Below are positions 1 through 64,000 of a DNA stretch of 64,000 nucleotides, one piece after another. Numbering within the stretch: position 1 is the stretch's first letter; each line of letters starts with the position of its first letter. The notes beneath the pieces were generated by a model, which saw nothing but the letters and a program-made list of their open reading frames with translations, ran no database searches and was not told the origin of the DNA. The translations under genes were made by a program, and so were the position numbers. Origin of the DNA: a bacterium (lineage in GTDB: Bacteria; Fidelibacterota; Marinisomatia; Marinisomatales; UBA1611); contig SGYO01000001.1 of assembly GCA_004321745.1 (NCBI GenBank), forward strand, positions 62,001 to 126,000, read 5' to 3'.

Positions 1-2
1 TA

Positions 3-407
3 ATAAAAAAAGGATATGGTGAGATAACCTTAGGGGGAGTAACTGATTATAGAAGTAGTACAATAAAGTCTAGTCATAAGAGTGACGCAAAACTAGCATT
101 CGATAATGCTCCAGAAAACATCCCTAAAATATTGTTAGCTCACCAACCGTGGAGTATTTATAATGCACACGAGGCAGGCGCAGACCTCCAATTATCTGGT
201 CATACTCATGGCGGACAATTTTGGCCATTTGTATACCCTGTTCGGTGGGCAAACCCATACACAGCTGGATTACATGATCATGACGGTACTTTAATCTATG
301 TGAATCGAGGAACTGGATATTGGGGACCACCTTTAAGGCTTGGCGTAGAATCAGAAATCACTTTAATTACTTTGAATACAAAAAAACAAAATAGTCTATC
401 ATCATAA
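3..407 (+). CDS. Metallophosphoesterase, C-terminal part (cut by window edge)
   Basis: The reading frame is open from the first bases of the window, so only the C-terminal 134 residues are visible and the start lies outside. The motif SGHTHGGQ, with its two metal-binding histidines, and the earlier LAHQP histidine are the last conserved blocks of the calcineurin-like phosphoesterase family, most like the YaeI/YkuE type that act on membrane lipids or similar phosphoesters. The closing segment with NRGTGYWGPPLRLG is typical of this subgroup. The substrate cannot be told from this fragment. The N-terminal blocks (DxH, GDxxD, GNHD) should lie upstream of the window. Confidence 0.85.
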   Translation: MKKGYGEITLGGVTDYRSSTIKSSHKSDAKLAFDNAPENIPKILLAHQPWSIYNAHEAGADLQLSGHTHGGQFWPFVYPVRWANPYTAGLHDHDGTLIYVNRGTGYWGPPLRLGVESEITLITLNTKKQNSLSS

Positions 408-434
408 TTTCCTTTTTGTAAATTAAAAGCCCTT

Positions 435-1640
435 ATGATAAAAAATTTTATAAAAAATTGTGCAGCTTTATTAATAATTGTCAATTTATTTTATGCCCAG
501 CAACTATCAAAAAAAATGGGTAGCCATGTAAATGGTGAGCGTTATAAGGGTTCATACAAGAATGGATTAAAAGATGGATTTGGTGAATGGATACATCCTG
601 ATGGAGACAATTACCGAGGAAAATTTAAAGCAGGAATAAAAAGAGGAAAAGGGGTTTATACCTTCGAAAATGGAGATAAATATAAAGGATATTTCAAAAG
701 AGATAAAAAACATGGACTGGGTTCATATATCTATAGTAATGGTGAAATATTTATTGGCGAGTTTAAAAACAATATAAGAGATGGCAAGGGTTATGTTGTT
801 TTTCGGGGCGATACAACTAAATCAGGAGTTTGGCTTGCTGACAAATTCATAAAGAAAGAAAGACTCAAAAATGTAAAAAGGCGTTTAGAGGCAACTTATC
901 CAAAATATAAAAAAACAAAGAAAAAACCTGAGTTAGCTATTTTGTCTAGTAAACTACTCATAAATAATGGAAGTGACACCTTAGAAACAAATGATATAGC
1001 TGAGCTAATTATCGAACTAAAAAACACAGGAGAGGGTAATGCTCAAGGGATTGAAATATTTCTAGAATTAAGTAATTATTCAGGTGGCCTAGATATAAGC
1101 GAAACAAAAATCATTCGCAAGCTCATTCCTGAAGCTCAAAAAAAAATAAAAACTGAAATTTCTGCAACTGATATGATGATATCAGAAAAAATTTCAATTT
1201 CAGCTTATATTACGGAACATTATGGAAATGACCTGTACGCTCCACAAATAATTTCTTTAAATACAAAATCATTGACAAGCCCTGATCTTGTTTTATCTGA
1301 TATTAATATCAATGATCAAAATAACAAGAATGGTTTAATCGAACCTGCTGAGGTCATCAAAGCGACAATGTATGTCAAGAACAACGGCCAGCAAGTTGCT
1401 AAAGACGTTAGCTTAGAAGTACTTTTTGGAGATTTTGTATTCAATACAGGAAAATCTAGTTTTAACCTTGGAAATATTAAAAAAGATCAGAAGAAAAAAG
1501 TTCAATTCTCTTTCTTTGCGATGAGTGAAGCTGAAAAAGAATTACCCATCAGTTTTGAAATCAAAGAATCAAGAAGTAAGTTTGATCAAATAGTCCCCTC
1601 TGGATTAGACCTGAATAGAAATAATAAAGTCCAAAATTAA
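435..1640 (+). CDS. Exported MORN-repeat protein with CARDB-like C-terminal domains
   Basis: A 401-residue protein beginning with a hydrophobic signal peptide (residues about 1-22, ending YAQQ). Residues about 37-125 hold four MORN repeats with the usual Y-x-G-x-(Y/F/W)-x-x-G-x-x-x-G pattern, for example YKGSYKNGLKDGFGEW. A lysine-rich linker follows. Two beta-sandwich segments (about 165-275 and 285-390) contain phrases such as ELKNTGEGNAQGIEI and YVKNNGQQVAKDVSL, which resemble CARDB/NPCBM-associated adhesion domains. MORN repeats usually mediate lipid or protein contact. The job is probably at the cell envelope, but no specific function can be assigned. The gene starts 27 bases after the phosphoesterase stop. 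Confidence 0.75.
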   Translation: MIKNFIKNCAALLIIVNLFYAQQLSKKMGSHVNGERYKGSYKNGLKDGFGEWIHPDGDNYRGKFKAGIKRGKGVYTFENGDKYKGYFKRDKKHGLGSYIYSNGEIFIGEFKNNIRDGKGYVVFRGDTTKSGVWLADKFIKKERLKNVKRRLEATYPKYKKTKKKPELAILSSKLLINNGSDTLETNDIAELIIELKNTGEGNAQGIEIFLELSNYSGGLDISETKIIRKLIPEAQKKIKTEISATDMMISEKISISAYITEHYGNDLYAPQIISLNTKSLTSPDLVLSDININDQNNKNGLIEPAEVIKATMYVKNNGQQVAKDVSLEVLFGDFVFNTGKSSFNLGNIKKDQKKKVQFSFFAMSEAEKELPISFEIKESRSKFDQIVPSGLDLNRNNKVQN

Positions 1641-1727
1641 ACGATATCTTTTTCGTAATATCAAATCGATTTTACGATCTACATAAATAATCATATTCAA
1701 CATTTGTTTAAAATTAGGAGCTCAATC

Positions 1728-1979
1728 ATGAATACATATACAAAGGGATTTGTATCAGGTTTTTTTCTCTGTCTTTCAATTATAATACTAATTGGTGCAA
1801 CCAAGCCCAATAGCTCTAACGAACAGAAAGAAATAATAAAAAAACTAGAAAACATAGAGCAAAAAATTGACTTTAATTATAATGTTCTAAACAAACACTT
1901 AGTGAGAATAATGGCTTATGGAGTTAAAGTAAAAGAGGGTGAAATCGATAAAGTAAGAAATTCGGTCGATTGTAACTAA
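1728..1979 (+). CDS. Small membrane-anchored protein of unknown function
   Basis: An 83-residue protein. I chose the ATG at 1728 because TAGGAG lies 8 bases upstream; an in-frame TTG at 1704 would add eight residues but has no comparable ribosome site. One membrane segment (residues about 7-26, GFVSGFFLCLSIIILIGA) is followed by a polar, probably helical tail (QKEIIKKLENIEQKIDF). This suggests a single-pass protein with a short coiled coil. No family is recognised. Confidence 0.6.
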   Translation: MNTYTKGFVSGFFLCLSIIILIGATKPNSSNEQKEIIKKLENIEQKIDFNYNVLNKHLVRIMAYGVKVKEGEIDKVRNSVDCN

Positions 1980-2008
1980 TTTAATAAAATTTAATAAAAG
2001 AGGGGAAT

Positions 2009-2389
2009 ATGGCAAATAAGCATAATCATCTACTAGAACTAGTCATGTTTGACATAGCATATGTTATATCAAATTGTGATTATGAATATTCATCAGATGA
2101 AAAAAAATATCTTAATGTGATTTTAGATAGATATAGCGACGATGATAAAGAACTTTTAAAACTTAGAACTCAGTTCTTAGATAGTATTTTAGAAAAAGGA
2201 ATCGAAGAAGTAAAAAGCTTTGTAGTTAACCTTAGTAAATCCCTTAAAAGTAAAATAGATGATGATATGAAAAAAGCATACCTTGAACTATTTAAAGAGG
2301 TTATCATGTTAGATAAAAACGTACATGAAAATGAACGTATTTTGTATAGGCTTTTGTGCGAACAATGGGATCATAAAAGTGACATCTAG
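2009..2389 (+). CDS. Small helical protein, possibly TerB-like
   Basis: A 126-residue all-helical soluble protein preceded by a strong ribosome site (AGAGGGG, 6 bases before ATG). The two halves each carry an acidic turn followed by a glutamate-led helix (SSDEKKYLNVIL; DKNVHENERILYRLL). That arrangement is reminiscent of the TerB/DjlA N-terminal fold, in which acidic loops bind metal. The match is by pattern only and other helical folds are possible. It follows the small membrane protein by 29 bases and is probably co-transcribed with it. Confidence 0.55.
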   Translation: MANKHNHLLELVMFDIAYVISNCDYEYSSDEKKYLNVILDRYSDDDKELLKLRTQFLDSILEKGIEEVKSFVVNLSKSLKSKIDDDMKKAYLELFKEVIMLDKNVHENERILYRLLCEQWDHKSDI

Positions 2390-2402
2390 TTGTTAGCTAA
2401 AT

Positions 2403-4817
2403 TTAATCACCCTTATTTTTAACATATTTTTCAAGCCACTGATCTTGCTCCCAGAGCATATGTAAAATACTTTCTTTAGCCCTGTAACCATGACTCTCGT
2501 TTGGGAGCATTACTAATCTGGCTGTAGCACCCAGACCTTTCAGTGCATTAAAGTATCTTTCAGACTGTAAGGGATATGTACCAGAGTTATTATCTGAATC
2601 GCCATGAATTATAAGCATAGGTGTTTTCATTTTATCTGCATGCATAAATGGTGACATGTTATAGTAAACATCTGGCGCCTCCCAATAACTTCTTTCTTCG
2701 CTTTGAAAGCCGAATGGCGTCAAAGTTCTATTATATGCTCCACTCCTAGCTATCCCAGCAGCAAAATAATTTGAGTGCGATAATAAATTTGCCACCATAA
2801 ATGCACCATAGCTATGGCCTCCAATAGCTATTCTATTTTTATCAACGTAACCAAAACTATTTATTTTATCAATTGCAGCTTTTGCATTCCTTAAAAGTTG
2901 ATTTCTAAAATCATCATTTGGTTCATCTTGACCTTCCCCAACAATGGGAAAAGAAACATTATCTAGAATAGCATATCCTCTGGTAACCCAATAAACTGGA
3001 GATCCTGCATATAGGTAGGTAAATTGATTCGGATTTTTTGTTGTTTGTGATGCACTTGATTTATCTTTGTATTCTCTTGGATAGGCCCACATTAAAAGCG
3101 GTAGTTTCTTCTTGTTATTAAAATCATATCCCTCTGGCAAGTATAAAGTAGCAGAAAGCTCTAACCCATCTTGCCTATTATACTTTATCACTTCTTTATG
3201 AACATTCTCAAGACTTTTGAATGGATTTGAAAAAAAGGTCATCTGATCAAGCTTCCCATTTAATTCTCTAAAATAATAATTAGGATACTCGCTTGGCGAC
3301 TCAATTCGAACAAATAGCTGCTTTAGTTCTGGTGAAAAATCTCTTATAGATTCCTTCTTATTTTGAATATTTGATTTATAGATTCTATTTTTTTTTAATG
3401 TGCTCACATTCAATTCATCTATAAATGGGAACTGACCCTTTGCAGTATATCCGTCCCCAATTAGGTAGGTCTTGTTGCCTCTTAATGATAATATATTTTC
3501 CCCGTACTCATTCCTCTCCTGAACAAAACTCCCTGGATCGTTGTATCTATCTTGATAGTTTCTATCTGATATAACAATCGATTCAACTTTAGAGTCTGAA
3601 GGATTAAAAAGATAGGTTTTAAGGTTACGATTGTTCCACCAATAATCAGAAGCTAAAGCTAAAGTATCATTACACCAATTAGATCTATAAAATCTATTTT
3701 TTGTTTTCAATAGTGATATTGGTTCTGATTTAAATGGAGCGTCAAGTTGAAAAAGCTCATCTCTAAACTCCACATCTTTTTGAGGGTCTCCATTATCTAA
3801 AGCATTTACAAAACACATCGAAGCAGGTTTATCTGATCTCCATGAAAAATTTCTAGGGCCACTTCTAACAGACATACGTCCTTTAGGAAGCTCCTCAATT
3901 AAAGGAACCTCTGCTAAGACCTTTGCCTCTGCACCGCTTAATGAGAATACAGTATGCTCTGATGGAAACCGATAATAAGGCACTAAATATGAAAAAGGCT
4001 TTTTTATAGTTGAGACTAAAATGAATTCACCATTTGGAGAAAAACTAATATTCCTATACATGTCTTTCTTCTTCCACCTTCTTTTACTACCATTAATGGA
4101 TACTTTATAAAGCTCTGACAATGAAAGTATTTCAAAATTATCCTCATCATTTTTACTTTTCAATAGATCTTGATATGTACGGTTCTGAGCTTTTGCCCCA
4201 TCGTTTGTGGAAATTCTTGGACCAGTAGGTACTAGATCTTCACTTAATTTTATACTTTCAATGTCTGAAGGAACAAACTTCACAAGCAAAGACCGACTAT
4301 CTTTATACCAACTAAATACACTTCCTAAATTTGCATTAAGCCTTGGCCCTACGATTTTCTTTATTTTTGCTTTCTTTACATCTAAAACCCATAACTCAAC
4401 TCCTTCTCTAGTAGTATTCGTCATTGCTATCATATTTTGATCCGGAGACCATTTAATATTTGATATCTGTGGGTTTTTAGGAAGACCTTTAACGTTTATT
4501 ATATCTGAATCTTCATCGCTAATTAATGATATTTTTAAATTGCTATAGTAATTGATTCTACTCCCAATGTTCTTTTTTGGATTAATTCTTAAACCCGCAA
4601 GCCTGAGTTCCTTTTCAGATAATTGCTCAATAGTTTTATAATTATCTCGGTATAAATAAACCATATATTCTTTTTTTTCATCTATCAATACTCTTGGGGG
4701 CAAAGCGACATCAATTAGCTCAAGGATTTTCTCTGGAGGAGATTGATAGGATAAGTCTTCTTGGGCGTTTAAATAGAAAAAGAGTGAAATGAAAAAGATG
4801 AGGTTTTTATATCTCAT
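2403..4817 (-). CDS. Secreted S9-family serine peptidase (prolyl oligopeptidase / glutamyl endopeptidase type)
   Basis: An 804-residue protein with a signal peptide (residues 1-18, ending LNAQ). The N-terminal about 500 residues form a beta-propeller-like region (for example KWSPDQNMIAMT). The C-terminal about 260 residues are an alpha/beta-hydrolase domain with nucleophile motif GGHSYGAF (Ser near 669), an acid in HGDSDNNSG (about 740-742) and His in ESHGYR (about 776). The catalytic domain and length fit the S9D group that includes plant chloroplast glutamyl endopeptidase, but exact specificity is inference. It probably degrades peptides in the periplasm or outside the cell. It is followed downstream by a convergent gene end at 2389. 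Confidence 0.9.
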   Translation of the reverse strand: MRYKNLIFFISLFFYLNAQEDLSYQSPPEKILELIDVALPPRVLIDEKKEYMVYLYRDNYKTIEQLSEKELRLAGLRINPKKNIGSRINYYSNLKISLISDEDSDIINVKGLPKNPQISNIKWSPDQNMIAMTNTTREGVELWVLDVKKAKIKKIVGPRLNANLGSVFSWYKDSRSLLVKFVPSDIESIKLSEDLVPTGPRISTNDGAKAQNRTYQDLLKSKNDEDNFEILSLSELYKVSINGSKRRWKKKDMYRNISFSPNGEFILVSTIKKPFSYLVPYYRFPSEHTVFSLSGAEAKVLAEVPLIEELPKGRMSVRSGPRNFSWRSDKPASMCFVNALDNGDPQKDVEFRDELFQLDAPFKSEPISLLKTKNRFYRSNWCNDTLALASDYWWNNRNLKTYLFNPSDSKVESIVISDRNYQDRYNDPGSFVQERNEYGENILSLRGNKTYLIGDGYTAKGQFPFIDELNVSTLKKNRIYKSNIQNKKESIRDFSPELKQLFVRIESPSEYPNYYFRELNGKLDQMTFFSNPFKSLENVHKEVIKYNRQDGLELSATLYLPEGYDFNNKKKLPLLMWAYPREYKDKSSASQTTKNPNQFTYLYAGSPVYWVTRGYAILDNVSFPIVGEGQDEPNDDFRNQLLRNAKAAIDKINSFGYVDKNRIAIGGHSYGAFMVANLLSHSNYFAAGIARSGAYNRTLTPFGFQSEERSYWEAPDVYYNMSPFMHADKMKTPMLIIHGDSDNNSGTYPLQSERYFNALKGLGATARLVMLPNESHGYRAKESILHMLWEQDQWLEKYVKNKGD

Positions 4818-4826
4818 TATAAAAGA

Positions 4827-5705
4827 CTATTTAAAAAATTTAGGGACTAGAACAGGTGTGCTCTCTTTGTATTTTTTATAATCTTCTTGATCACCCCAAG
4901 TCTTGTCTGCATGCCTTTCTAGAATTGGGATTCCGCTGACTTTTGTCAAAAGCCAAAATACAAATATTGGTGAAATAAGACTGAAATATTGATATCCTTG
5001 TAGTACAGGAAAAGCAATAATAGTTGTCCCAAGCCACAAAACTATTTCCCCAAAATAATTTGGATGCCTTGATAAAGACCATAGGCCTGAACTAATAAAA
5101 GAGTCTGGGTTTTGAACTTTAAATTTTCTTTTTTGATAATCTGATATTGATTCAAATAAAAATCCAAAAATCCATAAAGCACACCCGATATAAAAATATG
5201 CTCCAGGCTCAATAATATTTCGGGAACATATCGCAGTTATACCTGATACAGATGTAAGAAAAACCCACATCCCTTGCATGGTCCATGTTCTTAAAAAAAG
5301 TGGAAAAGATGTTTTCCATTCTTTAAACCGTCTATCTTCCCTGTCTTTCAATATTCTAAGAAAAAGGTAACTCCCCAATCGCAATGCCCATATTAAGATA
5401 AATACCGTAATAGCGATCGATCTAAAATCAAATTCATTACCTAAAAACTGATTTTTATTATAGAAGGCTATCAAGGCTACTATTATAAATGTTAAGCTCC
5501 CTGTTAAATCATAAAATCGCTCTGTCGACCAATAATAGGACGGGATGAAAACTAACCATTGAATGATAAAAGTCACACTTATACATAAAAATAGTACAGG
5601 GAAAGAACCTGAAATCAAACCCCCTTGAGCACTAGCTAAAGCTATTAAAATACATATACATGTGGAAATTATTATTGTTGCGTATGCTTGTAATGTCTCT
5701 TTCAT
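4827..5705 (-). CDS. DUF1295 family integral membrane protein (steroid 5-alpha-reductase/ICMT-like)
   Basis: A 292-residue polytopic membrane protein with about seven hydrophobic segments. The signature SRHPNYFGEIVLWLG near residue 213 is the conserved NADPH/substrate block of the DUF1295 and isoprenylcysteine methyltransferase superfamily. Members reduce or methylate lipid-like substrates, and the substrate here is unknown. It lies 9 bases upstream of the S9D-like peptidase and 15 bases downstream of the second S9 peptidase, so the three may be co-transcribed. Confidence 0.85.
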   Translation of the reverse strand: MKETLQAYATIIISTCICILIALASAQGGLISGSFPVLFLCISVTFIIQWLVFIPSYYWSTERFYDLTGSLTFIIVALIAFYNKNQFLGNEFDFRSIAITVFILIWALRLGSYLFLRILKDREDRRFKEWKTSFPLFLRTWTMQGMWVFLTSVSGITAICSRNIIEPGAYFYIGCALWIFGFLFESISDYQKRKFKVQNPDSFISSGLWSLSRHPNYFGEIVLWLGTTIIAFPVLQGYQYFSLISPIFVFWLLTKVSGIPILERHADKTWGDQEDYKKYKESTPVLVPKFFK

Positions 5706-5720
5706 GATATTTGACTAGGT

Positions 5721-7862
5721 TTAACTTTTTTTACCAGCAAGGTCCAATAAAAAAGCATATTCTAAAGCAACTTCTTTATAAATCCTAAATCGCCCTGATT
5801 TACCACCATGCCCTGCATCCATGTTCATATGAATGTATAATTTATTATCGCCCTGCCAATGATCTCTTAATTTGGCAACATATTTCAATGGCTCCCAATA
5901 TTGGACTTGAGAGTCAAAAAACCCTGATGTAACTAAAATGTTAGGATATGTTTTATCTTCAATTTGATCATACGGAGAATAAGACAACATATAATCATAA
6001 TATTCTTTTTCTCTGGGATCACCCCATTCATCCCACTCATTCGATGTAAGAGGTATTGATGGATCAAGCATTGTGGTAACGACATCAACAAAAGGAACTG
6101 CTGAAATTGCGCCTTTCCAAAGATCTGGCTTCATATTAATTACTGCGCTGATCAAAAGGCCTCCGGCACTTCCTCCTGAACAGAATAATTGATCTGAGCT
6201 AGTATATCTTTCATTGACCAAATATTTGCCAGCATCGATGAAATCATAAAAAGTATTTTTCTTTTTTAATAGCTTCCCATCCTCGTATGACTTGCGACCG
6301 AATATTTGGCTACCTCTAACATTTGTTAACGCATAAATGAAACCTCGATCTAATAAACTTAATCTAGTAGAACTAAAATACGGGTCTGATGTAGAACCAT
6401 ATGAACCATAGGAGTAGAGTAAAAGTGGCTGAGGCTCATTAATTCTCATATCTTTACGAAATACTAGATAAATTGGTATTTTTTCACCATCTCTCGATGT
6501 AGCATATACAGTTTCTGCATCATATAAATCTTTGTCGTACCCTTTCCCAATAACCTCCGTTTGTTTCAGAAGGGTCTTTTCTTTTGTTTCCATATTATAA
6601 TCATAAACAGAAGAAGGTGTCAGCATTGAAGAATAGCCATATCGTAAAATATTAGTATTATATTCCTCATTGGTAGAGATGTAAGCAGAATAAGTTTTTT
6701 CTTCAAAATCAATGTAGCTATCATCTCCAGAGGACATATTCTTTATTCTAATTGCTCGAAGTCCATCTTTCCTTTCACTTAAGACTAAATAATTTTTGAA
6801 TATTTCTAGCCCTAAAAGGTGAACTTCATCACGATGAGGTATTACCTCCTCCCAATTTGATAGCTCAGTTTGATTTACTTTTGTACGCATTAAACGGTTA
6901 TTTGGAGAGTTTTTATTTGATATTATATAAAAATAATCCTCATAATGCTGGATATCGTACTCATGCTTTTCCCCCCGAGGCGAAAAATTTATAAATTTAC
7001 CATCTGGCTCATTGGCATCTAAAATATGATAATCACTAACTAGAGTACTACTATTATATATGATAATATATTGCCCTGATTTAGATCTGTAAACTCCATT
7101 ATAATAGGTTTCATCTTTCTCATGGTATACTAATTGATCTTGGTCAGAATGAGTTGAAAGTTTGTGCTTATATATTTTTTCTCCTAGTAATGTGACTTTA
7201 TTTTTTAAGGTATAAAAGACAGTTTCATTATCATTAGCCCAGGCAACACCACCTGTAGTATTTGAAATTGTATGTTCTAAATTTTCTCCGGAAATTAAAT
7301 TCTTAAAGTGTACTTTGTAAAACCTGCGGCTTAAGGTGTCTACACCGTATGCAAGCAATTTATTGTCAGGACTAATGGACATACCACCTATGGCAAAATA
7401 ATCATACCCCTCTGCTAAAACATTCACATCAAGAATGATCTGTTCATCATTATTTAAATTTTTATATTTTCTACAGTATATAGGGTATTCCTTTTTGTCT
7501 TCATATCTAACATAATAATAATACCCGTTTTCTAGGTATGGTACAGACTGATCATCTTTTTTAATTCGTCCGACCATCTCATCATATAAAGCTTTTTGCA
7601 GTGGTTTTGTATGCTTTAAACTCTTATTTAGATATTCTGTTTCATCATCAATATAATTGATAACATCCTGAGTCTGTGAATCATATTTTTTTGCTGATTT
7701 TTGCTCATCGGTTAAGCGCATCCAATAATAATTATCAGTCCTAACATGGTCATGCGTTTTGATCTCCTTAGGAATCTTTTTTACATCAGGGGGAGTAGAA
7801 TTTGTCGAGCATGAGGCCATAATTACGATTATCAGTGATATGTATAATTTAAAAGTCTGCAA
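5721..7862 (-). CDS. Oligopeptidase B-like S9A serine peptidase, probable lipoprotein
   Basis: A prolyl oligopeptidase-family protein of 713 residues from the TTG start at 7862. An open frame extends upstream into the tRNA-Asn gene, so longer starts are implausible. From TTG the N-terminus is a short basic and hydrophobic stretch ending IMASC, a passable lipobox. The ATG at 7820 would begin at MASC and lose the signal. The propeller region (residues about 70-420) carries N-terminal motifs of the family such as YYWMRL. The hydrolase domain has SGGSAGG (nucleophile), an acidic residue in SGFFDSQV and His in DAGHGG, the arrangement of PtrB. It probably cleaves short peptides, perhaps after basic residues, in the periplasm. 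Confidence 0.88.
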   Translation of the reverse strand: MQTFKLYISLIIVIMASCSTNSTPPDVKKIPKEIKTHDHVRTDNYYWMRLTDEQKSAKKYDSQTQDVINYIDDETEYLNKSLKHTKPLQKALYDEMVGRIKKDDQSVPYLENGYYYYVRYEDKKEYPIYCRKYKNLNNDEQIILDVNVLAEGYDYFAIGGMSISPDNKLLAYGVDTLSRRFYKVHFKNLISGENLEHTISNTTGGVAWANDNETVFYTLKNKVTLLGEKIYKHKLSTHSDQDQLVYHEKDETYYNGVYRSKSGQYIIIYNSSTLVSDYHILDANEPDGKFINFSPRGEKHEYDIQHYEDYFYIISNKNSPNNRLMRTKVNQTELSNWEEVIPHRDEVHLLGLEIFKNYLVLSERKDGLRAIRIKNMSSGDDSYIDFEEKTYSAYISTNEEYNTNILRYGYSSMLTPSSVYDYNMETKEKTLLKQTEVIGKGYDKDLYDAETVYATSRDGEKIPIYLVFRKDMRINEPQPLLLYSYGSYGSTSDPYFSSTRLSLLDRGFIYALTNVRGSQIFGRKSYEDGKLLKKKNTFYDFIDAGKYLVNERYTSSDQLFCSGGSAGGLLISAVINMKPDLWKGAISAVPFVDVVTTMLDPSIPLTSNEWDEWGDPREKEYYDYMLSYSPYDQIEDKTYPNILVTSGFFDSQVQYWEPLKYVAKLRDHWQGDNKLYIHMNMDAGHGGKSGRFRIYKEVALEYAFLLDLAGKKS

Positions 7863-7879
7863 ATGAGCAATTAAAAAAG

Positions 7880-7952
7880 CTCCGGAGGAGGGACTCGAAC
7901 CCCCGACAAAGTGGTTAACAGCCACCTGCTCTACCAACTGAGCTACTCCGGA
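7880..7952 (-). tRNA. tRNA-Asn (anticodon GTT)
   Basis: Read on the minus strand, the 73 bases fold as a full cloverleaf. The acceptor TCCGGAG pairs with CTCCGGA, the D arm contains AGCTCAGTTGGTAGAGC, the anticodon loop is CTGTTAA with GTT, and the T arm has TTCGAGT between GGGGG and CCCTC. The discriminator base is G, as in asparagine tRNAs. CCA is not encoded. A T6 run follows immediately and may help end transcription. The next gene (S9A peptidase) begins within 20 bases. Confidence 0.97.
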
Positions 7953-8065
7953 ATATCAATTAATTATTTTTAAATATCAAAAAGAGAAGGAATTTAAATC
8001 GTTTTTTTTTGATTATGACATAAAACGTACATTTTTTTATATTTTTCTCTAATAAAAATTGCTAT

Positions 8066-9157
8066 CTAAATATCATAATGAAAACTCAAATTCCGTAAAA
8101 TACTGTTTGGCAAATCTGGTAGATCAGATCTTGGAATTAAAAAGGTGGTCAAACTACTAAGATCTTCAAAAACTCTGTGCTTAGTTAAAGCTTTTTTTAG
8201 ATACTGAGCTCCCACCGAACCTCCTGTGCCTATTTTTTTACCAATCATCCTGGTTGCTAATAAATGATGTTTATACCTCCAAGTAGTTAAAAGCTCATCT
8301 AAATCAATCAATTTACTTAAAAGCCTATAGGGGTTATGAAGTATTGCTTGGTCACGGTATAGTAATATTAATAATGCTGCATGAGTTGCTTTATAAGATA
8401 ATCTGAATTGACCTTCATCAATCATTTTATTAAAAACAGACTCATTAAACAAAGAATTAAACATTTTCTCTGTAGCATTGTACTGATTAAAATAACTCTC
8501 TTTTTCAAAATCGCCTAGGACATCATTTTCTTCAATTATTTTTTTATCATTCAATATCATTTTTGATACAGCAGCTTTGTATTGTTCCCAAAAATTGTAA
8601 TCTTCTGCTGCTAAAAAAGGGGTCCTCTCCAACCATTTCTCAATAAGAATAAATAAAGATTCTGAATTTTCTGAATCTAAAACTTTATTTAAATCGTCTT
8701 GATGTACTTTCGTTTTATAATCTTTGCCACCGTAAACATGTCGACTATCTTTGCGTAATCCAATTTTATTTTCAATTTGTCTAAATTGGCCACTTTGAAA
8801 CCCTGAAGCAGGCGTAAGTAAATCTCTAAACTCTAAAAAATCCATAGGCGTCATGGTTTCTAAAATTTTAATCTGATCAATTAGTAATTGAATAATTTCA
8901 TTAATTCTGTGAAGCCTACTAACTGCTATCCCAACTTGTGACTCATCTATTACTTTTGCATGAAATACTTCAAAAATTGAATCTATTTCAAATAAAATCT
9001 GCTTAAACCATAACTCGTATACTTGATGGGTAATAATAAATAACATTTCGTCATGTGCTGTTTTACCTTTTTTTTCACTGATTAGCTTTTGAGCATTTAA
9101 GAGTGCGTCTAAATTCAGGTAATTTCGATAATTAGGAGTGTTATTTCCCTTTTTCAT
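8066..9157 (-). CDS. Tryptophan 2,3-dioxygenase
   Basis: A 363-residue heme enzyme opening the indole ring of L-tryptophan to N-formylkynurenine, the first step of the kynurenine route. Recognised from FIITHQVYELWFKQILFE near the N-terminus, the substrate loop FQSGQFRQIE, the proximal heme histidine region YKHHLLATRMIG and the family hallmark GTGGSVGAQYL. I take the ATG at 9157; an in-frame TTG at 9175 would add six residues. Length matches the longer eukaryote-like and Bacteroidetes-type enzymes rather than the approximately 280-residue forms. No other kynurenine-pathway gene is in the window. It lies 49 bases downstream of the symporter gene. Confidence 0.93.
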   Translation of the reverse strand: MKKGNNTPNYRNYLNLDALLNAQKLISEKKGKTAHDEMLFIITHQVYELWFKQILFEIDSIFEVFHAKVIDESQVGIAVSRLHRINEIIQLLIDQIKILETMTPMDFLEFRDLLTPASGFQSGQFRQIENKIGLRKDSRHVYGGKDYKTKVHQDDLNKVLDSENSESLFILIEKWLERTPFLAAEDYNFWEQYKAAVSKMILNDKKIIEENDVLGDFEKESYFNQYNATEKMFNSLFNESVFNKMIDEGQFRLSYKATHAALLILLYRDQAILHNPYRLLSKLIDLDELLTTWRYKHHLLATRMIGKKIGTGGSVGAQYLKKALTKHRVFEDLSSLTTFLIPRSDLPDLPNSILRNLSFHYDI

Positions 9158-9206
9158 GATTAAAGGGCACGCCAACTTTTCATAAGCTGAAAGTCAATTA
9201 TAATAT

Positions 9207-11069
9207 TTACATTTCCTTTTCAGCTTTAAGGGGAAGGTTATCTATGAACATTCCAGAGTCTCTTTGAACTTCACTCATATATACAACTCCATTTTCATCA
9301 TGAGGGTCAGCAAAGGTTGCATGTATAGACTTTAATCCTCCTAGCCACCATCGGCTATCTTGTATATATACTAGATCCCCCTTATTCGCATTGATAGTCT
9401 TCATATCATCCTTCGAAAATGAAACCATGTCTTTGCCTAGATCTTTCACTTTAAAATTGACTACTACAGGTTTCCCTGTAGCTTCATTTATGCTAGAACC
9501 TTTAAAGATTTTTTTGAGCTTATGAATATCAAAAACAGTTAGTCCTGTTAACTGTTTATCAGCATTTGGTTTTGTAAAAAAAGTTACAATAACACCGACT
9601 CCTGCACACACAAATAAATTATACAATGCCCCAATGTAGGAGTACCCTCTACCAGGTCTGAGTTCTATACCATGGGAAAAAGGACTAATAAGTGATGGAT
9701 ACATTTGGCCTAAAATCATTAAAAATGCACCAAGAATGAATGTTGCAATGACAGCAGTAGATGTAAATCTTTTCCAAAAAATACCTAAAAATACGCCTAC
9801 AACCAAAGGTGGTGTGAAAGTTGAATGAAACCAACCATGCGCTTCATATATAGATTCAAATGAATTAAAAAAGGGGACTAAACATACCGCAATCACTTTT
9901 ACAACAACTGATGCAAGCCTTGCTAATCTTAACTGTTCTTCATCTGAAGATTTATTTTTAGTTAAAGGTCGATAAATATCATTAATAATTACTGATGATG
10001 AAGCATTTACCAACGTATCAGAAGTAGACATTAAAGCAGCGCACAGTGCAGCAATTATAAAACCAAAAACCCCAGGCGAGGTTATCAAATTTGCAACAGA
10101 TACAAATACATCATTTGGTGCAAGGTCAATGGGAAGAGCCCCAGGGACAGAGTTTGATATTGCCTTGCCTATCCATCCTGCATTAGAAACCACAATCGCT
10201 GATATTGGTAATATTACCAATACATTAAAAGCAGCTGCCTTTCTACCTTCATTAACACTTCTAGCAGCCATAAATCTCATTATAAGTCCCTGATTTAAAA
10301 ACAAAAAGCCAATTGAACCAGCAATACCATCTTGCCAAAATATTCCAACAAAATTAAAATCTGGAGGCGAATTAAAATTAGCTAAAGGTAGCTTTTCAGC
10401 AGGTGTTAGATTATCCCACAAGGCTTTGAGACCTGATGCATATGGAGTATTCTCAACTAAAAAATTCAATCCAAGGGTAAATAAAAGTAACCCAGCAAAA
10501 ATCAATATAAAGCCTTGTATTAAATCAGTAAAAATGACTGATGTTTGACCCCCAAAATGCATATATATAGTAGTTGCAATAGCAATCAGTACCACTGTTA
10601 ACATAAGAGGTATCCCATATATTTTATATAAGGCAGTAGCTAAAGTAAGAAACTGAATTGCGATGTATCCTATCATATACATTAAGATCATAAATGTAGC
10701 AATATACCTTGCTTCTCTACTGAATCTTTTCTCAAAATATTCTGGAATTGAACCTAGTTTCATGTAATATATTATCGGAAGCCAGCCAAATAGAAACAAG
10801 GGCATAAAAAACCAATCGTTCATATATGTCATTGTAGAAGAAAAGCCATACTGATATGCTTTAGTTGAATATTTAACGAAACTATGCGAACCAATACCAG
10901 TGGCCACAATTGAAATTGTGATTAACCACCAAGCAAACCTTCTTCCGCCAAAGAAATAATCTGATGTTGTTTTACTATACTTACCAAAATAAGCACCAAA
11001 TCCCATCACCACTGCGAAGTAGGCAAGTATAACTATTCTATCAAGATTTGTTCCTAAAATATTCTCCAT
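9207..11069 (-). CDS. Sodium:solute symporter (SSS family)
   Basis: A 620-residue transporter with about 13 membrane helices. The N-terminus (YFAVVMGFGAYFGKYSKT and SDYFFGGR) and the TGIGSHSF and STSDTLVNASSS segments are typical of the SSS fold used for sodium-coupled uptake of sugars, amino acids or carboxylates. A soluble tail of about 120 residues (from around 500) extends past the last membrane helix. The substrate is not predictable from sequence. The start codon overlaps the stop of the upstream 70-residue membrane protein by one base, indicating translational coupling. Confidence 0.9.
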   Translation of the reverse strand: MENILGTNLDRIVILAYFAVVMGFGAYFGKYSKTTSDYFFGGRRFAWWLITISIVATGIGSHSFVKYSTKAYQYGFSSTMTYMNDWFFMPLFLFGWLPIIYYMKLGSIPEYFEKRFSREARYIATFMILMYMIGYIAIQFLTLATALYKIYGIPLMLTVVLIAIATTIYMHFGGQTSVIFTDLIQGFILIFAGLLLFTLGLNFLVENTPYASGLKALWDNLTPAEKLPLANFNSPPDFNFVGIFWQDGIAGSIGFLFLNQGLIMRFMAARSVNEGRKAAAFNVLVILPISAIVVSNAGWIGKAISNSVPGALPIDLAPNDVFVSVANLITSPGVFGFIIAALCAALMSTSDTLVNASSSVIINDIYRPLTKNKSSDEEQLRLARLASVVVKVIAVCLVPFFNSFESIYEAHGWFHSTFTPPLVVGVFLGIFWKRFTSTAVIATFILGAFLMILGQMYPSLISPFSHGIELRPGRGYSYIGALYNLFVCAGVGVIVTFFTKPNADKQLTGLTVFDIHKLKKIFKGSSINEATGKPVVVNFKVKDLGKDMVSFSKDDMKTINANKGDLVYIQDSRWWLGGLKSIHATFADPHDENGVVYMSEVQRDSGMFIDNLPLKAEKEM

Positions 11070-11281
11070 TAACTACTCCCAATTGCCAGATAAATAAAAA
11101 GAGCATGAATGAAAGCATAAAAGAAATATCCATAAAATAATATCCATATCCACTTTTTATGGATTTCATACGATACTCTTAGAGCGCCGGTCTTATAAAT
11201 CAAAAAAGTACCAAGTAAAAATGCAATACCCCCTACACCGTACAAATAAAAAAATGGCAACCAAGTTTGATAAAAGTTCAT
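11069..11281 (-). CDS. Small two-helix membrane protein coupled to the SSS symporter
   Basis: A 70-residue protein with two hydrophobic segments (about 7-29 and 45-67) separated by a basic loop (YEIHKKW). It overlaps the HIT gene by 4 bases (ATGA type) and the symporter by one base, so all three are translated together. No family is recognised. The position suggests an accessory subunit of the symporter, comparable in principle to small subunits that accompany other sodium symporters, but this is inference. Confidence 0.7.
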   Translation of the reverse strand: MNFYQTWLPFFYLYGVGGIAFLLGTFLIYKTGALRVSYEIHKKWIWILFYGYFFYAFIHALFIYLAIGSS

Positions 11282-11775
11282 GACGAAAGTTCCAAATTAT
11301 TAAAGGAAAATTTTAAATCAGAATATGTGTCAGCCAAGCCCTGAACATGGACCTTCGTATTACCAACTACTGGCATAAAATTAGTATCCCCTCTCCACCT
11401 TGGGATGATATGATAATGTAAATGCTCAGCAATACCAGCACCTGCTGAAGCACCTATATTAGCACCAAAATTAAATCCCTCGGCATTTAATTTTTCCCTT
11501 ATAATCTTCATAGATTGAGAAGATACCTTCATTATTTCAAGCAAAACTTCCTCGCCTAATTCTTCGGGTTTGTCAACAATTTCATTAGGAACAACTAATA
11601 AATGCCCATTGTTATATGGATAAAGATTCATGCAAACAAAAGAATACTTTCCTCGAAAAAGAATCATATTCTCCTCATCGTTACCACTTTCTAACTTTTT
11701 AGAAAATGTATTGCTCGAGTCCTTTTTTGGGGCTCGCACATATTCCATACGCCATGGCGCCCATATATTATCCAA
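11278..11775 (-). CDS. HIT family nucleotide hydrolase/phosphorylase
   Basis: A 165-residue histidine-triad protein. It starts with WAPWRMEYV, has NIGASAGAGI and ends its catalytic block with HLHYHIIPRW (His118, His120, His122), followed by GDTNFMPV. This matches the bacterial HIT subgroup related to Ap4A phosphorylase and FHIT, which acts on dinucleoside polyphosphates or AMP-linked compounds. It is complete, cytosolic, and first in a translationally coupled set with the small membrane protein and the symporter. The functional link to transport is unclear. Confidence 0.92.
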   Translation of the reverse strand: MDNIWAPWRMEYVRAPKKDSSNTFSKKLESGNDEENMILFRGKYSFVCMNLYPYNNGHLLVVPNEIVDKPEELGEEVLLEIMKVSSQSMKIIREKLNAEGFNFGANIGASAGAGIAEHLHYHIIPRWRGDTNFMPVVGNTKVHVQGLADTYSDLKFSFNNLELSS

Positions 11776-11855
11776 AACAATGCCTTTTTAATTTTATATA
11801 ATCCATTATCAATAAATATCTAAAAAGTTTAACTAAATATATGTAATAGTACTAA

Positions 11856-12116
11856 TTAAAGTTCTAACCTAGTTGCGTCATTAATGTATTTACGTAGAGC
11901 AGGAACAATGTAAAGACCCTCTAGGTCGTAATCTTTAAAACAACTTGCAATAATATTTAACCGCTGTTCTATCGGTTTCATGTTGTTAATTACAATGACT
12001 TTTTCTTCATTAACAATACAACTACCCCCAGAAAAGTCACCTTTCCCTTTCATGATTTTCACATCTAATTTTTCAGCTAGAGAATGGAATTCTTCTAATA
12101 GTTCTTTATTTTTCAA
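11856..12116 (-). CDS. Conserved small protein of unknown function
   Basis: An 86-residue cytosolic protein directly after the mannose-1-phosphate guanylyltransferase gene, with the start abutting that gene's stop. It contains MKGKGDFSGGSCIVNEEK and the phrase INNMKPIEQRLNIIA, a basic glycine-rich turn followed by helical segments. I have the impression of a small family seen in FCB bacteria but cannot name it. Tight coupling with the sugar-nucleotide gene makes co-expression likely. Confidence 0.65.
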   Translation of the reverse strand: MKNKELLEEFHSLAEKLDVKIMKGKGDFSGGSCIVNEEKVIVINNMKPIEQRLNIIASCFKDYDLEGLYIVPALRKYINDATRLEL

Positions 12117-13169
12117 TTATAGCAAATCCTTAAGATTTTTTTTATCAAGCCAACTTACCAGGTCTTTAACTTTTTCAACTTTATCTCTTGGTACAACTAG
12201 CGTAGCATCGTTTGTGTTCACGATAACAATATTATCTAAACCGATGACAGCTGTAAACTTTTCATTAGACTGAATAAAATTATTCTCCCCATCCAAAACT
12301 GTCCCAAATCCTCTAATTACGTTGTCATTTTCTTTTTTAGAAAATATCTCAAATAAAGCATCCCATGAGCCAAGGTCGTTCCATTCAAATTGAGCAGGAA
12401 TGACAAATATATTATCTGCTTTTTCCATTAAGCCATAATCAATACTCTCTGGCAAAATAGTTTCCCAGATATCATCAAAAGAATCTGAATTTTCAATTCT
12501 TTTCTCTATTTCTTTCATTGACTCATGTAATTCAGGCATATATTTTTTTAAGGAGTATAAAAGGGTATTTGCTCTCCAAACAAAAATACCCGCGTTCCAC
12601 AAAAAATCTCCGCTTTTAATAAACCTTTTTGCTAATGTTATATGAGGTTTTTCAGCAAAAGTTTTCACATGGTAACCATTTTTATTTTTCGTCCCTGGCT
12701 CGTACTGTATGTATCCAAAAGCAGTACTTGGATAACTTGGTTTTATACCTATTGTAACTAGGTTTTCTTCTTTTTTAACTAAACTAAAAGCATCATTTAA
12801 TGATTTTTCAAAATGTTTGTGACCTACAATTAGATGATCTGCTGGGAAAACGCCCATAATAGAATTTTTATTTTTCATGTAAATCTTTTGCGCAACCAAA
12901 GCAATAGCTGGCGCGGTATTTTTCGGACTGGGCTCTACAATTATATTTTCACTTTTTATATGCTTAATTGTTTTTAGTATGACATCATAAAGTTCTTTTT
13001 TAGTAATAATATATATTTCTGATGTCGATTTTAACTTTCTTAATCGATCAATGGTTATTTGAAGCATGGTCTTATCGCCAACTATTTTTAACAATTGCTT
13101 GGGATTATCTTTTCTACTCAATGGCCAAAATCGAGTCCCACTACCACCAGCTAAGATTACACAATGCAT
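12117..13169 (-). CDS. manC: Mannose-1-phosphate guanylyltransferase
   Basis: A 350-residue GDP-mannose pyrophosphorylase making GDP-mannose from GTP and mannose-1-phosphate for surface polysaccharide. The N-terminal pyrophosphorylase signature GGSGTRFWPLSR (residues about 8-19) with DNPKQLL is clear. FPADHLI and the FAEKP and WNAGIFVW blocks follow, and FEWNDLGSWDAL lies near the C-terminal third. Length equals single-domain GMP enzymes, lacking the cupin isomerase domain of bifunctional ManC. It immediately follows the Ig-like lipoprotein gene and precedes the 86-residue protein. Confidence 0.93.
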   Translation of the reverse strand: MHCVILAGGSGTRFWPLSRKDNPKQLLKIVGDKTMLQITIDRLRKLKSTSEIYIITKKELYDVILKTIKHIKSENIIVEPSPKNTAPAIALVAQKIYMKNKNSIMGVFPADHLIVGHKHFEKSLNDAFSLVKKEENLVTIGIKPSYPSTAFGYIQYEPGTKNKNGYHVKTFAEKPHITLAKRFIKSGDFLWNAGIFVWRANTLLYSLKKYMPELHESMKEIEKRIENSDSFDDIWETILPESIDYGLMEKADNIFVIPAQFEWNDLGSWDALFEIFSKKENDNVIRGFGTVLDGENNFIQSNEKFTAVIGLDNIVIVNTNDATLVVPRDKVEKVKDLVSWLDKKNLKDLL

Positions 13170-14849
13170 CTAAAAACTATTGAGTTTAATATTTGTTATT
13201 TCCATATCCCAATTACTCCTTATCGATATCGTGTCAGGAATGATTTCAAACCATTCTGAAGATTGATAAGGACTAAGACTGCCATAAGAATAATAATCAT
13301 TTTCATCTCTATCATTGTAAAACATCAGAGAATAAATCCCTTCTGGTATTTTATTAATTTTAAAAGACGAATTAGAATTTACAAATACATCTAGGAAATA
13401 TTGTTCTTTTTCTAGTGAGGATAACCTCGCAACCAAAGGCTCATTATACTTTTCAATTAAATTACCCCTGAGACTGCCAAACTTTCTAAATGGTGAAGTT
13501 TTTATGTTTAAAATCAAAAGTGAATCTTTAATGCCACGAGTATTTGCCATTTTCAACTTATCTCTTATAACAAACAGATTATAATCAGTATTTGGGATCC
13601 AATTTATCTTTGGAATGACTCGATAATGCATAGGGCTTAATTTTTCTAGAATAAAATCAATAATAACAGAATCTTTTTTTAATGTTAAAGCGCTATCCAA
13701 AATAACATTGTACAGCACTTTAGAAAATGAAAAATCAAAAGGTCTTATTTGGTCCTCTTCAATTTCTAAATTATTCATTTTCTCAGCATCTTTAATACTT
13801 AGGTATGAAGTATCAATATTTGATTTTGTCTTTGCAGAAATCAAAGCAGAATCAATTATTGAATGTTCAGCATTATCACTAGGGACCACATTAATTATTG
13901 TGTTTAAACCTGACTTAAGCGAATCCTTAATAAAAAAGTGTAAAGTATTGTTTTCATTGTTATCAACAAATAGGTTAGGAAGAATTTTGTTTCCTCCACT
14001 GGTAATTTCAACTTTGATGTAATCAATTTTTCCATTTATTGGCGCGTCAAAATTTATTTCCCCTCTCCTACTATCGATCCATTTCCCATTAACGACCCTT
14101 ATATATTTGGAAGTTTTAGGGATTAAGATGTTTACATCTTTCTTGAATGTACTCGCTGAGTCTATTTTAATAACATCCGTAGACGAGGTTCCATAAATTG
14201 AATAGTTTAAATCTAATAGTTCATTTAATTTGGACCTATTTATTCCAAGAAGTTTATAACTACCATTTGATAAATAATTAAATGAAAAATGCCCATCTTC
14301 ATTAGCATCTATAGTATAATCAGGCTGGCGAAGAAAAAACTCTTTCGCATCCACTGAGTCTCTTATTTTCCATAACAAAGCAGATGCTTCCTCTTCAGAA
14401 AACAACTTACCATTGATTTTAGACTTATCAATTATATTCCCTGTTGAAAATGCAAGCTGAATTCCTTCAGAAAGCGAAACTCCATTTTCATCTTTTAAAT
14501 TTCTATTTATGGATAATATATAAGTCTGATCAATTAATAAACTGTCTGGGAGTTTTACAACTAATTCTTTACCCTTATACTTTACCTGTATAGGGTCATT
14601 AGTTTTTGGTAAAAGAGATATAGCATCAGAAATTGATCTTTCTAAAATGTATTCAGAAAAAAACAATTGTACTATACTTTGATCAAAGTTTATAGCTCCT
14701 GTTGCTGGAGTAGAATACAACAAAAATGGCGCTGTCTCATCTTTTGGACCTCCAGATGGAGCTTGAATAGCAGCGCAAGAAAAAACATTAGATAAATAAT
14801 GAAAACATAAGAAAAAAAGAAAAATAGTTTTGCTATTAAATAACTTCAT
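13170..14849 (-). CDS. Ig-like (Big_5 type) surface lipoprotein
   Basis: A 559-residue exported protein. The N-terminal hydrophobic segment ends near FSCAAIQAPSGGPKDETAP. The cysteine and the following PSGGPKD block are characteristic of Bacteroidetes lipoproteins with an SbsA/Big_5 Ig-like domain. Residues about 40-135 form that domain (STPATGAINFDQ, LSINRNLKDENG). The remainder is beta-rich with repeated aspartate and asparagine turns. It is likely anchored in the outer membrane, and its function is unknown. It is the first gene of the manC run and divergent from the gene at 14970. Confidence 0.8.
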   Translation of the reverse strand: MKLFNSKTIFLFFLCFHYLSNVFSCAAIQAPSGGPKDETAPFLLYSTPATGAINFDQSIVQLFFSEYILERSISDAISLLPKTNDPIQVKYKGKELVVKLPDSLLIDQTYILSINRNLKDENGVSLSEGIQLAFSTGNIIDKSKINGKLFSEEEASALLWKIRDSVDAKEFFLRQPDYTIDANEDGHFSFNYLSNGSYKLLGINRSKLNELLDLNYSIYGTSSTDVIKIDSASTFKKDVNILIPKTSKYIRVVNGKWIDSRRGEINFDAPINGKIDYIKVEITSGGNKILPNLFVDNNENNTLHFFIKDSLKSGLNTIINVVPSDNAEHSIIDSALISAKTKSNIDTSYLSIKDAEKMNNLEIEEDQIRPFDFSFSKVLYNVILDSALTLKKDSVIIDFILEKLSPMHYRVIPKINWIPNTDYNLFVIRDKLKMANTRGIKDSLLILNIKTSPFRKFGSLRGNLIEKYNEPLVARLSSLEKEQYFLDVFVNSNSSFKINKIPEGIYSLMFYNDRDENDYYSYGSLSPYQSSEWFEIIPDTISIRSNWDMEITNIKLNSF

Positions 14850-14969
14850 TAATATTGGACCATTATAATTTAAAGGTGCCTGACTTTAAGTCTAAAGAAT
14901 TCTAGTATGTTATTAGTATCTTAAAAATTATAATTACCAAATTATTTTAAAATTTCATATACATTGACT

Positions 14970-15890
14970 ATGCAACCTAATAACCCAATATACAAAGCAC
15001 AAACTATTGGCAATATTGAACCAATAGAATACATGGTACCCTACCCAAGTACACAAGCTATTATTGAAGGCCAAATAATTAAATATAAAAATGAAAAAGT
15101 TTTCAAAGATTACGGTTTAACAAATATTGATTTTTTCAATAGTATTCAAAGAATATCAAACTGGCTGAATGACCAAGGCGTAGTCCCAAAAGATAAAGTT
15201 GTCATAGATGACAATTCTTTCTTGAACTCTATTTTACTTTTATATGGTTTATGGCACATAGGAGCTATTGCTGTATTTTTAGAAAAAGAAAATCACTATC
15301 CTAAAAAGAAATTAAATGTAAAGTGTTTAGACTATTCAGGCAATTTAATAAAAATAACAGAATCTCAATCTTCACATTTTATACCAAAATATAAACCACT
15401 TCTAAATGAGGATGCAGTTGTATTGGTGTCAAATGATAAAACAGTCTTCCTATCACATTATGGTTTATTGGTCAATGCGAACGGTTTGCAAAAATTATTA
15501 AGCCTCAAACAGCAACAGAGTTTTTTTTGCGATATAAAACCTAAAACCAGTTTCTGGGTTGTCCTTTGCGCTATTCTACCCATTTATGCAATGGCTACAT
15601 TTACTTCAAAAAGCCCATCAATTCTTTTAACCTATGATAATATTGATGTTAAGGATGGTTTTAAATTAAGAGAAGATTGGGTAAACATTGATAATTATGA
15701 AATAAATGAATTAGCGCTATGCAAAGAAAACAGCGCTGTCTTCGCCTTAAATAATAGTCCTATTCATTTAACTGACTATAAAATCATTGAAGATGAATTA
15801 TGGCTCAAAGGTCATTCTTTAATGAATGGGTACTTCGAAAAAGATAAAATGGTTTTTAAAAATGATTATTTTATTATTAAAGAAGAATAG
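14970..15890 (+). CDS. Short ANL-superfamily-like protein lacking the usual active site
   Basis: A 306-residue protein from the ATG at 14970. Residues about 35-105 resemble the N-terminus of acyl-CoA/AMP-forming ligases: an FFNSIQRISNWLNDQGVVPKDKVVI segment followed by a GLWHIGAIAVFLE helix. The position of the phosphate-binding A3 loop reads AVVLVSNDKTVFLSH and lacks the Thr/Ser/Gly-rich loop. Near the end LWLKGHSLMNGYFEKD resembles the G-x-x-V-M-x-G-Y-Y block, after which the protein stops where the C-terminal domain would begin. It is much shorter than the usual roughly 500 residues and probably not a competent ligase. The reading frame is intact. Confidence 0.6.
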   Translation: MQPNNPIYKAQTIGNIEPIEYMVPYPSTQAIIEGQIIKYKNEKVFKDYGLTNIDFFNSIQRISNWLNDQGVVPKDKVVIDDNSFLNSILLLYGLWHIGAIAVFLEKENHYPKKKLNVKCLDYSGNLIKITESQSSHFIPKYKPLLNEDAVVLVSNDKTVFLSHYGLLVNANGLQKLLSLKQQQSFFCDIKPKTSFWVVLCAILPIYAMATFTSKSPSILLTYDNIDVKDGFKLREDWVNIDNYEINELALCKENSAVFALNNSPIHLTDYKIIEDELWLKGHSLMNGYFEKDKMVFKNDYFIIKEE

Positions 15891-15893
15891 ATT

Positions 15894-16349
15894 TTATGTT
15901 AAATCCTTTAAGACTTCATCAGCATGAGTTTTTGGGCTAACCTTCTCGTATGCTCTTTCAATTTTACCACTTTCATCTATCAAATATGCTACTCTCAAAA
16001 TACCCTCATATTCTCTACCATACATTTTCTTTAAGCCAATAGCTTCATAAGCTCTAATCGTTTCTTTTTCAGGATCAGAAAGTAATTGGAATGGAAACTC
16101 TTGTTTTGAACAAAAGTTCTTTTGAGCCTTTACTGAATCAGCACTCATGCCTAAAACTACTGTATTATATTTTTTAAAATTTTTAAACTCATCCCGGAGT
16201 CCTTGACCTTGCGTAGTTCAGCCAGGCGTGCTTGCTCTAGGATAAAACCATAAAAGAACTTTTTGGCCTTCAAAATCTTTAATATTCACTGAATTACCAT
16301 CCTGATCACTTAATTGAAATTCAGGGGCGCTTGATCCGATTGATAACAT
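15894..16349 (-). CDS. bcp: BCP-type peroxiredoxin, predicted selenoprotein (Sec44)
   Basis: An alkyl-hydroperoxide reductase of the bacterioferritin-comigratory-protein group, 151 residues from the ATG at 16349 if the TGA at 16218-16220 is read as selenocysteine. The frame runs unbroken on both sides: residues 34-51 read WFYPRASTPG-Sec-TTQGQGL, and downstream MSADSVKAQKNF, LLSDPEK and the C-terminal GKIERAYEKV match the family. Sec44 occupies the peroxidatic cysteine position of the PxxxTPGC motif. The nearby resolving cysteine found in some BCPs is absent (QGQ), so reduction would be of the 1-Cys or atypical kind. A hairpin 16-33 bases after the TGA suits a bacterial SECIS. A chance nonsense mutation exactly at the catalytic codon is the alternative. 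Confidence 0.85.
16185..16202 (-). promoter_or_regulatory. Candidate bacterial SECIS element for the peroxiredoxin
   Basis: On the minus-strand transcript, GGACUC pairs with GAGUUU (six pairs, two of them G-U) around the loop CGGGAU. The loop begins 21 bases after the UGA and has G at its second position. The published general pattern for bacterial SECIS elements asks for a loop about 16-37 bases from UGA with a G among the first two loop bases, and this fits. The fold is by eye only. Confidence 0.6.
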
Positions 16350-16457
16350 GATTTTTTCCTTAATTAATACTTTTAATATAATTATGTATTACAATATATC
16401 ACTTAATTATCATTGTGATATAGCATATACTTTGATGTTTGATAAATTGCATCAGCT

Positions 16458-16492
16458 ATTTTTTTTAAGGAGTCGGCCTCCTTAAAAAAAAT
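16458..16492. terminator. Bidirectional rho-independent terminator
   Basis: A perfect inverted repeat: AAGGAG and CTCCTT around a five-base loop (TCGGC), extended by eight T and eight A, so either strand gives a GC-containing stem followed by a U run. It lies about 70 bases after the Nudix stop and before the peroxiredoxin start, so on the minus strand it should end the radA-tgt-Nudix transcript. Confidence 0.85.
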
Positions 16493-16559
16493 AGAACCCA
16501 AGACAAAGCTATAGTACCAAATAGATACTTCAACCTTCTTGATATATTTAAAAAATTTA

Positions 16560-17036
16560 TCAAGGTAATTTATCTGGAATTTTAATCTGAGACCATTTCA
16601 TCCTATCATCATTAGATATTACCATATCATGAACAACCTGAATCCCTCTCTTTTGCCCATTCCAAACTAAATGAGATAAAGCGACATCCAACTTAACCCA
16701 TTTAAAATCACAATGTTCTTTTGATAAAACTACTTCTTGGGAATCAACTTCAATTCCAAAAACTGGAACAAGATTTAATCTATCACCATGCTTTTCATAA
16801 AAACTACTAACATGATCAGCTATAAATACCTTCAGTGGCCTTAAGCTAGTTTCTTCCCCTAGCTCCCTGATTGCTGCCTCCCATGCTTTTTCTCCCTCTT
16901 CAATTTTTCCTGCAACCCCTTGCCAAAGGTGCTCATATATTTTGGTTTTTGCCCGTTTCAATATAAGAAACTCAATTCCTTCTATTGTTTTTCTATAGAC
17001 ATAAGCATCTACAACTCGTACCTTTATTTTTGTCAT
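16560..17036 (-). CDS. Nudix hydrolase
   Basis: A 158-residue protein with the Nudix box at residues 43-65: GKIEEGEKAWEAAIREL followed by GEET, giving G-x5-E-x7-R-E-U-x-E-E, with Ser at the usual second glycine. The glutamates would bind Mg2+ to hydrolyse a nucleoside diphosphate linked to another group. Overall it resembles dihydroneopterin-triphosphate/dATP pyrophosphohydrolases, but the substrate is uncertain. It overlaps the tgt stop by one base and is last in the radA-tgt-Nudix run, followed by a strong terminator. Confidence 0.9.
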   Translation of the reverse strand: MTKIKVRVVDAYVYRKTIEGIEFLILKRAKTKIYEHLWQGVAGKIEEGEKAWEAAIRELGEETSLRPLKVFIADHVSSFYEKHGDRLNLVPVFGIEVDSQEVVLSKEHCDFKWVKLDVALSHLVWNGQKRGIQVVHDMVISNDDRMKWSQIKIPDKLP

Positions 17037-18169
17037 TACATGCCTCTATGATACTTCATTTCATTTAACCAACTAGTAGACCAACTATCAAACTCGCCAA
17101 GGTGAATCACCTCTTGGATTTTTTTAATTAAAGAAATGTAAAATGATAAGTTCAATGTTGATGCAATTCGCAAACCTAGTATTTCTTTAACACCAAAAAG
17201 ATGTCTTATATACGCTTTAGTAAACATACGCCCAAAAGCATGATTACTATTCTCATCTATAAAGGAGTGATCATCTTTATATTTCTCATTTGTAATATTT
17301 ATTGTCCCATTAGATGTAAAGATCTGGCCATTTCTACCATTTCTGGTTGGCATAACACAATCAAACATGTCAACTCCACGCCGTATTGCTTTAACTATGT
17401 CAGTAGGTCTTCCAACCCCCATCAGATATCTAGGTCTATCTTTTGGTAGTAACGAATCACAAAATTCTATAGTCTCAAACATAGCGTTTTTCTCTTCTCC
17501 AACTGCAAGGCCTCCAATCGCTATCCCGAAATCTGCCTGTGGGACTAATCCTTCGATACTCATTTCTCTCATTTTATGATTAATACCACCTTGAATAATT
17601 GGAAATAACGTTTGGCTATGTTTATAGAGACGGGGATTATCTTTTAGATAGTTTTTACACCTTATAAACCATTCATTAGTTCTTTTAACAGCTTTGGTAA
17701 CTTCATCTAATTCTGATTTACCAGGAGGACAATGATCAAATGCCATAATAATATCTGACCCCAAAGCGCGCTGAATTTGCATCGATATTTCAGGTGTTAT
17801 AGTATGATAACTCCCATCTAGGTGAGATTGAAACTCCACACCATCATCATTAATCTTATTTAAATTTGCTAAAGAAAATACCTGAAACCCTCCACTATCT
17901 GTTAAAATAGGTCTTGTCCAATTTGAAAATTTGTGAAGACCGCCTGCATGATTTATTACTTCTGTCCCTGGCCTTAGATAAAGATGATATGTATTGCCTA
18001 AAATTATATCTGCCCCTAATCCTTCAAGCTCATGTGGAGAAAATGTTTTTACAGCACCAATGGTCCCAACAGGCATAAATACTGGGGTTTGAATATCTCC
18101 ATGTTCGGTTTTTATTAATCCAGTTCTGGCAGAGGTCTTTTTATCTTGCGTGGTAATTGAAAAATTCAA
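17036..18169 (-). CDS. tgt: tRNA-guanine(34) transglycosylase lacking the zinc site
   Basis: A 377-residue enzyme that swaps guanine-34 for preQ1 in GUN-anticodon tRNAs during queuosine synthesis. Catalytic blocks are intact: LTDSGGFQVFSL, MAFDHCPPG, IQGGI, GGLAVGE and the nucleophile region MFDCVMPTRNGRNG. The C-terminal zinc site is lost. Where the family has C-x-C-x2-C, this protein has Ser308, His310 and Gly313, and the fourth ligand His is Leu339 (in ASTLNLSFY). The surrounding structure (AYIRHL, EILGLRIAS) is conserved. It overlaps radA by 4 bases and Nudix by one. Confidence 0.93.
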   Translation of the reverse strand: MNFSITTQDKKTSARTGLIKTEHGDIQTPVFMPVGTIGAVKTFSPHELEGLGADIILGNTYHLYLRPGTEVINHAGGLHKFSNWTRPILTDSGGFQVFSLANLNKINDDGVEFQSHLDGSYHTITPEISMQIQRALGSDIIMAFDHCPPGKSELDEVTKAVKRTNEWFIRCKNYLKDNPRLYKHSQTLFPIIQGGINHKMREMSIEGLVPQADFGIAIGGLAVGEEKNAMFETIEFCDSLLPKDRPRYLMGVGRPTDIVKAIRRGVDMFDCVMPTRNGRNGQIFTSNGTINITNEKYKDDHSFIDENSNHAFGRMFTKAYIRHLFGVKEILGLRIASTLNLSFYISLIKKIQEVIHLGEFDSWSTSWLNEMKYHRGM

Positions 18170-19521
18170 AATAATAAATCAAATGCTTGCTTAACTGACT
18201 CAACGGGGTAAATCTTGAGTTTATTTTTTTTGAGTTTGTTATTCATATTGGCTTTAGGAACAACTGCACCATTAAAACCCAAAGCTTCCACTTCAGCTAA
18301 ACGATGATCCAATCTACTTATTGATCTAATTTCTCCTGCTAAACCTATTTCACCAATGAAAACAATAGTCTCATCTATTGGCTTATCCATAAAACTTGAT
18401 GCAATTGCACATAAAATTGATAAATCAGCAGCAGGATCATCGACTTTTAGACCACCAACTAAATTTATAAATACATCCTTAATGCCCATGACTAATTCCA
18501 TCCTCTTTTCAAGAACTGCTAGAAGCATGGCAAGCCTTCGAAGGTCAAATCCGTTTACATTCCTTTGCGGCGTTCCAAAATTTGCGGTTGACACAAGCGC
18601 TTGAATTTCAATTAAAATAGGACGAGTGCCTTCTAAGGATGGATAAATACAAGTCCCAGGTATATTCCTACTTCGTTCAGATAAAAACATTTCAGAAGGA
18701 TTTGAAACTTCGTTTAACCCATCTTCATTCATATGAAAAATTCCAACCTCATTTGTAGCTCCAAATCGGTTCTTTGCAGATCTTAAAATTCTATGTTCAT
18801 ATCTATCATCTCCCTCTAAATAAAGAACTGTGTCTACCATGTGCTCCAACATTTTTGGACCTGCAATGGTTCCTTCCTTTGTAACATGACCAATGATAAT
18901 AATTATAACATTTTTATGTTTACTGACTTCTAAAAACTTTTGACCACAATCTCTAATTTGACTAGGAGATCCAGGCAAAGAGTCTAAATCAGAATTTATA
19001 ATTGTTTGAATTGAGTCAATGATAACTAGTGCAGGGGAAATTCTATCAATGTGAGTCAGAATACCATTAAGATCATTTTCACTAGATAAATGTAGGTTAT
19101 CTGATTTTACGTTTATCCTTTTTGCTCTAATTGCAACTTGTTCTTCGCTTTCTTCAGCAGAAACGTATAAAATAGATTTATTAACACCAGAACATATATG
19201 TAAAGCTAATGTAGATTTCCCTACACCTGGACTCCCTCCTAACAATAATAGTGACCCAGGTAAAAGGCCTCCTCCTAATACCCTATCAGCCTCCGTAATA
19301 TTTGTTGTAATTCTTTCGCCAGGATCGGAATCAAGTATATCATTTAGTGGTTTATAATCTCTGTAATCAAGATTAGACCTTTTTATGTTTTTATTCCCTA
19401 ATACTTTAAACTCTGATAAGGTGCCCCACTCTTTACAGCTTGGACATTGTCCATGCCACTTCGGGAAATCACCACCACATGCAGAACATAAAAAGTTTAC
19501 TTTATTTTTTTTATTAGCCAT
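18166..19521 (-). CDS. radA: DNA repair protein RadA
   Basis: A 451-residue RecA-like ATPase that promotes branch migration in recombinational repair. The N-terminal zinc finger uses Cys12, Cys15, Cys26 and Cys29 (CSACG and CPSC). The Walker A is GGSPGVGKST, the RadA-specific motif is KNRFG, and the C-terminus is a Lon-protease-like domain (VNGFDLRRLAMLLAVLEKR, KVDDPAADLS). I start at ATG 19521, which places the zinc finger at the expected distance; an in-frame TTG at 19533 would add four residues. First gene of the radA-tgt-Nudix operon. Confidence 0.95.
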   Translation of the reverse strand: MANKKNKVNFLCSACGGDFPKWHGQCPSCKEWGTLSEFKVLGNKNIKRSNLDYRDYKPLNDILDSDPGERITTNITEADRVLGGGLLPGSLLLLGGSPGVGKSTLALHICSGVNKSILYVSAEESEEQVAIRAKRINVKSDNLHLSSENDLNGILTHIDRISPALVIIDSIQTIINSDLDSLPGSPSQIRDCGQKFLEVSKHKNVIIIIIGHVTKEGTIAGPKMLEHMVDTVLYLEGDDRYEHRILRSAKNRFGATNEVGIFHMNEDGLNEVSNPSEMFLSERSRNIPGTCIYPSLEGTRPILIEIQALVSTANFGTPQRNVNGFDLRRLAMLLAVLEKRMELVMGIKDVFINLVGGLKVDDPAADLSILCAIASSFMDKPIDETIVFIGEIGLAGEIRSISRLDHRLAEVEALGFNGAVVPKANMNNKLKKNKLKIYPVESVKQAFDLLF

Positions 19522-19571
19522 AGAAGTATGCAAAATTGCCTTCTATGTATGATGTAATCAAGACCGATATT

Positions 19572-22500
19572 TTACCAATCAGGCCCTAGAGATAGGTACC
19601 ACTGCGGTTTTGAGTATCCGCCTGGATTTTTATCCCAAGCTGACTCTACTCGTAATAAGAAATATCCAAGGTTGATCTTCACACCTAAGCCGGATGTCAC
19701 AACCCAAGGAGAAAATTTAGCAGTGTCATTAGAACCGTATTTCTCTGGCCAACTATTTGAAGAAAATTCATCTGCAGAATCCCAGGCGGCTCCAACATCA
19801 ACAAAAGCATGGCCCCTAATATTTCCAAAAACAACTTTTAAAGGAAATCCTAGCGCAAGATAATTAATGAATGGGAATCTAACTTCAAAATTAAATAATG
19901 AAGCATATGTACCTATTCGTTCTGCAAATCGAGCACCCCTCATTGGGAATGCATACTCTGTAAAATATACATCCGTAATTAAATTCGAGTTAGATGTATC
20001 TGTAATTACACTTCTATACGCCGAAGGATCGCTGACTCCATTTGTTGTACCACTTTGAAAGTCTGTAAGCAAGTATGGTATGCCCCCAAGAAAAAATTTC
20101 TGAGCGTTTTTACCCTGGCTGCTCCCGAAAAATCCTCTTACAGCAATCGTATAGTCGCGACCAAATCTCCAATATTTTCTAGCATCTAATTTTACTGTTT
20201 GAAACTTGAAATCTGTATTCCAGCCAGGACTAGCAGTGATAGAAACATTCTGGCGATACCCATCAATTGGTCCAGTGAAACCGAAAATTGAATTATCATA
20301 TATCCAGCTAGCTCTAGGTAATATTGAAGTGAATTTTGTGGATGAACCTGGTCTTTTAACCAGCTCTTCCTGCCCAAATGTATTTATCATCCTATCAAGA
20401 ATATCATAACTTATATTATGCCAAGTAAGCCCAAAATCAACTCTTTGAAATCTGCTAAAAGGATGAGAAATGTAAGATTGTAACCCGTAATGTCTTAAGC
20501 GCCCAAGAGAATAATATCCAGCTTGAAAGAAATCTGCATTTTGAAAACCTACAAAATAATAATCTGTCTTATTTTTTAGATAACCGTATGATAAAAAATA
20601 ATCGCTATCTTCTAGAGTTAGAACCATTTCTGTTCCAAATTGAATCTGATGATTTCCTAGAATGTCACTAAATGCAAAATAGGTCATTCCGGTTGCTCCA
20701 AACACATTGCTAATCTGCAAATTCCCACTTACCATATCTAATGTGAATCGCGTTTTGTAAGGTTTTGGAACGTGAACTCCATTAACTAACGTGTCCTTAA
20801 CAACCTTCTCTAGTTTCGAGCCTTTGGTATCCATAGAATAATTATAATTATCATATCCCTGAGCAAATACCCATTTAGAATATGATGAATTTGTATTCAA
20901 ATCTATTCTTTCAATTTTATCAGTGTCTCGAATATCTGCTACAGACATATCTTCACTATCTCTAGTTTTTATAAACTGTGTTGGGGCAATTTGCTTGGCA
21001 GCAATGCCAAGTGGATTATTTAAACTATATAGGTCCCAACCAATGCCCGAATATCCCGCAAAAATTATCGAGTTATCATCTTTAGAAATTGTTGGCTGCT
21101 GCAGGCCTGTCAAAACATTAGTTATAGCATATGAATTATTTACAAATTTAGAATCAGAATTTTGGTCTTCAACCAAAGCATGTTTATAGAGGTTGAAAAC
21201 ACCATTATAGTCTGAAGTATAAAATAATGTTCTTTCAGAGTTTGCCCAAATGGGATAGCTTTCATTATCAGGTGTATCAGTAACTCTTTTAATTTTGCCA
21301 CTTTTAATATTCACTATATATATATCAGTTTGACTGTAGTTATGATCTTCAATTCTACCATCATACTTACCATCAACATGTTTGCCACGATCAGAAACAA
21401 ATGCAATTTCTTCACCATTGCCATTCCATGACGGATATGAATCAGAAAAAATATCATTAGTAATCTTTTTAAAGTTCTCTGATTTAAAATTATAAATGTA
21501 TATATCACTTGAGCCATTGTGATTGCCAGCAAAAGCGATATCATTACCATTAGGGCTCCAAGCTGCAGAAAATACTCCATCCAAAGCTATAGGAATTTTT
21601 TTTGCTTTTTTAGTTTTTACATCAATTATTTGAAGTGCATCAGAAGAACCGGCTTTTGTTGCTAATACAATTTTTTCTCCATCTGGGGACCAAGATAACC
21701 CAGGCTGTAACCATTTAAGCTCCTCAAAATTAACAGAACGACTACCTTGAACTAAAGTAGCTTTTTTCTTACCTGTCCCAGCATCCAAAAGATAAACATC
21801 GAAGTAACCAGATCTATCTGATAATAAAGCTACTGTACTACCATCTGGAGACAGTGATGGCGATACATTATAAAAATTCCTATTTTTTTTGTGATTAGTT
21901 AACTGTTCTGACATATCTTCCAAAGGATCTCTATTTGCAATATCTGGCCAATATTCTTTTTTTAAGTATTTATGCCATTGGTCAGATAATTCATCCCATT
22001 TCATTCCAAGAGCCAGCTGATACCCTTTTTCAGCACTTTGAGTTTTTTTCATCGAGCGAAAAACCTCACCGACTTTTTCTCTTCCATATTTTCCTGCAAT
22101 GAATCTCCAAAGCGATTGCCCGCCTTTGTATGCCATAAAATAATTCAACTCATTAACGGTAGGAATTCTTTCATGAACTGCTATGTCACGCAAAATCATA
22201 TCTGCCTTTGTATCCCAGTTTGAACTTAAAAATTCTGCCAGACCTTCATTTGCCCATAAGGGAATTCTCACACGAGTTCGACTAGCAACCATGTTTTGAG
22301 CAGTACCTCCGTAAACCATATCATTAAGCATTGCATGAACAAGCTCATGATGAATAACGTGCCTAAATTGTTCAAAATCTCCGTCAAATGGGAAGACCAC
22401 TCTGTTTTTAAATAGCTCGGTTACTCCACCTATTCCCTCTGACATGTATACACCCACAACATTTGTTTGTTGAAACTCATTATGAGAGTTATACACTAGA

Positions 22501-22745
22501 ATTGATACCCTGTTTTTTAAATCCCATGCAAGATGAGTAGATATCTGTTTGTATGCTTCCTCAGATACTCTTGAAGTGAATTCCGCGAGGTCTTGATTAT
22601 CGCCATAAAAATATATATCAAAATTTGGAGTCTGGATATAAGACCAATCAAAATCCCTATATTGCACCTTGTTTTTTCCAAAAGATTGTCCAAAGGAGCT
22701 AGAAAGAATTACAATGGCAAAAAGTATGTAGTTAAATATAATCAT
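19572..22745 (-). CDS. Outer-membrane protein: gluzincin peptidase domain, TolB-like propeller and beta-barrel
   Basis: A 1057-residue exported protein in three parts. After a signal peptide (residues 1-19), residues about 30-270 form a peptidase MA-like domain with the zinc motif HHELVHAML (His133, His137) and a likely third ligand in WANEGLAEF. Residues about 285-610 are TolB/WD40-like propeller blades with repeated SPDG and SWNGNG turns. The C-terminal 400 residues look like a BamA/D15-type surface antigen barrel, ending in a tryptophan after WYLSLGP. Its function is unknown; it may be a secreted or surface-tethered protease. It is divergent from the lpxH-like gene. Confidence 0.82.
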   Translation of the reverse strand: MIIFNYILFAIVILSSSFGQSFGKNKVQYRDFDWSYIQTPNFDIYFYGDNQDLAEFTSRVSEEAYKQISTHLAWDLKNRVSILVYNSHNEFQQTNVVGVYMSEGIGGVTELFKNRVVFPFDGDFEQFRHVIHHELVHAMLNDMVYGGTAQNMVASRTRVRIPLWANEGLAEFLSSNWDTKADMILRDIAVHERIPTVNELNYFMAYKGGQSLWRFIAGKYGREKVGEVFRSMKKTQSAEKGYQLALGMKWDELSDQWHKYLKKEYWPDIANRDPLEDMSEQLTNHKKNRNFYNVSPSLSPDGSTVALLSDRSGYFDVYLLDAGTGKKKATLVQGSRSVNFEELKWLQPGLSWSPDGEKIVLATKAGSSDALQIIDVKTKKAKKIPIALDGVFSAAWSPNGNDIAFAGNHNGSSDIYIYNFKSENFKKITNDIFSDSYPSWNGNGEEIAFVSDRGKHVDGKYDGRIEDHNYSQTDIYIVNIKSGKIKRVTDTPDNESYPIWANSERTLFYTSDYNGVFNLYKHALVEDQNSDSKFVNNSYAITNVLTGLQQPTISKDDNSIIFAGYSGIGWDLYSLNNPLGIAAKQIAPTQFIKTRDSEDMSVADIRDTDKIERIDLNTNSSYSKWVFAQGYDNYNYSMDTKGSKLEKVVKDTLVNGVHVPKPYKTRFTLDMVSGNLQISNVFGATGMTYFAFSDILGNHQIQFGTEMVLTLEDSDYFLSYGYLKNKTDYYFVGFQNADFFQAGYYSLGRLRHYGLQSYISHPFSRFQRVDFGLTWHNISYDILDRMINTFGQEELVKRPGSSTKFTSILPRASWIYDNSIFGFTGPIDGYRQNVSITASPGWNTDFKFQTVKLDARKYWRFGRDYTIAVRGFFGSSQGKNAQKFFLGGIPYLLTDFQSGTTNGVSDPSAYRSVITDTSNSNLITDVYFTEYAFPMRGARFAERIGTYASLFNFEVRFPFINYLALGFPLKVVFGNIRGHAFVDVGAAWDSADEFSSNSWPEKYGSNDTAKFSPWVVTSGLGVKINLGYFLLRVESAWDKNPGGYSKPQWYLSLGPDW

Positions 22746-22889
22746 CTTCTTTATAACGAAATAAATGAAAGCAATGTTTCGTACTTTAACAAAAAACTCA
22801 AGATATTGTCAATATGTCCTGAAAAGTATATTTTATTGTTAAATTTACTACTCTTATAATTAGTATACTTAAAAAGATATTTTAAAACC

Positions 22890-23630
22890 ATGCAATTGCC
22901 AATATATTTCATTTCAGATATACACCTGATGTTAGATGAGTCTTCAGATGAAAGTGCTAAAAGAGAGTCTTTGTATCGATTTTTAAATTTTGTAAGAACT
23001 ACAAGGGGCACACTTTTTTTTGTAGGTGATTTGTTTGATTTTTATTTTGAATATCCTGATGTTATACCTAAATCATATTTTGATTTTTACAATAAGACTT
23101 TTCAACTTAAAAAAGCAGGAGTTGACTTGAGATTTATCGCTGGCAACCACGATTATTGGGTTCTGGATTTCATGAAAAAAAAATTAATGAACCATACTTA
23201 TTTCGATGATACAACCTTTTCATTAAGAGGAAAAAATTTTTACATTACTCACGGTGATGGAGTTTTAAGTTGGGACTATGGATACAGAATTTTAAAGAAA
23301 ATAATCCGCTCCCCTTTTTTCATATGGTGTTTCCGATTATTACACCCTACGCTTGCTTATAAGATAGCTCGAAAAGTATCAAGAACAGAGAATCATCCTG
23401 AACTACCAGAGGAAGTTAGAGAAAAAATCAGGAATGAGTTAAAAAAATACGCATTAACTCATTTCCAAAAAGGATTTGACTACATGGTCTGCGGTCATTA
23501 TCATTTAAATGAAATAATTGATGTAGAAAAAGGAAAACTAGCCGTTTTAGGTGACTGGCAAGATGATCCTTCATATGCAGTTTTTGATGGGAAAGAATTA
23601 ACACTACATCAATGGGAAAATGATGCGTAA
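22890..23630 (+). CDS. lpxH: UDP-2,3-diacylglucosamine diphosphatase, LpxH-like
   Basis: A 246-residue metallophosphoesterase. All blocks are present: SDIHLM, GDLFDFYFEYPDV, AGNHDYW, THGDGVLSWDYGYR and the C-terminal CGHYHL. The GDLFDFYFEY and DYGYRIL segments point to the UDP-2,3-diacylglucosamine hydrolases (Bacteroidetes type) that release lipid X in lipid A synthesis at the inner membrane, fitting the Kdo and Lpt genes nearby. A possible -10 element TATAAT lies at 22855-22860, 30 bases upstream. The following lipoprotein gene overlaps its 3' end by 11 bases. Confidence 0.85.
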   Translation: MQLPIYFISDIHLMLDESSDESAKRESLYRFLNFVRTTRGTLFFVGDLFDFYFEYPDVIPKSYFDFYNKTFQLKKAGVDLRFIAGNHDYWVLDFMKKKLMNHTYFDDTTFSLRGKNFYITHGDGVLSWDYGYRILKKIIRSPFFIWCFRLLHPTLAYKIARKVSRTENHPELPEEVREKIRNELKKYALTHFQKGFDYMVCGHYHLNEIIDVEKGKLAVLGDWQDDPSYAVFDGKELTLHQWENDA

Positions 23631-24756
23631 ACATTTATTAATCATACTTTGCTCTCTAACTTTATTTCAAGGTTGTGCTACAGTAAAAAATTTTTTTGGA
23701 AGAAAATCCATTATTGATCCTGATGACCCAAACTTCCTCAATAATATTCAAAAACTTCGCAGTGCATATCAAGATGGAGATATACAAGCTCTAGAAGAAA
23801 TGATACAGATTTACACTGACGAAAATCAGCATATAAAAGCAAGAATAGAAGCGGGAAGAATGTTAGCAAATACTCAACATCCCATGGCATTAAATGCCAT
23901 TGCAGAGATGGTTGAAACGACGAGTGCTGTTGATTTTTCTCTTTTAAAAGCATCGATAGAGATGTTGGCTCTTTTTAGAGAAAACCCCAAAGCAAGTTCA
24001 GCTTTGCTTGAAAGCGCACACATTCTTGAAGACAGGACAAACAACCTTCATCTAACAATTACAGAAAATCTTCATAAGGTTAGAACAAAAGACCAAGTAC
24101 TTGGATTATTGGACCTTTATGAAATTGCAAAAACAAATATGAGCAGAACCGAGGGAATGCTAACAAAACAATTAGGGGCACTTGGCAGCGATCAAGTCAT
24201 TCCTGTATTAACAGCAATTGCTAAAGACCCCAATGTCAGGTTAGGGATAAGAAATAAAGCAGTACAAATTTTAGGAAAGAAAAGTCCTGAAGATGTTGCT
24301 ACTGCTTTTGCAGAACTATTAGGTGATCCAAATACAAATTTAGAAGTTCGTGAGTTTGCCATAAATACAATGGCCGGAGTAAAACAGGAAAACTTAATTC
24401 TTGCACTATTAAATACTTACAACACAGGCAAAAGCCAATATTATACCCTACTTAATACAATGCTCTCTGCTCTAGGAGAGTTTAACGAGCCTGAAGTAAA
24501 ACTTGCAGTTGTTGAAATAGCTAGTAGTGAAGATTATCCTATAGACATTAGAAAGAAGGCGATTGATAATCTAGGTGCATTTAAAGACCCACGTGTAATC
24601 CCTAAAATATTACCAATTCTTGAAAAAAGAGAAAATTATGTTTACTATGATAATATTTTAGATATGGTCTATATGCTGGGTGAAGAAAAAATATGGGCGG
24701 AACAAGTTAGAAGAATGGCACATAAAGCAAGCTTTAACAAGAGAGAGCATGAATAA
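23620..24756 (+). CDS. HEAT-repeat lipoprotein
   Basis: A 378-residue probable lipoprotein. The signal MMRKHLLIILCSLTLFQGC ends in a good lipobox (FQGC, Cys19). The rest is a regular alpha-helical solenoid with HEAT-type repeats, seen as repeated blocks such as RNKAVQILGKKSPEDVATAF and VREFAINTMAG at about 35-residue spacing. HEAT repeats give a protein-binding surface, and the partner is unknown. It overlaps lpxH at the start and the next gene by 8 bases at the end. Confidence 0.8.
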   Translation: MMRKHLLIILCSLTLFQGCATVKNFFGRKSIIDPDDPNFLNNIQKLRSAYQDGDIQALEEMIQIYTDENQHIKARIEAGRMLANTQHPMALNAIAEMVETTSAVDFSLLKASIEMLALFRENPKASSALLESAHILEDRTNNLHLTITENLHKVRTKDQVLGLLDLYEIAKTNMSRTEGMLTKQLGALGSDQVIPVLTAIAKDPNVRLGIRNKAVQILGKKSPEDVATAFAELLGDPNTNLEVREFAINTMAGVKQENLILALLNTYNTGKSQYYTLLNTMLSALGEFNEPEVKLAVVEIASSEDYPIDIRKKAIDNLGAFKDPRVIPKILPILEKRENYVYYDNILDMVYMLGEEKIWAEQVRRMAHKASFNKREHE

Positions 24757-25834
24757 AAAACTCATTATATCTTTGTCAATAGTTTATATGTCATTATGCA
24801 ATATTGTGTTTGCTAATTACACTATTTCGGGCGCTGTACAAAGTGAAGATGGGGATCCAATAAAAAAAGGTCTAATCACTTTGGTAAAAGAGTCAAATGG
24901 AGAAGAGGTTGACAAAACAAAAGTAAGTAGGAAAGGAAAATTTAAACTTAAGAAGATTAGCAGCGGTAAATATATTATTAAATTTACTGGGGACAAAATT
25001 GAATCAAAACCTATATCAGTTATGGATGATGATGTTGAGGATTTTATAATCACAATAAAAAGCGTAGAAGAGTCCCCAGAACCGTTATCACAGGAAACTG
25101 AAATTTTAAATGAGCCTAACGTGAAAACATTAAATACTCCACTCAAAACTGAAAATAAAAATGACCTTTTGCCTCAATTGAGACCATATGATCAAGTAGA
25201 TAGACTAGATTTTGAGGACCAATTCTTTGAGTATGAATCCAACTTAAGAGAACTTAAAAATCAAATTGACTCCCTTAAAAGCATTGTCACTGCTTTCGAA
25301 AAAAAACAAACCATGCCAAATGTAAGCAAAGAAATTTTAGACCTGATTAAGGTTCCTGATTTTCAATACAGGATAGAATTAAAGAATGGCACTGTTGTTA
25401 TGGGTGATATACTCAGTGAGACAGATTCATCTCTAGTTTTAAAGACTCAAATTGGACAATTAGTTCTAAAAAAAGAAATGGTAATCAGGCGTAATAAACA
25501 TGTAGAGCCTGAACCAAAAGTAATTTTTCTCGGAGACCCTTTTGTAAATATCTATCCTGATAGGCATGAATTTTCAGGCAGGATAAAAAATGTTGGACAA
25601 AAAAGAGCCGACTTTGTTAGAGTAGTATCTAACTTATTTACCCAAACAACAAAACCTGCTGGGCAAGATTCTGTTTTTGTAAAAGGGTCCAGAATAATGT
25701 ATGATTCTGGCGTAATTGCAGATACTGCTCTTGAGCCAGGTCAAACAGCAACATACAATTTCCCTGTTAAGATCAAAAACCGTAGCAAAGTCCAGTACCA
25801 CACAATGGATATTCATTGGAATACTACTGAATAA
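24749..25834 (+). CDS. Exported protein with carboxypeptidase-regulatory-like and FxLYD-like domains
   Basis: A 361-residue protein from the ATG at 24749, chosen because GAGAGAG precedes it and a signal peptide follows at once (MNKKLIISLSIVYMSLCNIV, ending FANY). Residues about 25-105 form a CarboxypepD_reg-like beta-sandwich (SGAVQSEDGDPIKKG). A coiled coil follows near 160-195 (ESNLRELKNQIDSLKSIV). The C-terminal about 100 residues (SGRIKNVGQKRADFVRV and EPGQTATYNFPVKIK) resemble the FxLYD domain of envelope proteins. No enzymatic motif is seen. It is translationally coupled to the HEAT lipoprotein. Confidence 0.75.
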   Translation: MNKKLIISLSIVYMSLCNIVFANYTISGAVQSEDGDPIKKGLITLVKESNGEEVDKTKVSRKGKFKLKKISSGKYIIKFTGDKIESKPISVMDDDVEDFIITIKSVEESPEPLSQETEILNEPNVKTLNTPLKTENKNDLLPQLRPYDQVDRLDFEDQFFEYESNLRELKNQIDSLKSIVTAFEKKQTMPNVSKEILDLIKVPDFQYRIELKNGTVVMGDILSETDSSLVLKTQIGQLVLKKEMVIRRNKHVEPEPKVIFLGDPFVNIYPDRHEFSGRIKNVGQKRADFVRVVSNLFTQTTKPAGQDSVFVKGSRIMYDSGVIADTALEPGQTATYNFPVKIKNRSKVQYHTMDIHWNTTE

Positions 25835-25846
25835 AATATGTAACTT

Positions 25847-25874
25847 TTGCTCAGACTTGTAGTCTAATTATAAC
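25847..25874 (+). promoter_or_regulatory. Possible promoter of the TonB-dependent receptor gene
   Basis: TTGCTC and TATAAC are separated by 16 bases and lie 19 bases before the ATG. Within the spacer, AGACT-TGT-AGTCT is a perfect small inverted repeat, a possible operator. A ribosome site AAGGAA follows at 25882-25887. Based on sequence only. Confidence 0.35.
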
Positions 25875-25892
25875 ATCATTCAAGGAACCAAT

Positions 25893-28439
25893 ATGATAAA
25901 AAGCTCTAAGAAACTGATATTCCTATCAGTATGTACTATTTTTTTGATACAAAATATATTTGGACATGAGGGTCATAGTAAAAAACCAAAGATGCCTGCC
26001 ATAGGAGTAATACAAGGTTCTGTAACAGATTCTAGCTCTGGCGCTCCTATAGAATATGCATCTATTTCTATGATTGATAACCATGATGGAGATGTTGTCA
26101 CAGGCGGCCTTTCAGATAAAAATGGAAGCTTCAACATATCTGAAATACCCTTAGGAGAATACATAGTAGTTATAGAATTCATTGGTTATTCTAAAAAAGA
26201 AATTGGCCCTATAAATATTTTCCCAGGTCAAATGACTGGAGGTAAAGGCAAAATAAAACATTTTTTAGGCGAAATCCCAATGAAAGTTTCCAGTGTTAAT
26301 CTTGACGCCATAGAAGTTGTGGGAGACGAAAGTCAATTCATACAGACTGTCGATAAACAGGTATTTAAAGTGGGTAAAAACCTGACTGCTGCTGGAGGGA
26401 CTGGGTTTGACCTTTTAAGAAAAGTTCCAACTGTAGATGTAAACATTGATGGTGAAGTATCAATTGCAGGAGATGCTAATGTTACTATTTTAATTGATGG
26501 AAAACGCTCTGGACTTACTGGCTCAAATAGACGCGGAGTCGTTGATAATATCCAGGTTAGTATGGTAGAAAAAGTGGAAGTAATAACAAACCCATCGGCA
26601 AAGTATGATCCAGATGGAGTTGGTGGCATCATAAATATTGTACTGAAAAGAGGTTCTTTTGATGGTTTGAATGGTAGTATATCCGGTATGGCTGGGGAAT
26701 ATGAAAAGAGAAATTTAAATGGGAATGTAAACTACAGACAAAATAAGTGGAATGTATTTGCAGGAGCAAGCTCTTACACTGGCAATAACATTGGCAAAGG
26801 ATATCGGAATTTTACCTACAATTATAGTGATAGTAGTGCATCATTAAAGCAAAATACTATGAGAACAAAAAATCCTGCGAATGTTGGATTAAGGATGGGG
26901 GGAGATTATTATCCCAGCAAAAGTAGCACTTTTTCTTATACTTACAGTTTCAATGATCACACAGAAACAACAAAAGAAGAATTAGAATTTTATGAACCAT
27001 TCTCTAGACTTTCAAAATCAAAATCTGAAAATTTAGGAAACCATCATGATCATTCATTTTCATACGAGAACAACTTTGGTACCAAGGATAAAAAATTATC
27101 TACAGGGATTGATATTAATTTTGAAGAAGATGACGTCACGCAGTACAACATCGAAAACAGCTCAATAATAGATGATTACAATTCTGGAAGCACTGATACA
27201 GATTTTAAAGAAAAAATTAATAGTCAAACTTTTAGACTTGATTATGAAGATGGAGTAAACGATAAACTATCAATTGAAACGGGTTTCAAGACAACATTAA
27301 AGTCATTTTCTACAGATTATACATACTTAAATCAACTTTATATTAATGATTATAGCGAAGATATATATGCAGGATACATTAGTACCACTTATGACATTAC
27401 AGATCAATTTGGTATTAAAGCCGGAGCACGTTATGAACAAGTTGAGACAAATGCATCTCTTGTGCCCAGTTCTTCAAACACAGCTCCGGATAGCATAAAC
27501 ATAATTTCTACCATTATTGATAATGCTGTTGAGCTATCCCCTTACGAAAAACCATATTCAAAAATCTACCCAAGCCTCTTTTTGATTTATAAGCTATCTC
27601 CAATGCAAACTATTCAGTTTGGTTATTCACAAAAAGTTAATAGGCCAGGGAGAAGAACAATAAGCCCTTTCCCCAGGAATACGTATGATATAACCAGAAT
27701 AAGAAATGGTAACCCTTATTTAGACCCAGAATACAGCGATGTGGCAGAACTGAAATATTCTAGTAATTCAAGAAAATTAAATTTTAACGCAGGACTATCA
27801 TACAAACTTATTAAAGATAATATCATGTGGTGGGATAGAGACATGGTTGAATTTCAAGGAGATGTCTATGAAATTTTAACGGCAGATAACTCTGAAAACT
27901 CGGAAAGCATTGGTAGTAGCTTAGTAATTGTCTACAGACCAATTCCTCTTGTAAGCCTAATGCTTTCAAGGTGGTCTTGGAATAATAGGACCTATGGAAA
28001 TGGCGAGTCTGACCTTAATGGCGATTCAAATGGTGCTTATTACAGAAGTATGATCACATTAAACTTACCTCGAATTGCTAGAATGGAATTATCCATGGGT
28101 GGTAGAGGCGATATGAAGTTTACTACAGGTGGTAGCCCAGGAAATTTTAGTGCTGATCTAGGATTGCAGAAATCATTTTTAAATAATAAACTATCTGTAA
28201 CATTAAAATTTGATGATATCTTTGACACGAAGAAATTTGTCATCAATACTGAAAATGTAATAACAAACCCAATCTCTCAGGAAACATATATTCAATTAAT
28301 GGATGCTGAAAGACGTCGAGGACAACGCTATATATCAGTAAACATTAATTATAACTTTGGCAAACAACAGAAGAAGAAATGGAATCGACGTAACTTTGGT
28401 GGTGGAAGAAGTGGTGGTGGTATGGATATGGATTATTGA
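25893..28439 (+). CDS. TonB-dependent receptor-like outer membrane beta-barrel protein
   Basis: An 848-residue outer-membrane protein. A signal peptide (about residues 1-24, ending NIFG) is followed by a short HEGHSKKPKMP stretch and a CarboxypepD_reg-like domain (residues about 38-110, VIQGSVTDSSSGAPIEYASI). The plug domain spans about 130-255 (VEKVEVITNPSAKYDPDGVG, GGIINIVLKRG). The rest is a barrel of the OMP_b-brl_3 type with alternating aromatic strands. The tail is glycine-rich (FGGGRSGGGMD). Such receptors import chelated metals, vitamins or glycans with TonB energy; the ligand here is unknown. Confidence 0.9.
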   Translation: MIKSSKKLIFLSVCTIFLIQNIFGHEGHSKKPKMPAIGVIQGSVTDSSSGAPIEYASISMIDNHDGDVVTGGLSDKNGSFNISEIPLGEYIVVIEFIGYSKKEIGPINIFPGQMTGGKGKIKHFLGEIPMKVSSVNLDAIEVVGDESQFIQTVDKQVFKVGKNLTAAGGTGFDLLRKVPTVDVNIDGEVSIAGDANVTILIDGKRSGLTGSNRRGVVDNIQVSMVEKVEVITNPSAKYDPDGVGGIINIVLKRGSFDGLNGSISGMAGEYEKRNLNGNVNYRQNKWNVFAGASSYTGNNIGKGYRNFTYNYSDSSASLKQNTMRTKNPANVGLRMGGDYYPSKSSTFSYTYSFNDHTETTKEELEFYEPFSRLSKSKSENLGNHHDHSFSYENNFGTKDKKLSTGIDINFEEDDVTQYNIENSSIIDDYNSGSTDTDFKEKINSQTFRLDYEDGVNDKLSIETGFKTTLKSFSTDYTYLNQLYINDYSEDIYAGYISTTYDITDQFGIKAGARYEQVETNASLVPSSSNTAPDSINIISTIIDNAVELSPYEKPYSKIYPSLFLIYKLSPMQTIQFGYSQKVNRPGRRTISPFPRNTYDITRIRNGNPYLDPEYSDVAELKYSSNSRKLNFNAGLSYKLIKDNIMWWDRDMVEFQGDVYEILTADNSENSESIGSSLVIVYRPIPLVSLMLSRWSWNNRTYGNGESDLNGDSNGAYYRSMITLNLPRIARMELSMGGRGDMKFTTGGSPGNFSADLGLQKSFLNNKLSVTLKFDDIFDTKKFVINTENVITNPISQETYIQLMDAERRRGQRYISVNINYNFGKQQKKKWNRRNFGGGRSGGGMDMDY

Positions 28440-28464
28440 TCAACACCCATTTATTTCTAAAAAA

Positions 28465-29385
28465 TTATTTATTTTTTTCTGATAAATAAACCATTATTGC
28501 ATTTTGTACATGCATTCTGTTTTCCGCCTGATCAAATACAATAGAATAATCTGCTTCCATTACTCCGTCCGTCACTTCTCTGTCTCTTTCCGCTGGCAAA
28601 CAATGCATGAATAAAGTTTTTTGACCTGAGTTTTTAATTAGTTCTTCATTTACTTGAAAACTTGAAAATATCTTTTCTCTTTCAAGTGCCTCTTCTTTTT
28701 GCCCCATTGATGCCCATACATCAGTGTAAACAACATCTGCATTTTGAATAGCTTTTTGCGGGTCATGTGATATCGTAATATTTGAAATTTTTGCATCAAT
28801 TGCTTTCTGGACTGTACCATTATCAGGTGTGTAATCCTCCGGGCAACAACAAACAAAATCCATTGGTATTTTCATTGCTAAATGAAGCCAAGAATGAACT
28901 ATGTTATTCCCATCTCCCATATAGACAATTTTTAGTTTTTCAATTTTTCCCATGTGTTCCCAAACAGTAAAGATGTCTGTCATAATTTGGCAGGGATGAT
29001 TGTAATCAGTAAGTCCATTAATTACAGGTATTGTAGAGTACTCAGCTAATTCAATAATATGTTCATGGTCAAAAAGCCTCGCCATCATAACATCATTATA
29101 CCTGCTAAATAATCTAGATATATCTTTTATAGCTTCCCTTTTACCGATGCCAATATCGTTTGGTCCAAGAAATAATGCATGTCCTCCCATCCATTCAAAA
29201 CCTGTTTCAAAAGAAACTCTAGTTCTCGCAGATGGCTTAGCAAAAATCATTGCAAGGGATCTATTTTTGAAATGTTTGACGTCTGCTCTATGATGAAACT
29301 TTGCCTTTAAATCTTTTGCTAAATTTAGTATTTCCCATAGCTCTGTATCACTATAATCTGAAATGTGTAGAAAATGCTTCATCAT
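28465..29385 (-). CDS. argF: Ornithine carbamoyltransferase
   Basis: A 306-residue enzyme joining carbamoyl phosphate and ornithine to citrulline in arginine synthesis. The carbamoyl-phosphate loop is FAKPSARTRVSFETG. The HPCQ block (DYNHPCQIMTD), the DVWASMGQKEE segment and HCLPAERD near the C-terminus, with VFDQAENRMHVQNAIM, are characteristic. The last gene of the long operon starting at kdsB, 6 bases after hslU. Its substrate carbamoyl phosphate is supplied by CarAB, encoded at 52-56 kb. MM start: either ATG (29385 or 29382) is possible. Confidence 0.95.
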   Translation of the reverse strand: MMKHFLHISDYSDTELWEILNLAKDLKAKFHHRADVKHFKNRSLAMIFAKPSARTRVSFETGFEWMGGHALFLGPNDIGIGKREAIKDISRLFSRYNDVMMARLFDHEHIIELAEYSTIPVINGLTDYNHPCQIMTDIFTVWEHMGKIEKLKIVYMGDGNNIVHSWLHLAMKIPMDFVCCCPEDYTPDNGTVQKAIDAKISNITISHDPQKAIQNADVVYTDVWASMGQKEEALEREKIFSSFQVNEELIKNSGQKTLFMHCLPAERDREVTDGVMEADYSIVFDQAENRMHVQNAIMVYLSEKNK

Positions 29386-29391
29386 TTTTCC

Positions 29392-30732
29392 TTATAAAAT
29401 ATACCTGCTTAAATCTTCATCAAAAACAATATCCCCGAGCGCTTCCTTAACATACTTTGCAGTAATCTTTAATTTTTTTTGACCTTTCTTTGGATGTTCA
29501 AATAATGGTTGTTCAAGCAAAGTCGTCATAATTGTATGTAACCTTCTCGCACCAATATTCTCAGTCTTGGTATTGACCTCAGTCGCTAGTTCTGAAATGG
29601 CTTTGATGGATGATGGGTCGAACTCTAGAGAGACCCCCTCAGCTTCAAGCAAAGCAACATATTGTTTAATTAATGCTGATTTAGGATGGGTTAATATTTT
29701 AATAAAATCTTTGGTTTTTAGTTTATCTAATTCAACTCGAATTGGGAAACGGCCTTGAAGTTCAGGAATCATTTCAGATGGTGTGCTGATATGAAAAGCT
29801 CCAGCCGCAATGAAAAGAATATGGTCTGTAGACACCACACCATATTTAGTATTTACATTACTGCCTTCAACAATCGGTAATAAGTCTCTTTGCACTCCTT
29901 CTCTGCTCACATCAGGACCTTGCCCTGCACTTCCATTTACGACTTTATCAATCTCGTCTATGAATATTATCCCATTATTTTCAGCTCTATCTTTAGCTAT
30001 CCTAATTACCTCATCATTATCAATTAATTTTTGAGCTTCAGCATCAATGAGGACTTCTCGAGCCTCTGCTACTGGCATTTTTCTTGGTTTTTTTGATTTA
30101 GGGATGGCGTTACTTAGCATATCTTTAATATTCATACCAAGATCATCCATTCCAATGGGTCCTAATACTTGCATACCTGAAATTGTTTCTTGCTCAATTT
30201 CAATTTCAATAATTGTATCCTCAAAATCTCCATTTTCTAATTTTTTTCTTAATTTACTTCTTGTCCTCGAACTTCTCTCTTTCGACTCTTCAGATAACGA
30301 AGAACCATTTTTTTTATTTTCTGGGAAAAGAATATCTATAATTCTTTCATTAGCTAGACTTTCAGCTAGCTCAATAACTTCTTCTTCTTTCTCTCTTTGT
30401 ACCATATTAAAGGATGTATCCATCAAATCTCTTATCATGGACTCAACATCTCTTCCTACATAACCAACCTCGGTAAATTTACTAGCCTCAACTTTAACAA
30501 AAGGAGCACTTGTTAACGCTGCTAATCTCCTTGAAATTTCAGTTTTCCCTACTCCTGTTGAACCTATCATAATAATATTATTTGGCATTATTTCATCACG
30601 CATGTAACCAGAAACCTGTTGTCTCCGCCATCTGTTTCTCATTGCAATTGCTACAGCTTTTTTTGCTTTTGATTGCCCTATAATATATTTATCAAGTTCT
30701 TTAACGATCTGTTTAGGTGTTAATTCTTTCAT
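29392..30732 (-). CDS. hslU: ATP-dependent protease ATPase subunit HslU
   Basis: A 446-residue AAA+ unfoldase of the HslUV (ClpYQ) complex. Contains LTPKQIVKELDKYIIGQ at the N-terminus, Walker A GSTGVGKTE (Ser where Pro is usual), the pore motif GYVGRDVESM, Walker B GIIFIDEIDK, a charged I-domain (about 140-230) and the C-terminal sensor RRLHTIM and tail EDLSRYIL that docks on HslV. Its start shares one base with the hslV stop. Confidence 0.97.
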   Translation of the reverse strand: MKELTPKQIVKELDKYIIGQSKAKKAVAIAMRNRWRRQQVSGYMRDEIMPNNIIMIGSTGVGKTEISRRLAALTSAPFVKVEASKFTEVGYVGRDVESMIRDLMDTSFNMVQREKEEEVIELAESLANERIIDILFPENKKNGSSLSEESKERSSRTRSKLRKKLENGDFEDTIIEIEIEQETISGMQVLGPIGMDDLGMNIKDMLSNAIPKSKKPRKMPVAEAREVLIDAEAQKLIDNDEVIRIAKDRAENNGIIFIDEIDKVVNGSAGQGPDVSREGVQRDLLPIVEGSNVNTKYGVVSTDHILFIAAGAFHISTPSEMIPELQGRFPIRVELDKLKTKDFIKILTHPKSALIKQYVALLEAEGVSLEFDPSSIKAISELATEVNTKTENIGARRLHTIMTTLLEQPLFEHPKKGQKKLKITAKYVKEALGDIVFDEDLSRYIL

Positions 30733-31283
30733 TAGATTTCTAAAACTGTAATAGAATCATTTGTGTATATACAAAGATCCGCTGCTATCTTTAATGATTT
30801 TTCAGCGACTTGTTTTGCTGAGTATTTTCCGGACTGATGAAAAGCTAGAGCAGCTGCTTGAGCAAAACCACCACCAGAACCTATAGAAAGTACAGGCCCA
30901 TCTGGTTCTATTACATTGCCATCACCTGCAATAATAAAACTATTTTTTTTATCCATTACTAAAAGTAATGCCTCCAGATGACGAAGCATTTTATCCATTC
31001 TCCAATCCTTTGCCATTTCGACAACTGACCTTTTTAAATCTCCTTCATATTCATCTAGCTTTTGTTCAAACTTTTCAAATAGCGTAAGAGCATCAGCTGC
31101 AGCACCTGCAAAGCCACCTACAACTCCGCCTTTTGAGCTGTCAAACTTTCGAACTTTTACTGCTTTTTGCTTCATCGCCATATCACCAAGAGTTACTTGC
31201 CCATCTCCCGCAACAGCAACTTTTCCTTTTAAACGTACGCCTAGAATTGTAGTAGATCGGATATCAATCTTTTTGTTTTTCAT
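30732..31283 (-). CDS. hslV: ATP-dependent protease subunit HslV
   Basis: A 183-residue threonine peptidase of the proteasome-like HslUV complex. The conserved TTILGVRLKGKVAVAGDGQ marks the mature N-terminus, so about 10-11 residues form a propeptide ahead of the catalytic threonine. VTLGDMAMK, the GGFAGAAADALTL block and GDGNVIEPDGPVLSIGSGG are typical. It lies one base after hflC and is coupled to hslU. Confidence 0.97.
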   Translation of the reverse strand: MKNKKIDIRSTTILGVRLKGKVAVAGDGQVTLGDMAMKQKAVKVRKFDSSKGGVVGGFAGAAADALTLFEKFEQKLDEYEGDLKRSVVEMAKDWRMDKMLRHLEALLLVMDKKNSFIIAGDGNVIEPDGPVLSIGSGGGFAQAAALAFHQSGKYSAKQVAEKSLKIAADLCIYTNDSITVLEI

Positions 31284-31284
31284 T

Positions 31285-32220
31285 TTATTCTACAGAACCT
31301 AAATATTTTAAAAACTCACCATCTGTACTTAATACTAAAACTGTTTCTTTATCCAGAGTCTCCTTATATATCTCCATTGTTCTCATGAAACGATAAAAAT
31401 CAGCATCTTTGTTATAAGCAGCAGCATAAATGTTAGCAGCTTCTGCATCTGCTTTACCTTTTATCTCCTGAGAGCGCCTGTATGCATCAGAAGTAATTTC
31501 TTTAAGGTCTCTATCTTTTTGTCCACTTATTCTAGCAGATTCACCAGCACCTTGCGATCTAAATTCTTCTGCTATCCTTTTTCTTTCTGAGATCATACGT
31601 TCATATACTTTCTTTCGCACTTCAGGAACGTAGTTTATTCTTTTAAACTGAAAGTCCAATATTTCAATGCCAAGATCATTTGTACTCTCTTTAGCAAGCT
31701 CTAATATTTCTTTTGTAAGCTCATCTCTTCCACTTTTTATTATCGCTTTTTCTTTTTGAGTCTGATCGTTATCAACAGAGTCAATTACATAATCTCTATT
31801 TGAACTTCTAACAAGCTCTATAAGGTCATGATTTGCAATCGCATTTTGAGTAGCACCTTCTAAAACTGATCCTAAACGGGTTAGCGCTTTTGATTCATCA
31901 AACAGTCTTTTTGCATATTGAAGAGGGTCAGATATACGCCAGCGTGCATAAGTATTTATATTAATAAAACGCTTATCTCTAGTTGAAACTTGTTTTGGTT
32001 CTCCATCCCAAGCTAAAAACCTCTTATCAAAATAGTTCGCTGTTTCTAAAAATGGTTTTTTTATTTTTAACCCAGGAGTAGTAATAGGCTCACCAACCGG
32101 TTTACCAAATTGAGTGATTACAACTTGTTCTGATTCATCTATAATATAAAAAGCCCCTCCAAAAATGAGAACTGCTGCAATAATTCCGATGACTAAGACT
32201 GTACTTATAAATTTCCCCAT
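31285..32220 (-). CDS. hflC: HflC, membrane protease modulator (SPFH family)
   Basis: A 311-residue protein with an N-terminal membrane anchor (residues about 5-27), an SPFH/band-7 domain (ESEQVVITQFGKPVG, FDKRFLAWDGEPKQVSTRDKR in two parts) and a long helical tail rich in glutamate, arginine and alanine (ERKRIAEEFRSQG). HflC pairs with HflK around FtsH to regulate degradation of membrane proteins. The pair is encoded together as usual, sharing one base at the hflK stop. Confidence 0.95.
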   Translation of the reverse strand: MGKFISTVLVIGIIAAVLIFGGAFYIIDESEQVVITQFGKPVGEPITTPGLKIKKPFLETANYFDKRFLAWDGEPKQVSTRDKRFININTYARWRISDPLQYAKRLFDESKALTRLGSVLEGATQNAIANHDLIELVRSSNRDYVIDSVDNDQTQKEKAIIKSGRDELTKEILELAKESTNDLGIEILDFQFKRINYVPEVRKKVYERMISERKRIAEEFRSQGAGESARISGQKDRDLKEITSDAYRRSQEIKGKADAEAANIYAAAYNKDADFYRFMRTMEIYKETLDKETVLVLSTDGEFLKYLGSVE

Positions 32221-33194
32221 TATTTTGACTCCTTTCCTAAAGGCAATAATGGTAGAATGCCTTCTAGATCCTTATCTAAAATTATTTTTTGTTTTATCTT
32301 TGGATAAATATCCGCCATTGTCTCAAGATAGATTCGGTTCTTGGTTACCTCCGGCGCTTTCTTATAAGCCCTTAATAAATCCGTGTAAAGAGAAGCATCA
32401 CCTTTTGCTCTATTTATTCTATCCATTGCATACCCTTCAGCCTGCTGTACGGTTTGTTCTGCTTCACCCCTAGCTCTAGGGATTATACGGTTGTAATCAC
32501 CTAATGCTTGGTTTATCATTTTTTCCTTTTCTTGCTCAGCTGTATTTACTTCATTAAATGCATCCTGAACCTGTTTAGGAGGCAATACTTTCTGTAACAA
32601 AATGCGATTGATCTTAATCCCATTCTCATATTGATCACACATTTTTTGGAGCTTTACTTCCATCTTAGCAGCAATTTCTTGTCTCCCTGTTGTCAATACC
32701 TCATTTACACTTCTATCTCCAATTACTTCTCTCATTACTGCTTCATTCATATCTCTGAACGTGCCAACAGGATCCTTAACTTTAAATAAAAACTTATCAG
32801 GCTCAGCTATTCTATATTGAGTCTTCCAAGGAACAACTGCAACATTGAGATCCCCTGTAAGCATTAACGCTTCCTCCTGCAATTCAGAACGGTTTGATCT
32901 TCTTCTAGAATCTGAACTAGCAACTTGACCAAACTCCATTTCTAATTCTCTTTTTGTTGGAATCTTAATTACCGTCTGAATTGGTGCAGGCCATTTAACA
33001 TGGATGCCTGATTGAACTAAACCAGAGTACTCACCCAAAGTCATTAAAACACCTTCCTCCTCAAGCTCAACTCTATAAATAGAACTCCATATTGCTAAAA
33101 GCAAAACTAAGATCAATCCAATTGTGAACCCACTTTTTGGGAATTTATCGGGAACAATAAATTCTTGATCCCCAACTATTATTTTTCTTGCCAT
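32220..33194 (-). CDS. hflK: HflK, membrane protease modulator (SPFH family)
   Basis: A 324-residue SPFH protein with one membrane helix near residues 25-43 (GLILVLLLAIWSSIYRV). The band-7 domain follows (EEEGVLMTLGEYSGLVQSGIH, in parts VKWPAPIQTV and LTGDLNVAVVPWKTQYRI), then a coiled tail with QQAEGYAMDRINRAKGDAS. The N-terminal glycine-rich cytoplasmic segment of E. coli HflK is absent. It follows rpoN by 17 bases with a GAGG ribosome site, and shares a base with hflC. Confidence 0.94.
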   Translation of the reverse strand: MARKIIVGDQEFIVPDKFPKSGFTIGLILVLLLAIWSSIYRVELEEEGVLMTLGEYSGLVQSGIHVKWPAPIQTVIKIPTKRELEMEFGQVASSDSRRRSNRSELQEEALMLTGDLNVAVVPWKTQYRIAEPDKFLFKVKDPVGTFRDMNEAVMREVIGDRSVNEVLTTGRQEIAAKMEVKLQKMCDQYENGIKINRILLQKVLPPKQVQDAFNEVNTAEQEKEKMINQALGDYNRIIPRARGEAEQTVQQAEGYAMDRINRAKGDASLYTDLLRAYKKAPEVTKNRIYLETMADIYPKIKQKIILDKDLEGILPLLPLGKESK

Positions 33195-33211
33195 ATCAAC
33201 CTCTTCTTTTT

Positions 33212-34552
33212 TTAAATTTCTTTTCTAAGTCTCGCCACTGGAAGACCTAATTGATCTCTATATTTAGCAACAGTTCTCCTTGCTAACTTATATCCTTTAT
33301 CATTTAATAATTGTACTAATGTATCATCATTAAATGGGCTCGTTTTATCTTCTGAATTAATTATGTTTTGTAACTCTTTTTTTATTACAAATGTTCCAAG
33401 AACTTGCCCATTTCCAAGATCTATTGCATCAGTAAAATAATGTTTTAATTCAAAAACACCATAAGGAGTATCTACAAACTTACCACGAGTTGACCTACTT
33501 ATCGTAGAAATGTCCATATTAATTTCTTCTGCGATATCTTGCAATTTTAATGGTCTAAGATGATTCATATCTCCTCCAAACCATTCTGGTTGGTATTTAA
33601 TTATAGCCCTCATAACATTGACCATCGTAACTCGCCTCTGCTTTACAGCCTCAATGAACCAATTAGCAGAGTCCATTTTTTCACGTATGAATGATTTCGC
33701 CTTACCACTATACTCCCCATTTTCAACACCACCTTCATATGTTTTACTAATTCTCAATTCAGGAATACCACCGTCGTTAGTTGTTATTAACCAATCCTCT
33801 CCATCTTCTCTTACAATTACATCAGGTATGATTAGTTGAAAATTATCAGCATAGCCTTCACCGGGACGAGGATTTAGTTTAGATATTATTTCAACAGCAT
33901 CATGAAGTTCTTCACTGGTACATTTGAGTTTAGTTTTAATTTTTTCATACCTTTTATGCATAAAATCATCAAAATATTTTGATAAAATAATATGAGCATG
34001 TGATTCTTTATCTTCCTCAATTTGTACACTTAGACATTCTTTCAAATCTCTTGCGCCAAGCCCCTTTGGCTCCATCCTTTGAATAGCAAATAAAATTGGT
34101 TCAATGTCTTGTTCTTCTAATTCAAAATTATCTGCTATTAAGATCAAATCCGTATCTAAATAACCCCTCTCATTTATGTTCCAAAGAATATCTTCTGCAA
34201 TTTCTCTCTCCAGATCTGATAGTCCGAGGTCTTTTAATTGTTCAATTATTTTTTCTATGAAAGTCGTCCTGTCTGGTATTGGCAGATCGCTTTTCTCTTG
34301 TTCTATATAATAGGAGCTTTCATCGGTGTATACATCTTCAATCGGAGCATCCATCTCTTCTAATATTTCTTCTGCCATCGATTTTTCTTCAAAATCTTCT
34401 GGCTCAACCTGCTCTAAAATAGGATTTAACTCAAGCTCCTTCATTATAGCTTGCTCAAGGTTTAATGTATTTAGTTGAAGAAGTCGAGCTTGAAGAACTT
34501 GCCTCGGTGCAAGTTTTTGTTTTTGTTCAAGTTTCTGGGATAAACGAGGCAT
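33212..34552 (-). CDS. rpoN: RNA polymerase sigma-54 factor
   Basis: A 446-residue sigma factor for promoters of the -24/-12 class, which needs activator ATPases. Region I is glutamine-rich (LSQKLEQKQKLAPRQVLQA). The core-binding region includes GLGARDLKECL. The DNA-binding part has KLQDIAEEINMDISTISRS and the C-terminal RpoN box ARRTVAKYR. It sits 3 bases after lptB, an arrangement also known in proteobacteria, suggesting an old link between envelope assembly and sigma-54 expression. No activator gene is in the window. Confidence 0.96.
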   Translation of the reverse strand: MPRLSQKLEQKQKLAPRQVLQARLLQLNTLNLEQAIMKELELNPILEQVEPEDFEEKSMAEEILEEMDAPIEDVYTDESSYYIEQEKSDLPIPDRTTFIEKIIEQLKDLGLSDLEREIAEDILWNINERGYLDTDLILIADNFELEEQDIEPILFAIQRMEPKGLGARDLKECLSVQIEEDKESHAHIILSKYFDDFMHKRYEKIKTKLKCTSEELHDAVEIISKLNPRPGEGYADNFQLIIPDVIVREDGEDWLITTNDGGIPELRISKTYEGGVENGEYSGKAKSFIREKMDSANWFIEAVKQRRVTMVNVMRAIIKYQPEWFGGDMNHLRPLKLQDIAEEINMDISTISRSTRGKFVDTPYGVFELKHYFTDAIDLGNGQVLGTFVIKKELQNIINSEDKTSPFNDDTLVQLLNDKGYKLARRTVAKYRDQLGLPVARLRKEI

Positions 34553-34555
34553 TAA

Positions 34556-35299
34556 TTAATCTAGTCTAAATTTTTCTCCAAGATAAAGTCTCTTTGCTTC
34601 TTTATCATTAGCTAAAAATTCAGAAGTCCCCGATTTTAAAATTTCCCCGTTAAAAAGCAGATAAGAGCGGTCAGTTATAGATAAAGTCTCCCTAACATTG
34701 TGATCTGTTATTAATACGCCAATATTTCTTTCTTTAAGTGAATTTACAATTGACTGTATCTCTTCAACTGCAATTGGGTCTACACCAGCAAAAGGCTCAT
34801 CAAGCAACACAAAATCAGGATCCATACAAAGGGTTCTAGCAATCTCAACCCTCCTTCTCTCACCTCCTGAAAGTGTCCCCCCTTTACTTTTTCTAAGTGA
34901 TGTAACTGAAAAATCATCTAAAAGCGAATCTAGTTTATCATTTTGCTCATCTTTTGATAAATCTTTTCTCATCTCAAGAACAAGCTTAAGATTATTCTCA
35001 ACAGTTAGCTTTGAAAAAATTGATGGTTCTTGTGCTAGATAACCAACTCCTTTACGAGCTCGTCTATACATCGGGTCATTTGTGATATCATCATCGTCTA
35101 AATAAATATTTCCTTTTGTGGGTTTAACCATTCCAGTTATCATATAAAATGTAGTGGTTTTTCCTGCTCCATTGGGACCCAAAAGGCCAACAACTTCTTT
35201 TTGATTTACATAAATATCAACATTGTTTACAACCATTCTTGAACCATATTGTTTATGTAATCCTTTTGCAGACAACGATTTTTTATTTTTTGCACTCAA
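34556..35299 (-). CDS. lptB: LPS export ABC transporter ATP-binding protein LptB
   Basis: A 247-residue ATPase that powers LPS transport from the inner to the outer membrane with LptF and LptG. Walker A GPNGAGKTT, the LptB-typical YLAQEPSIFSKLTVENNL after the Q-loop, signature LSGGERRRVEIARTL and Walker B DFVLLDEPFAGVDPIAVEEI are all present, along with LITDHNVRETL. It directly follows lptC with a one-base gap. LptF/G are not in the window. Confidence 0.96.
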   Translation of the reverse strand: MSAKNKKSLSAKGLHKQYGSRMVVNNVDIYVNQKEVVGLLGPNGAGKTTTFYMITGMVKPTKGNIYLDDDDITNDPMYRRARKGVGYLAQEPSIFSKLTVENNLKLVLEMRKDLSKDEQNDKLDSLLDDFSVTSLRKSKGGTLSGGERRRVEIARTLCMDPDFVLLDEPFAGVDPIAVEEIQSIVNSLKERNIGVLITDHNVRETLSITDRSYLLFNGEILKSGTSEFLANDKEAKRLYLGEKFRLD

Positions 35300-35300
35300 A

Positions 35301-35834
35301 TCAATTCCTCTCGGTTACACCTGAAGGGTTTAGTATTTTCCAATTTTCAAGATCAGAGTCTGATTCAAATCCAATACCATATAATGTATCTTTTTCTAAC
35401 GTTGTTATCATTACAGAATCTTCTGTGCTCATTTTTTCATTTTTTGCATCCCAATAAAGTGTATCGGTATAAAGAGTAATCCCACTGTCAGAAATAGCAA
35501 TTACATTACCAACGGCTTTCATATTATTCGTTTTCTGATCAACTTCTGCTTTAAAACTATTAAGTACCGCGACATGTTTTTGCTTCTTATCAAAAAAATC
35601 TACTTCTACATTTTCATCTAATAAAATATGCTGCTTCTGATTATATTTTTCTAAATGACCAGATTTGACCCGTGCTCTTTCAATAGAAGAATCAGTCAAT
35701 ATAATTGTAACACCCCAACTTTCTTGGTCGGGGAAATCCACTCCTTTACTTAATTCTTCATTTGGTGATTCTCTAGAACACCCATTTATGAATAAGAAAA
35801 AAATAATTGCACATATTAGATTATTATAGCTCAA
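35301..35834 (-). CDS. lptC: LPS export protein LptC-like lipoprotein
   Basis: A 177-residue periplasmic protein. The N-terminus is a lipoprotein signal (IIFFLFINGC, Cys about 19). The remainder is a beta-jellyroll of the LptC/OstA type (YNQKQHILLDENVEVDFFD, NNMKAVGNVIAISDSGITL, TDTLYWDAKNEKMSTED). LptC relays LPS from the inner-membrane transporter to LptA. The family is highly diverged, but position between kdsC and lptB supports the call. It overlaps kdsC by 4 bases. Confidence 0.85.
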   Translation of the reverse strand: MSYNNLICAIIFFLFINGCSRESPNEELSKGVDFPDQESWGVTIILTDSSIERARVKSGHLEKYNQKQHILLDENVEVDFFDKKQKHVAVLNSFKAEVDQKTNNMKAVGNVIAISDSGITLYTDTLYWDAKNEKMSTEDSVMITTLEKDTLYGIGFESDSDLENWKILNPSGVTERN

Positions 35835-36358
35835 CTATTTAAAACCCTTTCAACCATTTTCTTTGTGACTTCTTTTGTTCTACCCTGCATTTTTATTATA
35901 TACTCAACAGCTTCTCTAAACGCACCTTCACCGCCTTTTACTTTTGTTATGTGCTTCGCTACCTTTAAGATTTCAGGAGTTGAATTTGCTACAGCAATAG
36001 GTAACCCAACTAATTCCATAACAGGTAGATCAACCATATCATCGCCCAAATAAGCAATCATATTATCCGAAAGTGAGTATTTTTGTTTTATTTCGTTATA
36101 TGCATGAAGTTTATTTAAACCTCCATTATAACAGTCCTCAATATTTAACTCTTTCGCCCTATACTCAGTAGCAGGAGAATACCTAGCAGAAATAATTGCA
36201 ATTTTCAAATCTGCAGCTCTTGCATAGGCCACACCTACACCATCGAATACAGAAAACTTTTTAAACTCCATATTATCAGTGCCTTTATACACTGAGCCAT
36301 CTGTCCAAACACCATCAATATCTGAGATAATAATTTTAATTTTATTATAATCTTCCAT
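35831..36358 (-). CDS. kdsC: 3-deoxy-D-manno-octulosonate-8-phosphate phosphatase
   Basis: A 175-residue HAD phosphatase removing phosphate from Kdo-8-phosphate. The nucleophile motif is SDIDGVWTDGSVY (Asp13, Asp15). ISARYSPATEYRAKEL, the GDDMVDLPVME block and the C-terminal GGEGAFREAVEYII stretch are hallmarks of KdsC tetramers. It lies 3 bases after kdsA and overlaps lptC by 4. Confidence 0.95.
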   Translation of the reverse strand: MEDYNKIKIIISDIDGVWTDGSVYKGTDNMEFKKFSVFDGVGVAYARAADLKIAIISARYSPATEYRAKELNIEDCYNGGLNKLHAYNEIKQKYSLSDNMIAYLGDDMVDLPVMELVGLPIAVANSTPEILKVAKHITKVKGGEGAFREAVEYIIKMQGRTKEVTKKMVERVLNS

Positions 36359-36361
36359 CTT

Positions 36362-37174
36362 TTACCTTAGTGAATTGTGTATTTTTTTTAATTCAATTAA
36401 AAGTGTAGCTAGTTTATCTAACGGCCACTGAGTAGCGGCATCTGACTTAGCCTTATCAACATTATTGTGAACTTCCATAAAAACACCATTACACCCTGCT
36501 GCAACAGCAGCTCGTGCTAATGTAGGTATCATATCTCTCATACCAGAAGAATGCCCGCCGCTACCTCCAGGAAGTTGAGCACTATGTGTTGCATCAAAAA
36601 TGACAGGGTAACCAAATTGTTTCATCAAAGGTATAGCTCGCATATCTGCAACCAAATTATTGTAACCAAATTGAGTCCCTCTGTCTGTTAGCAATATATT
36701 TTGAGATCCAGATTCCTCCACTTTTTTTACGATATGTTCAACATCCCAAGGAGCAAGAAATTGTCCTTTTTTTATATTGATTGGTTTCCCCGTTTTTGCA
36801 GCAGCAATTAAAAGATCTGTTTGCCTACTCAGAAATGCTGGAATTTGAATGATATCCACTACATCTGAGACTAGACCTGCCTGATCTGGAGAATGTATGT
36901 CTGTTAACACTTTCAGCCCTGTTTCAGTTTTTACATCACTTAAAATTCTCATGCCCTCCTGAATTCCAGGACCTCGGAAAGATTTTATTGAAGTTCTATT
37001 GGCCTTATCAAATGAACTTTTAAAAATAATTGGAATGCCTACATCCTCAGAAACTTCTTTTATAGCATAAGACATTTCTAAAGAATGGTCGCGGTTTTCA
37101 ATGACACAAGGCCCTGCAATTATACCTAGATTATCCTTTCCAAAAATAACATCCCCGACTTTAATATCCCTCAA
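36362..37174 (-). CDS. kdsA: 2-dehydro-3-deoxyphosphooctonate aldolase (Kdo-8-P synthase)
   Basis: A 270-residue enzyme condensing phosphoenolpyruvate and arabinose-5-phosphate. GPCVIENRDHSLEM near residue 21, FKSSFDKANRTS, the substrate loop FRGPGIQEGMRIL, INIKKGQFLAPWD, LLTDRGTQFGYNNLVADMR and FDATHSAQLPGG are conserved in KdsA. The Asn in IKKGQ replaces no cysteine that I can assign with confidence, so the metal-dependence class is left open. Part of the kds-pyrG run. Confidence 0.95.
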   Translation of the reverse strand: MRDIKVGDVIFGKDNLGIIAGPCVIENRDHSLEMSYAIKEVSEDVGIPIIFKSSFDKANRTSIKSFRGPGIQEGMRILSDVKTETGLKVLTDIHSPDQAGLVSDVVDIIQIPAFLSRQTDLLIAAAKTGKPINIKKGQFLAPWDVEHIVKKVEESGSQNILLTDRGTQFGYNNLVADMRAIPLMKQFGYPVIFDATHSAQLPGGSGGHSSGMRDMIPTLARAAVAAGCNGVFMEVHNNVDKAKSDAATQWPLDKLATLLIELKKIHNSLR

Positions 37175-37177
37175 TGA

Positions 37178-38806
37178 TCAACTCCTTTTCTTGCTATATT
37201 TCTTTGAAGCTTTTATAAACTCCCTGAACAAAGGATGTGCTTTATTCACTCTACTTTTTAATTCAGGATGAAACTGCCCTGCAACAAACCAAGGATGACC
37301 ACTTATTTCAATTGTTTCCACCACCCCTAATGAATCATTAACACCTGAAATAACCATCCCGGCTTTTTCGAGCCTATTTTTATATCTGTTATTTACTTCG
37401 TAACGATGTCTATGGCGTTCAGAAATCTTTTTTGATCTGTATGCTGAATAGGTTTTTGTTCCTGCTTTTATAGTACAATCATAAGCTCCTAATCTCATGG
37501 TACCGCCTTTTATTTTAATTGCTTTTTGAGATTCCATGAGGTCAATTATAGGGTATTTTGTTCGCTTATTAAATTCAGTAGAGTTTGCCCCCTTCAATCC
37601 ACATACATGCCTTGCAAAATCTATAATTGCACATTGCATCCCTAAACATATACCCAAAAATGGGATGTTGTTTTCACGAGCATATTTTGAAGATAAAATT
37701 TTTCCTTCACTGCCTCGAGAACCAAAACCTGGTAAAATCAAAATTCCATCTACATCTTTAAACTGCTTGCTAGCAGATTTATCATTGGTAATCTTATCTG
37801 TTTTTACCCATTTAATATTTACTCTTGCACCATTTTCTACTCCTGCATGTACAAATGATTCCAACACACTTTTATATGAATCAATTAGTTCGGTATATTT
37901 ACCACACATTGCAATTGTTAGCTCCTCTTTAGGATTTTTATAATTATGAACAAAGTTTTTTAACTTAGATAAATCTGGCTCTTTGTTTAATTGTAACCTC
38001 TCATTAACTAAGTGCCCCATATTTTGTTCATGTAATAGCAATGGGACCTCGTATATACTTTGAACATCTCTCCCTTCAAAAACATGGTCTGAGCGAACAT
38101 TACAAAACAAAGCGATTTTTTCTCTTACAGATTTATCAATATGATGCTGAGATCTACATAAAATCATATCAGGAGATAATCCTATTTCTCTAAGTTTCAT
38201 TACTGAATGCTGAGTGGGCTTTGATTTAAGTTCTCCGCTCGCATCAACATACGGCAACAGAGTCACATGCATTATTAGATGATTTTGAGGACCAACGTTA
38301 AGAGAAAGCTGACGAATAGCCTCCATAAATGGCAAGCTTTCAATGTCTCCAACCGTTCCACCTACTTCACAAATCACAACGTCATATTTTTTAGGTTTAT
38401 TTACACTTTTAATTCTTTTGATAATTTCATCTGTTACGTGTGGAATAACTTGAACAGTTTGACCTAAATATTCACCCTTTCTTTCTTTTTCTAACACTGT
38501 ACTATATATTTGTCCTGCAGTTGCATTATTATTCCTGGTCATGCTGACATCAATAAAACGTTCATAGTGGCCCAAATCTAAATCAGTTTCAGAACCATCA
38601 TCTAAAACGAAAACCTCACCATGTTGATAAGGATTCATTGTCCCTGGGTCAACATTTAAATATGGATCTAACTTTAATATGGTAACTTTCAACCCAGAAT
38701 TTTTTAAAATATATCCTATAGAAGAAGCTGCAATACCTTTACCCAATCCAGACATAACACCTCCTAAAACAAATATGTACTTAGTATTTTTTGATTTAGT
38801 ACTCAT
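37178..38806 (-). CDS. pyrG: CTP synthase
   Basis: A 542-residue amidotransferase converting UTP to CTP with glutamine. The synthetase half begins with KYIFVLGGVMSGLGKGIAAS and includes DPYLNVDPGTMNPYQHGEVF. The glutaminase half has the oxyanion region LPGFGSRGSEGK, nucleophile GICLGMQ (Cys) and catalytic HPE in GQFHPELKSR. CTP is the co-substrate of KdsB, encoded immediately upstream, giving a metabolic reason for the arrangement. Confidence 0.97.
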   Translation of the reverse strand: MSTKSKNTKYIFVLGGVMSGLGKGIAASSIGYILKNSGLKVTILKLDPYLNVDPGTMNPYQHGEVFVLDDGSETDLDLGHYERFIDVSMTRNNNATAGQIYSTVLEKERKGEYLGQTVQVIPHVTDEIIKRIKSVNKPKKYDVVICEVGGTVGDIESLPFMEAIRQLSLNVGPQNHLIMHVTLLPYVDASGELKSKPTQHSVMKLREIGLSPDMILCRSQHHIDKSVREKIALFCNVRSDHVFEGRDVQSIYEVPLLLHEQNMGHLVNERLQLNKEPDLSKLKNFVHNYKNPKEELTIAMCGKYTELIDSYKSVLESFVHAGVENGARVNIKWVKTDKITNDKSASKQFKDVDGILILPGFGSRGSEGKILSSKYARENNIPFLGICLGMQCAIIDFARHVCGLKGANSTEFNKRTKYPIIDLMESQKAIKIKGGTMRLGAYDCTIKAGTKTYSAYRSKKISERHRHRYEVNNRYKNRLEKAGMVISGVNDSLGVVETIEISGHPWFVAGQFHPELKSRVNKAHPLFREFIKASKKYSKKRS

Positions 38807-38809
38807 ATT

Positions 38810-39532
38810 TTAATCTGTGTCCTTTATTTTATTTAATTGTGATAAGACACGGTCAAGATCTTCAGGGCTATCAATAGCTTGCTGTTGCGCGTTAGAAATG
38901 AATGCTTTTATTTTAATACCATTATCTAGTGCTCTGAACTGTTCTAGTGAATATTTTATCTCATTTTTAGAAGCAGGTAATGAAGAAAATTGCAGCAATG
39001 TATCCCTATCAAAGCCATAGAATCCAATGTGTCTAAATACTCCGCCTATATCAGAATCATAAATATCACGTTTAAAATCATAGGCATTTTGATTTTCATC
39101 TAAAAAGGCTTTTACTACATTCCTATCTAAATAATCTCTTATGCCTATTTTGCGACTAACGACGGTACCCATACTTACTGTGCTATCATCAAAGATCTTT
39201 ATTAATCCATCAATGACTTTAGGCTCTAGTAATGGTTCATCACCTTGAATGTTAATGATCAGCTCAGCAGAATCAAGCCCTTTTACTACTTCAGTCACTC
39301 TATCTGTCCCACTTACATGGTCTTTACTAGTCATTACTATTTCTAAATCAAAATCAGACAAAACTTGTTTTGCCTCATTGGAATCAATTGCTAAGATCAC
39401 CTTTTCTAAAAGTTTTGACTGCTTTGCCCGCTCTGCAACGTGTACAACCATTGGCTTACCATCAATGTCGGCTAATATCTTTTTAGGGAATCTCTTTGAA
39501 CCTATCCTAGCTGGAATTATGCCTACAATCAT
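38810..39532 (-). CDS. kdsB: CMP-Kdo synthetase
   Basis: A 240-residue cytidylyltransferase activating Kdo with CTP. Signature GIIPARIGSKRFPKKIL at the N-terminus, INIQGDEPLLEP, and HIGFYGFDRDTLLQFSSLP in the C-terminal part. First gene of a 12-gene run to argF in which gaps are 17 bases or less; the promoter should lie in 39533-39676, where the sequence is AT-rich but no clear consensus could be picked. KdsD (arabinose-phosphate isomerase) is not in the window. Confidence 0.95.
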   Translation of the reverse strand: MIVGIIPARIGSKRFPKKILADIDGKPMVVHVAERAKQSKLLEKVILAIDSNEAKQVLSDFDLEIVMTSKDHVSGTDRVTEVVKGLDSAELIINIQGDEPLLEPKVIDGLIKIFDDSTVSMGTVVSRKIGIRDYLDRNVVKAFLDENQNAYDFKRDIYDSDIGGVFRHIGFYGFDRDTLLQFSSLPASKNEIKYSLEQFRALDNGIKIKAFISNAQQQAIDSPEDLDRVLSQLNKIKDTD

Positions 39533-39676
39533 TCTGTTATCTTCTTTTAAAAAAATTAAATTTCAAATTATGTGTTTTCATTTGATTCAAAATATAATTG
39601 TTAACAATCTTTATATATAATGATTTAGGCATGGTTTTTGTTTGAAAATTTAACTTTAGTTTTAATTAAAGAAAAT

Positions 39677-40930
39677 CTATTCGAAGCGAAGAGATTCGAT
39701 TGGATCTAGCTGCGCTGCTTTCCAAGCTGGATAGATACCAAAGCCAATTCCAATCACAGAGCAAACTACTAAACCAATTATTGCCCAATCTATTGGGATG
39801 ACCGCTGGTATATTAAATATAAAAGAAACAATATTCCCCGCGCCTACTCCAAAAACTATGCCTGCAATACCACCAAATTCACTTAAAAATACTGCTTCCA
39901 TCAAAAATTGAGTTAAGATATCTTGCTTTGTAGCACCAATAGCTTTTCTGATACCTATCTCTTTTATTCTTTCGGTAACAGAAACTAGCATTATATTCAT
40001 AATTCCGATACCTGCAACAACTAAAGCAATTACACTAACTAAAAGTGCAAATACTTTTATTCCACTTGTAAACCCCGACAACGTTTCAATCATTTCATTA
40101 CTAGTGACAATCTCAAAATCATTTTCTTCTCCAGGTCCTACTTTCCGTACTGACCTCATTACACCAATTGCTTCTTGCCTAGTTTTTTCATATTCCAACT
40201 CTGATGATGCCTCTATATTTATACTTAATGATGTCCACTTATTAGAAAATTTTTTTAAAAAATTCGTAATTGGAATTGCAATATAATTATCTTGGCTTTG
40301 CCCAAATGCCTCACCCTTTTTTTCAGCTACACCGATTACAGTGTAGTCTAATCCATTCAGCTGTATCTTTTTTGATAGAGGGTTTTCAAAAGGGAAAAGC
40401 CTATCAACCACGTCCATTCCTAAAACACATACATTCCTGGAATATCTAACATCATCTGGAGCAATGTTTCTACCATCTGCTATGAAGGTTTTAAATATTC
40501 TTATACTACCCTCATCTCCTCCAAAAAGCTCAACATAGTTATTTACTTTTTTATCCCTATACTTTACATCTCTTATTGAGCTTCCCTCACTTACACTAAC
40601 AAGAGCAGGAAGCTTTGCTCTTTCTTTTAATTTTTTATATTGACTGTAATCAATATTTTTTCTATTTCTATATTTTTTATCACGCCTACCAATTTGTATT
40701 TCAGGATACTTTTGAATCACAAATGTATTTGCGGCAAAAACGTTCAGCCCCGAAGCCACAGATGATTCTAAAGTCCTAATTGCTGTCATTACACCTATTA
40801 CAGAAAATACACCTATGCTTATTCCAAGCAGCGTTAAAGATGATCTAAGCTTATTTTGCCGAATGGCATCAATTGCCATGTAGAAACTTTCTTTAAGAAT
40901 GTTTTTTAAATTTCTAGAAAGCATTTTCAT
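39677..40930 (-). CDS. ABC transporter permease (MacB/FtsX type), second copy
   Basis: A 417-residue inner-membrane protein with the MacB-type layout: one N-terminal membrane helix (LTLLGISIGVFSVIGVM), a large periplasmic domain (about 65-285), then three helices with VAGIGIMNIMLVSVTERIKEIGIRKAIGA split by the usual FtsX motif. It ends PAWKAAQLDPIESLRFE, a standard ending of these permeases. It overlaps the upstream permease by 4 bases, and the two probably form a heterodimer with one ATPase. Confidence 0.9.
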   Translation of the reverse strand: MKMLSRNLKNILKESFYMAIDAIRQNKLRSSLTLLGISIGVFSVIGVMTAIRTLESSVASGLNVFAANTFVIQKYPEIQIGRRDKKYRNRKNIDYSQYKKLKERAKLPALVSVSEGSSIRDVKYRDKKVNNYVELFGGDEGSIRIFKTFIADGRNIAPDDVRYSRNVCVLGMDVVDRLFPFENPLSKKIQLNGLDYTVIGVAEKKGEAFGQSQDNYIAIPITNFLKKFSNKWTSLSINIEASSELEYEKTRQEAIGVMRSVRKVGPGEENDFEIVTSNEMIETLSGFTSGIKVFALLVSVIALVVAGIGIMNIMLVSVTERIKEIGIRKAIGATKQDILTQFLMEAVFLSEFGGIAGIVFGVGAGNIVSFIFNIPAVIPIDWAIIGLVVCSVIGIGFGIYPAWKAAQLDPIESLRFE

Positions 40931-42138
40931 TCATACCGAAGTGAATCAATTGGGTCAAGTTTTGATGCTTTGTAAGCAGGTATAAAACCGGATAGAACTC
41001 CAACGAACATACTGATAAATATAGAGAACACTGAAAGCGCTAAAGGAAGAGTAGAAGGGAAAAATTGGTTTATCACTAGACTAACAGCATATGCAAAACC
41101 CAAGCCTGCAATACCAGCAAAAAAGCATATCGTTACAGCTTCCATCAGAAATTGCCCAAGTATCATACCGTTGGTCGCTCCAATAGCTTTTCTAACGCCT
41201 ATCTCTCTTGTCCTTTCTTTAACAGTTACAAACATTATGTTCATAATACCAATACCGCCTACTATAAGAGAAAGCAAGGTGATGAAATAACCAGTTCCGC
41301 CTATTGCTAGTTTTAATTTGTTATATTGCGATTCAAATGCTTTTGTCTGATTTATAGCAAAATCATTTTTTTGACTTGGTTTTAAACCTCTTATCTGCCG
41401 CATTACACCTGAAATTTCATCTAAGCCTTCCTCAATTTTATCCTCCGGAATCTTCACACTTAAACGCATCCAACCTCTTTTAGAAAAAATTCTTTTATAA
41501 GCACCCAAAGGTAATATTGCCTGATTATCAACACTAAAAAGACCTAAGAATTTGCCCTGCTTTTCTAAAACCCCTATTACTCTAAACTTTACATTATCAA
41601 TTTTAATATACTTACCAATAGGCTCTTCAAATCCAAAAAATGCTTCTTTTATACCATCGCCAATAACCGTGACTCTCGAACCATTCCTGTCTTCGCTTTG
41701 TGAGAAAAATCTTCCTTGCTGAATGTCTGTGCTGATAGTTTCCATATACTCTTCATTTGTCCCAAATATTTCAGTCCGTGTCTCTTTGTCATCAAAAGAA
41801 AGAGATGCACCTCTTTGCATGACTGGCGAGACAGCTAGAGCATATTTGGATAGATTTTTTATCTGATTAACATACTCTGACCTCATTCTAGGTCTATTTT
41901 TTACTTCCCACCATTCCATATCACTAAACCACTCGTACCTGCTAACATACAATATATCTTTACCCAACCAGGACATACTGCTTTCAAATGAACGGTCTAA
42001 TCCAGAAATGAGTGTGCCCATTAGCGTAACCGAAAAAACCCCTATAATAATTCCCAGAGCAGTAAGTAGCGATTTAATTTTATTTGCAAAAACCGCAATT
42101 AAAGAAATTTTTAAATTTTCAAAAAAAAGTGAGAACAT
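40927..42138 (-). CDS. ABC transporter permease (MacB/FtsX type), first copy
   Basis: A 403-residue inner-membrane protein like its downstream neighbour: N-terminal helix (LLTALGIIIGVFSVTLMG), periplasmic domain, FtsX helices (VGGIGIMNIMFVTVKERTRE) and the end PAYKASKLDPIDSLRYE. The two permeases share layout and terminal motifs, so they likely arose by duplication, but diverge in the periplasmic domain. Its start shares one base with the ATPase stop. Confidence 0.9.
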   Translation of the reverse strand: MFSLFFENLKISLIAVFANKIKSLLTALGIIIGVFSVTLMGTLISGLDRSFESSMSWLGKDILYVSRYEWFSDMEWWEVKNRPRMRSEYVNQIKNLSKYALAVSPVMQRGASLSFDDKETRTEIFGTNEEYMETISTDIQQGRFFSQSEDRNGSRVTVIGDGIKEAFFGFEEPIGKYIKIDNVKFRVIGVLEKQGKFLGLFSVDNQAILPLGAYKRIFSKRGWMRLSVKIPEDKIEEGLDEISGVMRQIRGLKPSQKNDFAINQTKAFESQYNKLKLAIGGTGYFITLLSLIVGGIGIMNIMFVTVKERTREIGVRKAIGATNGMILGQFLMEAVTICFFAGIAGLGFAYAVSLVINQFFPSTLPLALSVFSIFISMFVGVLSGFIPAYKASKLDPIDSLRYE

Positions 42139-42824
42139 TACTTTTTAACTGGTTCATCAGAAACTACCTTACCATCTAATAATCGTACTATGCGATTAGA
42201 ATATTTAGCAATATCATCTTCGTGAGTAACAAGTATTATTGTATTCCCTGACCTATGTAATTCATCAAAAATTTTCATTATTTCATGCCCACTTTTTGAG
42301 TCAAGATTCCCAGTTGGCTCATCTGCTAATATTATTGAAGGCTCGTTTACTAAAGCACGAGCTATTGCAACACGCTGCCTTTGTCCTCCAGATAATTCAT
42401 TGGGGCGATGATGCATTCTATCTTCTAGTCCAACACTAATAAGCGCATTCGATGCCATTTCAAGCCGCTTCTCTTTCTTAATATTCGCATATACTAATGG
42501 AATCTCAACATTATGTAGTGCACTTGCTTTTGGTAGTAGATTAAATGTTTGAAAAACAAACCCAATTTTTCTGTTTCTAATTGAGGCAAGTTGGCTATCA
42601 TCCATTATATGAACTTTTTCACCTTCAAATTCATACAATCCAGATGATGGGCTGTCTAAACACCCTATCATATTCATCATAGTAGATTTTCCAGAGCCGG
42701 AGGGGCCCATAATTGATAGGTATTCATTATTGTTTATAGAAAGGTCTACTCCATCAAGAGCGCGTACTTCCTCTCCACCCACATTGTAAATTTTGTAGAT
42801 GCTCTTTAAACTAATTAATTCCAA
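42138..42824 (-). CDS. ABC transporter ATP-binding protein (MacB/LolD type)
   Basis: A 228-residue ATPase. Walker [11 protein letters not shown]-loop [19 protein letters not shown], signature [15 protein letters not shown], Walker [17 protein letters not shown] and switch LVTHEDDIA. The FNLLP and EPTGNLDS motifs place it in the LolD/MacB/FtsE group. Unlike MacB, ATPase and permease are separate genes. Downstream of the HlyD-type adaptor by 35 bases. Confidence 0.94.
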
Positions 42825-42859
42825 CGTAGATTAAAATTCTTTATCTATAAGAAAATTCA

Positions 42860-44107
42860 TTAATATGAACTCGATTCTATTTTAAAAGAAACTTTCATAC
42901 CGTGCTGTAACTCTTTACTTAAAACGCGATATCTTCCAGTAACAATAATATCACCTAAATCTACGCCTGTGTTTACAGCATAATAATTTTCACTAGATAA
43001 TCCAGTATCTACAGGTTTTACAATAGCATACTTCTCACCTTCAGCTGTTTCTTTTCCATTAAAATTATCAACTAGAATGAACACAACATCGATACCTTCT
43101 TTAGCATTTGAATAATTGCTCTCACTATCATCACCATTCTTTTTATCTTCTTCGCCCAACTCTTCAAAATTTTTAGGCCTTGACACTAGAGATTGAATGG
43201 GGATTGATAAAGTATTTTTTATTGTTTCTGAAATGATATTAACAGTACTACTCATTCCTGGGCGTATTTTATGAGGAGGTTTAAGAACCTTAATCTTCAC
43301 TTTAAAATTTGTAACTTGCTGTTGACTACCCATGTTCAGATTTTGGGCAGTATGAGCTATCTCGCTAACTAATCCGTAAAAAAGTGTGTCAGGGAATGCA
43401 TCAATTTCAATTTCAGTTGTATCTCCGACATCGATTGTGACGACATCGTTCTCATTTACATCAACCAAAACTTCCATATGGTTTAAATCAGCAATTGTCA
43501 TTAAAACTCCAGGATTAAACATCCCGCCTAATGCCATTTCTCCTTCTTCTTTTGTAAGACTTGTTACAATACCATACTTAGGTGCAACTAACTTTGTTTT
43601 TGATAGTTCATCTTCTCTTGACAGTAAAGCTGCATTAGCCTGATCAACCTGACTTAAAGCTAATTCGTAGGACGCTTCAATCTGCTCAATCTCTTGCTTT
43701 GAAATAAGTTTTTGCTCAAATAATTGTTTTGTCCTTTCAAGCTGTGAAGTAACATTTTTCAAATTCGCTTTAGAAGATTTTACCTGTGAAAGAGCTTGAT
43801 CATAAGCAGCTTGATATTGTTTTTTATCTATGCTAATAAGATGCTGACCTGGTTTTACGGTGTCACCCTCGATTACAGTTATCTTAGTTATCCAACCAGA
43901 GACCATTGAAGTAATTTGGACTTCCTCTTCTGGCTGAATAATACCGCTTGCGTTAACTTTATGAATAACGTCTCTTTTTACAACCTGTTCAGCAGTGACA
44001 AAAAGATTGTCATCTTCTTTTAAAAATTTTGTATAGCCACCAATGATAACTAAACAAATGATTATCATTGTAATCCAAAACGTTTTCTTCTTTATCATTT
44101 CTACCAT
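42860..44107 (-). CDS. HlyD/MacA-type periplasmic adaptor
   Basis: A 415-residue membrane-fusion protein with an N-terminal membrane anchor (ITMIIICLVIIGGYTKFL), a lipoyl-like half (EEEVQITSMVSGWITKITV and VEGDTVKPGQHLISIDKKQY in parts), a coiled-coil hairpin (about 85-165) and a beta-barrel segment (VLVDVNENDVVTIDVG). An acidic insert (ELGEEDKKNGDDSESN) lies near residue 315. It bridges the MacB-type pump to the TolC-like channel. Shares one base with tolC. Confidence 0.92.
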   Translation of the reverse strand: MVEMIKKKTFWITMIIICLVIIGGYTKFLKEDDNLFVTAEQVVKRDVIHKVNASGIIQPEEEVQITSMVSGWITKITVIEGDTVKPGQHLISIDKKQYQAAYDQALSQVKSSKANLKNVTSQLERTKQLFEQKLISKQEIEQIEASYELALSQVDQANAALLSREDELSKTKLVAPKYGIVTSLTKEEGEMALGGMFNPGVLMTIADLNHMEVLVDVNENDVVTIDVGDTTEIEIDAFPDTLFYGLVSEIAHTAQNLNMGSQQQVTNFKVKIKVLKPPHKIRPGMSSTVNIISETIKNTLSIPIQSLVSRPKNFEELGEEDKKNGDDSESNYSNAKEGIDVVFILVDNFNGKETAEGEKYAIVKPVDTGLSSENYYAVNTGVDLGDIIVTGRYRVLSKELQHGMKVSFKIESSSY

Positions 44108-45450
44108 TATTGCTCTTCTTTATTTTGATATTCTAAATCTAAGACACCAAGAATAGCCTTAAGGTTCATCTCCTCCACCCTAGCATCATGAATAATATTA
44201 ATTAAGCTAGAATTTGATCGGATCAAAGAAACTTGTGCATCTAATACCTCAAGTATCGTTGCTGAACCAACACTGTATTTTTCTTGCACAAGTTTTAAAT
44301 CCTCCTCTGCAGACAAAACGACTTCCTGATTAATTGGGATTATTTCAGCATAGTTTAAAATTGATTTTCTAATTAGTTCAATTTGTACTCTTAGGTCATT
44401 TATGTTAGAAATATAGTTATTTTCAGATTTTTGCTGCTCTATTTTAGCTCTTTGTTGTGCAGATGAAAGTGAGTTCCCAGAGTATAACGGAAGAGTAACC
44501 CCCATGTTTACTCCAAAACGCCAATCATCTTTAAACGCTTCTTTTAACTCTTCACTATTATCTCCGTTTGCTGAATAATCTAAAGATGCAAATATAGATG
44601 GCGATCTCATACCTTTAGCGATTTTTACTTGAAGTTTATTTAACTGAATTCGTGATTGTTGAATTAATATATTGGGATTTTGTTCTTTTAACAATGTTAG
44701 TGCTTCTGCACTAGTTGGTATAGATGTTGGAGACCATTCTTTCGATCTAGCCTGTATGGACTGTCCAAAATCTATCATGCCCATATCGTTAAATAATTGT
44801 CTTCTAGATGCCTCTAATGAAGTTTCTCTATTAAGAAGTTCAACTCTTGCTTGCCCAACAGAGACTTTGGCTTTCAAAAAATCTGTTTTACTAACCGAAC
44901 CAAGCTCGAACTGTTTTTGGACTAAATCAATTTGTTTTTGCGATAAAATTAAATTTTCTTTTGCCACATCTAATAACTCTTGAGATTTTAAAAGAGAATA
45001 GTATGATCTTGTAACGTTTTGAATAACCAAAATCTTTGTATTTCTTTCTCGAAGTTTTGAAATCTCTAAGTTTATTTTTGCTTGCTTAATTGCATTAACA
45101 GATTGTCCTCCATTATATATAGATTTATTAATTGACAACCCAGCAGACATATAACTTGATTCACCGCTACTTATTGTATCAATCTCAAGATTAACAAGAT
45201 CAGGAACAATACTCTCTTGATTTGGATATTTTGTTTTACCACCATTTGTAGAAAAACTAACTGAAGGCAGCACACCGCTGTAAGAACCAAGTACCTGTTT
45301 GGCTGCAGACTGCACATCAAGATCAGCTGAAACCAAAGTTCTTTTTCTTTCTAATGCAATCTCAATACATTCTGGAAGATCATAAATTTGAGCATTACAA
45401 ATAGAAAAAAAGTATATAATGAACTGAAATGTGATAAAGTGTTTTTTCAT
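44107..45450 (-). CDS. TolC family outer membrane efflux channel
   Basis: A 447-residue outer-membrane factor with signal peptide (residues 1-20, ending CNAQ) and the doubled TolC layout of long helices and strand pairs: ALERKRTLVSADLDVQSA and the paired segment RSPSIFASLDYSANG. The helix YSVGSATILEVLDAQVSLI is a standard signature. First gene of a five-gene tripartite ABC export operon with the adaptor, ATPase and two permeases. The exported substrate (peptide, lipid or drug) is unknown. A 17-bp palindrome lies 33 bases upstream. Confidence 0.93.
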   Translation of the reverse strand: MKKHFITFQFIIYFFSICNAQIYDLPECIEIALERKRTLVSADLDVQSAAKQVLGSYSGVLPSVSFSTNGGKTKYPNQESIVPDLVNLEIDTISSGESSYMSAGLSINKSIYNGGQSVNAIKQAKINLEISKLRERNTKILVIQNVTRSYYSLLKSQELLDVAKENLILSQKQIDLVQKQFELGSVSKTDFLKAKVSVGQARVELLNRETSLEASRRQLFNDMGMIDFGQSIQARSKEWSPTSIPTSAEALTLLKEQNPNILIQQSRIQLNKLQVKIAKGMRSPSIFASLDYSANGDNSEELKEAFKDDWRFGVNMGVTLPLYSGNSLSSAQQRAKIEQQKSENNYISNINDLRVQIELIRKSILNYAEIIPINQEVVLSAEEDLKLVQEKYSVGSATILEVLDAQVSLIRSNSSLINIIHDARVEEMNLKAILGVLDLEYQNKEEQ

Positions 45451-45482
45451 TTGGCAATTGAATAAATTTTAAAAATAAAAGT

Positions 45483-45499
45483 CTCAGTATTTTACTGAG
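45483..45499 (-). promoter_or_regulatory. Palindrome upstream of the tolC-like operon, possible operator
   Basis: CTCAGTA-TTT-TACTGAG is a perfect 7-bp inverted repeat with a three-base spacer, 33 bases before the tolC start. Size and symmetry suit a dimeric repressor site. On the minus strand it is followed by ACTTTTATTTTT, so a second terminator for the upstream gene is the alternative. Confidence 0.35.
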
Positions 45500-45560
45500 C
45501 TCAATTTTAATCTTTAATAATATAAATTACTTTGATTAAAAAATTTAAACAGTAAGATTA

Positions 45561-45587
45561 AGAAAAAGTTCCTTCAGCTTATGAAGG
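45561..45587 (-). terminator. Rho-independent terminator of the thioredoxin-like selenoprotein gene
   Basis: On the minus strand CCTTCA-TAAGC-TGAAGG forms a six-pair stem followed by AACTTTTTCTT. The stem includes the stop codon TAA in its loop, so termination would occur immediately at the gene end. Confidence 0.7.
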
Positions 45588-46826
45588 CTTTTTTATCCAA
45601 TCAGCATTATACATATCGACAAACGCAGGAGCTATGATACTAGTTTCTAAATTATTTGAAATTGTATAAAAAATACCAATATCCCCTTGATCAGGCCCTA
45701 GTTTCCTTCCATTATTTTGAGTCTTACCATACCACTTCCCTAAGATAACTAATTCAAACTCTATGAATTGATTAACCGTTTTATCAAATGTTGCACTTCC
45801 TAAAACTTGGGTTTTTATTCCATGATCTAACTTATGATTTGGAGTCCAATCATTCTCACCAAGTAACCATCCTCCTATTGCTACAGCATTAGCACTTCCA
45901 CTAATGCTAAAAGATAGCATGGATTTTGTAGAGCTTGTAACCTCTAAACTTAATTTTGAAAACTTAATTTCTTCTGGGGCAAAAGGTAAAGTTTGCCCTC
46001 TAACATTATCTACGAAATGAAACCTGAATAACCTTTCTTTTATTAATTCTGGACACTCCTGAATACTGCCGACAACTTGGTTTTTTGGAAGCCAAAGTAA
46101 AGCTTCCTCTTTATTAAACCATATGTGGTCCATATTCCACCTATCACCTCTGTTATCAAAATTTGGCGGGTCTGATAACAAATCAGACTTTGCTCCTTTT
46201 AATATCAAACCATCAACCGGATAGCTATCCTCCCAACGATGCTTAATTTTTTTGGTAAAATCTTCAGGGAGCGATTTTTGAGTTGCAGGAAGCATATCCC
46301 ATTTTTTTAAACCCTCTTTAATAATCTCTAAAACAACATCCGGATTAAGTGAATTAACTGAACTTAATAGTTGGCCGCTGGGACTCAGTACATATATACC
46401 TTGTCTAGAACCACCCTTTTTTCGATAGTGCCCCTTGTCTGCAATAGATTGAAACATCAAAGCATCTTCATCATTGGCGCCTTGTAAACGCCAAACTTCA
46501 TCTGTTGAAGCCACAAAATTTTTTGCGATGTCAATTACTCTCGAATCTGACCAAACAGACCTCCGGCCCGCTGCTCCGTTATTTCATGTGCACCCTAAAG
46601 GATGCCCATTCATAACCCATAAAAGAAGTGGTTTATTAAATTTATCTGCGTCAACTAGTCCATCATAGAAAGTAGTCCTCCAAGAGATTTGAGCCCATGC
46701 AAGCTCTTTCTCAGTAGGTTTAATAAAGTCTTTCCACATAGTGTAATTAATGCTTGTAAGAGAAAATTCCTTTTCATTACCTGAACAGCTTAAAAAAATT
46801 ATAATAATAAATAATATTTTATTCAA
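45579..46826 (-). CDS. Thioredoxin-like envelope protein, predicted selenoprotein (Sec81)
   Basis: A 415-residue protein if the TGA at 46584-46586 is read as selenocysteine. It starts with a lipoprotein-like signal (KILFIIIIFLSCSGN, Cys14). Residues about 40-190 look thioredoxin-like: a KPLLLWVMNGHPLGC-T-Sec segment gives a Cys79-x-Sec81 redox motif, followed by NNGAAGRRSVWSDSRV and SRQGIYVLSPSGQLL. The C-terminal about 220 residues (RWNMDHIWFNKEEALLWLP, NNGRKLGPDQGDIGIFY) are an unnamed domain. The frame is identical on both sides of the TGA (23 sense codons before the next ATG-like start), which argues against two genes. A SECIS-like hairpin follows. Substrate unknown; likely periplasmic redox role. 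Confidence 0.8.
46554..46572 (-). promoter_or_regulatory. Candidate bacterial SECIS element for the thioredoxin-like protein
   Basis: In the transcript, the eight bases starting AGCGGGCC pair with GGUCUGUU (with three G-U pairs) around a GGA loop. The loop begins 19 bases after the UGA and has G first. Stem length, distance and loop G meet the general bacterial SECIS pattern. Folded by eye. Confidence 0.65.
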
Positions 46827-46909
46827 TGAATACTCTTCTTATTTAAATCAAAATAGCTCATATTTTTAATATTATGTTAACTTATGTATAACTAAGCAAA
46901 GTAAAAATT

Positions 46910-48520
46910 ATGAATATATATAAATTAATACTTAATTGTACTTTTATATGCTTCTTTGTCATTTCTAATCATTCGTGCACAACAAATAAAAGTTATATTT
47001 CGGATGAAACATCTTTTTTAGAAGAGATTTCAATAAAAGAAATCCAAAGCGGATATCAAAATAATAGGTATACAGTTAACGAAATAGTATCGGCTTACAT
47101 TGACAGAATAAATTCAATAGATCAATCAGGTCCTAATCTTAATTCAGTATTAACTGTCAATCCTGATGCATTGACAATTGCAGATTCATTAGACAAGATT
47201 CTTCAAAATGAAAAAATAATTAAAAGTCCGCTGTTTGGTATCCCAGTACTGCTTAAAGACAACATAGACACGCACGATAAAATGCCTACAACCGCTGGTA
47301 GCAGAATACTCCAAAATGCTTTTCCTGTAAGAGATAGTTGGGTGGCAAAAAAATTAAGAGATGCTGGCGCTGTTATAATTGGGAAAAGTAATTTAAGTGA
47401 GTGGGCAAACTATAGGGCCTCATACTCTAGCAGTGGCTGGAGCGGTTTAGGAGGACAAACAAAAAATCCATATGTTCTAGATCGCAACCCATGTGGATCT
47501 AGCTCAGGCTCAGCAGTTGCTGTTTCAGCCAATTTATGTGCTATAGCAATTGGAACTGAGACTTGGGGATCAATAATGTGCCCCTCCAATGCAAATGGTA
47601 TTGTAGGTATAAAACCAACTGTGGGTTTATGGAGTAGAGCCGGTATCATCCCAATAAGCTACACACAAGACACTGCAGGTCCCATGTCTAGAAATGTTGA
47701 AGACGCTGCTGTAATGCTAGGTGCACTTACTGGAGTTGACGATAATGATGATAAAACAAAAGTAAGTAAAAATAATTCTTTTAAAGACTATACCCAATTT
47801 TTGAAAAAAGAAGGTCTCCAGGGTAAAAGAATTGGATATGTTAAAACCATGAATGGCAAAAATCATAGATTAGATTTGTTAATGGAGAACACAATCAAAG
47901 ACCTTAAAAAAGGTGGAGCTGAAATAATTGAAATAAATGATATTTTTCAAAAAATCGATAACAAAAAGTCGCCTCAAGAATACGCTGTTGAAATAATGGC
48001 TCATGAATTTAAAGATGGCCTGAAAAAATATTTTACTACCTCTGGTGTTGACAACCATGTAAAAGACCTAGAGGATGCAATAAATCAAACTTTATTAGAT
48101 AGTATCGAAATGATGTATTTTAATCTTGATAGAATGAAAAACGCGCAATCAAAAGAAAGTCTAATAGAATCAACATCCTATCAGGAAGCAGTAAAGCATA
48201 TGAAAACACTTACCGGTGAGCTTGGCATAGATAAAGTTATGAAAAAGCATGACCTAGATGCGTTCGTATCACCAACAGGAAGCCCAGCTTGGAAAACTGA
48301 CCTGATTAATGGAGACAAATACTATATTTCAACCACTGTATTTGCTGCCCTGTCTGGATATCCAAATATTAATGTTCCTATGGGTTTTATTGATAATGTT
48401 CCAGTTGGGGTATCATTTTTTGGAACTAAATGGAGCGAACCCACATTAATTGAAATCGCCTATGCTTATGAACAACGAACAATTCATAGGAAATCACCAA
48501 AATACATTCCTACTGATTAA
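46910..48520 (+). CDS. Exported amidase-signature family hydrolase
   Basis: A 536-residue amidase with an N-terminal hydrophobic export signal (about residues 4-22, Cys23 following). The Ser-cisSer-Lys triad is seen as Lys116 in VLLKDNID, Ser197 in PCGSSSGSA and Ser221 in GTETWGSI. The GIVGIKPTVGLWSRAGIIP block and QDTAGPMSRNVEDAA are typical. Family members hydrolyse amides, including peptide amides; as an exported form it more likely scavenges outside the cytoplasm than serves as GatA. Divergent from the selenoprotein gene, 83 bases apart. Confidence 0.92.
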   Translation: MNIYKLILNCTFICFFVISNHSCTTNKSYISDETSFLEEISIKEIQSGYQNNRYTVNEIVSAYIDRINSIDQSGPNLNSVLTVNPDALTIADSLDKILQNEKIIKSPLFGIPVLLKDNIDTHDKMPTTAGSRILQNAFPVRDSWVAKKLRDAGAVIIGKSNLSEWANYRASYSSSGWSGLGGQTKNPYVLDRNPCGSSSGSAVAVSANLCAIAIGTETWGSIMCPSNANGIVGIKPTVGLWSRAGIIPISYTQDTAGPMSRNVEDAAVMLGALTGVDDNDDKTKVSKNNSFKDYTQFLKKEGLQGKRIGYVKTMNGKNHRLDLLMENTIKDLKKGGAEIIEINDIFQKIDNKKSPQEYAVEIMAHEFKDGLKKYFTTSGVDNHVKDLEDAINQTLLDSIEMMYFNLDRMKNAQSKESLIESTSYQEAVKHMKTLTGELGIDKVMKKHDLDAFVSPTGSPAWKTDLINGDKYYISTTVFAALSGYPNINVPMGFIDNVPVGVSFFGTKWSEPTLIEIAYAYEQRTIHRKSPKYIPTD

Positions 48521-48540
48521 GTCTGTGCTTATGTAAAAAA

Positions 48541-49236
48541 TTATATTTCTGCTGGTTTTAGTAAATAATTTTGAATGTAAATAAAAAGAACAACTAAAAC
48601 TACTGAAAAAACTTGCACCATTATTATATACGTTGGCCATTCACCCATTAGAAATGGGCTAATTGAGTTTGGCATCACTGTTAAAAACATATAATTACTA
48701 TCTAGTACATAATTGACTATTGTTATTAACCCAACAATAATATTTGTATAGATCACCACTTGCAAGATTGATCTGTAATCCATTCGCATATCGTATTTAA
48801 TCATCATCCATAAAACAGCAAATATTAAAGCAGCGTGATATCCCTGACTATAAAAGAAAAATATTCTAAGCTCAAATAAGTCACCATCAGGTGTCAGAAT
48901 AGCATTTGTAGCTCCCACAAAACCCCAATAAAAAATCAAATTAAATATAGTTTGATTTCGATACATCAAATTAAAAGCCGCTAAATAAACTCCGATGCTA
49001 CAAAGTTGTAAAGGGAGATCTTTAGTTATAGAATAATAACCGGTAAAAATTCTGACTAAATCTTCGGATAGATCTAAAAATATCATTAGAACAGATAGAA
49101 CAATTAAAAATGTTTTGCTATCATCTTTTATTCCAATTTTATCATTATATCCCAAAAATATAATAAAAAGAAAAAGAATGACTATTATCGAAACGATATG
49201 GTCTAAACTAAAAACTTCAAATGTATAAGGCAGCAT
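48541..49236 (-). CDS. YwaF/TIGR02206-type integral membrane protein
   Basis: A 231-residue protein with six or seven membrane helices. The N-terminus FEVFSLDHIVSIIVILFLF and the segment DLPLQLCSIGVYLAAFNL fit the YwaF family, whose function is not known. The C-terminal WPTYIIMVQVFSVVLVVLF helix and short basic tail complete it. It is followed convergently by the amidase gene, 20 bases away. Confidence 0.8.
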   Translation of the reverse strand: MLPYTFEVFSLDHIVSIIVILFLFIIFLGYNDKIGIKDDSKTFLIVLSVLMIFLDLSEDLVRIFTGYYSITKDLPLQLCSIGVYLAAFNLMYRNQTIFNLIFYWGFVGATNAILTPDGDLFELRIFFFYSQGYHAALIFAVLWMMIKYDMRMDYRSILQVVIYTNIIVGLITIVNYVLDSNYMFLTVMPNSISPFLMGEWPTYIIMVQVFSVVLVVLFIYIQNYLLKPAEI

Positions 49237-49276
49237 TATAAACGACGATTCATTAACTGATTAAAACAAATCAAAT

Positions 49277-49780
49277 TTAAAAGGAAAGAATGTCAAATGG
49301 TTTATCTCTATGAGCCATAACAGTTTTCTGTTTACCATGAATGTTAAAATTCATAATGTTTAATTGATCCTCAAAAGATGAAAATAAAAACCTATTTTCA
49401 GAAATAATTTTTTTTATTTTTTTATCTACATCTAAAATTTCTAAATAAAGCCAGACGATATCAGTTTCAAATTCTTTACCAATCCAACTTAAATCACACT
49501 CTTTTTCATTTATAGATAAAAATATCGTTTTAATAATGTAATTAAAAATTAAACTATCTACATCTTTCTTATTATCATCATTATCAATGATGATATTTAA
49601 ATCATTAATTTGATTTATTGTTTTTTCTAAGTCATTTGCGAAAACTCTCATAGTTATTTCAATAGACCTCGAATTATCATTAAACTTTAGAGAAATTATC
49701 GAAGAATGAAATGGATGAGCGAATAAACAACCAAAAAAGAAGATGCCACATACTACTAAATGTTTAATTTTATAATTCAT
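49277..49780 (-). CDS. DUF6702 family exported protein
   Basis: A 167-residue protein from the ATG at 49780; the longer in-frame start at 49813 would place nine polar residues ahead of the signal. The signal (HLVVCGIFFFGCLFA) is followed by HPFHSSIISLKFNDNSRSIE and ITMRVFANDLEKTI, the hallmark opening of DUF6702 proteins of Bacteroidetes and relatives. Function unknown. The segment between it and the divergent M1 peptidase is only about 60 bases and must hold both promoters. Confidence 0.8.
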   Translation of the reverse strand: MNYKIKHLVVCGIFFFGCLFAHPFHSSIISLKFNDNSRSIEITMRVFANDLEKTINQINDLNIIIDNDDNKKDVDSLIFNYIIKTIFLSINEKECDLSWIGKEFETDIVWLYLEILDVDKKIKKIISENRFLFSSFEDQLNIMNFNIHGKQKTVMAHRDKPFDILSF

Positions 49781-49843
49781 TTTTAAATTTAAATTATCTA
49801 AAAAAAAAGACATTCAATATTTTTTTAAAAATCATGTTAATTA

Positions 49844-52210
49844 ATGTATAAAAACCATCTAAAAGTATTTTTTGCAATTATAACTGCAACAGCACTTGCT
49901 CAAATTGAAGACAAGTTCAAACAATTAGATCAAGAAATAGCAACACCTAATTCATATAGAACTGCAGCAGGCTATCCTGGACATGAGTATTGGCAAAATA
50001 GGGCTGATTATACTATAGATGTAAAACTAGATGATGAAAATCAAACTATAAATGGATTTGAAACAATAACATATACAAATAACTCACCAGATAATCTTAA
50101 TTATTTATGGGTGCAACTTGATCAAAATATTCGAGCAAAGGATTCCGACTCGTATAAAATCTCTACTGGGAAAATGAGAAGCAAATTAGATTTTTCTTCT
50201 ATGAAGCCTGGATATATATATGGAGATAAAGATGCATTTGATGTCTTAAATGACTTCGATGGTGGCTTCAATATTGAAGAAGTTGTCACCATAGATGGAA
50301 GAAAACTTAATTATACAATAAACAAAACAATGATGAGAATCGACCTGGACAAACCTTTAAGGTCGAAATCAAAAACATCGATTTCCATACGTTGGAACTA
50401 TAAAGTGCAAGATAGGATCTTTATGGGTGGTAGGTCTGGATATGAGTTTTTTGAAACAGATAGTAATTATTTATATACGATCTGTCAGTGGTTTCCAAGA
50501 ATGGCAATGTACAATGATGTATATGGTTGGCAGAACAAACAATTCTTAGGAAGGGGAGAATTCACATTGGATTTCGGAGATTATGATGTTCGGATAACCG
50601 TTCCAGCAGATCATATAGTTGCATCAACAGGCGAACTGCAAAACATGATGGAAGTGCTAACAAAAGAACAGATCGATAGATTTAAAAAATCAAGATCTTC
50701 AAGTAGTCCTATGATTATCATATCGCAGGATGAAGCAATCATAAATGAAAAATCTAGAAGTAAAAAAGTTAAGACATGGCGTTATAAAGCCAAGAACGTT
50801 AGAGATTTTGCTTTTACTAGTTCCAGAAAATTTATCTGGGATGCAATGGGTGTCAAACTAAGAGACCGGACTGTAATGGCAATGTCATATTACCCTAAGG
50901 AGGCTAACCCCTTATATGAAAGGTACTCAACTAAAGCTGTGGCCCACACGCTAAATGTATATTCAAAATATACATTTGATTATCCTTACCCGGTTGCAAT
51001 TTCTGTAGAAGCAGCTAATGGGATGGAATACCCTATGATTTGTTTTAATTATGGTAGGCCTCAAAAAGACGGTACTTACTCTGAAAGAATTAAATATGGA
51101 ATGATAAGTGTAATCATTCATGAGGTTGGACACAATTATTTCCCTATGATCGTGAATTCGGATGAACGGCAATGGACATGGATGGATGAGGGGTTAAACT
51201 CATACCTACAGTTTTTGACAGAACAAGAATGGGACAGAGATTACCCGAGTAGGCGTGGCCCAGCTAAAAATATTGTGAATTATATGAAAAGTGATAAAAA
51301 AAACCTTATGCCGATAATGACCAATTCTGAATCAATCTACCAATTTGGTAATAATGCTTATGGCAAACCGGCTACAGCTTTGAACATCTTAAGAGAAACT
51401 ATAGTAGGCAGGGAATTATTCGATTTCGCATTTAAAGAATATTCAAAAACATGGATGTTCAAACACCCAACACCAAGTGATTTTTTCAGAATTCTTGAAA
51501 ATGCTAGCGCTGTAGATTTAGATTGGTTTTGGCGAGGATGGTTTTATTCAACAGACCCTGTTGATATTTCAATCGATGAAGTAAAATGGTATACCTTAGA
51601 TACTAGAAACCCAGAAATCGAATTTCCTCTAAAAAAACTAGATGAGGAAAATGAACCTAATCAATCTTGGGAAGAAAAAAACCGTATAGGAATCCAAGAA
51701 ACAATCGTTGAAATAGATGAAGAGGCAAATGATTTTTATAACAAATACGATCCTTATGAAGTCACAATATTAGATATGGAAGATTTTATTAAATACAGAG
51801 ATAGTTCTGTAGTAGAACCTCAGGAAAAAAGAATTTATAATTCAAACTTAAACTACTATGAAATAAAATTTTCTAATGTTGGAGGACTTGTTATGCCAAT
51901 AATACTTGAACTTCAGTATGAAGACTCCACTAATTATATCATCAGAATACCTGCAGAAATATGGAGAAAAAATAGAGATCAAATCATAAAAGTATTTGCA
52001 ACAAAAAAACTTGTAAAATCTTTTAACCTAGACCCCCAACTTGAAACAGCAGATATAAACCTTATAAATAATAATTGGCCTAGAAAAACGATAAAATCAA
52101 AATTTGAACTTTATAAAAATAAAAAAAATAACAGATGGAAAAACTTTAAAGAAAATAAAATGCAGCGGTATAGCAGGTTAAAAAAGATGAAGGAATCAAT
52201 AAAAGAGTGA
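49844..52210 (+). CDS. M1 family zinc metallopeptidase, exported
   Basis: A 788-residue protein with signal peptide (residues 1-19, ending ALAQ). The zinc site is HEVGHNYFP (His426, His430) with Glu449 in WMDEGLNSY, the HExxH-18-E pattern of M1. The substrate-recognition strand reads AANGMEYPM in place of the usual GxMEN, as in many Bacteroidetes-type M1 enzymes. The N-terminal half is the beta-saddle domain (IDVKLDDENQTINGFETIT). The C-terminal 200 residues, lysine-rich at the very end, include a beta domain (IKFSNVGGLVMPIILELQYE, in part). Likely peptide degradation in the periplasm. Confidence 0.93.
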   Translation: MYKNHLKVFFAIITATALAQIEDKFKQLDQEIATPNSYRTAAGYPGHEYWQNRADYTIDVKLDDENQTINGFETITYTNNSPDNLNYLWVQLDQNIRAKDSDSYKISTGKMRSKLDFSSMKPGYIYGDKDAFDVLNDFDGGFNIEEVVTIDGRKLNYTINKTMMRIDLDKPLRSKSKTSISIRWNYKVQDRIFMGGRSGYEFFETDSNYLYTICQWFPRMAMYNDVYGWQNKQFLGRGEFTLDFGDYDVRITVPADHIVASTGELQNMMEVLTKEQIDRFKKSRSSSSPMIIISQDEAIINEKSRSKKVKTWRYKAKNVRDFAFTSSRKFIWDAMGVKLRDRTVMAMSYYPKEANPLYERYSTKAVAHTLNVYSKYTFDYPYPVAISVEAANGMEYPMICFNYGRPQKDGTYSERIKYGMISVIIHEVGHNYFPMIVNSDERQWTWMDEGLNSYLQFLTEQEWDRDYPSRRGPAKNIVNYMKSDKKNLMPIMTNSESIYQFGNNAYGKPATALNILRETIVGRELFDFAFKEYSKTWMFKHPTPSDFFRILENASAVDLDWFWRGWFYSTDPVDISIDEVKWYTLDTRNPEIEFPLKKLDEENEPNQSWEEKNRIGIQETIVEIDEEANDFYNKYDPYEVTILDMEDFIKYRDSSVVEPQEKRIYNSNLNYYEIKFSNVGGLVMPIILELQYEDSTNYIIRIPAEIWRKNRDQIIKVFATKKLVKSFNLDPQLETADINLINNNWPRKTIKSKFELYKNKKNNRWKNFKENKMQRYSRLKKMKESIKE

Positions 52211-52214
52211 TGTT

Positions 52215-55200
52215 CTAGCTAGAATGATATTCCTGTATAGATTTTACTTTTATTTTATTTTTTGTTCGTATTGCATATAATACCGCATCTGCAGCTGAAA
52301 GGGTAGTGATGGCCATAATACTTTTTTGAATACAAGCTTTTCCTATAGCTTCTTCATCATATCTAGATTGCGCACCCAGCGGTGTATTAATTACAAGATC
52401 TATTTCATTATTTTTAATACGATCAACTATGTTTGGCCTTCCCTCTCCTACCTTATACACCGTCTCTGCTGACATGCCATTTTTAATTAGTTCTTTAGCG
52501 GTACCTTCTGTTGCAACAATATTAAAACCAAGTTCTTTAAATGCCCTAGCAATAGAAATTATTTTAAATTTATCTTCATTATTAACAGAAATAAAGACCA
52601 AGCCGGATTCAGGCAATTTTATACCAGCACTAAGTGTTGCCTTATAAAAAGAAAGCCCAAAATTTTCAGAGATTCCCATTACTTCTCCAGTTGATTTCAT
52701 TTCCGGACTTAAAAAAATTGATTCTGTAGGGAATTTATTAAAAGGCAGTACAGCTTCTTTTATTGAAACGTGATTTATACTGTCCCACCTTGGTAGGTTA
52801 TAATTTATTAATTTTTGACCAACAGATAATTGAGCAGCAATTTTTGCTAAGGGCACATTAGTGGATTTACTAACAAATGGGGTTGTTCTACTTGCTCGAG
52901 GATTTACCTCGAGCACATACAACATATCATCTTTATATGCGAACTGTATATTGATGAGCCCGATAACATTTAATTCAATTGCAAGCATAGTTGTTATTTC
53001 TTCAATTTCAATCATTGTACTGGATTTAATCTGATATGGCGGCAAAACACAAGCAGAGTCACCAGAATGAATTCCAGCTTCCTCAATGTGTTGCATTACT
53101 GCACCAATATAAACTTCTTCTCCATCGCAAAGAGCATCGACATCAAACTCAAAAGCATTCTCTAAAAACTGATCAATTAAGATTGGATGGCCCTTAGTAA
53201 CATCAGCTGACCTAGATATATAATCAATTAGCTGATCTTGAGAATAAACAATTTCCATAGCTCTGCCTCCAAGAACATAGCTTGGTCTGGCAAGCACAGG
53301 ATATCCTATATTATCAGCGACAGCGACGACTTCATCTAAACTCTTGCCTGTTCCAAAAGTAGGACATGCAATGTTTAAATTTTTTAAAATTTTCCCAAAC
53401 TTTTCTCTGTCTTCTGCTACATCAATATTTACTGGAGAAGTCCCAATAATTGGCGCACCAGAATTAGAAAGCTGATTAGAAATTTTTAATGGAGTTTGTC
53501 CACCAAACTGAACAAGAACCCCTTCGGGTTTTTCAAAATCAATAATGTTCATTACATCCTCATAGGTGACCGGCTCAAAATAAAGACGATCAACCAAATC
53601 AAAATCAGTACTAACAGTTTCAGGGTTACAATTAATCATAATAGTTTTATAGCCTAATTCTTTCAGTCCAAAAACTGCCTGAACGCAACAATAATCAAAC
53701 TCTATTCCTTGCCCTATCCTATTTGGCCCACCTCCAAGAATGATTACTTTTTTACCTTGGATAGGTTCAATTTCATTTTCATAGTCATATGTAGAATAAC
53801 AATAAGGTGTTTTTGCTTCAAACTCAGCTGAACATGTATCGACCAATTTATATGAGGGTAAAATATTTTCTTTGATTCTTGTTTTCCTAATTTTTTCTGC
53901 GCTTGTACGAGCATTTCTAGCTATTTGTGCATCTGAGAAACCTTTACTTTTTAATTGATATAGTGTTTCTTCATAATCTTGTTCAGATAACATTTTTATT
54001 TGATTTAAAAACCATATGTCAATCTTTGTGATTTCAAAGACTTCTTCAATCGTTTTTCCTGATAAAAAAGCTTCCCTTATTTTTAGTAGTCTAAATGAGG
54101 TTGCAAATCTTAAACTTGTCAAATCAAAAGATCGTGCCCTGATTAAGTCTGGATCCTCCTCAAATGCCCATTTAGGCTCTAGCCCATCAACTCCCACTTC
54201 TAAAGATCTAAATGCTTTTTGAAGCGACTCTCTAAATGTCCTACCGATAGCCATTACCTCTCCAACACTTTGCATTTGGACACCTAAATGACCAGATGCA
54301 GAGGGAAATTTTTCAAAATCAAATCGAGGTACTTTAGTCACTATATAATCTATTGTTGGCTCAAAGGCTGCCAAAGTCTTTCCAGTGATATCATTTGGCA
54401 GCTCATCTAAGGTGTAGCCAACCGCAAGCTTTGCAGCAACTTTTGCAATGGGGAACCCTGTAGCTTTAGAGGCAAGGGCAGACGACCTACTTACCCTAGG
54501 ATTCATTTCAATAATAATCATTCTACCACTTGCTGAGTCTACAGCAAATTGAACGTTTGACCCTCCTGTTTCTACACCGATAGTTCGTAAACATTTAATT
54601 GCCCAATTACGCATTTTTTGAAATTCTTTATCAGATAAAGTCATCGCAGGCGCTACTGTGATAGAGTCTCCAGTATGAACACCCATAGGATCAATATTTT
54701 CAATAGAACAAATGATTATAACGTTATCAGATTTATCTCTAACAACTTCTAATTCATATTCTTTCCACCCAATTAAAGACTCTTCAATTAAAATTTCGCT
54801 AATAGGACTAGAAGCCAAACCATTTTCAACAAGATCTTGAAATTCTTCAAAATTATAAGCTACTGAACCACCCGTTCCTCCTAAAGTAAAAGAAGGCCTT
54901 ATGATTACTGGAAAATTAATTGTATCAATTAGCTCTTTAGCTTCATTCCATGAGTAAACAAAGTTACCAAGAGCAGTATCAATTGAGACTTCATCCATTG
55001 CTTCTTTAAATTTTTCTCTATCTTCCGCTTTTTGAATTGAACTGACTTGAGCTCCAAGTAACTCAACTCCGTATTTTTTAAGAACACCTTTTTCATAAAG
55101 TTCAATCGCCTGGTTTAATGCAGTTTGGCCTCCAACTGTAGGTAGTAATGCATCAGGTTTTTCTTTTTTTATTATTTCAGTTATATATTCAGAGGATATA

Positions 55201-55403
55201 GGCTCAATGTATGTGCTATCTGCAATGTCAGGGTCCGTCATGATTGTTGCCGGATTAGAATTGACTAAAATAATTCTATAACCTTCTTCTTTAAGAGCTT
55301 TAGCAGCTTGAGTTCCAGAATAATCAAACTCACAAGCTTGCCCAATGATAATTGGCCCAGCACCTATGATTAAAATAGAATTAATGTCTGTTCTTTTAGG
55401 CAT
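52215..55403 (-). CDS. carB: Carbamoyl-phosphate synthase large subunit
   Basis: A 1062-residue enzyme with two ATP-grasp halves: the first opens with [20 protein letters not shown], the second with [20 protein letters not shown]. The C-terminal MGS-like allosteric domain ([20 protein letters not shown]) is full. It produces carbamoyl phosphate for pyrimidines and for ArgF, encoded in this window. It overlaps carA by 8 bases. It is convergent with the M1 peptidase with a 4-base gap. Confidence 0.97.
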
Positions 55404-56478
55404 TCATTAGCCCAACAAATTTCTCAAATAAATAACGACTATCATGTGGTCCAGGACTTGATTCTGGATGGTATTGGACAGAAAATGCAGAATATTCTGG
55501 ACAATCAATGCCAGCATTAGTGTTATCATTTAAGTTAATATGTGTTTCAATAACATTTGAGGGCAAACTATTACCATCAACAGCGAAACCATGATTCTGG
55601 CTTGTAATTTCAACTGAATTAGAATCTATATTTTTTACAGGATGATTTATTCCTCTATGCCCGAATTTTAATTTAAAAGTTTTAGCATTTAATGAAAGGG
55701 CAAGAATTTGATGCCCCAAACAAATACCAAATATTGGTTTTACCCCTAAAAGTGTTTTTACTGTTTCAATTGCATAACTAACTGCAGCAGGATCCCCAGG
55801 CCCATTTGATAAAAATATACCATCAGGATTTAGATCTAGTATTTTTTCTGCACTTGTATTTGCAGGTAGTACCGTAACACAGCAATCTAATTTTTGAAAT
55901 ATGTTTAAAATGTTCTTTTTGACTCCAAAGTCAAGCACAACAACTTTTTTCGCTCCTTTTTTTGAAAATATGTATTCATTTTTTGTTGAGACAATCTTCG
56001 CAAGATCCATTCCCTCCATTGAAGGATATTTATTTAGCTCCTCCTTTAAAACACTTTCGTTGTAATCTTCTGAACAGATAACACCATTCATCGCTCCATG
56101 GTTTCGTAAATGTACAGTTAATGATCTAGTATCAATATCTTTTATACCAACAATATTTTCACTTCTTAAATATTCTCCAATTGAAGTTTGAGATCTCCAA
56201 TTTGATGGTAGAATCGATTCTTCTTTTATGACAAAACCGGAGGCCTGTATATTATTAGATTCTACATCTTCATCATTAATTCCATAATTACCAATGTGCG
56301 GAGTAGTCATGGTAACTATTTGCCTTGCATATGATGGGTCGGTTAAAATTTCCTGGTAGCCGGTCATACCGGTATTAAAACAAACTTCTCCAAATGTTTT
56401 TCCTATTGCCCCAAATGCCCTTCCTAAGAACATAGCTCCATCCTCAAGCATTAGAATAGCAGGTAAATTTTTTGACAT
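55396..56478 (-). CDS. carA: Carbamoyl-phosphate synthase small subunit
   Basis: A 360-residue glutaminase subunit. The N-terminal domain starts [18 protein letters not shown] and contains [17 protein letters not shown]. The class I amidotransferase part has LSNGPGDP, nucleophile [12 protein letters not shown] (Cys) and His-Pro-Glu in [11 protein letters not shown]. It delivers ammonia to CarB. First gene of carAB, separated from the upstream gene by a terminator at 56503-56539, so it should have its own promoter in 56479-56500. Confidence 0.97.
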
Positions 56479-56502
56479 ATAAGCTAAATATTTTTATAAT
56501 AG

Positions 56503-56539
56503 ATAAAAAAAACGGCCATTCAAAATATGAATGACCGTT
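56503..56539 (-). terminator. Rho-independent terminator before carA
   Basis: On the minus strand AACGGTCATTC and GAATGGCCGTT form an 11-pair stem (one G-U) around a seven-base loop, followed by a run of eight T. It lies about 50 bases after the LPP20-like gene stop and separates it from carAB. Confidence 0.85.
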
Positions 56540-56589
56540 CAATTATGAACTCAGAACATTATCAATTTGTAAAAATAAAACTCCTTCAT

Positions 56590-57447
56590 TTACTGCAATA
56601 AAAGCATAACTCTACAGTTCGATAACACACCAAAACTTTTTTCTGCTTGTCTAACCTTTGCAGCATCCATACTCGTAATATAGACGTCATCATCTAGTGA
56701 ACCTACAGCTTCAACAAATAATGGATTGCTGCCAACACGTTGACTTACATTTCTATCATCCATTGAATAAGCATAACCAACAGGACCTCTGTTTACCGCT
56801 TTAGACCTAGAATAGCTAATTGTTCCATAGACAAGATTGCCTTGCATATCAATTACTTCAGGACTCATCGACGGATCTACAGCATGTTCACGGGCATCAA
56901 TTACAATCCCAGAAATTCGTTGGCTCTTGGGCACCGCAGCGCTTGTCATTAAATATGCTGGAGTCATACTTTCAGACTTGTACCCATCAATATCAGTAAG
57001 AATTTCTGATAAACCTGACATTTTAACTGCCAAGGCAATAGCAACTTTTTCGCCCTCTAGATATTCTATTTCGCCTTGTTGATAAGCACTTCCAATGAGA
57101 CCTTGAAGCCTGCTCTCAATAAGAGGCTCCTCTTCCATTAATTCACCAACCAACCTCCCATCGAAATTAACCTGTTTCATTAATTCAATTAAATTCAGGC
57201 GAGCAGTTGTTCTAGCCTCTGCTTTTGCTATTTTTAAATTTTTTTCAACAAGCTTTAAAGAATTATCTACTGGAGTTTTAGCTTCGATTTCAGCTGTACC
57301 TCTACAAACAATGATTCTATTAGCGTAATCAATAAAACCCTCATCTGTAGTCACTACAAAAGTGTGTTGGCTAGATGTTTGTGAAAATGATAATGAGAAA
57401 AAAGCTGTAATAAAAAGTAAACGGTTTCTTATTAGATTAATTATCAT
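56590..57447 (-). CDS. LPP20-like exported protein
   Basis: A 285-residue protein from the ATG at 57447, with signal peptide (residues about 1-24, ending LSFS). The conserved part (AEARTTARLNLIELMKQV and the preceding RGTAEIEAK) resembles the LPP20/FlgP-type domain of exported lipoproteins, which often assists surface structures. Later parts have GIVIDAREHAVDPSMSPEV and GYAYSMDDRNVSQRVGSNP. There is no cysteine lipobox, so it is probably soluble in the periplasm. The role is unknown. Followed by a strong terminator. Confidence 0.65.
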   Translation of the reverse strand: MIINLIRNRLLFITAFFSLSFSQTSSQHTFVVTTDEGFIDYANRIIVCRGTAEIEAKTPVDNSLKLVEKNLKIAKAEARTTARLNLIELMKQVNFDGRLVGELMEEEPLIESRLQGLIGSAYQQGEIEYLEGEKVAIALAVKMSGLSEILTDIDGYKSESMTPAYLMTSAAVPKSQRISGIVIDAREHAVDPSMSPEVIDMQGNLVYGTISYSRSKAVNRGPVGYAYSMDDRNVSQRVGSNPLFVEAVGSLDDDVYITSMDAAKVRQAEKSFGVLSNCRVMLLLQ

Positions 57448-57523
57448 CTGCAAAAATAACATTAATTATATCATCTACGCAACTCCCCATAAAAAGAATT
57501 ACATTGTAAATTATACGTATAAC

Positions 57524-58474
57524 GTGAAAATAAATTCATTCATATTAACACTATTCCTTACCATAAATCTTTCTTGCGTTGAAAATACAATAACAATTCA
57601 TATTCTGCCTGATGGGCAAACATTTTTACAGATTGTAAGCACTGGTGATTCAACAGATATAATCGATGGTGATTTTGAACATCCTATGTATGAAGATCAA
57701 AGCTCATCGTACAAAGTAATTAAATCAGATTCAGTCTGGAAAGCTATAACAAAAATAATATCAAGAGATTCGATATTTACTTTGAAACCTGAGTATGGTT
57801 TATCCTATAATTTCAAAATTCAAAAGTCAGCAACTTCTATCTCAAATATTCATAGGTTCAAAATGAACTTTATAGGAAGAGAAATCAAAACAGAATATCC
57901 TCTTCTTTATAAAGCTATAAAATCAAATAATTTAGATAGTTTAATTTGGCTCCCTGAAGCTCTAACTGTAATTATTGATAAGGCGCTTTCAGATCTAGAA
58001 AATAATCAAAAGTTTAAGCGATATAACATCGATAGACCAAGGTTAGTAAATCATTTTAAAAATTCTTTCTCTAGAATATCGACTTTTGAAAAACTGCAAA
58101 ATATTCAAAATAATAGGACGTCATATATCCAAAATACATTAAAGCCTTTTAAACTAAATAAAGACTTTTCAGTTGAACTATCAAATTCTATGAAGGATCA
58201 CGAAGATAGACTTAAAGCATCTTTAGGGCTGCAAGATGATAATTTTATTATAAAGCTACTTTTGCCTGGCAATCCAATCTCTGGTAATGCTATGTCGATG
58301 AATGAAGATACACTAATATGGAAATTTGGGTTAGATTCTTTGCTTGGAGCAGGTTTTAATCTTCATGCAGAATCAGTGATAACATCAAAAGATAAACTGC
58401 AGAAAACAACCATTCTAATTATATTCTTTCTACTAATTATTAGCATCATTTTGATTAAGAAACAAAGGCAATGA
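57524..58474 (+). CDS. Unknown lipoprotein with a C-terminal membrane anchor
   Basis: A 316-residue protein. I start at the GTG at 57524 because a lipoprotein signal follows immediately (INSFILTLFLTINLSC, Cys about 18). An open frame runs further upstream into the divergent gene but has no better start. The body is beta-rich in its first third and helical later (a basic stretch near 190-235). It ends in a membrane helix, TTILIIFFLLIISIILI, with a positive tail. Anchors at both ends are unusual. No family recognised. It overlaps the next gene by 4 bases (ATGA). Confidence 0.55.
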   Translation: MKINSFILTLFLTINLSCVENTITIHILPDGQTFLQIVSTGDSTDIIDGDFEHPMYEDQSSSYKVIKSDSVWKAITKIISRDSIFTLKPEYGLSYNFKIQKSATSISNIHRFKMNFIGREIKTEYPLLYKAIKSNNLDSLIWLPEALTVIIDKALSDLENNQKFKRYNIDRPRLVNHFKNSFSRISTFEKLQNIQNNRTSYIQNTLKPFKLNKDFSVELSNSMKDHEDRLKASLGLQDDNFIIKLLLPGNPISGNAMSMNEDTLIWKFGLDSLLGAGFNLHAESVITSKDKLQKTTILIIFFLLIISIILIKKQRQ

Positions 58475-58935
58475 AAAGATATCATTTTATCATTTTTTTT
58501 ATTTTGATTATCAGTCTTGCTAATTCAAAACCCATTTATAATGAAAAACAACTGCGATCATTATTATATAACCATAGTAAAATAACTAAGGAGTTTCCTA
58601 CTATACTTGGCATACATTTTTATAAAAACAAAGAAGGTAGAGTGCTACAACTTGAATTTGAAACCGATTCCATAAATGCTGAAACAATGATACTTGCAAT
58701 GAATTCCCTTGCAAAAGTTGGACAGTTTTCTAAAACTCCTCTAATTAATTTTATAGTGATTAATCATTATAATGGCTCAGATATACCAATTAGTTATAAA
58801 AGCAGTACAGATTGTGCAATTAATTACTTTGTTAAAAATACAATTACCAAAAGAAATTGGATGAAGGACTGTTTAAGTAATAGTATTACTCAACTAGAAG
58901 CACAAAATTGGTTAGAGATCAATTTTAGAGAATAG
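58471..58935 (+). CDS. Exported protein of unknown function
   Basis: A 154-residue protein with a signal peptide (KRYHFIIFFILIISLANS). The mature part contains GIHFYKNKEGRVLQLEFETD and two cysteines about 20 residues apart (DCAINYF and DCLSNS), possibly a disulfide. No family recognised. It overlaps its upstream neighbour by 4 bases and sits 2 bases before the cysteine dioxygenase gene, so it belongs to the same operon. Confidence 0.65.
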   Translation: MKRYHFIIFFILIISLANSKPIYNEKQLRSLLYNHSKITKEFPTILGIHFYKNKEGRVLQLEFETDSINAETMILAMNSLAKVGQFSKTPLINFIVINHYNGSDIPISYKSSTDCAINYFVKNTITKRNWMKDCLSNSITQLEAQNWLEINFRE

Positions 58936-58937
58936 CT

Positions 58938-59449
58938 GTGAACACATTTATTAAATCCTTGAAAAAATATAGTATCTTAAATTTTCCTGTAAATGAAGTT
59001 TCAACATTTATAATGGAAAGCGATATCCAAAAATACAATTTGGCAAAATACGAACATTTTAGTAAAAAAATGTATACTCGCAATAGAATTTATAAAGATG
59101 ACCACTTTGAAATTCTGTTACTATGCTGGCTTCCAAACCAGATGGCACCTATCCATGGGCACGAGGGTGAAAAATGCTGGTTCAAAGTGCTTAATGGGTC
59201 TCTTGAAATATGTAACTATTCATTACAATCAACTAACCCTCTAAGCTTAATACTTAATGAAAAAATTGATGCGTCAATTGGTTATGTTGATGGACCTGCA
59301 GATATTCATTCTATAAAAAACTGTAGTCAAGATCCTGTATCAACACTACATATATACACTAAGCCTTATGATACTTGCGCTGTTTACGATCTAAAAAAGA
59401 AACGTATAGATAGATTAAAAATGCTTTACCATAGTATTGATGGAAAGCT

Positions 59450-59456
<7 letters not shown>
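58938..59456 (+). CDS. Cysteine dioxygenase type I
   Basis: A 172-residue cupin oxidising L-cysteine to cysteine sulfinate. The iron ligands His73, His75 (PIHGHEGEKCW) and His124 (DIHSIKN) are present. Cys80, five residues after the second His, and Tyr140 (TLHIYTKPYDTC) match the Cys93-Tyr157 crosslink pair of mammalian enzymes, so the cofactor may form. GTG start at 58938. Placed in an operon with exported proteins of unknown function and ligA; the context does not explain the role. Confidence 0.93.
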
Positions 59457-61896
<2,440 letters not shown>

Positions 61897-61938
61897 TAAA
61901 AATAAACATCATTGTTTCTTTATAACTTAATTTTAAAT

Positions 61939-62256
61939 ATGAATATGATGAAAATTGAAGAAGTTGTGGGAGATGTCATCTTAGTTATACTAGAAAATTA
62001 TGACCCACTAAAAAAAATTGGGATTAAAAGTGATAAAATTTTTGTAAGGGTCAAAGGCTATGATGAACATGGAATGTGGATACACCAACCTCAATTTAAC
62101 ATTCCTAAAATAAGCTCTACGAAGAAAAATGATACACAAAAGGTAGAAGCTTCAATTTTAATTCCATGGGGGTTCATTGTTTCAGTTGCTCATTTCCCTG
62201 GCGCAGAGGGTTTTGATTTTCCCAGCCCATTTGAATCCCATATTGGGTTCGAATAA
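61939..62256 (+). CDS. Small conserved-looking protein of unknown function
   Basis: A 105-residue soluble protein from ATG 61939; ATGs at 61945 and 61948 are also possible starts. It has a basic and acidic N-terminal half (IKSDKIFVRVKGYDEHGMWI) and a hydrophobic C-terminal part with SILIPWGFIVSVAHFPGAEG. No family is recognised. It lies between ligA and an ABC exporter, 6 bases before the ATPase start, so it is probably expressed with the exporter. Confidence 0.6.
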   Translation: MNMMKIEEVVGDVILVILENYDPLKKIGIKSDKIFVRVKGYDEHGMWIHQPQFNIPKISSTKKNDTQKVEASILIPWGFIVSVAHFPGAEGFDFPSPFESHIGFE

Positions 62257-62262
62257 CTTTTT

Positions 62263-63189
62263 ATGCCAGAATTAGCTATTCAAATAAAAGATTTAAAAAA
62301 ATCTTATCAAGATGTATTTGCTCTAAAAGGCGTGAATGTAGATATACCTAAAGGTGAATTTTTCGGACTACTAGGCCCTAATGGTGCAGGCAAAACGACA
62401 ACAATAAATATACTTACGGGCTTAGTTTTTAAAGACAGCGGTAATTGTTTAGTTTTTGGTAAAGACACAGTTAGTAATTATCGATTTACTAGGTCTAAGA
62501 TAGGGATTGCAGCTCAAGAACTATCAGTTGATTGGTTTTTTAGCATTGAGAACTTGTTATTTTTCCAAGCAGGTTATTATGGAATAAATCGTATCGATGC
62601 AAAACAAAAAATTGATAGCCTTCTAAAAAGACTAGGTTTAAATAAAAAGAAAAATTCGAAGCTTAGACAACTCTCAGGAGGAATGAAGAGACGTTTCCAA
62701 ATTGCAAAAGCTCTAGTGCATGATCCAGATATTTTAATCCTTGATGAACCGACAGCTGGAGTAGATGTGGAACTGAGACATGAATTATGGAACTATTTGA
62801 GAGAACTCCATAACAATGGCAAAACAATTCTACTCACTACTCATTATATTGAGGAAGCAGAGTTACTTTGTGATAACGTATCAATAATTGATGAAGGTAA
62901 AATTCTAAAAAAAGGTTCACCAAAAAGCTTAACAGAAGATTTAGGGAAATCAGGTATTACGGTTCAATTAACGCAAGAATCTATTGATAAAAAGCTACCA
63001 ATGCTTGATCTTGACTATTCGATTGAAGATTCGCGAATACATTTTTCAGTAAAAAACCCAGAACTAGTTATCCCAAAAATCATTCAAGAATTGACTTCAA
63101 AAAACATTGCAATCCATAGTATCAAAACAGAAACATCATCGTTAGAAGATGTATTTTTAAGTTTAACGGGTAAAAGCATAAATGAATAG
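62263..63189 (+). CDS. ABC-2 type exporter ATP-binding protein
   Basis: A 308-residue ATPase of the DRA/CcmA group. Walker A GPNGAGKTTT, signature LSGGMKRRFQIAKAL, Walker B ILILDEPTAGVDVELRHE and switch LTTHYIEEAE. The C-terminal 85 residues form the extra domain found in drug and polysaccharide ABC-2 ATPases. Paired with the permease starting at 63204; the substrate is unknown. Confidence 0.93.
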   Translation: MPELAIQIKDLKKSYQDVFALKGVNVDIPKGEFFGLLGPNGAGKTTTINILTGLVFKDSGNCLVFGKDTVSNYRFTRSKIGIAAQELSVDWFFSIENLLFFQAGYYGINRIDAKQKIDSLLKRLGLNKKKNSKLRQLSGGMKRRFQIAKALVHDPDILILDEPTAGVDVELRHELWNYLRELHNNGKTILLTTHYIEEAELLCDNVSIIDEGKILKKGSPKSLTEDLGKSGITVQLTQESIDKKLPMLDLDYSIEDSRIHFSVKNPELVIPKIIQELTSKNIAIHSIKTETSSLEDVFLSLTGKSINE

Positions 63190-63203
63190 AATGATAAAAG
63201 ACT

Positions 63204-63968
63204 ATGGTTAATTGGATAGGTTTATATACTTTAACGAGCAGGGAGGTTGGTAGATTTTTTTCTGTTTATCGGCAAACTGTAATCCCAGGTCTTATATCTT
63301 CTGTTTTATATATTTTAATATTTGGATTTACTTTAGAACAGCGTATATCGGAAATTCAGGGAGTGTCTTACACTATGTTTATCATGCCTGGCCTGATAAT
63401 GATGAACACTTTGACAAACGCGTCTTCCAATACTTCATCATCAATGCTACAAATGAAACTCTTACAACAATTACCAGACCTTTTAACTGCGCCTTTATCA
63501 GGAATTGAGATTGCATTAGCATATATAATTGGCGGAGCTGTAAGAGGTATGGTTAATGGAATTTTAGTATTATTAGTTGGCGTTCTTTTAATTGATCTTC
63601 CGGTTCATGATATCGGAGGAACTTTATTATTTTTGTTTTTAGTATCTTGGGCATTTTCATCTATGGGATTAGTAATGGGACAAATTGCAGAAAGCTGGGA
63701 TCAACTTGCAATGATTCAAAATTTCTTTCTAACTCCTTTAAGCTTTTTAGGTGGCGTTTTTTATTCCATTAAAATGCTTCCTAATTGGGCGCAAAGCCTT
63801 AGCTATTTCAATCCGATCTATTATATGATTAATGGTATTAGATATACAATATTAGAAAAAAGTGACTCTTCTGTAATGACTAGTCTCTGGATGGCCGTAT
63901 TATTAACAATCCTATTTACTAGTTTAGCAATATTACTAATGAAGTCTGGTAAAAGAATAAAACAGTAA
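63204..63968 (+). CDS. ABC-2 type transporter permease
   Basis: A 254-residue membrane protein with six helices. The N-terminus (LTSREVGRFFSVYRQTVIPG) and FMIP/NPIYYMINGIRY-like blocks (here SYFNPIYYMINGIRY) are characteristic of ABC-2 permeases for drugs, lipids or polysaccharide. It follows the ATPase by 14 bases and ends 32 bases before the end of the window. Confidence 0.92.
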   Translation: MVNWIGLYTLTSREVGRFFSVYRQTVIPGLISSVLYILIFGFTLEQRISEIQGVSYTMFIMPGLIMMNTLTNASSNTSSSMLQMKLLQQLPDLLTAPLSGIEIALAYIIGGAVRGMVNGILVLLVGVLLIDLPVHDIGGTLLFLFLVSWAFSSMGLVMGQIAESWDQLAMIQNFFLTPLSFLGGVFYSIKMLPNWAQSLSYFNPIYYMINGIRYTILEKSDSSVMTSLWMAVLLTILFTSLAILLMKSGKRIKQ

Positions 63969-64000
63969 CTAATTAAATAGCTGTTTTCTAGCTATAACTA

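Follow-up and report, generated by a model that had tools for sequence, protein, structure and literature searches.

The tgt gene of the window, by which we mean the whole 64,000-nucleotide stretch of DNA analysed here, encodes a tRNA-guanine(34) transglycosylase (TGT) in which none of the four ligands of the zinc site is kept. Alignment with relatives confirms that the loss is real and that the protein is, as judged from its sequence, a zinc-free variant. As conserved catalytic columns and a predicted TGT fold suggest, the window Tgt is very probably a working queuosine enzyme, which inserts preQ1 into tRNAs with GUN anticodons and in which protein packing would replace the zinc knot. The features on which the analysis draws are as follows:

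16560–17036, minus strand: NUDIX hydrolase gene, directly downstream of tgt, with a one-base overlap
17036–18169, minus strand: tgt, tRNA-guanine(34) transglycosylase, zinc-free variant, 377 aa; open reading frame with a TTG start, matched by TIGR00430 and Pfam TGT
17153–17155, minus strand: codon 339 (Leu), in alignments the place of the fourth ligand, His, of zinc TGTs
17165–17167, minus strand: codon 335 (Ile); most zinc TGTs have Leu here, and each of the three zinc-free groups has mostly Ile
17216–17218, minus strand: codon 318 (Lys); most zinc TGTs have Arg here, and each of the three zinc-free groups has mostly Lys
17231–17248, minus strand: codons 308–313 (S-N-H-A-F-G), in alignments the place of C-x-C-x2-C in zinc TGTs, with codon places counted from the start of the reading frame; Phe312 within it is, by alignment, the recurrent hydrophobic or aromatic replacement
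17360–17362, minus strand: codon 270 (Asp), conserved, equivalent to the catalytic nucleophile Asp280 of Z. mobilis TGT (role as given in PMC4425180)
17897–17899, minus strand: codon 91 (Asp), conserved, equivalent to the general acid/base Asp102 of Z. mobilis TGT (role from the same source, PMC4425180)
18166–19533, minus strand: radA/sms, upstream, with a 4-base overlap with the tgt start; its zinc ribbon CxxC...CxxC is intact
7879–7952, minus strand: tRNA-Asn (GTT), a tRNA of a kind that TGT normally modifies at G34

Loss of the Zinc Site in the Window Tgt

The window Tgt scores 466.8 bits against the TIGR00430 equivalog profile (cut-off 306.75 bits, residues 4–372) and 468.1 bits against Pfam TGT. 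Because it passes the NCBIfam cut-off without a Cys3His site, it is a Tgt by sequence and not a zinc TGT. In the alignment with relatives, the columns of the zinc ligands are occupied by Ser308, His310, Gly313, and Leu339, the same columns and the same numbering as in the original prediction, which had held all four ligands to be replaced. That prediction had also named two findings that would speak against it, Cys ligands that are present but shifted and a second canonical tgt in the genome, and neither was found. The ligands are not shifted, since the only Cys residues of the protein are at 147, 171, 237, and 271, and the stretch from 295 to 345 has none; the genome (1.75 Mb, 92% complete, 40 contigs) contains a single TGT match.

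Elsewhere in the window, an Rfam scan of its whole length returned nothing beyond the tRNA. The NUDIX gene at 16560–17036 gives its top score as a dihydroneopterin triphosphate diphosphatase, below the cut-off (45 vs 103 bits). A prolyl oligopeptidase gene (open reading frame 5721–7937) probably starts further in than listed, because tRNA-Asn overlaps the listed start on the same strand.

Fold, Catalytic Residues, and Queuosine Pathway

The catalytic motifs are kept, as had been claimed, and so are the residues of the motif that binds tRNA: D91, D145, C147, Q193, G219-G220, and D270 are all conserved, and we take D145, C147, Q193, and G219-G220 to be residues of the substrate pocket. Positions 91, 145, 147, 193, 219, 220, 248, 250, 270, and 279 are invariant in every readable one of 154 zinc-free rows; column 276 holds one His among these 154, and column 95 is Phe or Tyr in zinc and zinc-free rows alike. 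The AlphaFold model of the window Tgt (mean pLDDT 93.2, pTM 0.92, block means 96–98 over residues 301–330) has a (beta/alpha)8 barrel with a C-terminal subdomain, and TGT entry 7apl, presumably the Z. mobilis enzyme, comes structurally closest to it (Z 51.5, rmsd 1.6 Å over 370 residues). The matches among 50 listed TGT entries span Z 50.5–51.5 and rmsd 1.4–1.7 Å at 44–46% identity. A kept fold is to be expected here, since AlphaFold was fed relatives of both zinc and zinc-free kinds and is blind to metal. Identity to 27 zinc relatives of the order is 44% in the C-terminal subdomain and 63% in the rest of the protein, so that tRNA or dimer behavior may differ.

Of 41 relatives, 37 have QueA and 18 have a strong QueC match, the window's own genome being included in both counts (QueC at G000:C36:10587-11231). 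An active queuosine enzyme is the best reading of the conserved catalytic columns, the predicted TGT fold, the presence of queA and queC, and tRNA-Asn(GTT), taken together; the purified protein would be expected to carry no zinc and to be active.

The distribution of QueC is uneven. Strong matches occur in 14 of 25 genomes of the window's own family (f1) and also in families f6, f9, f14, and f15; ten other families of the order have none in 12 genomes, though QueA is present in 12/12 and TGT in 11/12, and these QueC-less genomes may salvage preQ0 or preQ1. One genome (G033, family f10, 99% complete) has QueA, which depends on the TGT product, yet gave no TGT match.

Distribution of Zinc-Free TGTs in the Phylum

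Besides f1, families f9, f14, and f15 are relevant here as members of the same order and f16, f17, and f18 as members of the same class. We surveyed the phylum with one (first-copy) TGT per genome in 117 genomes. In f1, 23 TGT sequences extend as far as the site; none has any of the three Cys, and 22 of them have a readable residue other than His at 339 (G006 has X). The alignment with related genomes that was originally proposed thus shows a clade-wide loss, and a frame or sequencing error is rejected because the site is missing family-wide. The earlier view of a stable zinc-free variant and a lineage trait is well supported by the alignments, the class tree, and this loss across the whole family. 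A 24th f1 TGT (genome G013) ends before the zinc site, and three incomplete f1 bins (G004, G005, and G022) gave no TGT match.

Zinc-free TGTs also account for every sequence read in f9 (2/2), f14 (1/1), f15 (9/9), f16 (5/5), and f17 (4/4). The complete set of ligands (CCCH) is present in 73/73 first-copy TGTs of the other families read, f18 among them, and ten families of the window's order (f2–f8 and f11–f13) keep it; f10 gave no TGT match. The order yielded 35 zinc-free TGT sequences. All of them are free of Cys from residue 295 to 345, and none keeps any of the three Cys or has His at a readable 339. Outside the 117-genome count are nine second or odd copies (eight CCCH and one Bacteroidota-like, L187) and the truncated L036.

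Among these extra copies, L182–L186 and L201–L203 are second TGTs of f21 genomes and one f26 genome, with PTRY in place of PTRN as the tRNA-contact motif and all zinc ligands kept. L187 (G119:C177) is a zinc-free TGT of Bacteroidota type in an f21 bin that holds two other TGT matches, and it is probably contamination. One f15 genome (G167, 81% complete) gave no TGT match.

Zinc-Free TGTs in Bacteroidota

A scan of named genomes with a zinc-free C-terminal profile kept 80 loci, of which 77 are of Bacteroidota type. More than one of the three Cys is present in 0/77 of these, in a scan that is by design biased toward zinc-free forms. A separate draw from Bacteroidota (the phylum of L049) found TGT in 117 of 118 genomes; of 50 TGTs read, 17 have CCCH and 33 lack the set, a biased frequency because the 50 comprise the 30 best-scoring and 20 hand-picked sequences, mostly from the low end. 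The 77-locus and 50-locus sets may overlap. The original statement that bacterial and eukaryotic TGTs normally bind zinc at this site must therefore be narrowed, since it fails for many Bacteroidota.

Like the window Tgt, many Bacteroidota TGTs have lost the site, with shifts at 312, 318, and 335. They differ from it in forming a separate clade on the tree, in still having His or Gln at 339, and in having mostly Val at 312 instead of an aromatic residue; unlike f1, they include sequences that keep CCCH (the 17 of 50 above). One Bacteroidota-type TGT (L065) is filed under a bin labeled Comamonas sp. lk, and that record is probably misnamed.

Number of Independent Losses

A 119-row TGT tree was built with the ligand columns removed (26 handles skipped, L036 and L037 left out, and 18 of the 77 Bacteroidota-type rows used), and on it the zinc state changes four times, at least three of these changes being forced by starred branches. 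The class tree of 53 chosen TGT rows has three changes of zinc state: f1+f9+f14 (support 100/96), f15, and f16+f17. A single clade of f1+f9+f14+f15 is compatible with the data (AU p 0.495). Zinc is probably the ancestral state, since it is present in Z. mobilis, in human, and in most TGTs of the phylum. Taking it as such, we infer from the sequences that the site was lost two or more times in the phylum and once or more in Bacteroidota.

A single zinc-free origin within the phylum was also considered; it is rejected by the one-clade constraint (AU p 0.003).

Residue Changes That Accompany the Loss

To describe what else changes, columns were compared between three zinc-free groups and their zinc relatives and ranked by the second-largest of the three divergences. 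The top five columns are the three Cys, 335, and 312. Of 377 columns, only 318 and 335 have a majority residue that is common to the four zinc groups and a different one common to the three zinc-free groups (Arg to Lys at 318 and Leu to Ile at 335), and of ten columns with disjoint majorities, seven lie within residues 304–335. Position 312 is Phe, Trp, or Tyr in 35/35 order-level zinc-free rows, Met in 6/9 rows of f16 and f17, and Val in 71/110 Bacteroidota-type rows, with Thr or Leu as the majority in zinc rows. At 339, the zinc-free rows of the order have Leu, Ile, Thr, or Met (one X); His339 is retained in 7/9 rows of f16 and f17 and in 81/110 Bacteroidota-type rows, 23/110 of which have a lone Cys at 310 or 313. 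Alignment A1 covers 14 of 24 zinc-free rows and alignment A2 has 53 chosen rows; the putative compensating changes are alignment correlations among rows that share ancestry within each group.

We take the zinc ligands of Z. mobilis TGT to be residues 318, 320, 323, and 349, and the resulting offset of +10 makes position 335 Leu345 and position 318 Arg328 of that enzyme. Both equivalents lie near the dimer hot spot, which comprises Trp326, Tyr330, His333, and Phe92 according to PMC5395182. The window Tgt has F81, F316, Y320, and H323 at the hot-spot positions, and Y320 and H323 are invariant in A2. The alignments suggest that residue 312, together with 335 and 339, would fill the space of the zinc and its ligands; such packing could hold the C-terminal subdomain in place, with homodimer formation and tRNA binding still possible.

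Zinc State of Other Proteins in the Same Lineages

The window's own genome combines a zinc-free TGT with zinc-free L31, S14, and L33 and a Cys-type L36. In f1, L31 has the long type-B form in 24/24 genomes with a match, and the 17 of these whose sequences were read have no Cys pairs. The long type-B form is also found in f15 and f6, and all 14 other relatives, each read, have the short form with Cys pairs. In the phylum draws, where L31 and S14 types were assigned by match length, the long L31 occurs in 25 of 141 (22 in zinc-free-TGT families, the others in f6 and two f8 genomes) and the zinc-free length of S14 in 16 of 136, all in zinc-free-TGT families; six of ten f1 genomes have the zinc length of S14. 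Sequences of S14, found in 12 of the 13 stretches read, are zinc-free in the window's own genome, G009, f14, and f15 and of Cys type in eight others. Of 29 L36 sequences read (from 30 loci), only that of an f15 genome (G038) lacks the zinc residues, and the other 28 keep them. L33 was read at 19 of 30 loci and is zinc-free in 14 of the 19; many zinc-TGT families share the zinc-free form with f1, so L33 does not discriminate. The type-B length, again taken from match length, applies to 22 of 23 L31 matches in genomes of Bacteroidota type. Cys motifs are intact in the window's RadA and LigA and in the QueC of 12 relatives, that of QueC being presumably a zinc site. The f15 genomes, at 0.7–1.0 Mb, are the smallest of the order, and they have zinc-free TGT, L31, and S14 (and L36 in G038).

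Counted by genome, zinc-free L31 occurs in 32/42 zinc-free-TGT genomes vs 3/72 zinc-TGT genomes and zinc-free S14 in 14/28 vs 0/67, counts that are not independent, given shared ancestry. Three independent TGT contrasts give a median sign-test p of 0.5 (G001, G002, and G018 being left out of the tree), and with only three the test is unable to reach 0.05. In the reverse direction, five independent pairs have unlike L31 types, and on average only 0.5 of the five also have unlike TGT states, a result that agrees equally well with L31 changes occurring within a given TGT state and with the absence of any link.

Alternative Explanations

The greater divergence of the C-terminal subdomain might point to a decaying or inactive TGT relative, a pseudo-enzyme or pseudogene, yet the frame is intact, the catalytic columns are conserved in the readable zinc-free rows, and no other TGT was found in the genome, which has queA and queC, so that we regard this as highly improbable. 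Nor do we expect a different metal or a different set of ligands at the site: His310 is present in 19/35 order-level zinc-free rows, but the other 16 have Ile, Ser, Asn, or Val there, and Cys is absent from 295–345 and His from every readable 339 in the 35 rows, which makes this reading very unlikely. Horizontal acquisition of the zinc-free gene from Bacteroidota is suggested by the profile scan of named genomes, in which the best matches outside the phylum are Bacteroidota. On the TGT trees made without ligand columns, however, the window Tgt stands beside zinc TGTs of its own order and apart from Bacteroidota, and the sole Bacteroidota-like copy in the phylum (L187 in G119), which does group with Bacteroidota, looks like contamination; such a transfer is scarcely credible.

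Two accounts of why zinc was given up deserve closer weighing. Neutral replacement, in which a hydrophobic 312 and the changes at 335 and 318 stabilized the knot, the metal was no longer needed, and the ligands then changed by drift, zinc saving bringing no advantage, has in our judgment a little short of an even chance of being right. It agrees with the nearby zinc proteins that keep their motifs, with the site remnants that piecemeal decay would leave (the retained His339 of f16/f17 and Bacteroidota-type rows and the lone Cys of the latter), and with an L31 state that does not track TGT in f9, f14, f16, f17, f6, and part of f8. Against it, zinc-free L31 and S14 cluster in the same lineages more than neutral replacement needs, and the window's order has no intermediate, its zinc-free rows lacking both Cys and any readable His339. 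That clustering is what a zinc economy would predict, with structural zinc removed stepwise from the translation apparatus in zinc-poor sea water and TGT usually first, an account that we consider possible while leaning against it. It also draws on the L36 without zinc residues in the f15 genome read, in a family with genomes of 0.7–1.0 Mb, on the type-B L31 length of nearly all Bacteroidota-type matches, and on Table 2 of PMC3087516, where Bacteroidetes are zinc-free for seven of eight such proteins. Working against it are the three independent contrasts, L31-differing pairs that mostly show no TGT difference, and genomes that combine a zinc-free TGT with a zinc-type L31 (f9, f14, 4/5 of f16, 3/3 typed of f17, and Rhodothermales G190, by length) or, in reverse, a zinc TGT with a zinc-free L31 (f6 and two f8 genomes). 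No strict order of loss is seen, because f14 combines a zinc-free S14 with a zinc-type L31; L33 is zinc-free in zinc-TGT families too, and RadA, LigA, and QueC keep their zinc motifs. Z. mobilis, whose TGT keeps its Cys, is an alphaproteobacterium. Alphaproteobacteria are almost all zinc-free in these ribosomal proteins, according to PMC3087516, so zinc-free ribosomal proteins and zinc-free TGT are not bound together.

Adaptation to low zinc, raised in the original prediction, is thus only suggested: the co-occurrence of zinc-free L31 and S14 favors it, and the zinc motifs kept nearby, with about three independent contrasts, do not. The host probably belongs to Candidatus Neomarinimicrobiota (SAR406), a marine, mostly pelagic group. 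Our widest proposal is tentative and, as a whole, rather doubtful: zinc-free TGT would be a recurrent enzyme type with a convergent plug (hydrophobic 312, Ile335, and Lys318) and, in SAR406, would usually open a stepwise loss of structural zinc from the proteins of translation, with L31 or S14 next, in either order, and then L36, as in the single f15 genome (a very small one) whose L36 was read.

Comparison with Known Systems

The window Tgt shares its fold, the catalytic Asp pair, and the dimer hot-spot positions with the zinc TGT of Z. mobilis (1PUD and 1OZM) and with entry 10fb. The zinc region was compared in three solved TGT sequences; the Z. mobilis enzyme and 10fb have C-x-C-x2-C in the aligned stretch and bind zinc, whereas the window Tgt lacks all four ligands. 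Entry 10fb is the solved sequence nearest to a Bacteroidota TGT, and its Cys triad is present. Human QTRT1 and mouse QTRT2 belong to the same superfamily as the window Tgt, and the catalytic residues are conserved in QTRT1; both proteins retain the zinc domain (PMC6165067), in contrast to the window Tgt, which has no zinc ligands. The same source describes the zinc domain as one of two TGT hallmarks, conserved from bacteria to eukaryotes (PMC6165067), and according to PMC4425180 both human TGT subunits keep the zinc residues.

Another likeness is to the zinc-free (C−) forms of ribosomal L31, S14, L33, and L36, which, according to PMC3087516, have likewise lost a structural zinc site lineage-wide in a protein of translation. 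Those C− proteins are distinct gene forms, some of them zinc-switched, whereas Tgt is an enzyme with one gene copy that itself changed, and no zinc form was found to accompany it. Among the matches listed in a search of open-licence literature, no paper on a zinc-free TGT was found; the sequences were made public years ago, so that the variant may have been noticed before by others.

Implications

The Cys3His hallmark holds for the solved TGTs whose zinc region was compared here or is described in the papers cited, and the window Tgt departs from it; work that assumes the TGT zinc site would need correcting for many Bacteroidota. Natural zinc-free TGTs, zinc-binding sister enzymes, and a few changes in common make a clean system for studying how a metal site is replaced by protein. 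The same system suits the questions of whether the zinc site is needed for dimerization or tRNA binding and whether open-ocean bacteria economize on zinc.

Follow-up and report, generated by a model that had tools for sequence, protein, structure and literature searches.

Among the systems described so far, the fdhF SECIS of E. coli is a small hairpin with a GGUCU-type apical loop located shortly after the UGA, and AGR proteins have degenerate active sites. Redox enzymes make up the majority of selenoproteins (PMC13188914). Bacterial SECIS elements (bSECIS) follow rules that call for a loop of 3–9 nt with a G in the first two positions, a stem of 4–16 bp, a spacing of 16–37 nt from the UGA and a minimum free energy (MFE) of at most -7.5 (PMC13188914). 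A 2026 catalogue lists 119 families of prokaryotic selenoproteins, with CxU motifs in rhodanese form 3, the UshA-like proteins, ferredoxin-thioredoxin reductase and the PF13192 thioredoxin-like proteins. All new families of the 2008 marine survey have Cys homologs (PMC2398784). According to the deep-Sep paper, all known selenoproteins seem to have such homologs, and its method may filter out selenoproteins that lack them (PMC12013277).

Here we describe a gene that is very probably a genuine selenoprotein gene and the founder of a new family, which in the data searched is confined to one order of Neomarinimicrobiota. It is located in a 64-kb stretch of DNA (the window) from a member of this phylum.

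Results

The gene occupies the minus strand from 46826 to 45579, where a single frame of 415 codons is broken solely by a TGA at codon 81 (46584–46586). It begins with a TTG at 46826, in a column conserved across the aligned relatives, and ends with a TAA (45579–45581). The purine-rich AAGAAGAG (46833–46840, minus strand), about 6 bases upstream of the TTG, is likely to be the ribosome-binding site. A preliminary description of this DNA had placed residues 1–80 and 82–415 in one frame at 45579–46826. Translation confirmed both frame and coordinates, and the strand, which had been left unstated, is minus. The default reading with table 11 yields two ORFs (46584–46826 and 45579–46514), and standard gene callers split the gene in this way. 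Elsewhere in the window TGA is the normal stop of 8 out of 46 long frames, which argues against a change of code. Translation and alignment point to a signal peptide (46785–46826, minus strand) with a lipobox-like end, FLSC, so that the product would be a lipoprotein lipidated on Cys14. The corresponding end reads LIGC, LAGC or FSC in relatives, 11 of the 12 sequences that have a residue in column 14 carry Cys there, and the start is hydrophobic by inspection.

Scanning 84,980 species genomes by pattern returned two close relatives, both from Candidatus Marinimicrobia and each with TGA at the equivalent codon. With whole-genome searches of 61 relatives, then of 245 genomes of the phylum, the gene was found in 14 genomes. 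Codon 81 is covered in 13 distinct Neomarinimicrobiota genomes (the copy studied here, L020–L028 and L067–L069; L020 and L023 correspond to the same contigs as L009 and L010). It is TGA in all 13, with an open frame on either side, HPLGCT before it and NNG after it (GNG once); no TAA, TAG or sense codon occupies this position in any of them. Most full-length pairs are 53–82% identical, and readthrough of codon 81 is far beyond chance. The preliminary description had proposed looking in homologs for cysteine or TGA at this position: cysteine was never seen, and every relative covering the codon has TGA. No Cys form was found among the genomes of the phylum or in weaker searches outside it (the pattern-based genome scan, viral contigs and plasmids). 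Because the searches outside the phylum are weak, this absence of Cys homologs, which ordinarily back the claim of a new selenoprotein, is provisional. Viral contigs, plasmids and a viral structure library contained no relative.

The fourteenth genome (G038) retains a C-terminal remnant only (L070/L029, G038:C15:86655–87062), without the thioredoxin domain. This genome is otherwise Sec-using, and the remnant is probably a decaying copy. Some protein identities between taxonomic families (88% for G057 versus G149, 84% for G005 versus a G045 fragment; L026/L067, L020/L028) exceed those found within families or genera, which suggests transfer between families or mis-binned contigs.

Residues ~20–180 (46287–46769, minus strand) are supported by structure prediction as a thioredoxin-fold domain of the AGR2/AGR3, ERp18 and DsbH group, bearing the active-site loop HPLGC79-T-U81-NNGxAGRR. 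Two AlphaFold models, one of the whole protein (pLDDT 75.8) and one of residues 20–185 (pLDDT 79.7), show the order beta-alpha-beta-alpha-beta-beta-alpha. This predicted domain spans the TGA, with a strand at residues 67–72 before it and helices at residues 86–101 after it. The best PDB matches obtained with Foldseek were human AGR3, AGR2, a Bacteroides thioredoxin domain, the UBXN7 UAS domain, ERp18 and DsbH, and the thioredoxin-fold matches 3ph9, 9i3u, 3f9u and 1sen had a probability of 1.00 (best E value 6.6e-5). The top sequence-profile match was also AGR3, at a non-significant E value of 0.17, and no thioredoxin profile of Pfam or NCBIfam matched. The earlier label of thioredoxin-like is thus right for the predicted fold, without recognition by any sequence profile. 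The large uncharacterised C-terminal domain announced at the same time was also recovered: residues ~181–415 (45582–46286, minus strand) form a region of about 235 residues that is beta-rich in the model and belongs to no recognised family. It has no sequence match in Pfam, NCBIfam or the PDB; hits to Pfam HMG_WDHD1 (E 0.02) and to Ler in the PDB (E 0.44) were treated as chance. Resemblances of the C-terminal half to avidin- or OmpA-like barrels in the full-length Foldseek search (E ~0.01–0.2, probability mostly ~0.1) were discarded.

Besides the lipobox cysteine, Cys79 and Sec81, within HPLGCTU, are the only Cys or Sec residues conserved throughout. The Cys79 codon (46590–46592, minus strand) is present in every readable row of the alignment, two residues before Sec81 as originally noted, and the active site is of CxU type (C79-T-U81), not of CxxC type at the start of the first helix. 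If residues are counted from the KPL strand and from the V91-W92 helix, the position of Sec81 would be close to that of the thioredoxin nucleophile, in a lengthened loop. This placement rests on sequence counting because the active-site loop is modelled with low confidence (pLDDT below 50). Sec81 might instead bind a metal or another ligand, with the thioredoxin fold serving as a scaffold as in AGR2-type chaperones. The best fold matches are indeed AGR proteins, and there is no Cys C-terminal to Sec as in UxxC motifs. However, the conserved Cys79 provides Sec81 with a partner two residues upstream, and most selenoproteins are redox enzymes (PMC13188914). We therefore consider a non-catalytic Sec81 unlikely and prefer a redox role for the CxU pair.

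The preliminary description had not recognised the family as a described selenoprotein, a view that stands against both NCBIfam release 20 and the 2026 catalogue, to which the family is new. None of nine members had a plausible match in Pfam or NCBIfam release 20 at E values up to 1, and NCBIfam holds models for many of the catalogued selenoprotein families. No catalogue entry has a matching architecture, and we found no Marinimicrobia selenoprotein of this type in the literature. A thioredoxin fold and a redox CxU motif do occur among catalogued families, so that the protein could be a diverged member of one of them, for example Sec.1 with its CxU motif, GOS_A, GOS_B or GOS_C, or the TlpA-type thioredoxins. 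This is improbable given the failure of all nine members to match any family model, the 125–312 Cys homologs known for each of GOS_A, GOS_B and GOS_C, and a long C-terminal domain that the descriptions of those families do not include. A new family is thus the reading that we retain.

The nucleotides following the TGA are constrained beyond their coding role. Codons 85–93 (46548–46574, minus strand) show synonymous constraint with a mean z of 5.2 (window sd 0.7, codon usage as background), against ~1.9 in the next non-overlapping window and values near zero at codons 71–84. Gly87 is encoded by GGC in 13/13 sequences, Arg89 (the second Arg) always by NGG and Val91 always by GTY. Constraint of this kind is expected where a SECIS lies within coding sequence. 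The Ser93 codon (46548–46550, minus strand) is TCA in 11/13 sequences (z 9.4), and its third base falls immediately beyond the hairpin that we prefer.

Two overlapping hairpins can be drawn in this region. The preliminary description had reported an eight-pair stem with a GGA loop starting at the 12th base after the TGA (46554–46572, minus strand). This hairpin exists and dominates the predicted fold of the present sequence (MFE -12.0, z -1.42), but it is completely formed in only 6 of the 13 sequences. In 5 sequences there is a mismatch at the sole pair whose bases are both free third positions. It is the more stable of the two hairpins in 8/13 sequences; since 19 of 200 shuffled sequences are equally stable, its stability alone is not exceptional. 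The register conserved as the SECIS is probably a different one. A shifted hairpin, GGCCGGA-GGUCUG-UUUGGUC (46549–46568, minus strand), is better conserved, and we favour it as the candidate SECIS. In the present sequence it has 7 bp, the loop GGUCUG, a spacing of 22 nt between the UGA and the apical loop and an energy of -7.6 kcal/mol, and it satisfies the bSECIS rules for loop, stem, spacing and energy (PMC13188914). Across the family it takes the form GGCCGG-A/C, a GGUYY or similar loop and UUUGGUC, with energies that are weaker (-5 to -7) in some relatives. All seven pairs are present in 12/13 sequences, where the stem is free of bulges if codon 89 reads AGG and contains a bulged U if it reads CGG; in L021, a CGG to AGA change leaves a 5-pair version. 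No pair shows a compensatory two-sided change among the 13 sequences, and the consensus from RNAalifold tends towards the first register, for which reasons the shifted hairpin is put forward as a preference. Hairpins of selD genes in the same order also have GGU in or near the loop. Rfam SECIS_1 matched neither the genome studied here nor the control genomes.

The preliminary description had suggested looking for selA, selB, selC and selD. Intact selA (464 bits) and selB (349 bits) genes, both over the cut-off, are adjacent on contig C6 of the genome, whereas neither selC nor selD turned up in this 92%-complete draft. A selD match at C1:182105 was rejected as a purM-like gene, and the tRNA-Sec candidates were rejected as tRNA-Ser, Trp, Phe, Leu, Arg and Asn. 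Searches with the selC of G005 and an order-specific covariance model found no selC in this genome or in five sister drafts, for which we see no other explanation than incomplete assembly or an aberrant selC. Within the genus (G000–G006), selC is present in G005 only; selA is over the cut-off in the other six, and G005 has none. G005 carries the gene together with selC (copy L088) and a Sec-type selD. Over the 61 relatives, selA is over the cut-off in 54, selD was found in 49 and tRNA-Sec in 38, and ARAGORN assigned a UCA anticodon to the 20 tRNA-Sec examined. Nearly all selD genes of the relatives contain an in-frame TGA, which makes SelD itself a selenoprotein. The gene, selC and selD occur together in several genomes, e.g. 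G005, G009, G016, G021, G025 and G057. In L058 (G054:C50) and G060:C252, a selD match lies inside a frame of 737–748 residues without TGA, perhaps a fused Cys-type SelD, and these genomes have a separate TGA-containing selD alongside.

The UGA could also be read through by near-cognate insertion of Trp or Cys, or by a reassigned code. The missing selC and selD of the draft would fit such readings, yet selA and selB are both intact, the rest of the window uses TGA as an ordinary stop, a SECIS-type constraint follows the codon, and relatives carrying the gene possess tRNA-Sec with a UCA anticodon and a Sec-type SelD. We hold them to be very improbable beside decoding as selenocysteine. It is hardly conceivable that the UGA is a true stop, producing an 80-residue peptide and a separate 311-residue protein from an internal GTG start, or that the gene is a decaying pseudogene: the two ORFs of table 11 and the remnant in G038 would agree with this, but 13 genomes, with identities as low as ~53%, retain the frame, the flanking residues and the TGA, the predicted thioredoxin domain extends across the TGA, and TAA or TAG never replaces it.

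In this genome the gene has a MacB/HlyD/TolC-like efflux operon and an amidase as its neighbours. Four relatives of the same family share other neighbours, namely a TonB-dependent receptor, GDSL lipases, and T9SS-sorted PNGase F-like and laminin-G proteins. Across the neighbourhoods compared, no single operon partner recurs in every one. All these neighbours belong to the envelope or are secreted, in keeping with an extracytoplasmic role. The window also encodes a bacterial protein matching the TMEM164 family PF14808 (48541–49236, minus strand, 132 bits), adjoining a DUF6702 gene. A TPP riboswitch over the gathering score (L030:819–917, 63.8 bits), about 6 kb from selA, overlaps the start of a long ORF for a TonB-receptor-like protein.

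Discussion

The reading of codon 81 as selenocysteine, first proposed as a candidate, is upheld by TGA in 13/13 genomes, codon constraint in the SECIS region, selA and selB in this genome, and selC with a Sec-type selD in relatives. We infer from the sequences that the actual protein contains selenocysteine. Decoding of the UGA would depend on SelA/SelB, tRNA-Sec and selenophosphate, and a hairpin of the coding sequence ~16–36 nt downstream would direct it. The product would probably reside in the envelope as a lipoprotein whose N-terminal domain has a thioredoxin fold of the AGR/ERp18/DsbH type. The nucleophile at the start of the thioredoxin helix is probably Sec81, and Cys79 probably resolves it as a Cys-Sec selenenylsulfide, which would place a CxU redox centre on the outer side of a membrane. 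The likely task of the beta-rich C-terminal domain is to bind the substrate or a partner.

The family would add to the selenoproteins an unusual CxU thioredoxin active site and a C-terminal domain without known family, in an uncultured marine phylum. It is possibly an exception to the rule that known selenoproteins have Cys homologs. With no Cys form found, and given the filtering acknowledged for deep-Sep, it falls in a blind spot of current annotation. Whether Sec is indispensable in this family is doubtful, although conceivable; if so, pipelines that demand a Cys homolog would miss Sec-only families of this kind.

Comparison with known systems places the protein apart from each of them. Like the present candidate SECIS, that of E. 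coli fdhF is a small hairpin with a GGUCU-type apical loop soon after the UGA, but the bulged U of the present gene, where found, is on the 3' side of the stem. AGR2/AGR3, ERp18 (TXNDC12) and the DsbH or Thioredoxin_7-type proteins share the predicted thioredoxin fold (TM to target 0.57–0.67 for the best matches) and a weak, non-significant sequence likeness before the active site, I-x-W-x-x-T-(5)-G-L ... K-P-L. They differ by a shorter loop than HPLGCTU-NNG, by CxxC or CxxS in place of CxU, and by the lack of the extra 235-residue beta-rich domain. Sec.1 (PF13192, PMC13188914) is likewise a thioredoxin-like selenoprotein with CxU, but its model does not match the present 415-residue putative lipoprotein. 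GOS_A, GOS_B and GOS_C are likewise marine and uncharacterised, and differ in their many Cys homologs (PMC2398784). The NCBIfam models for GOS_B and GOS_C do not match the present family, and GOS_A is set apart by description only. GOS_C comes near in its thioredoxin-like fold, yet its motif is UxxC, whereas that of the present protein is CxU.
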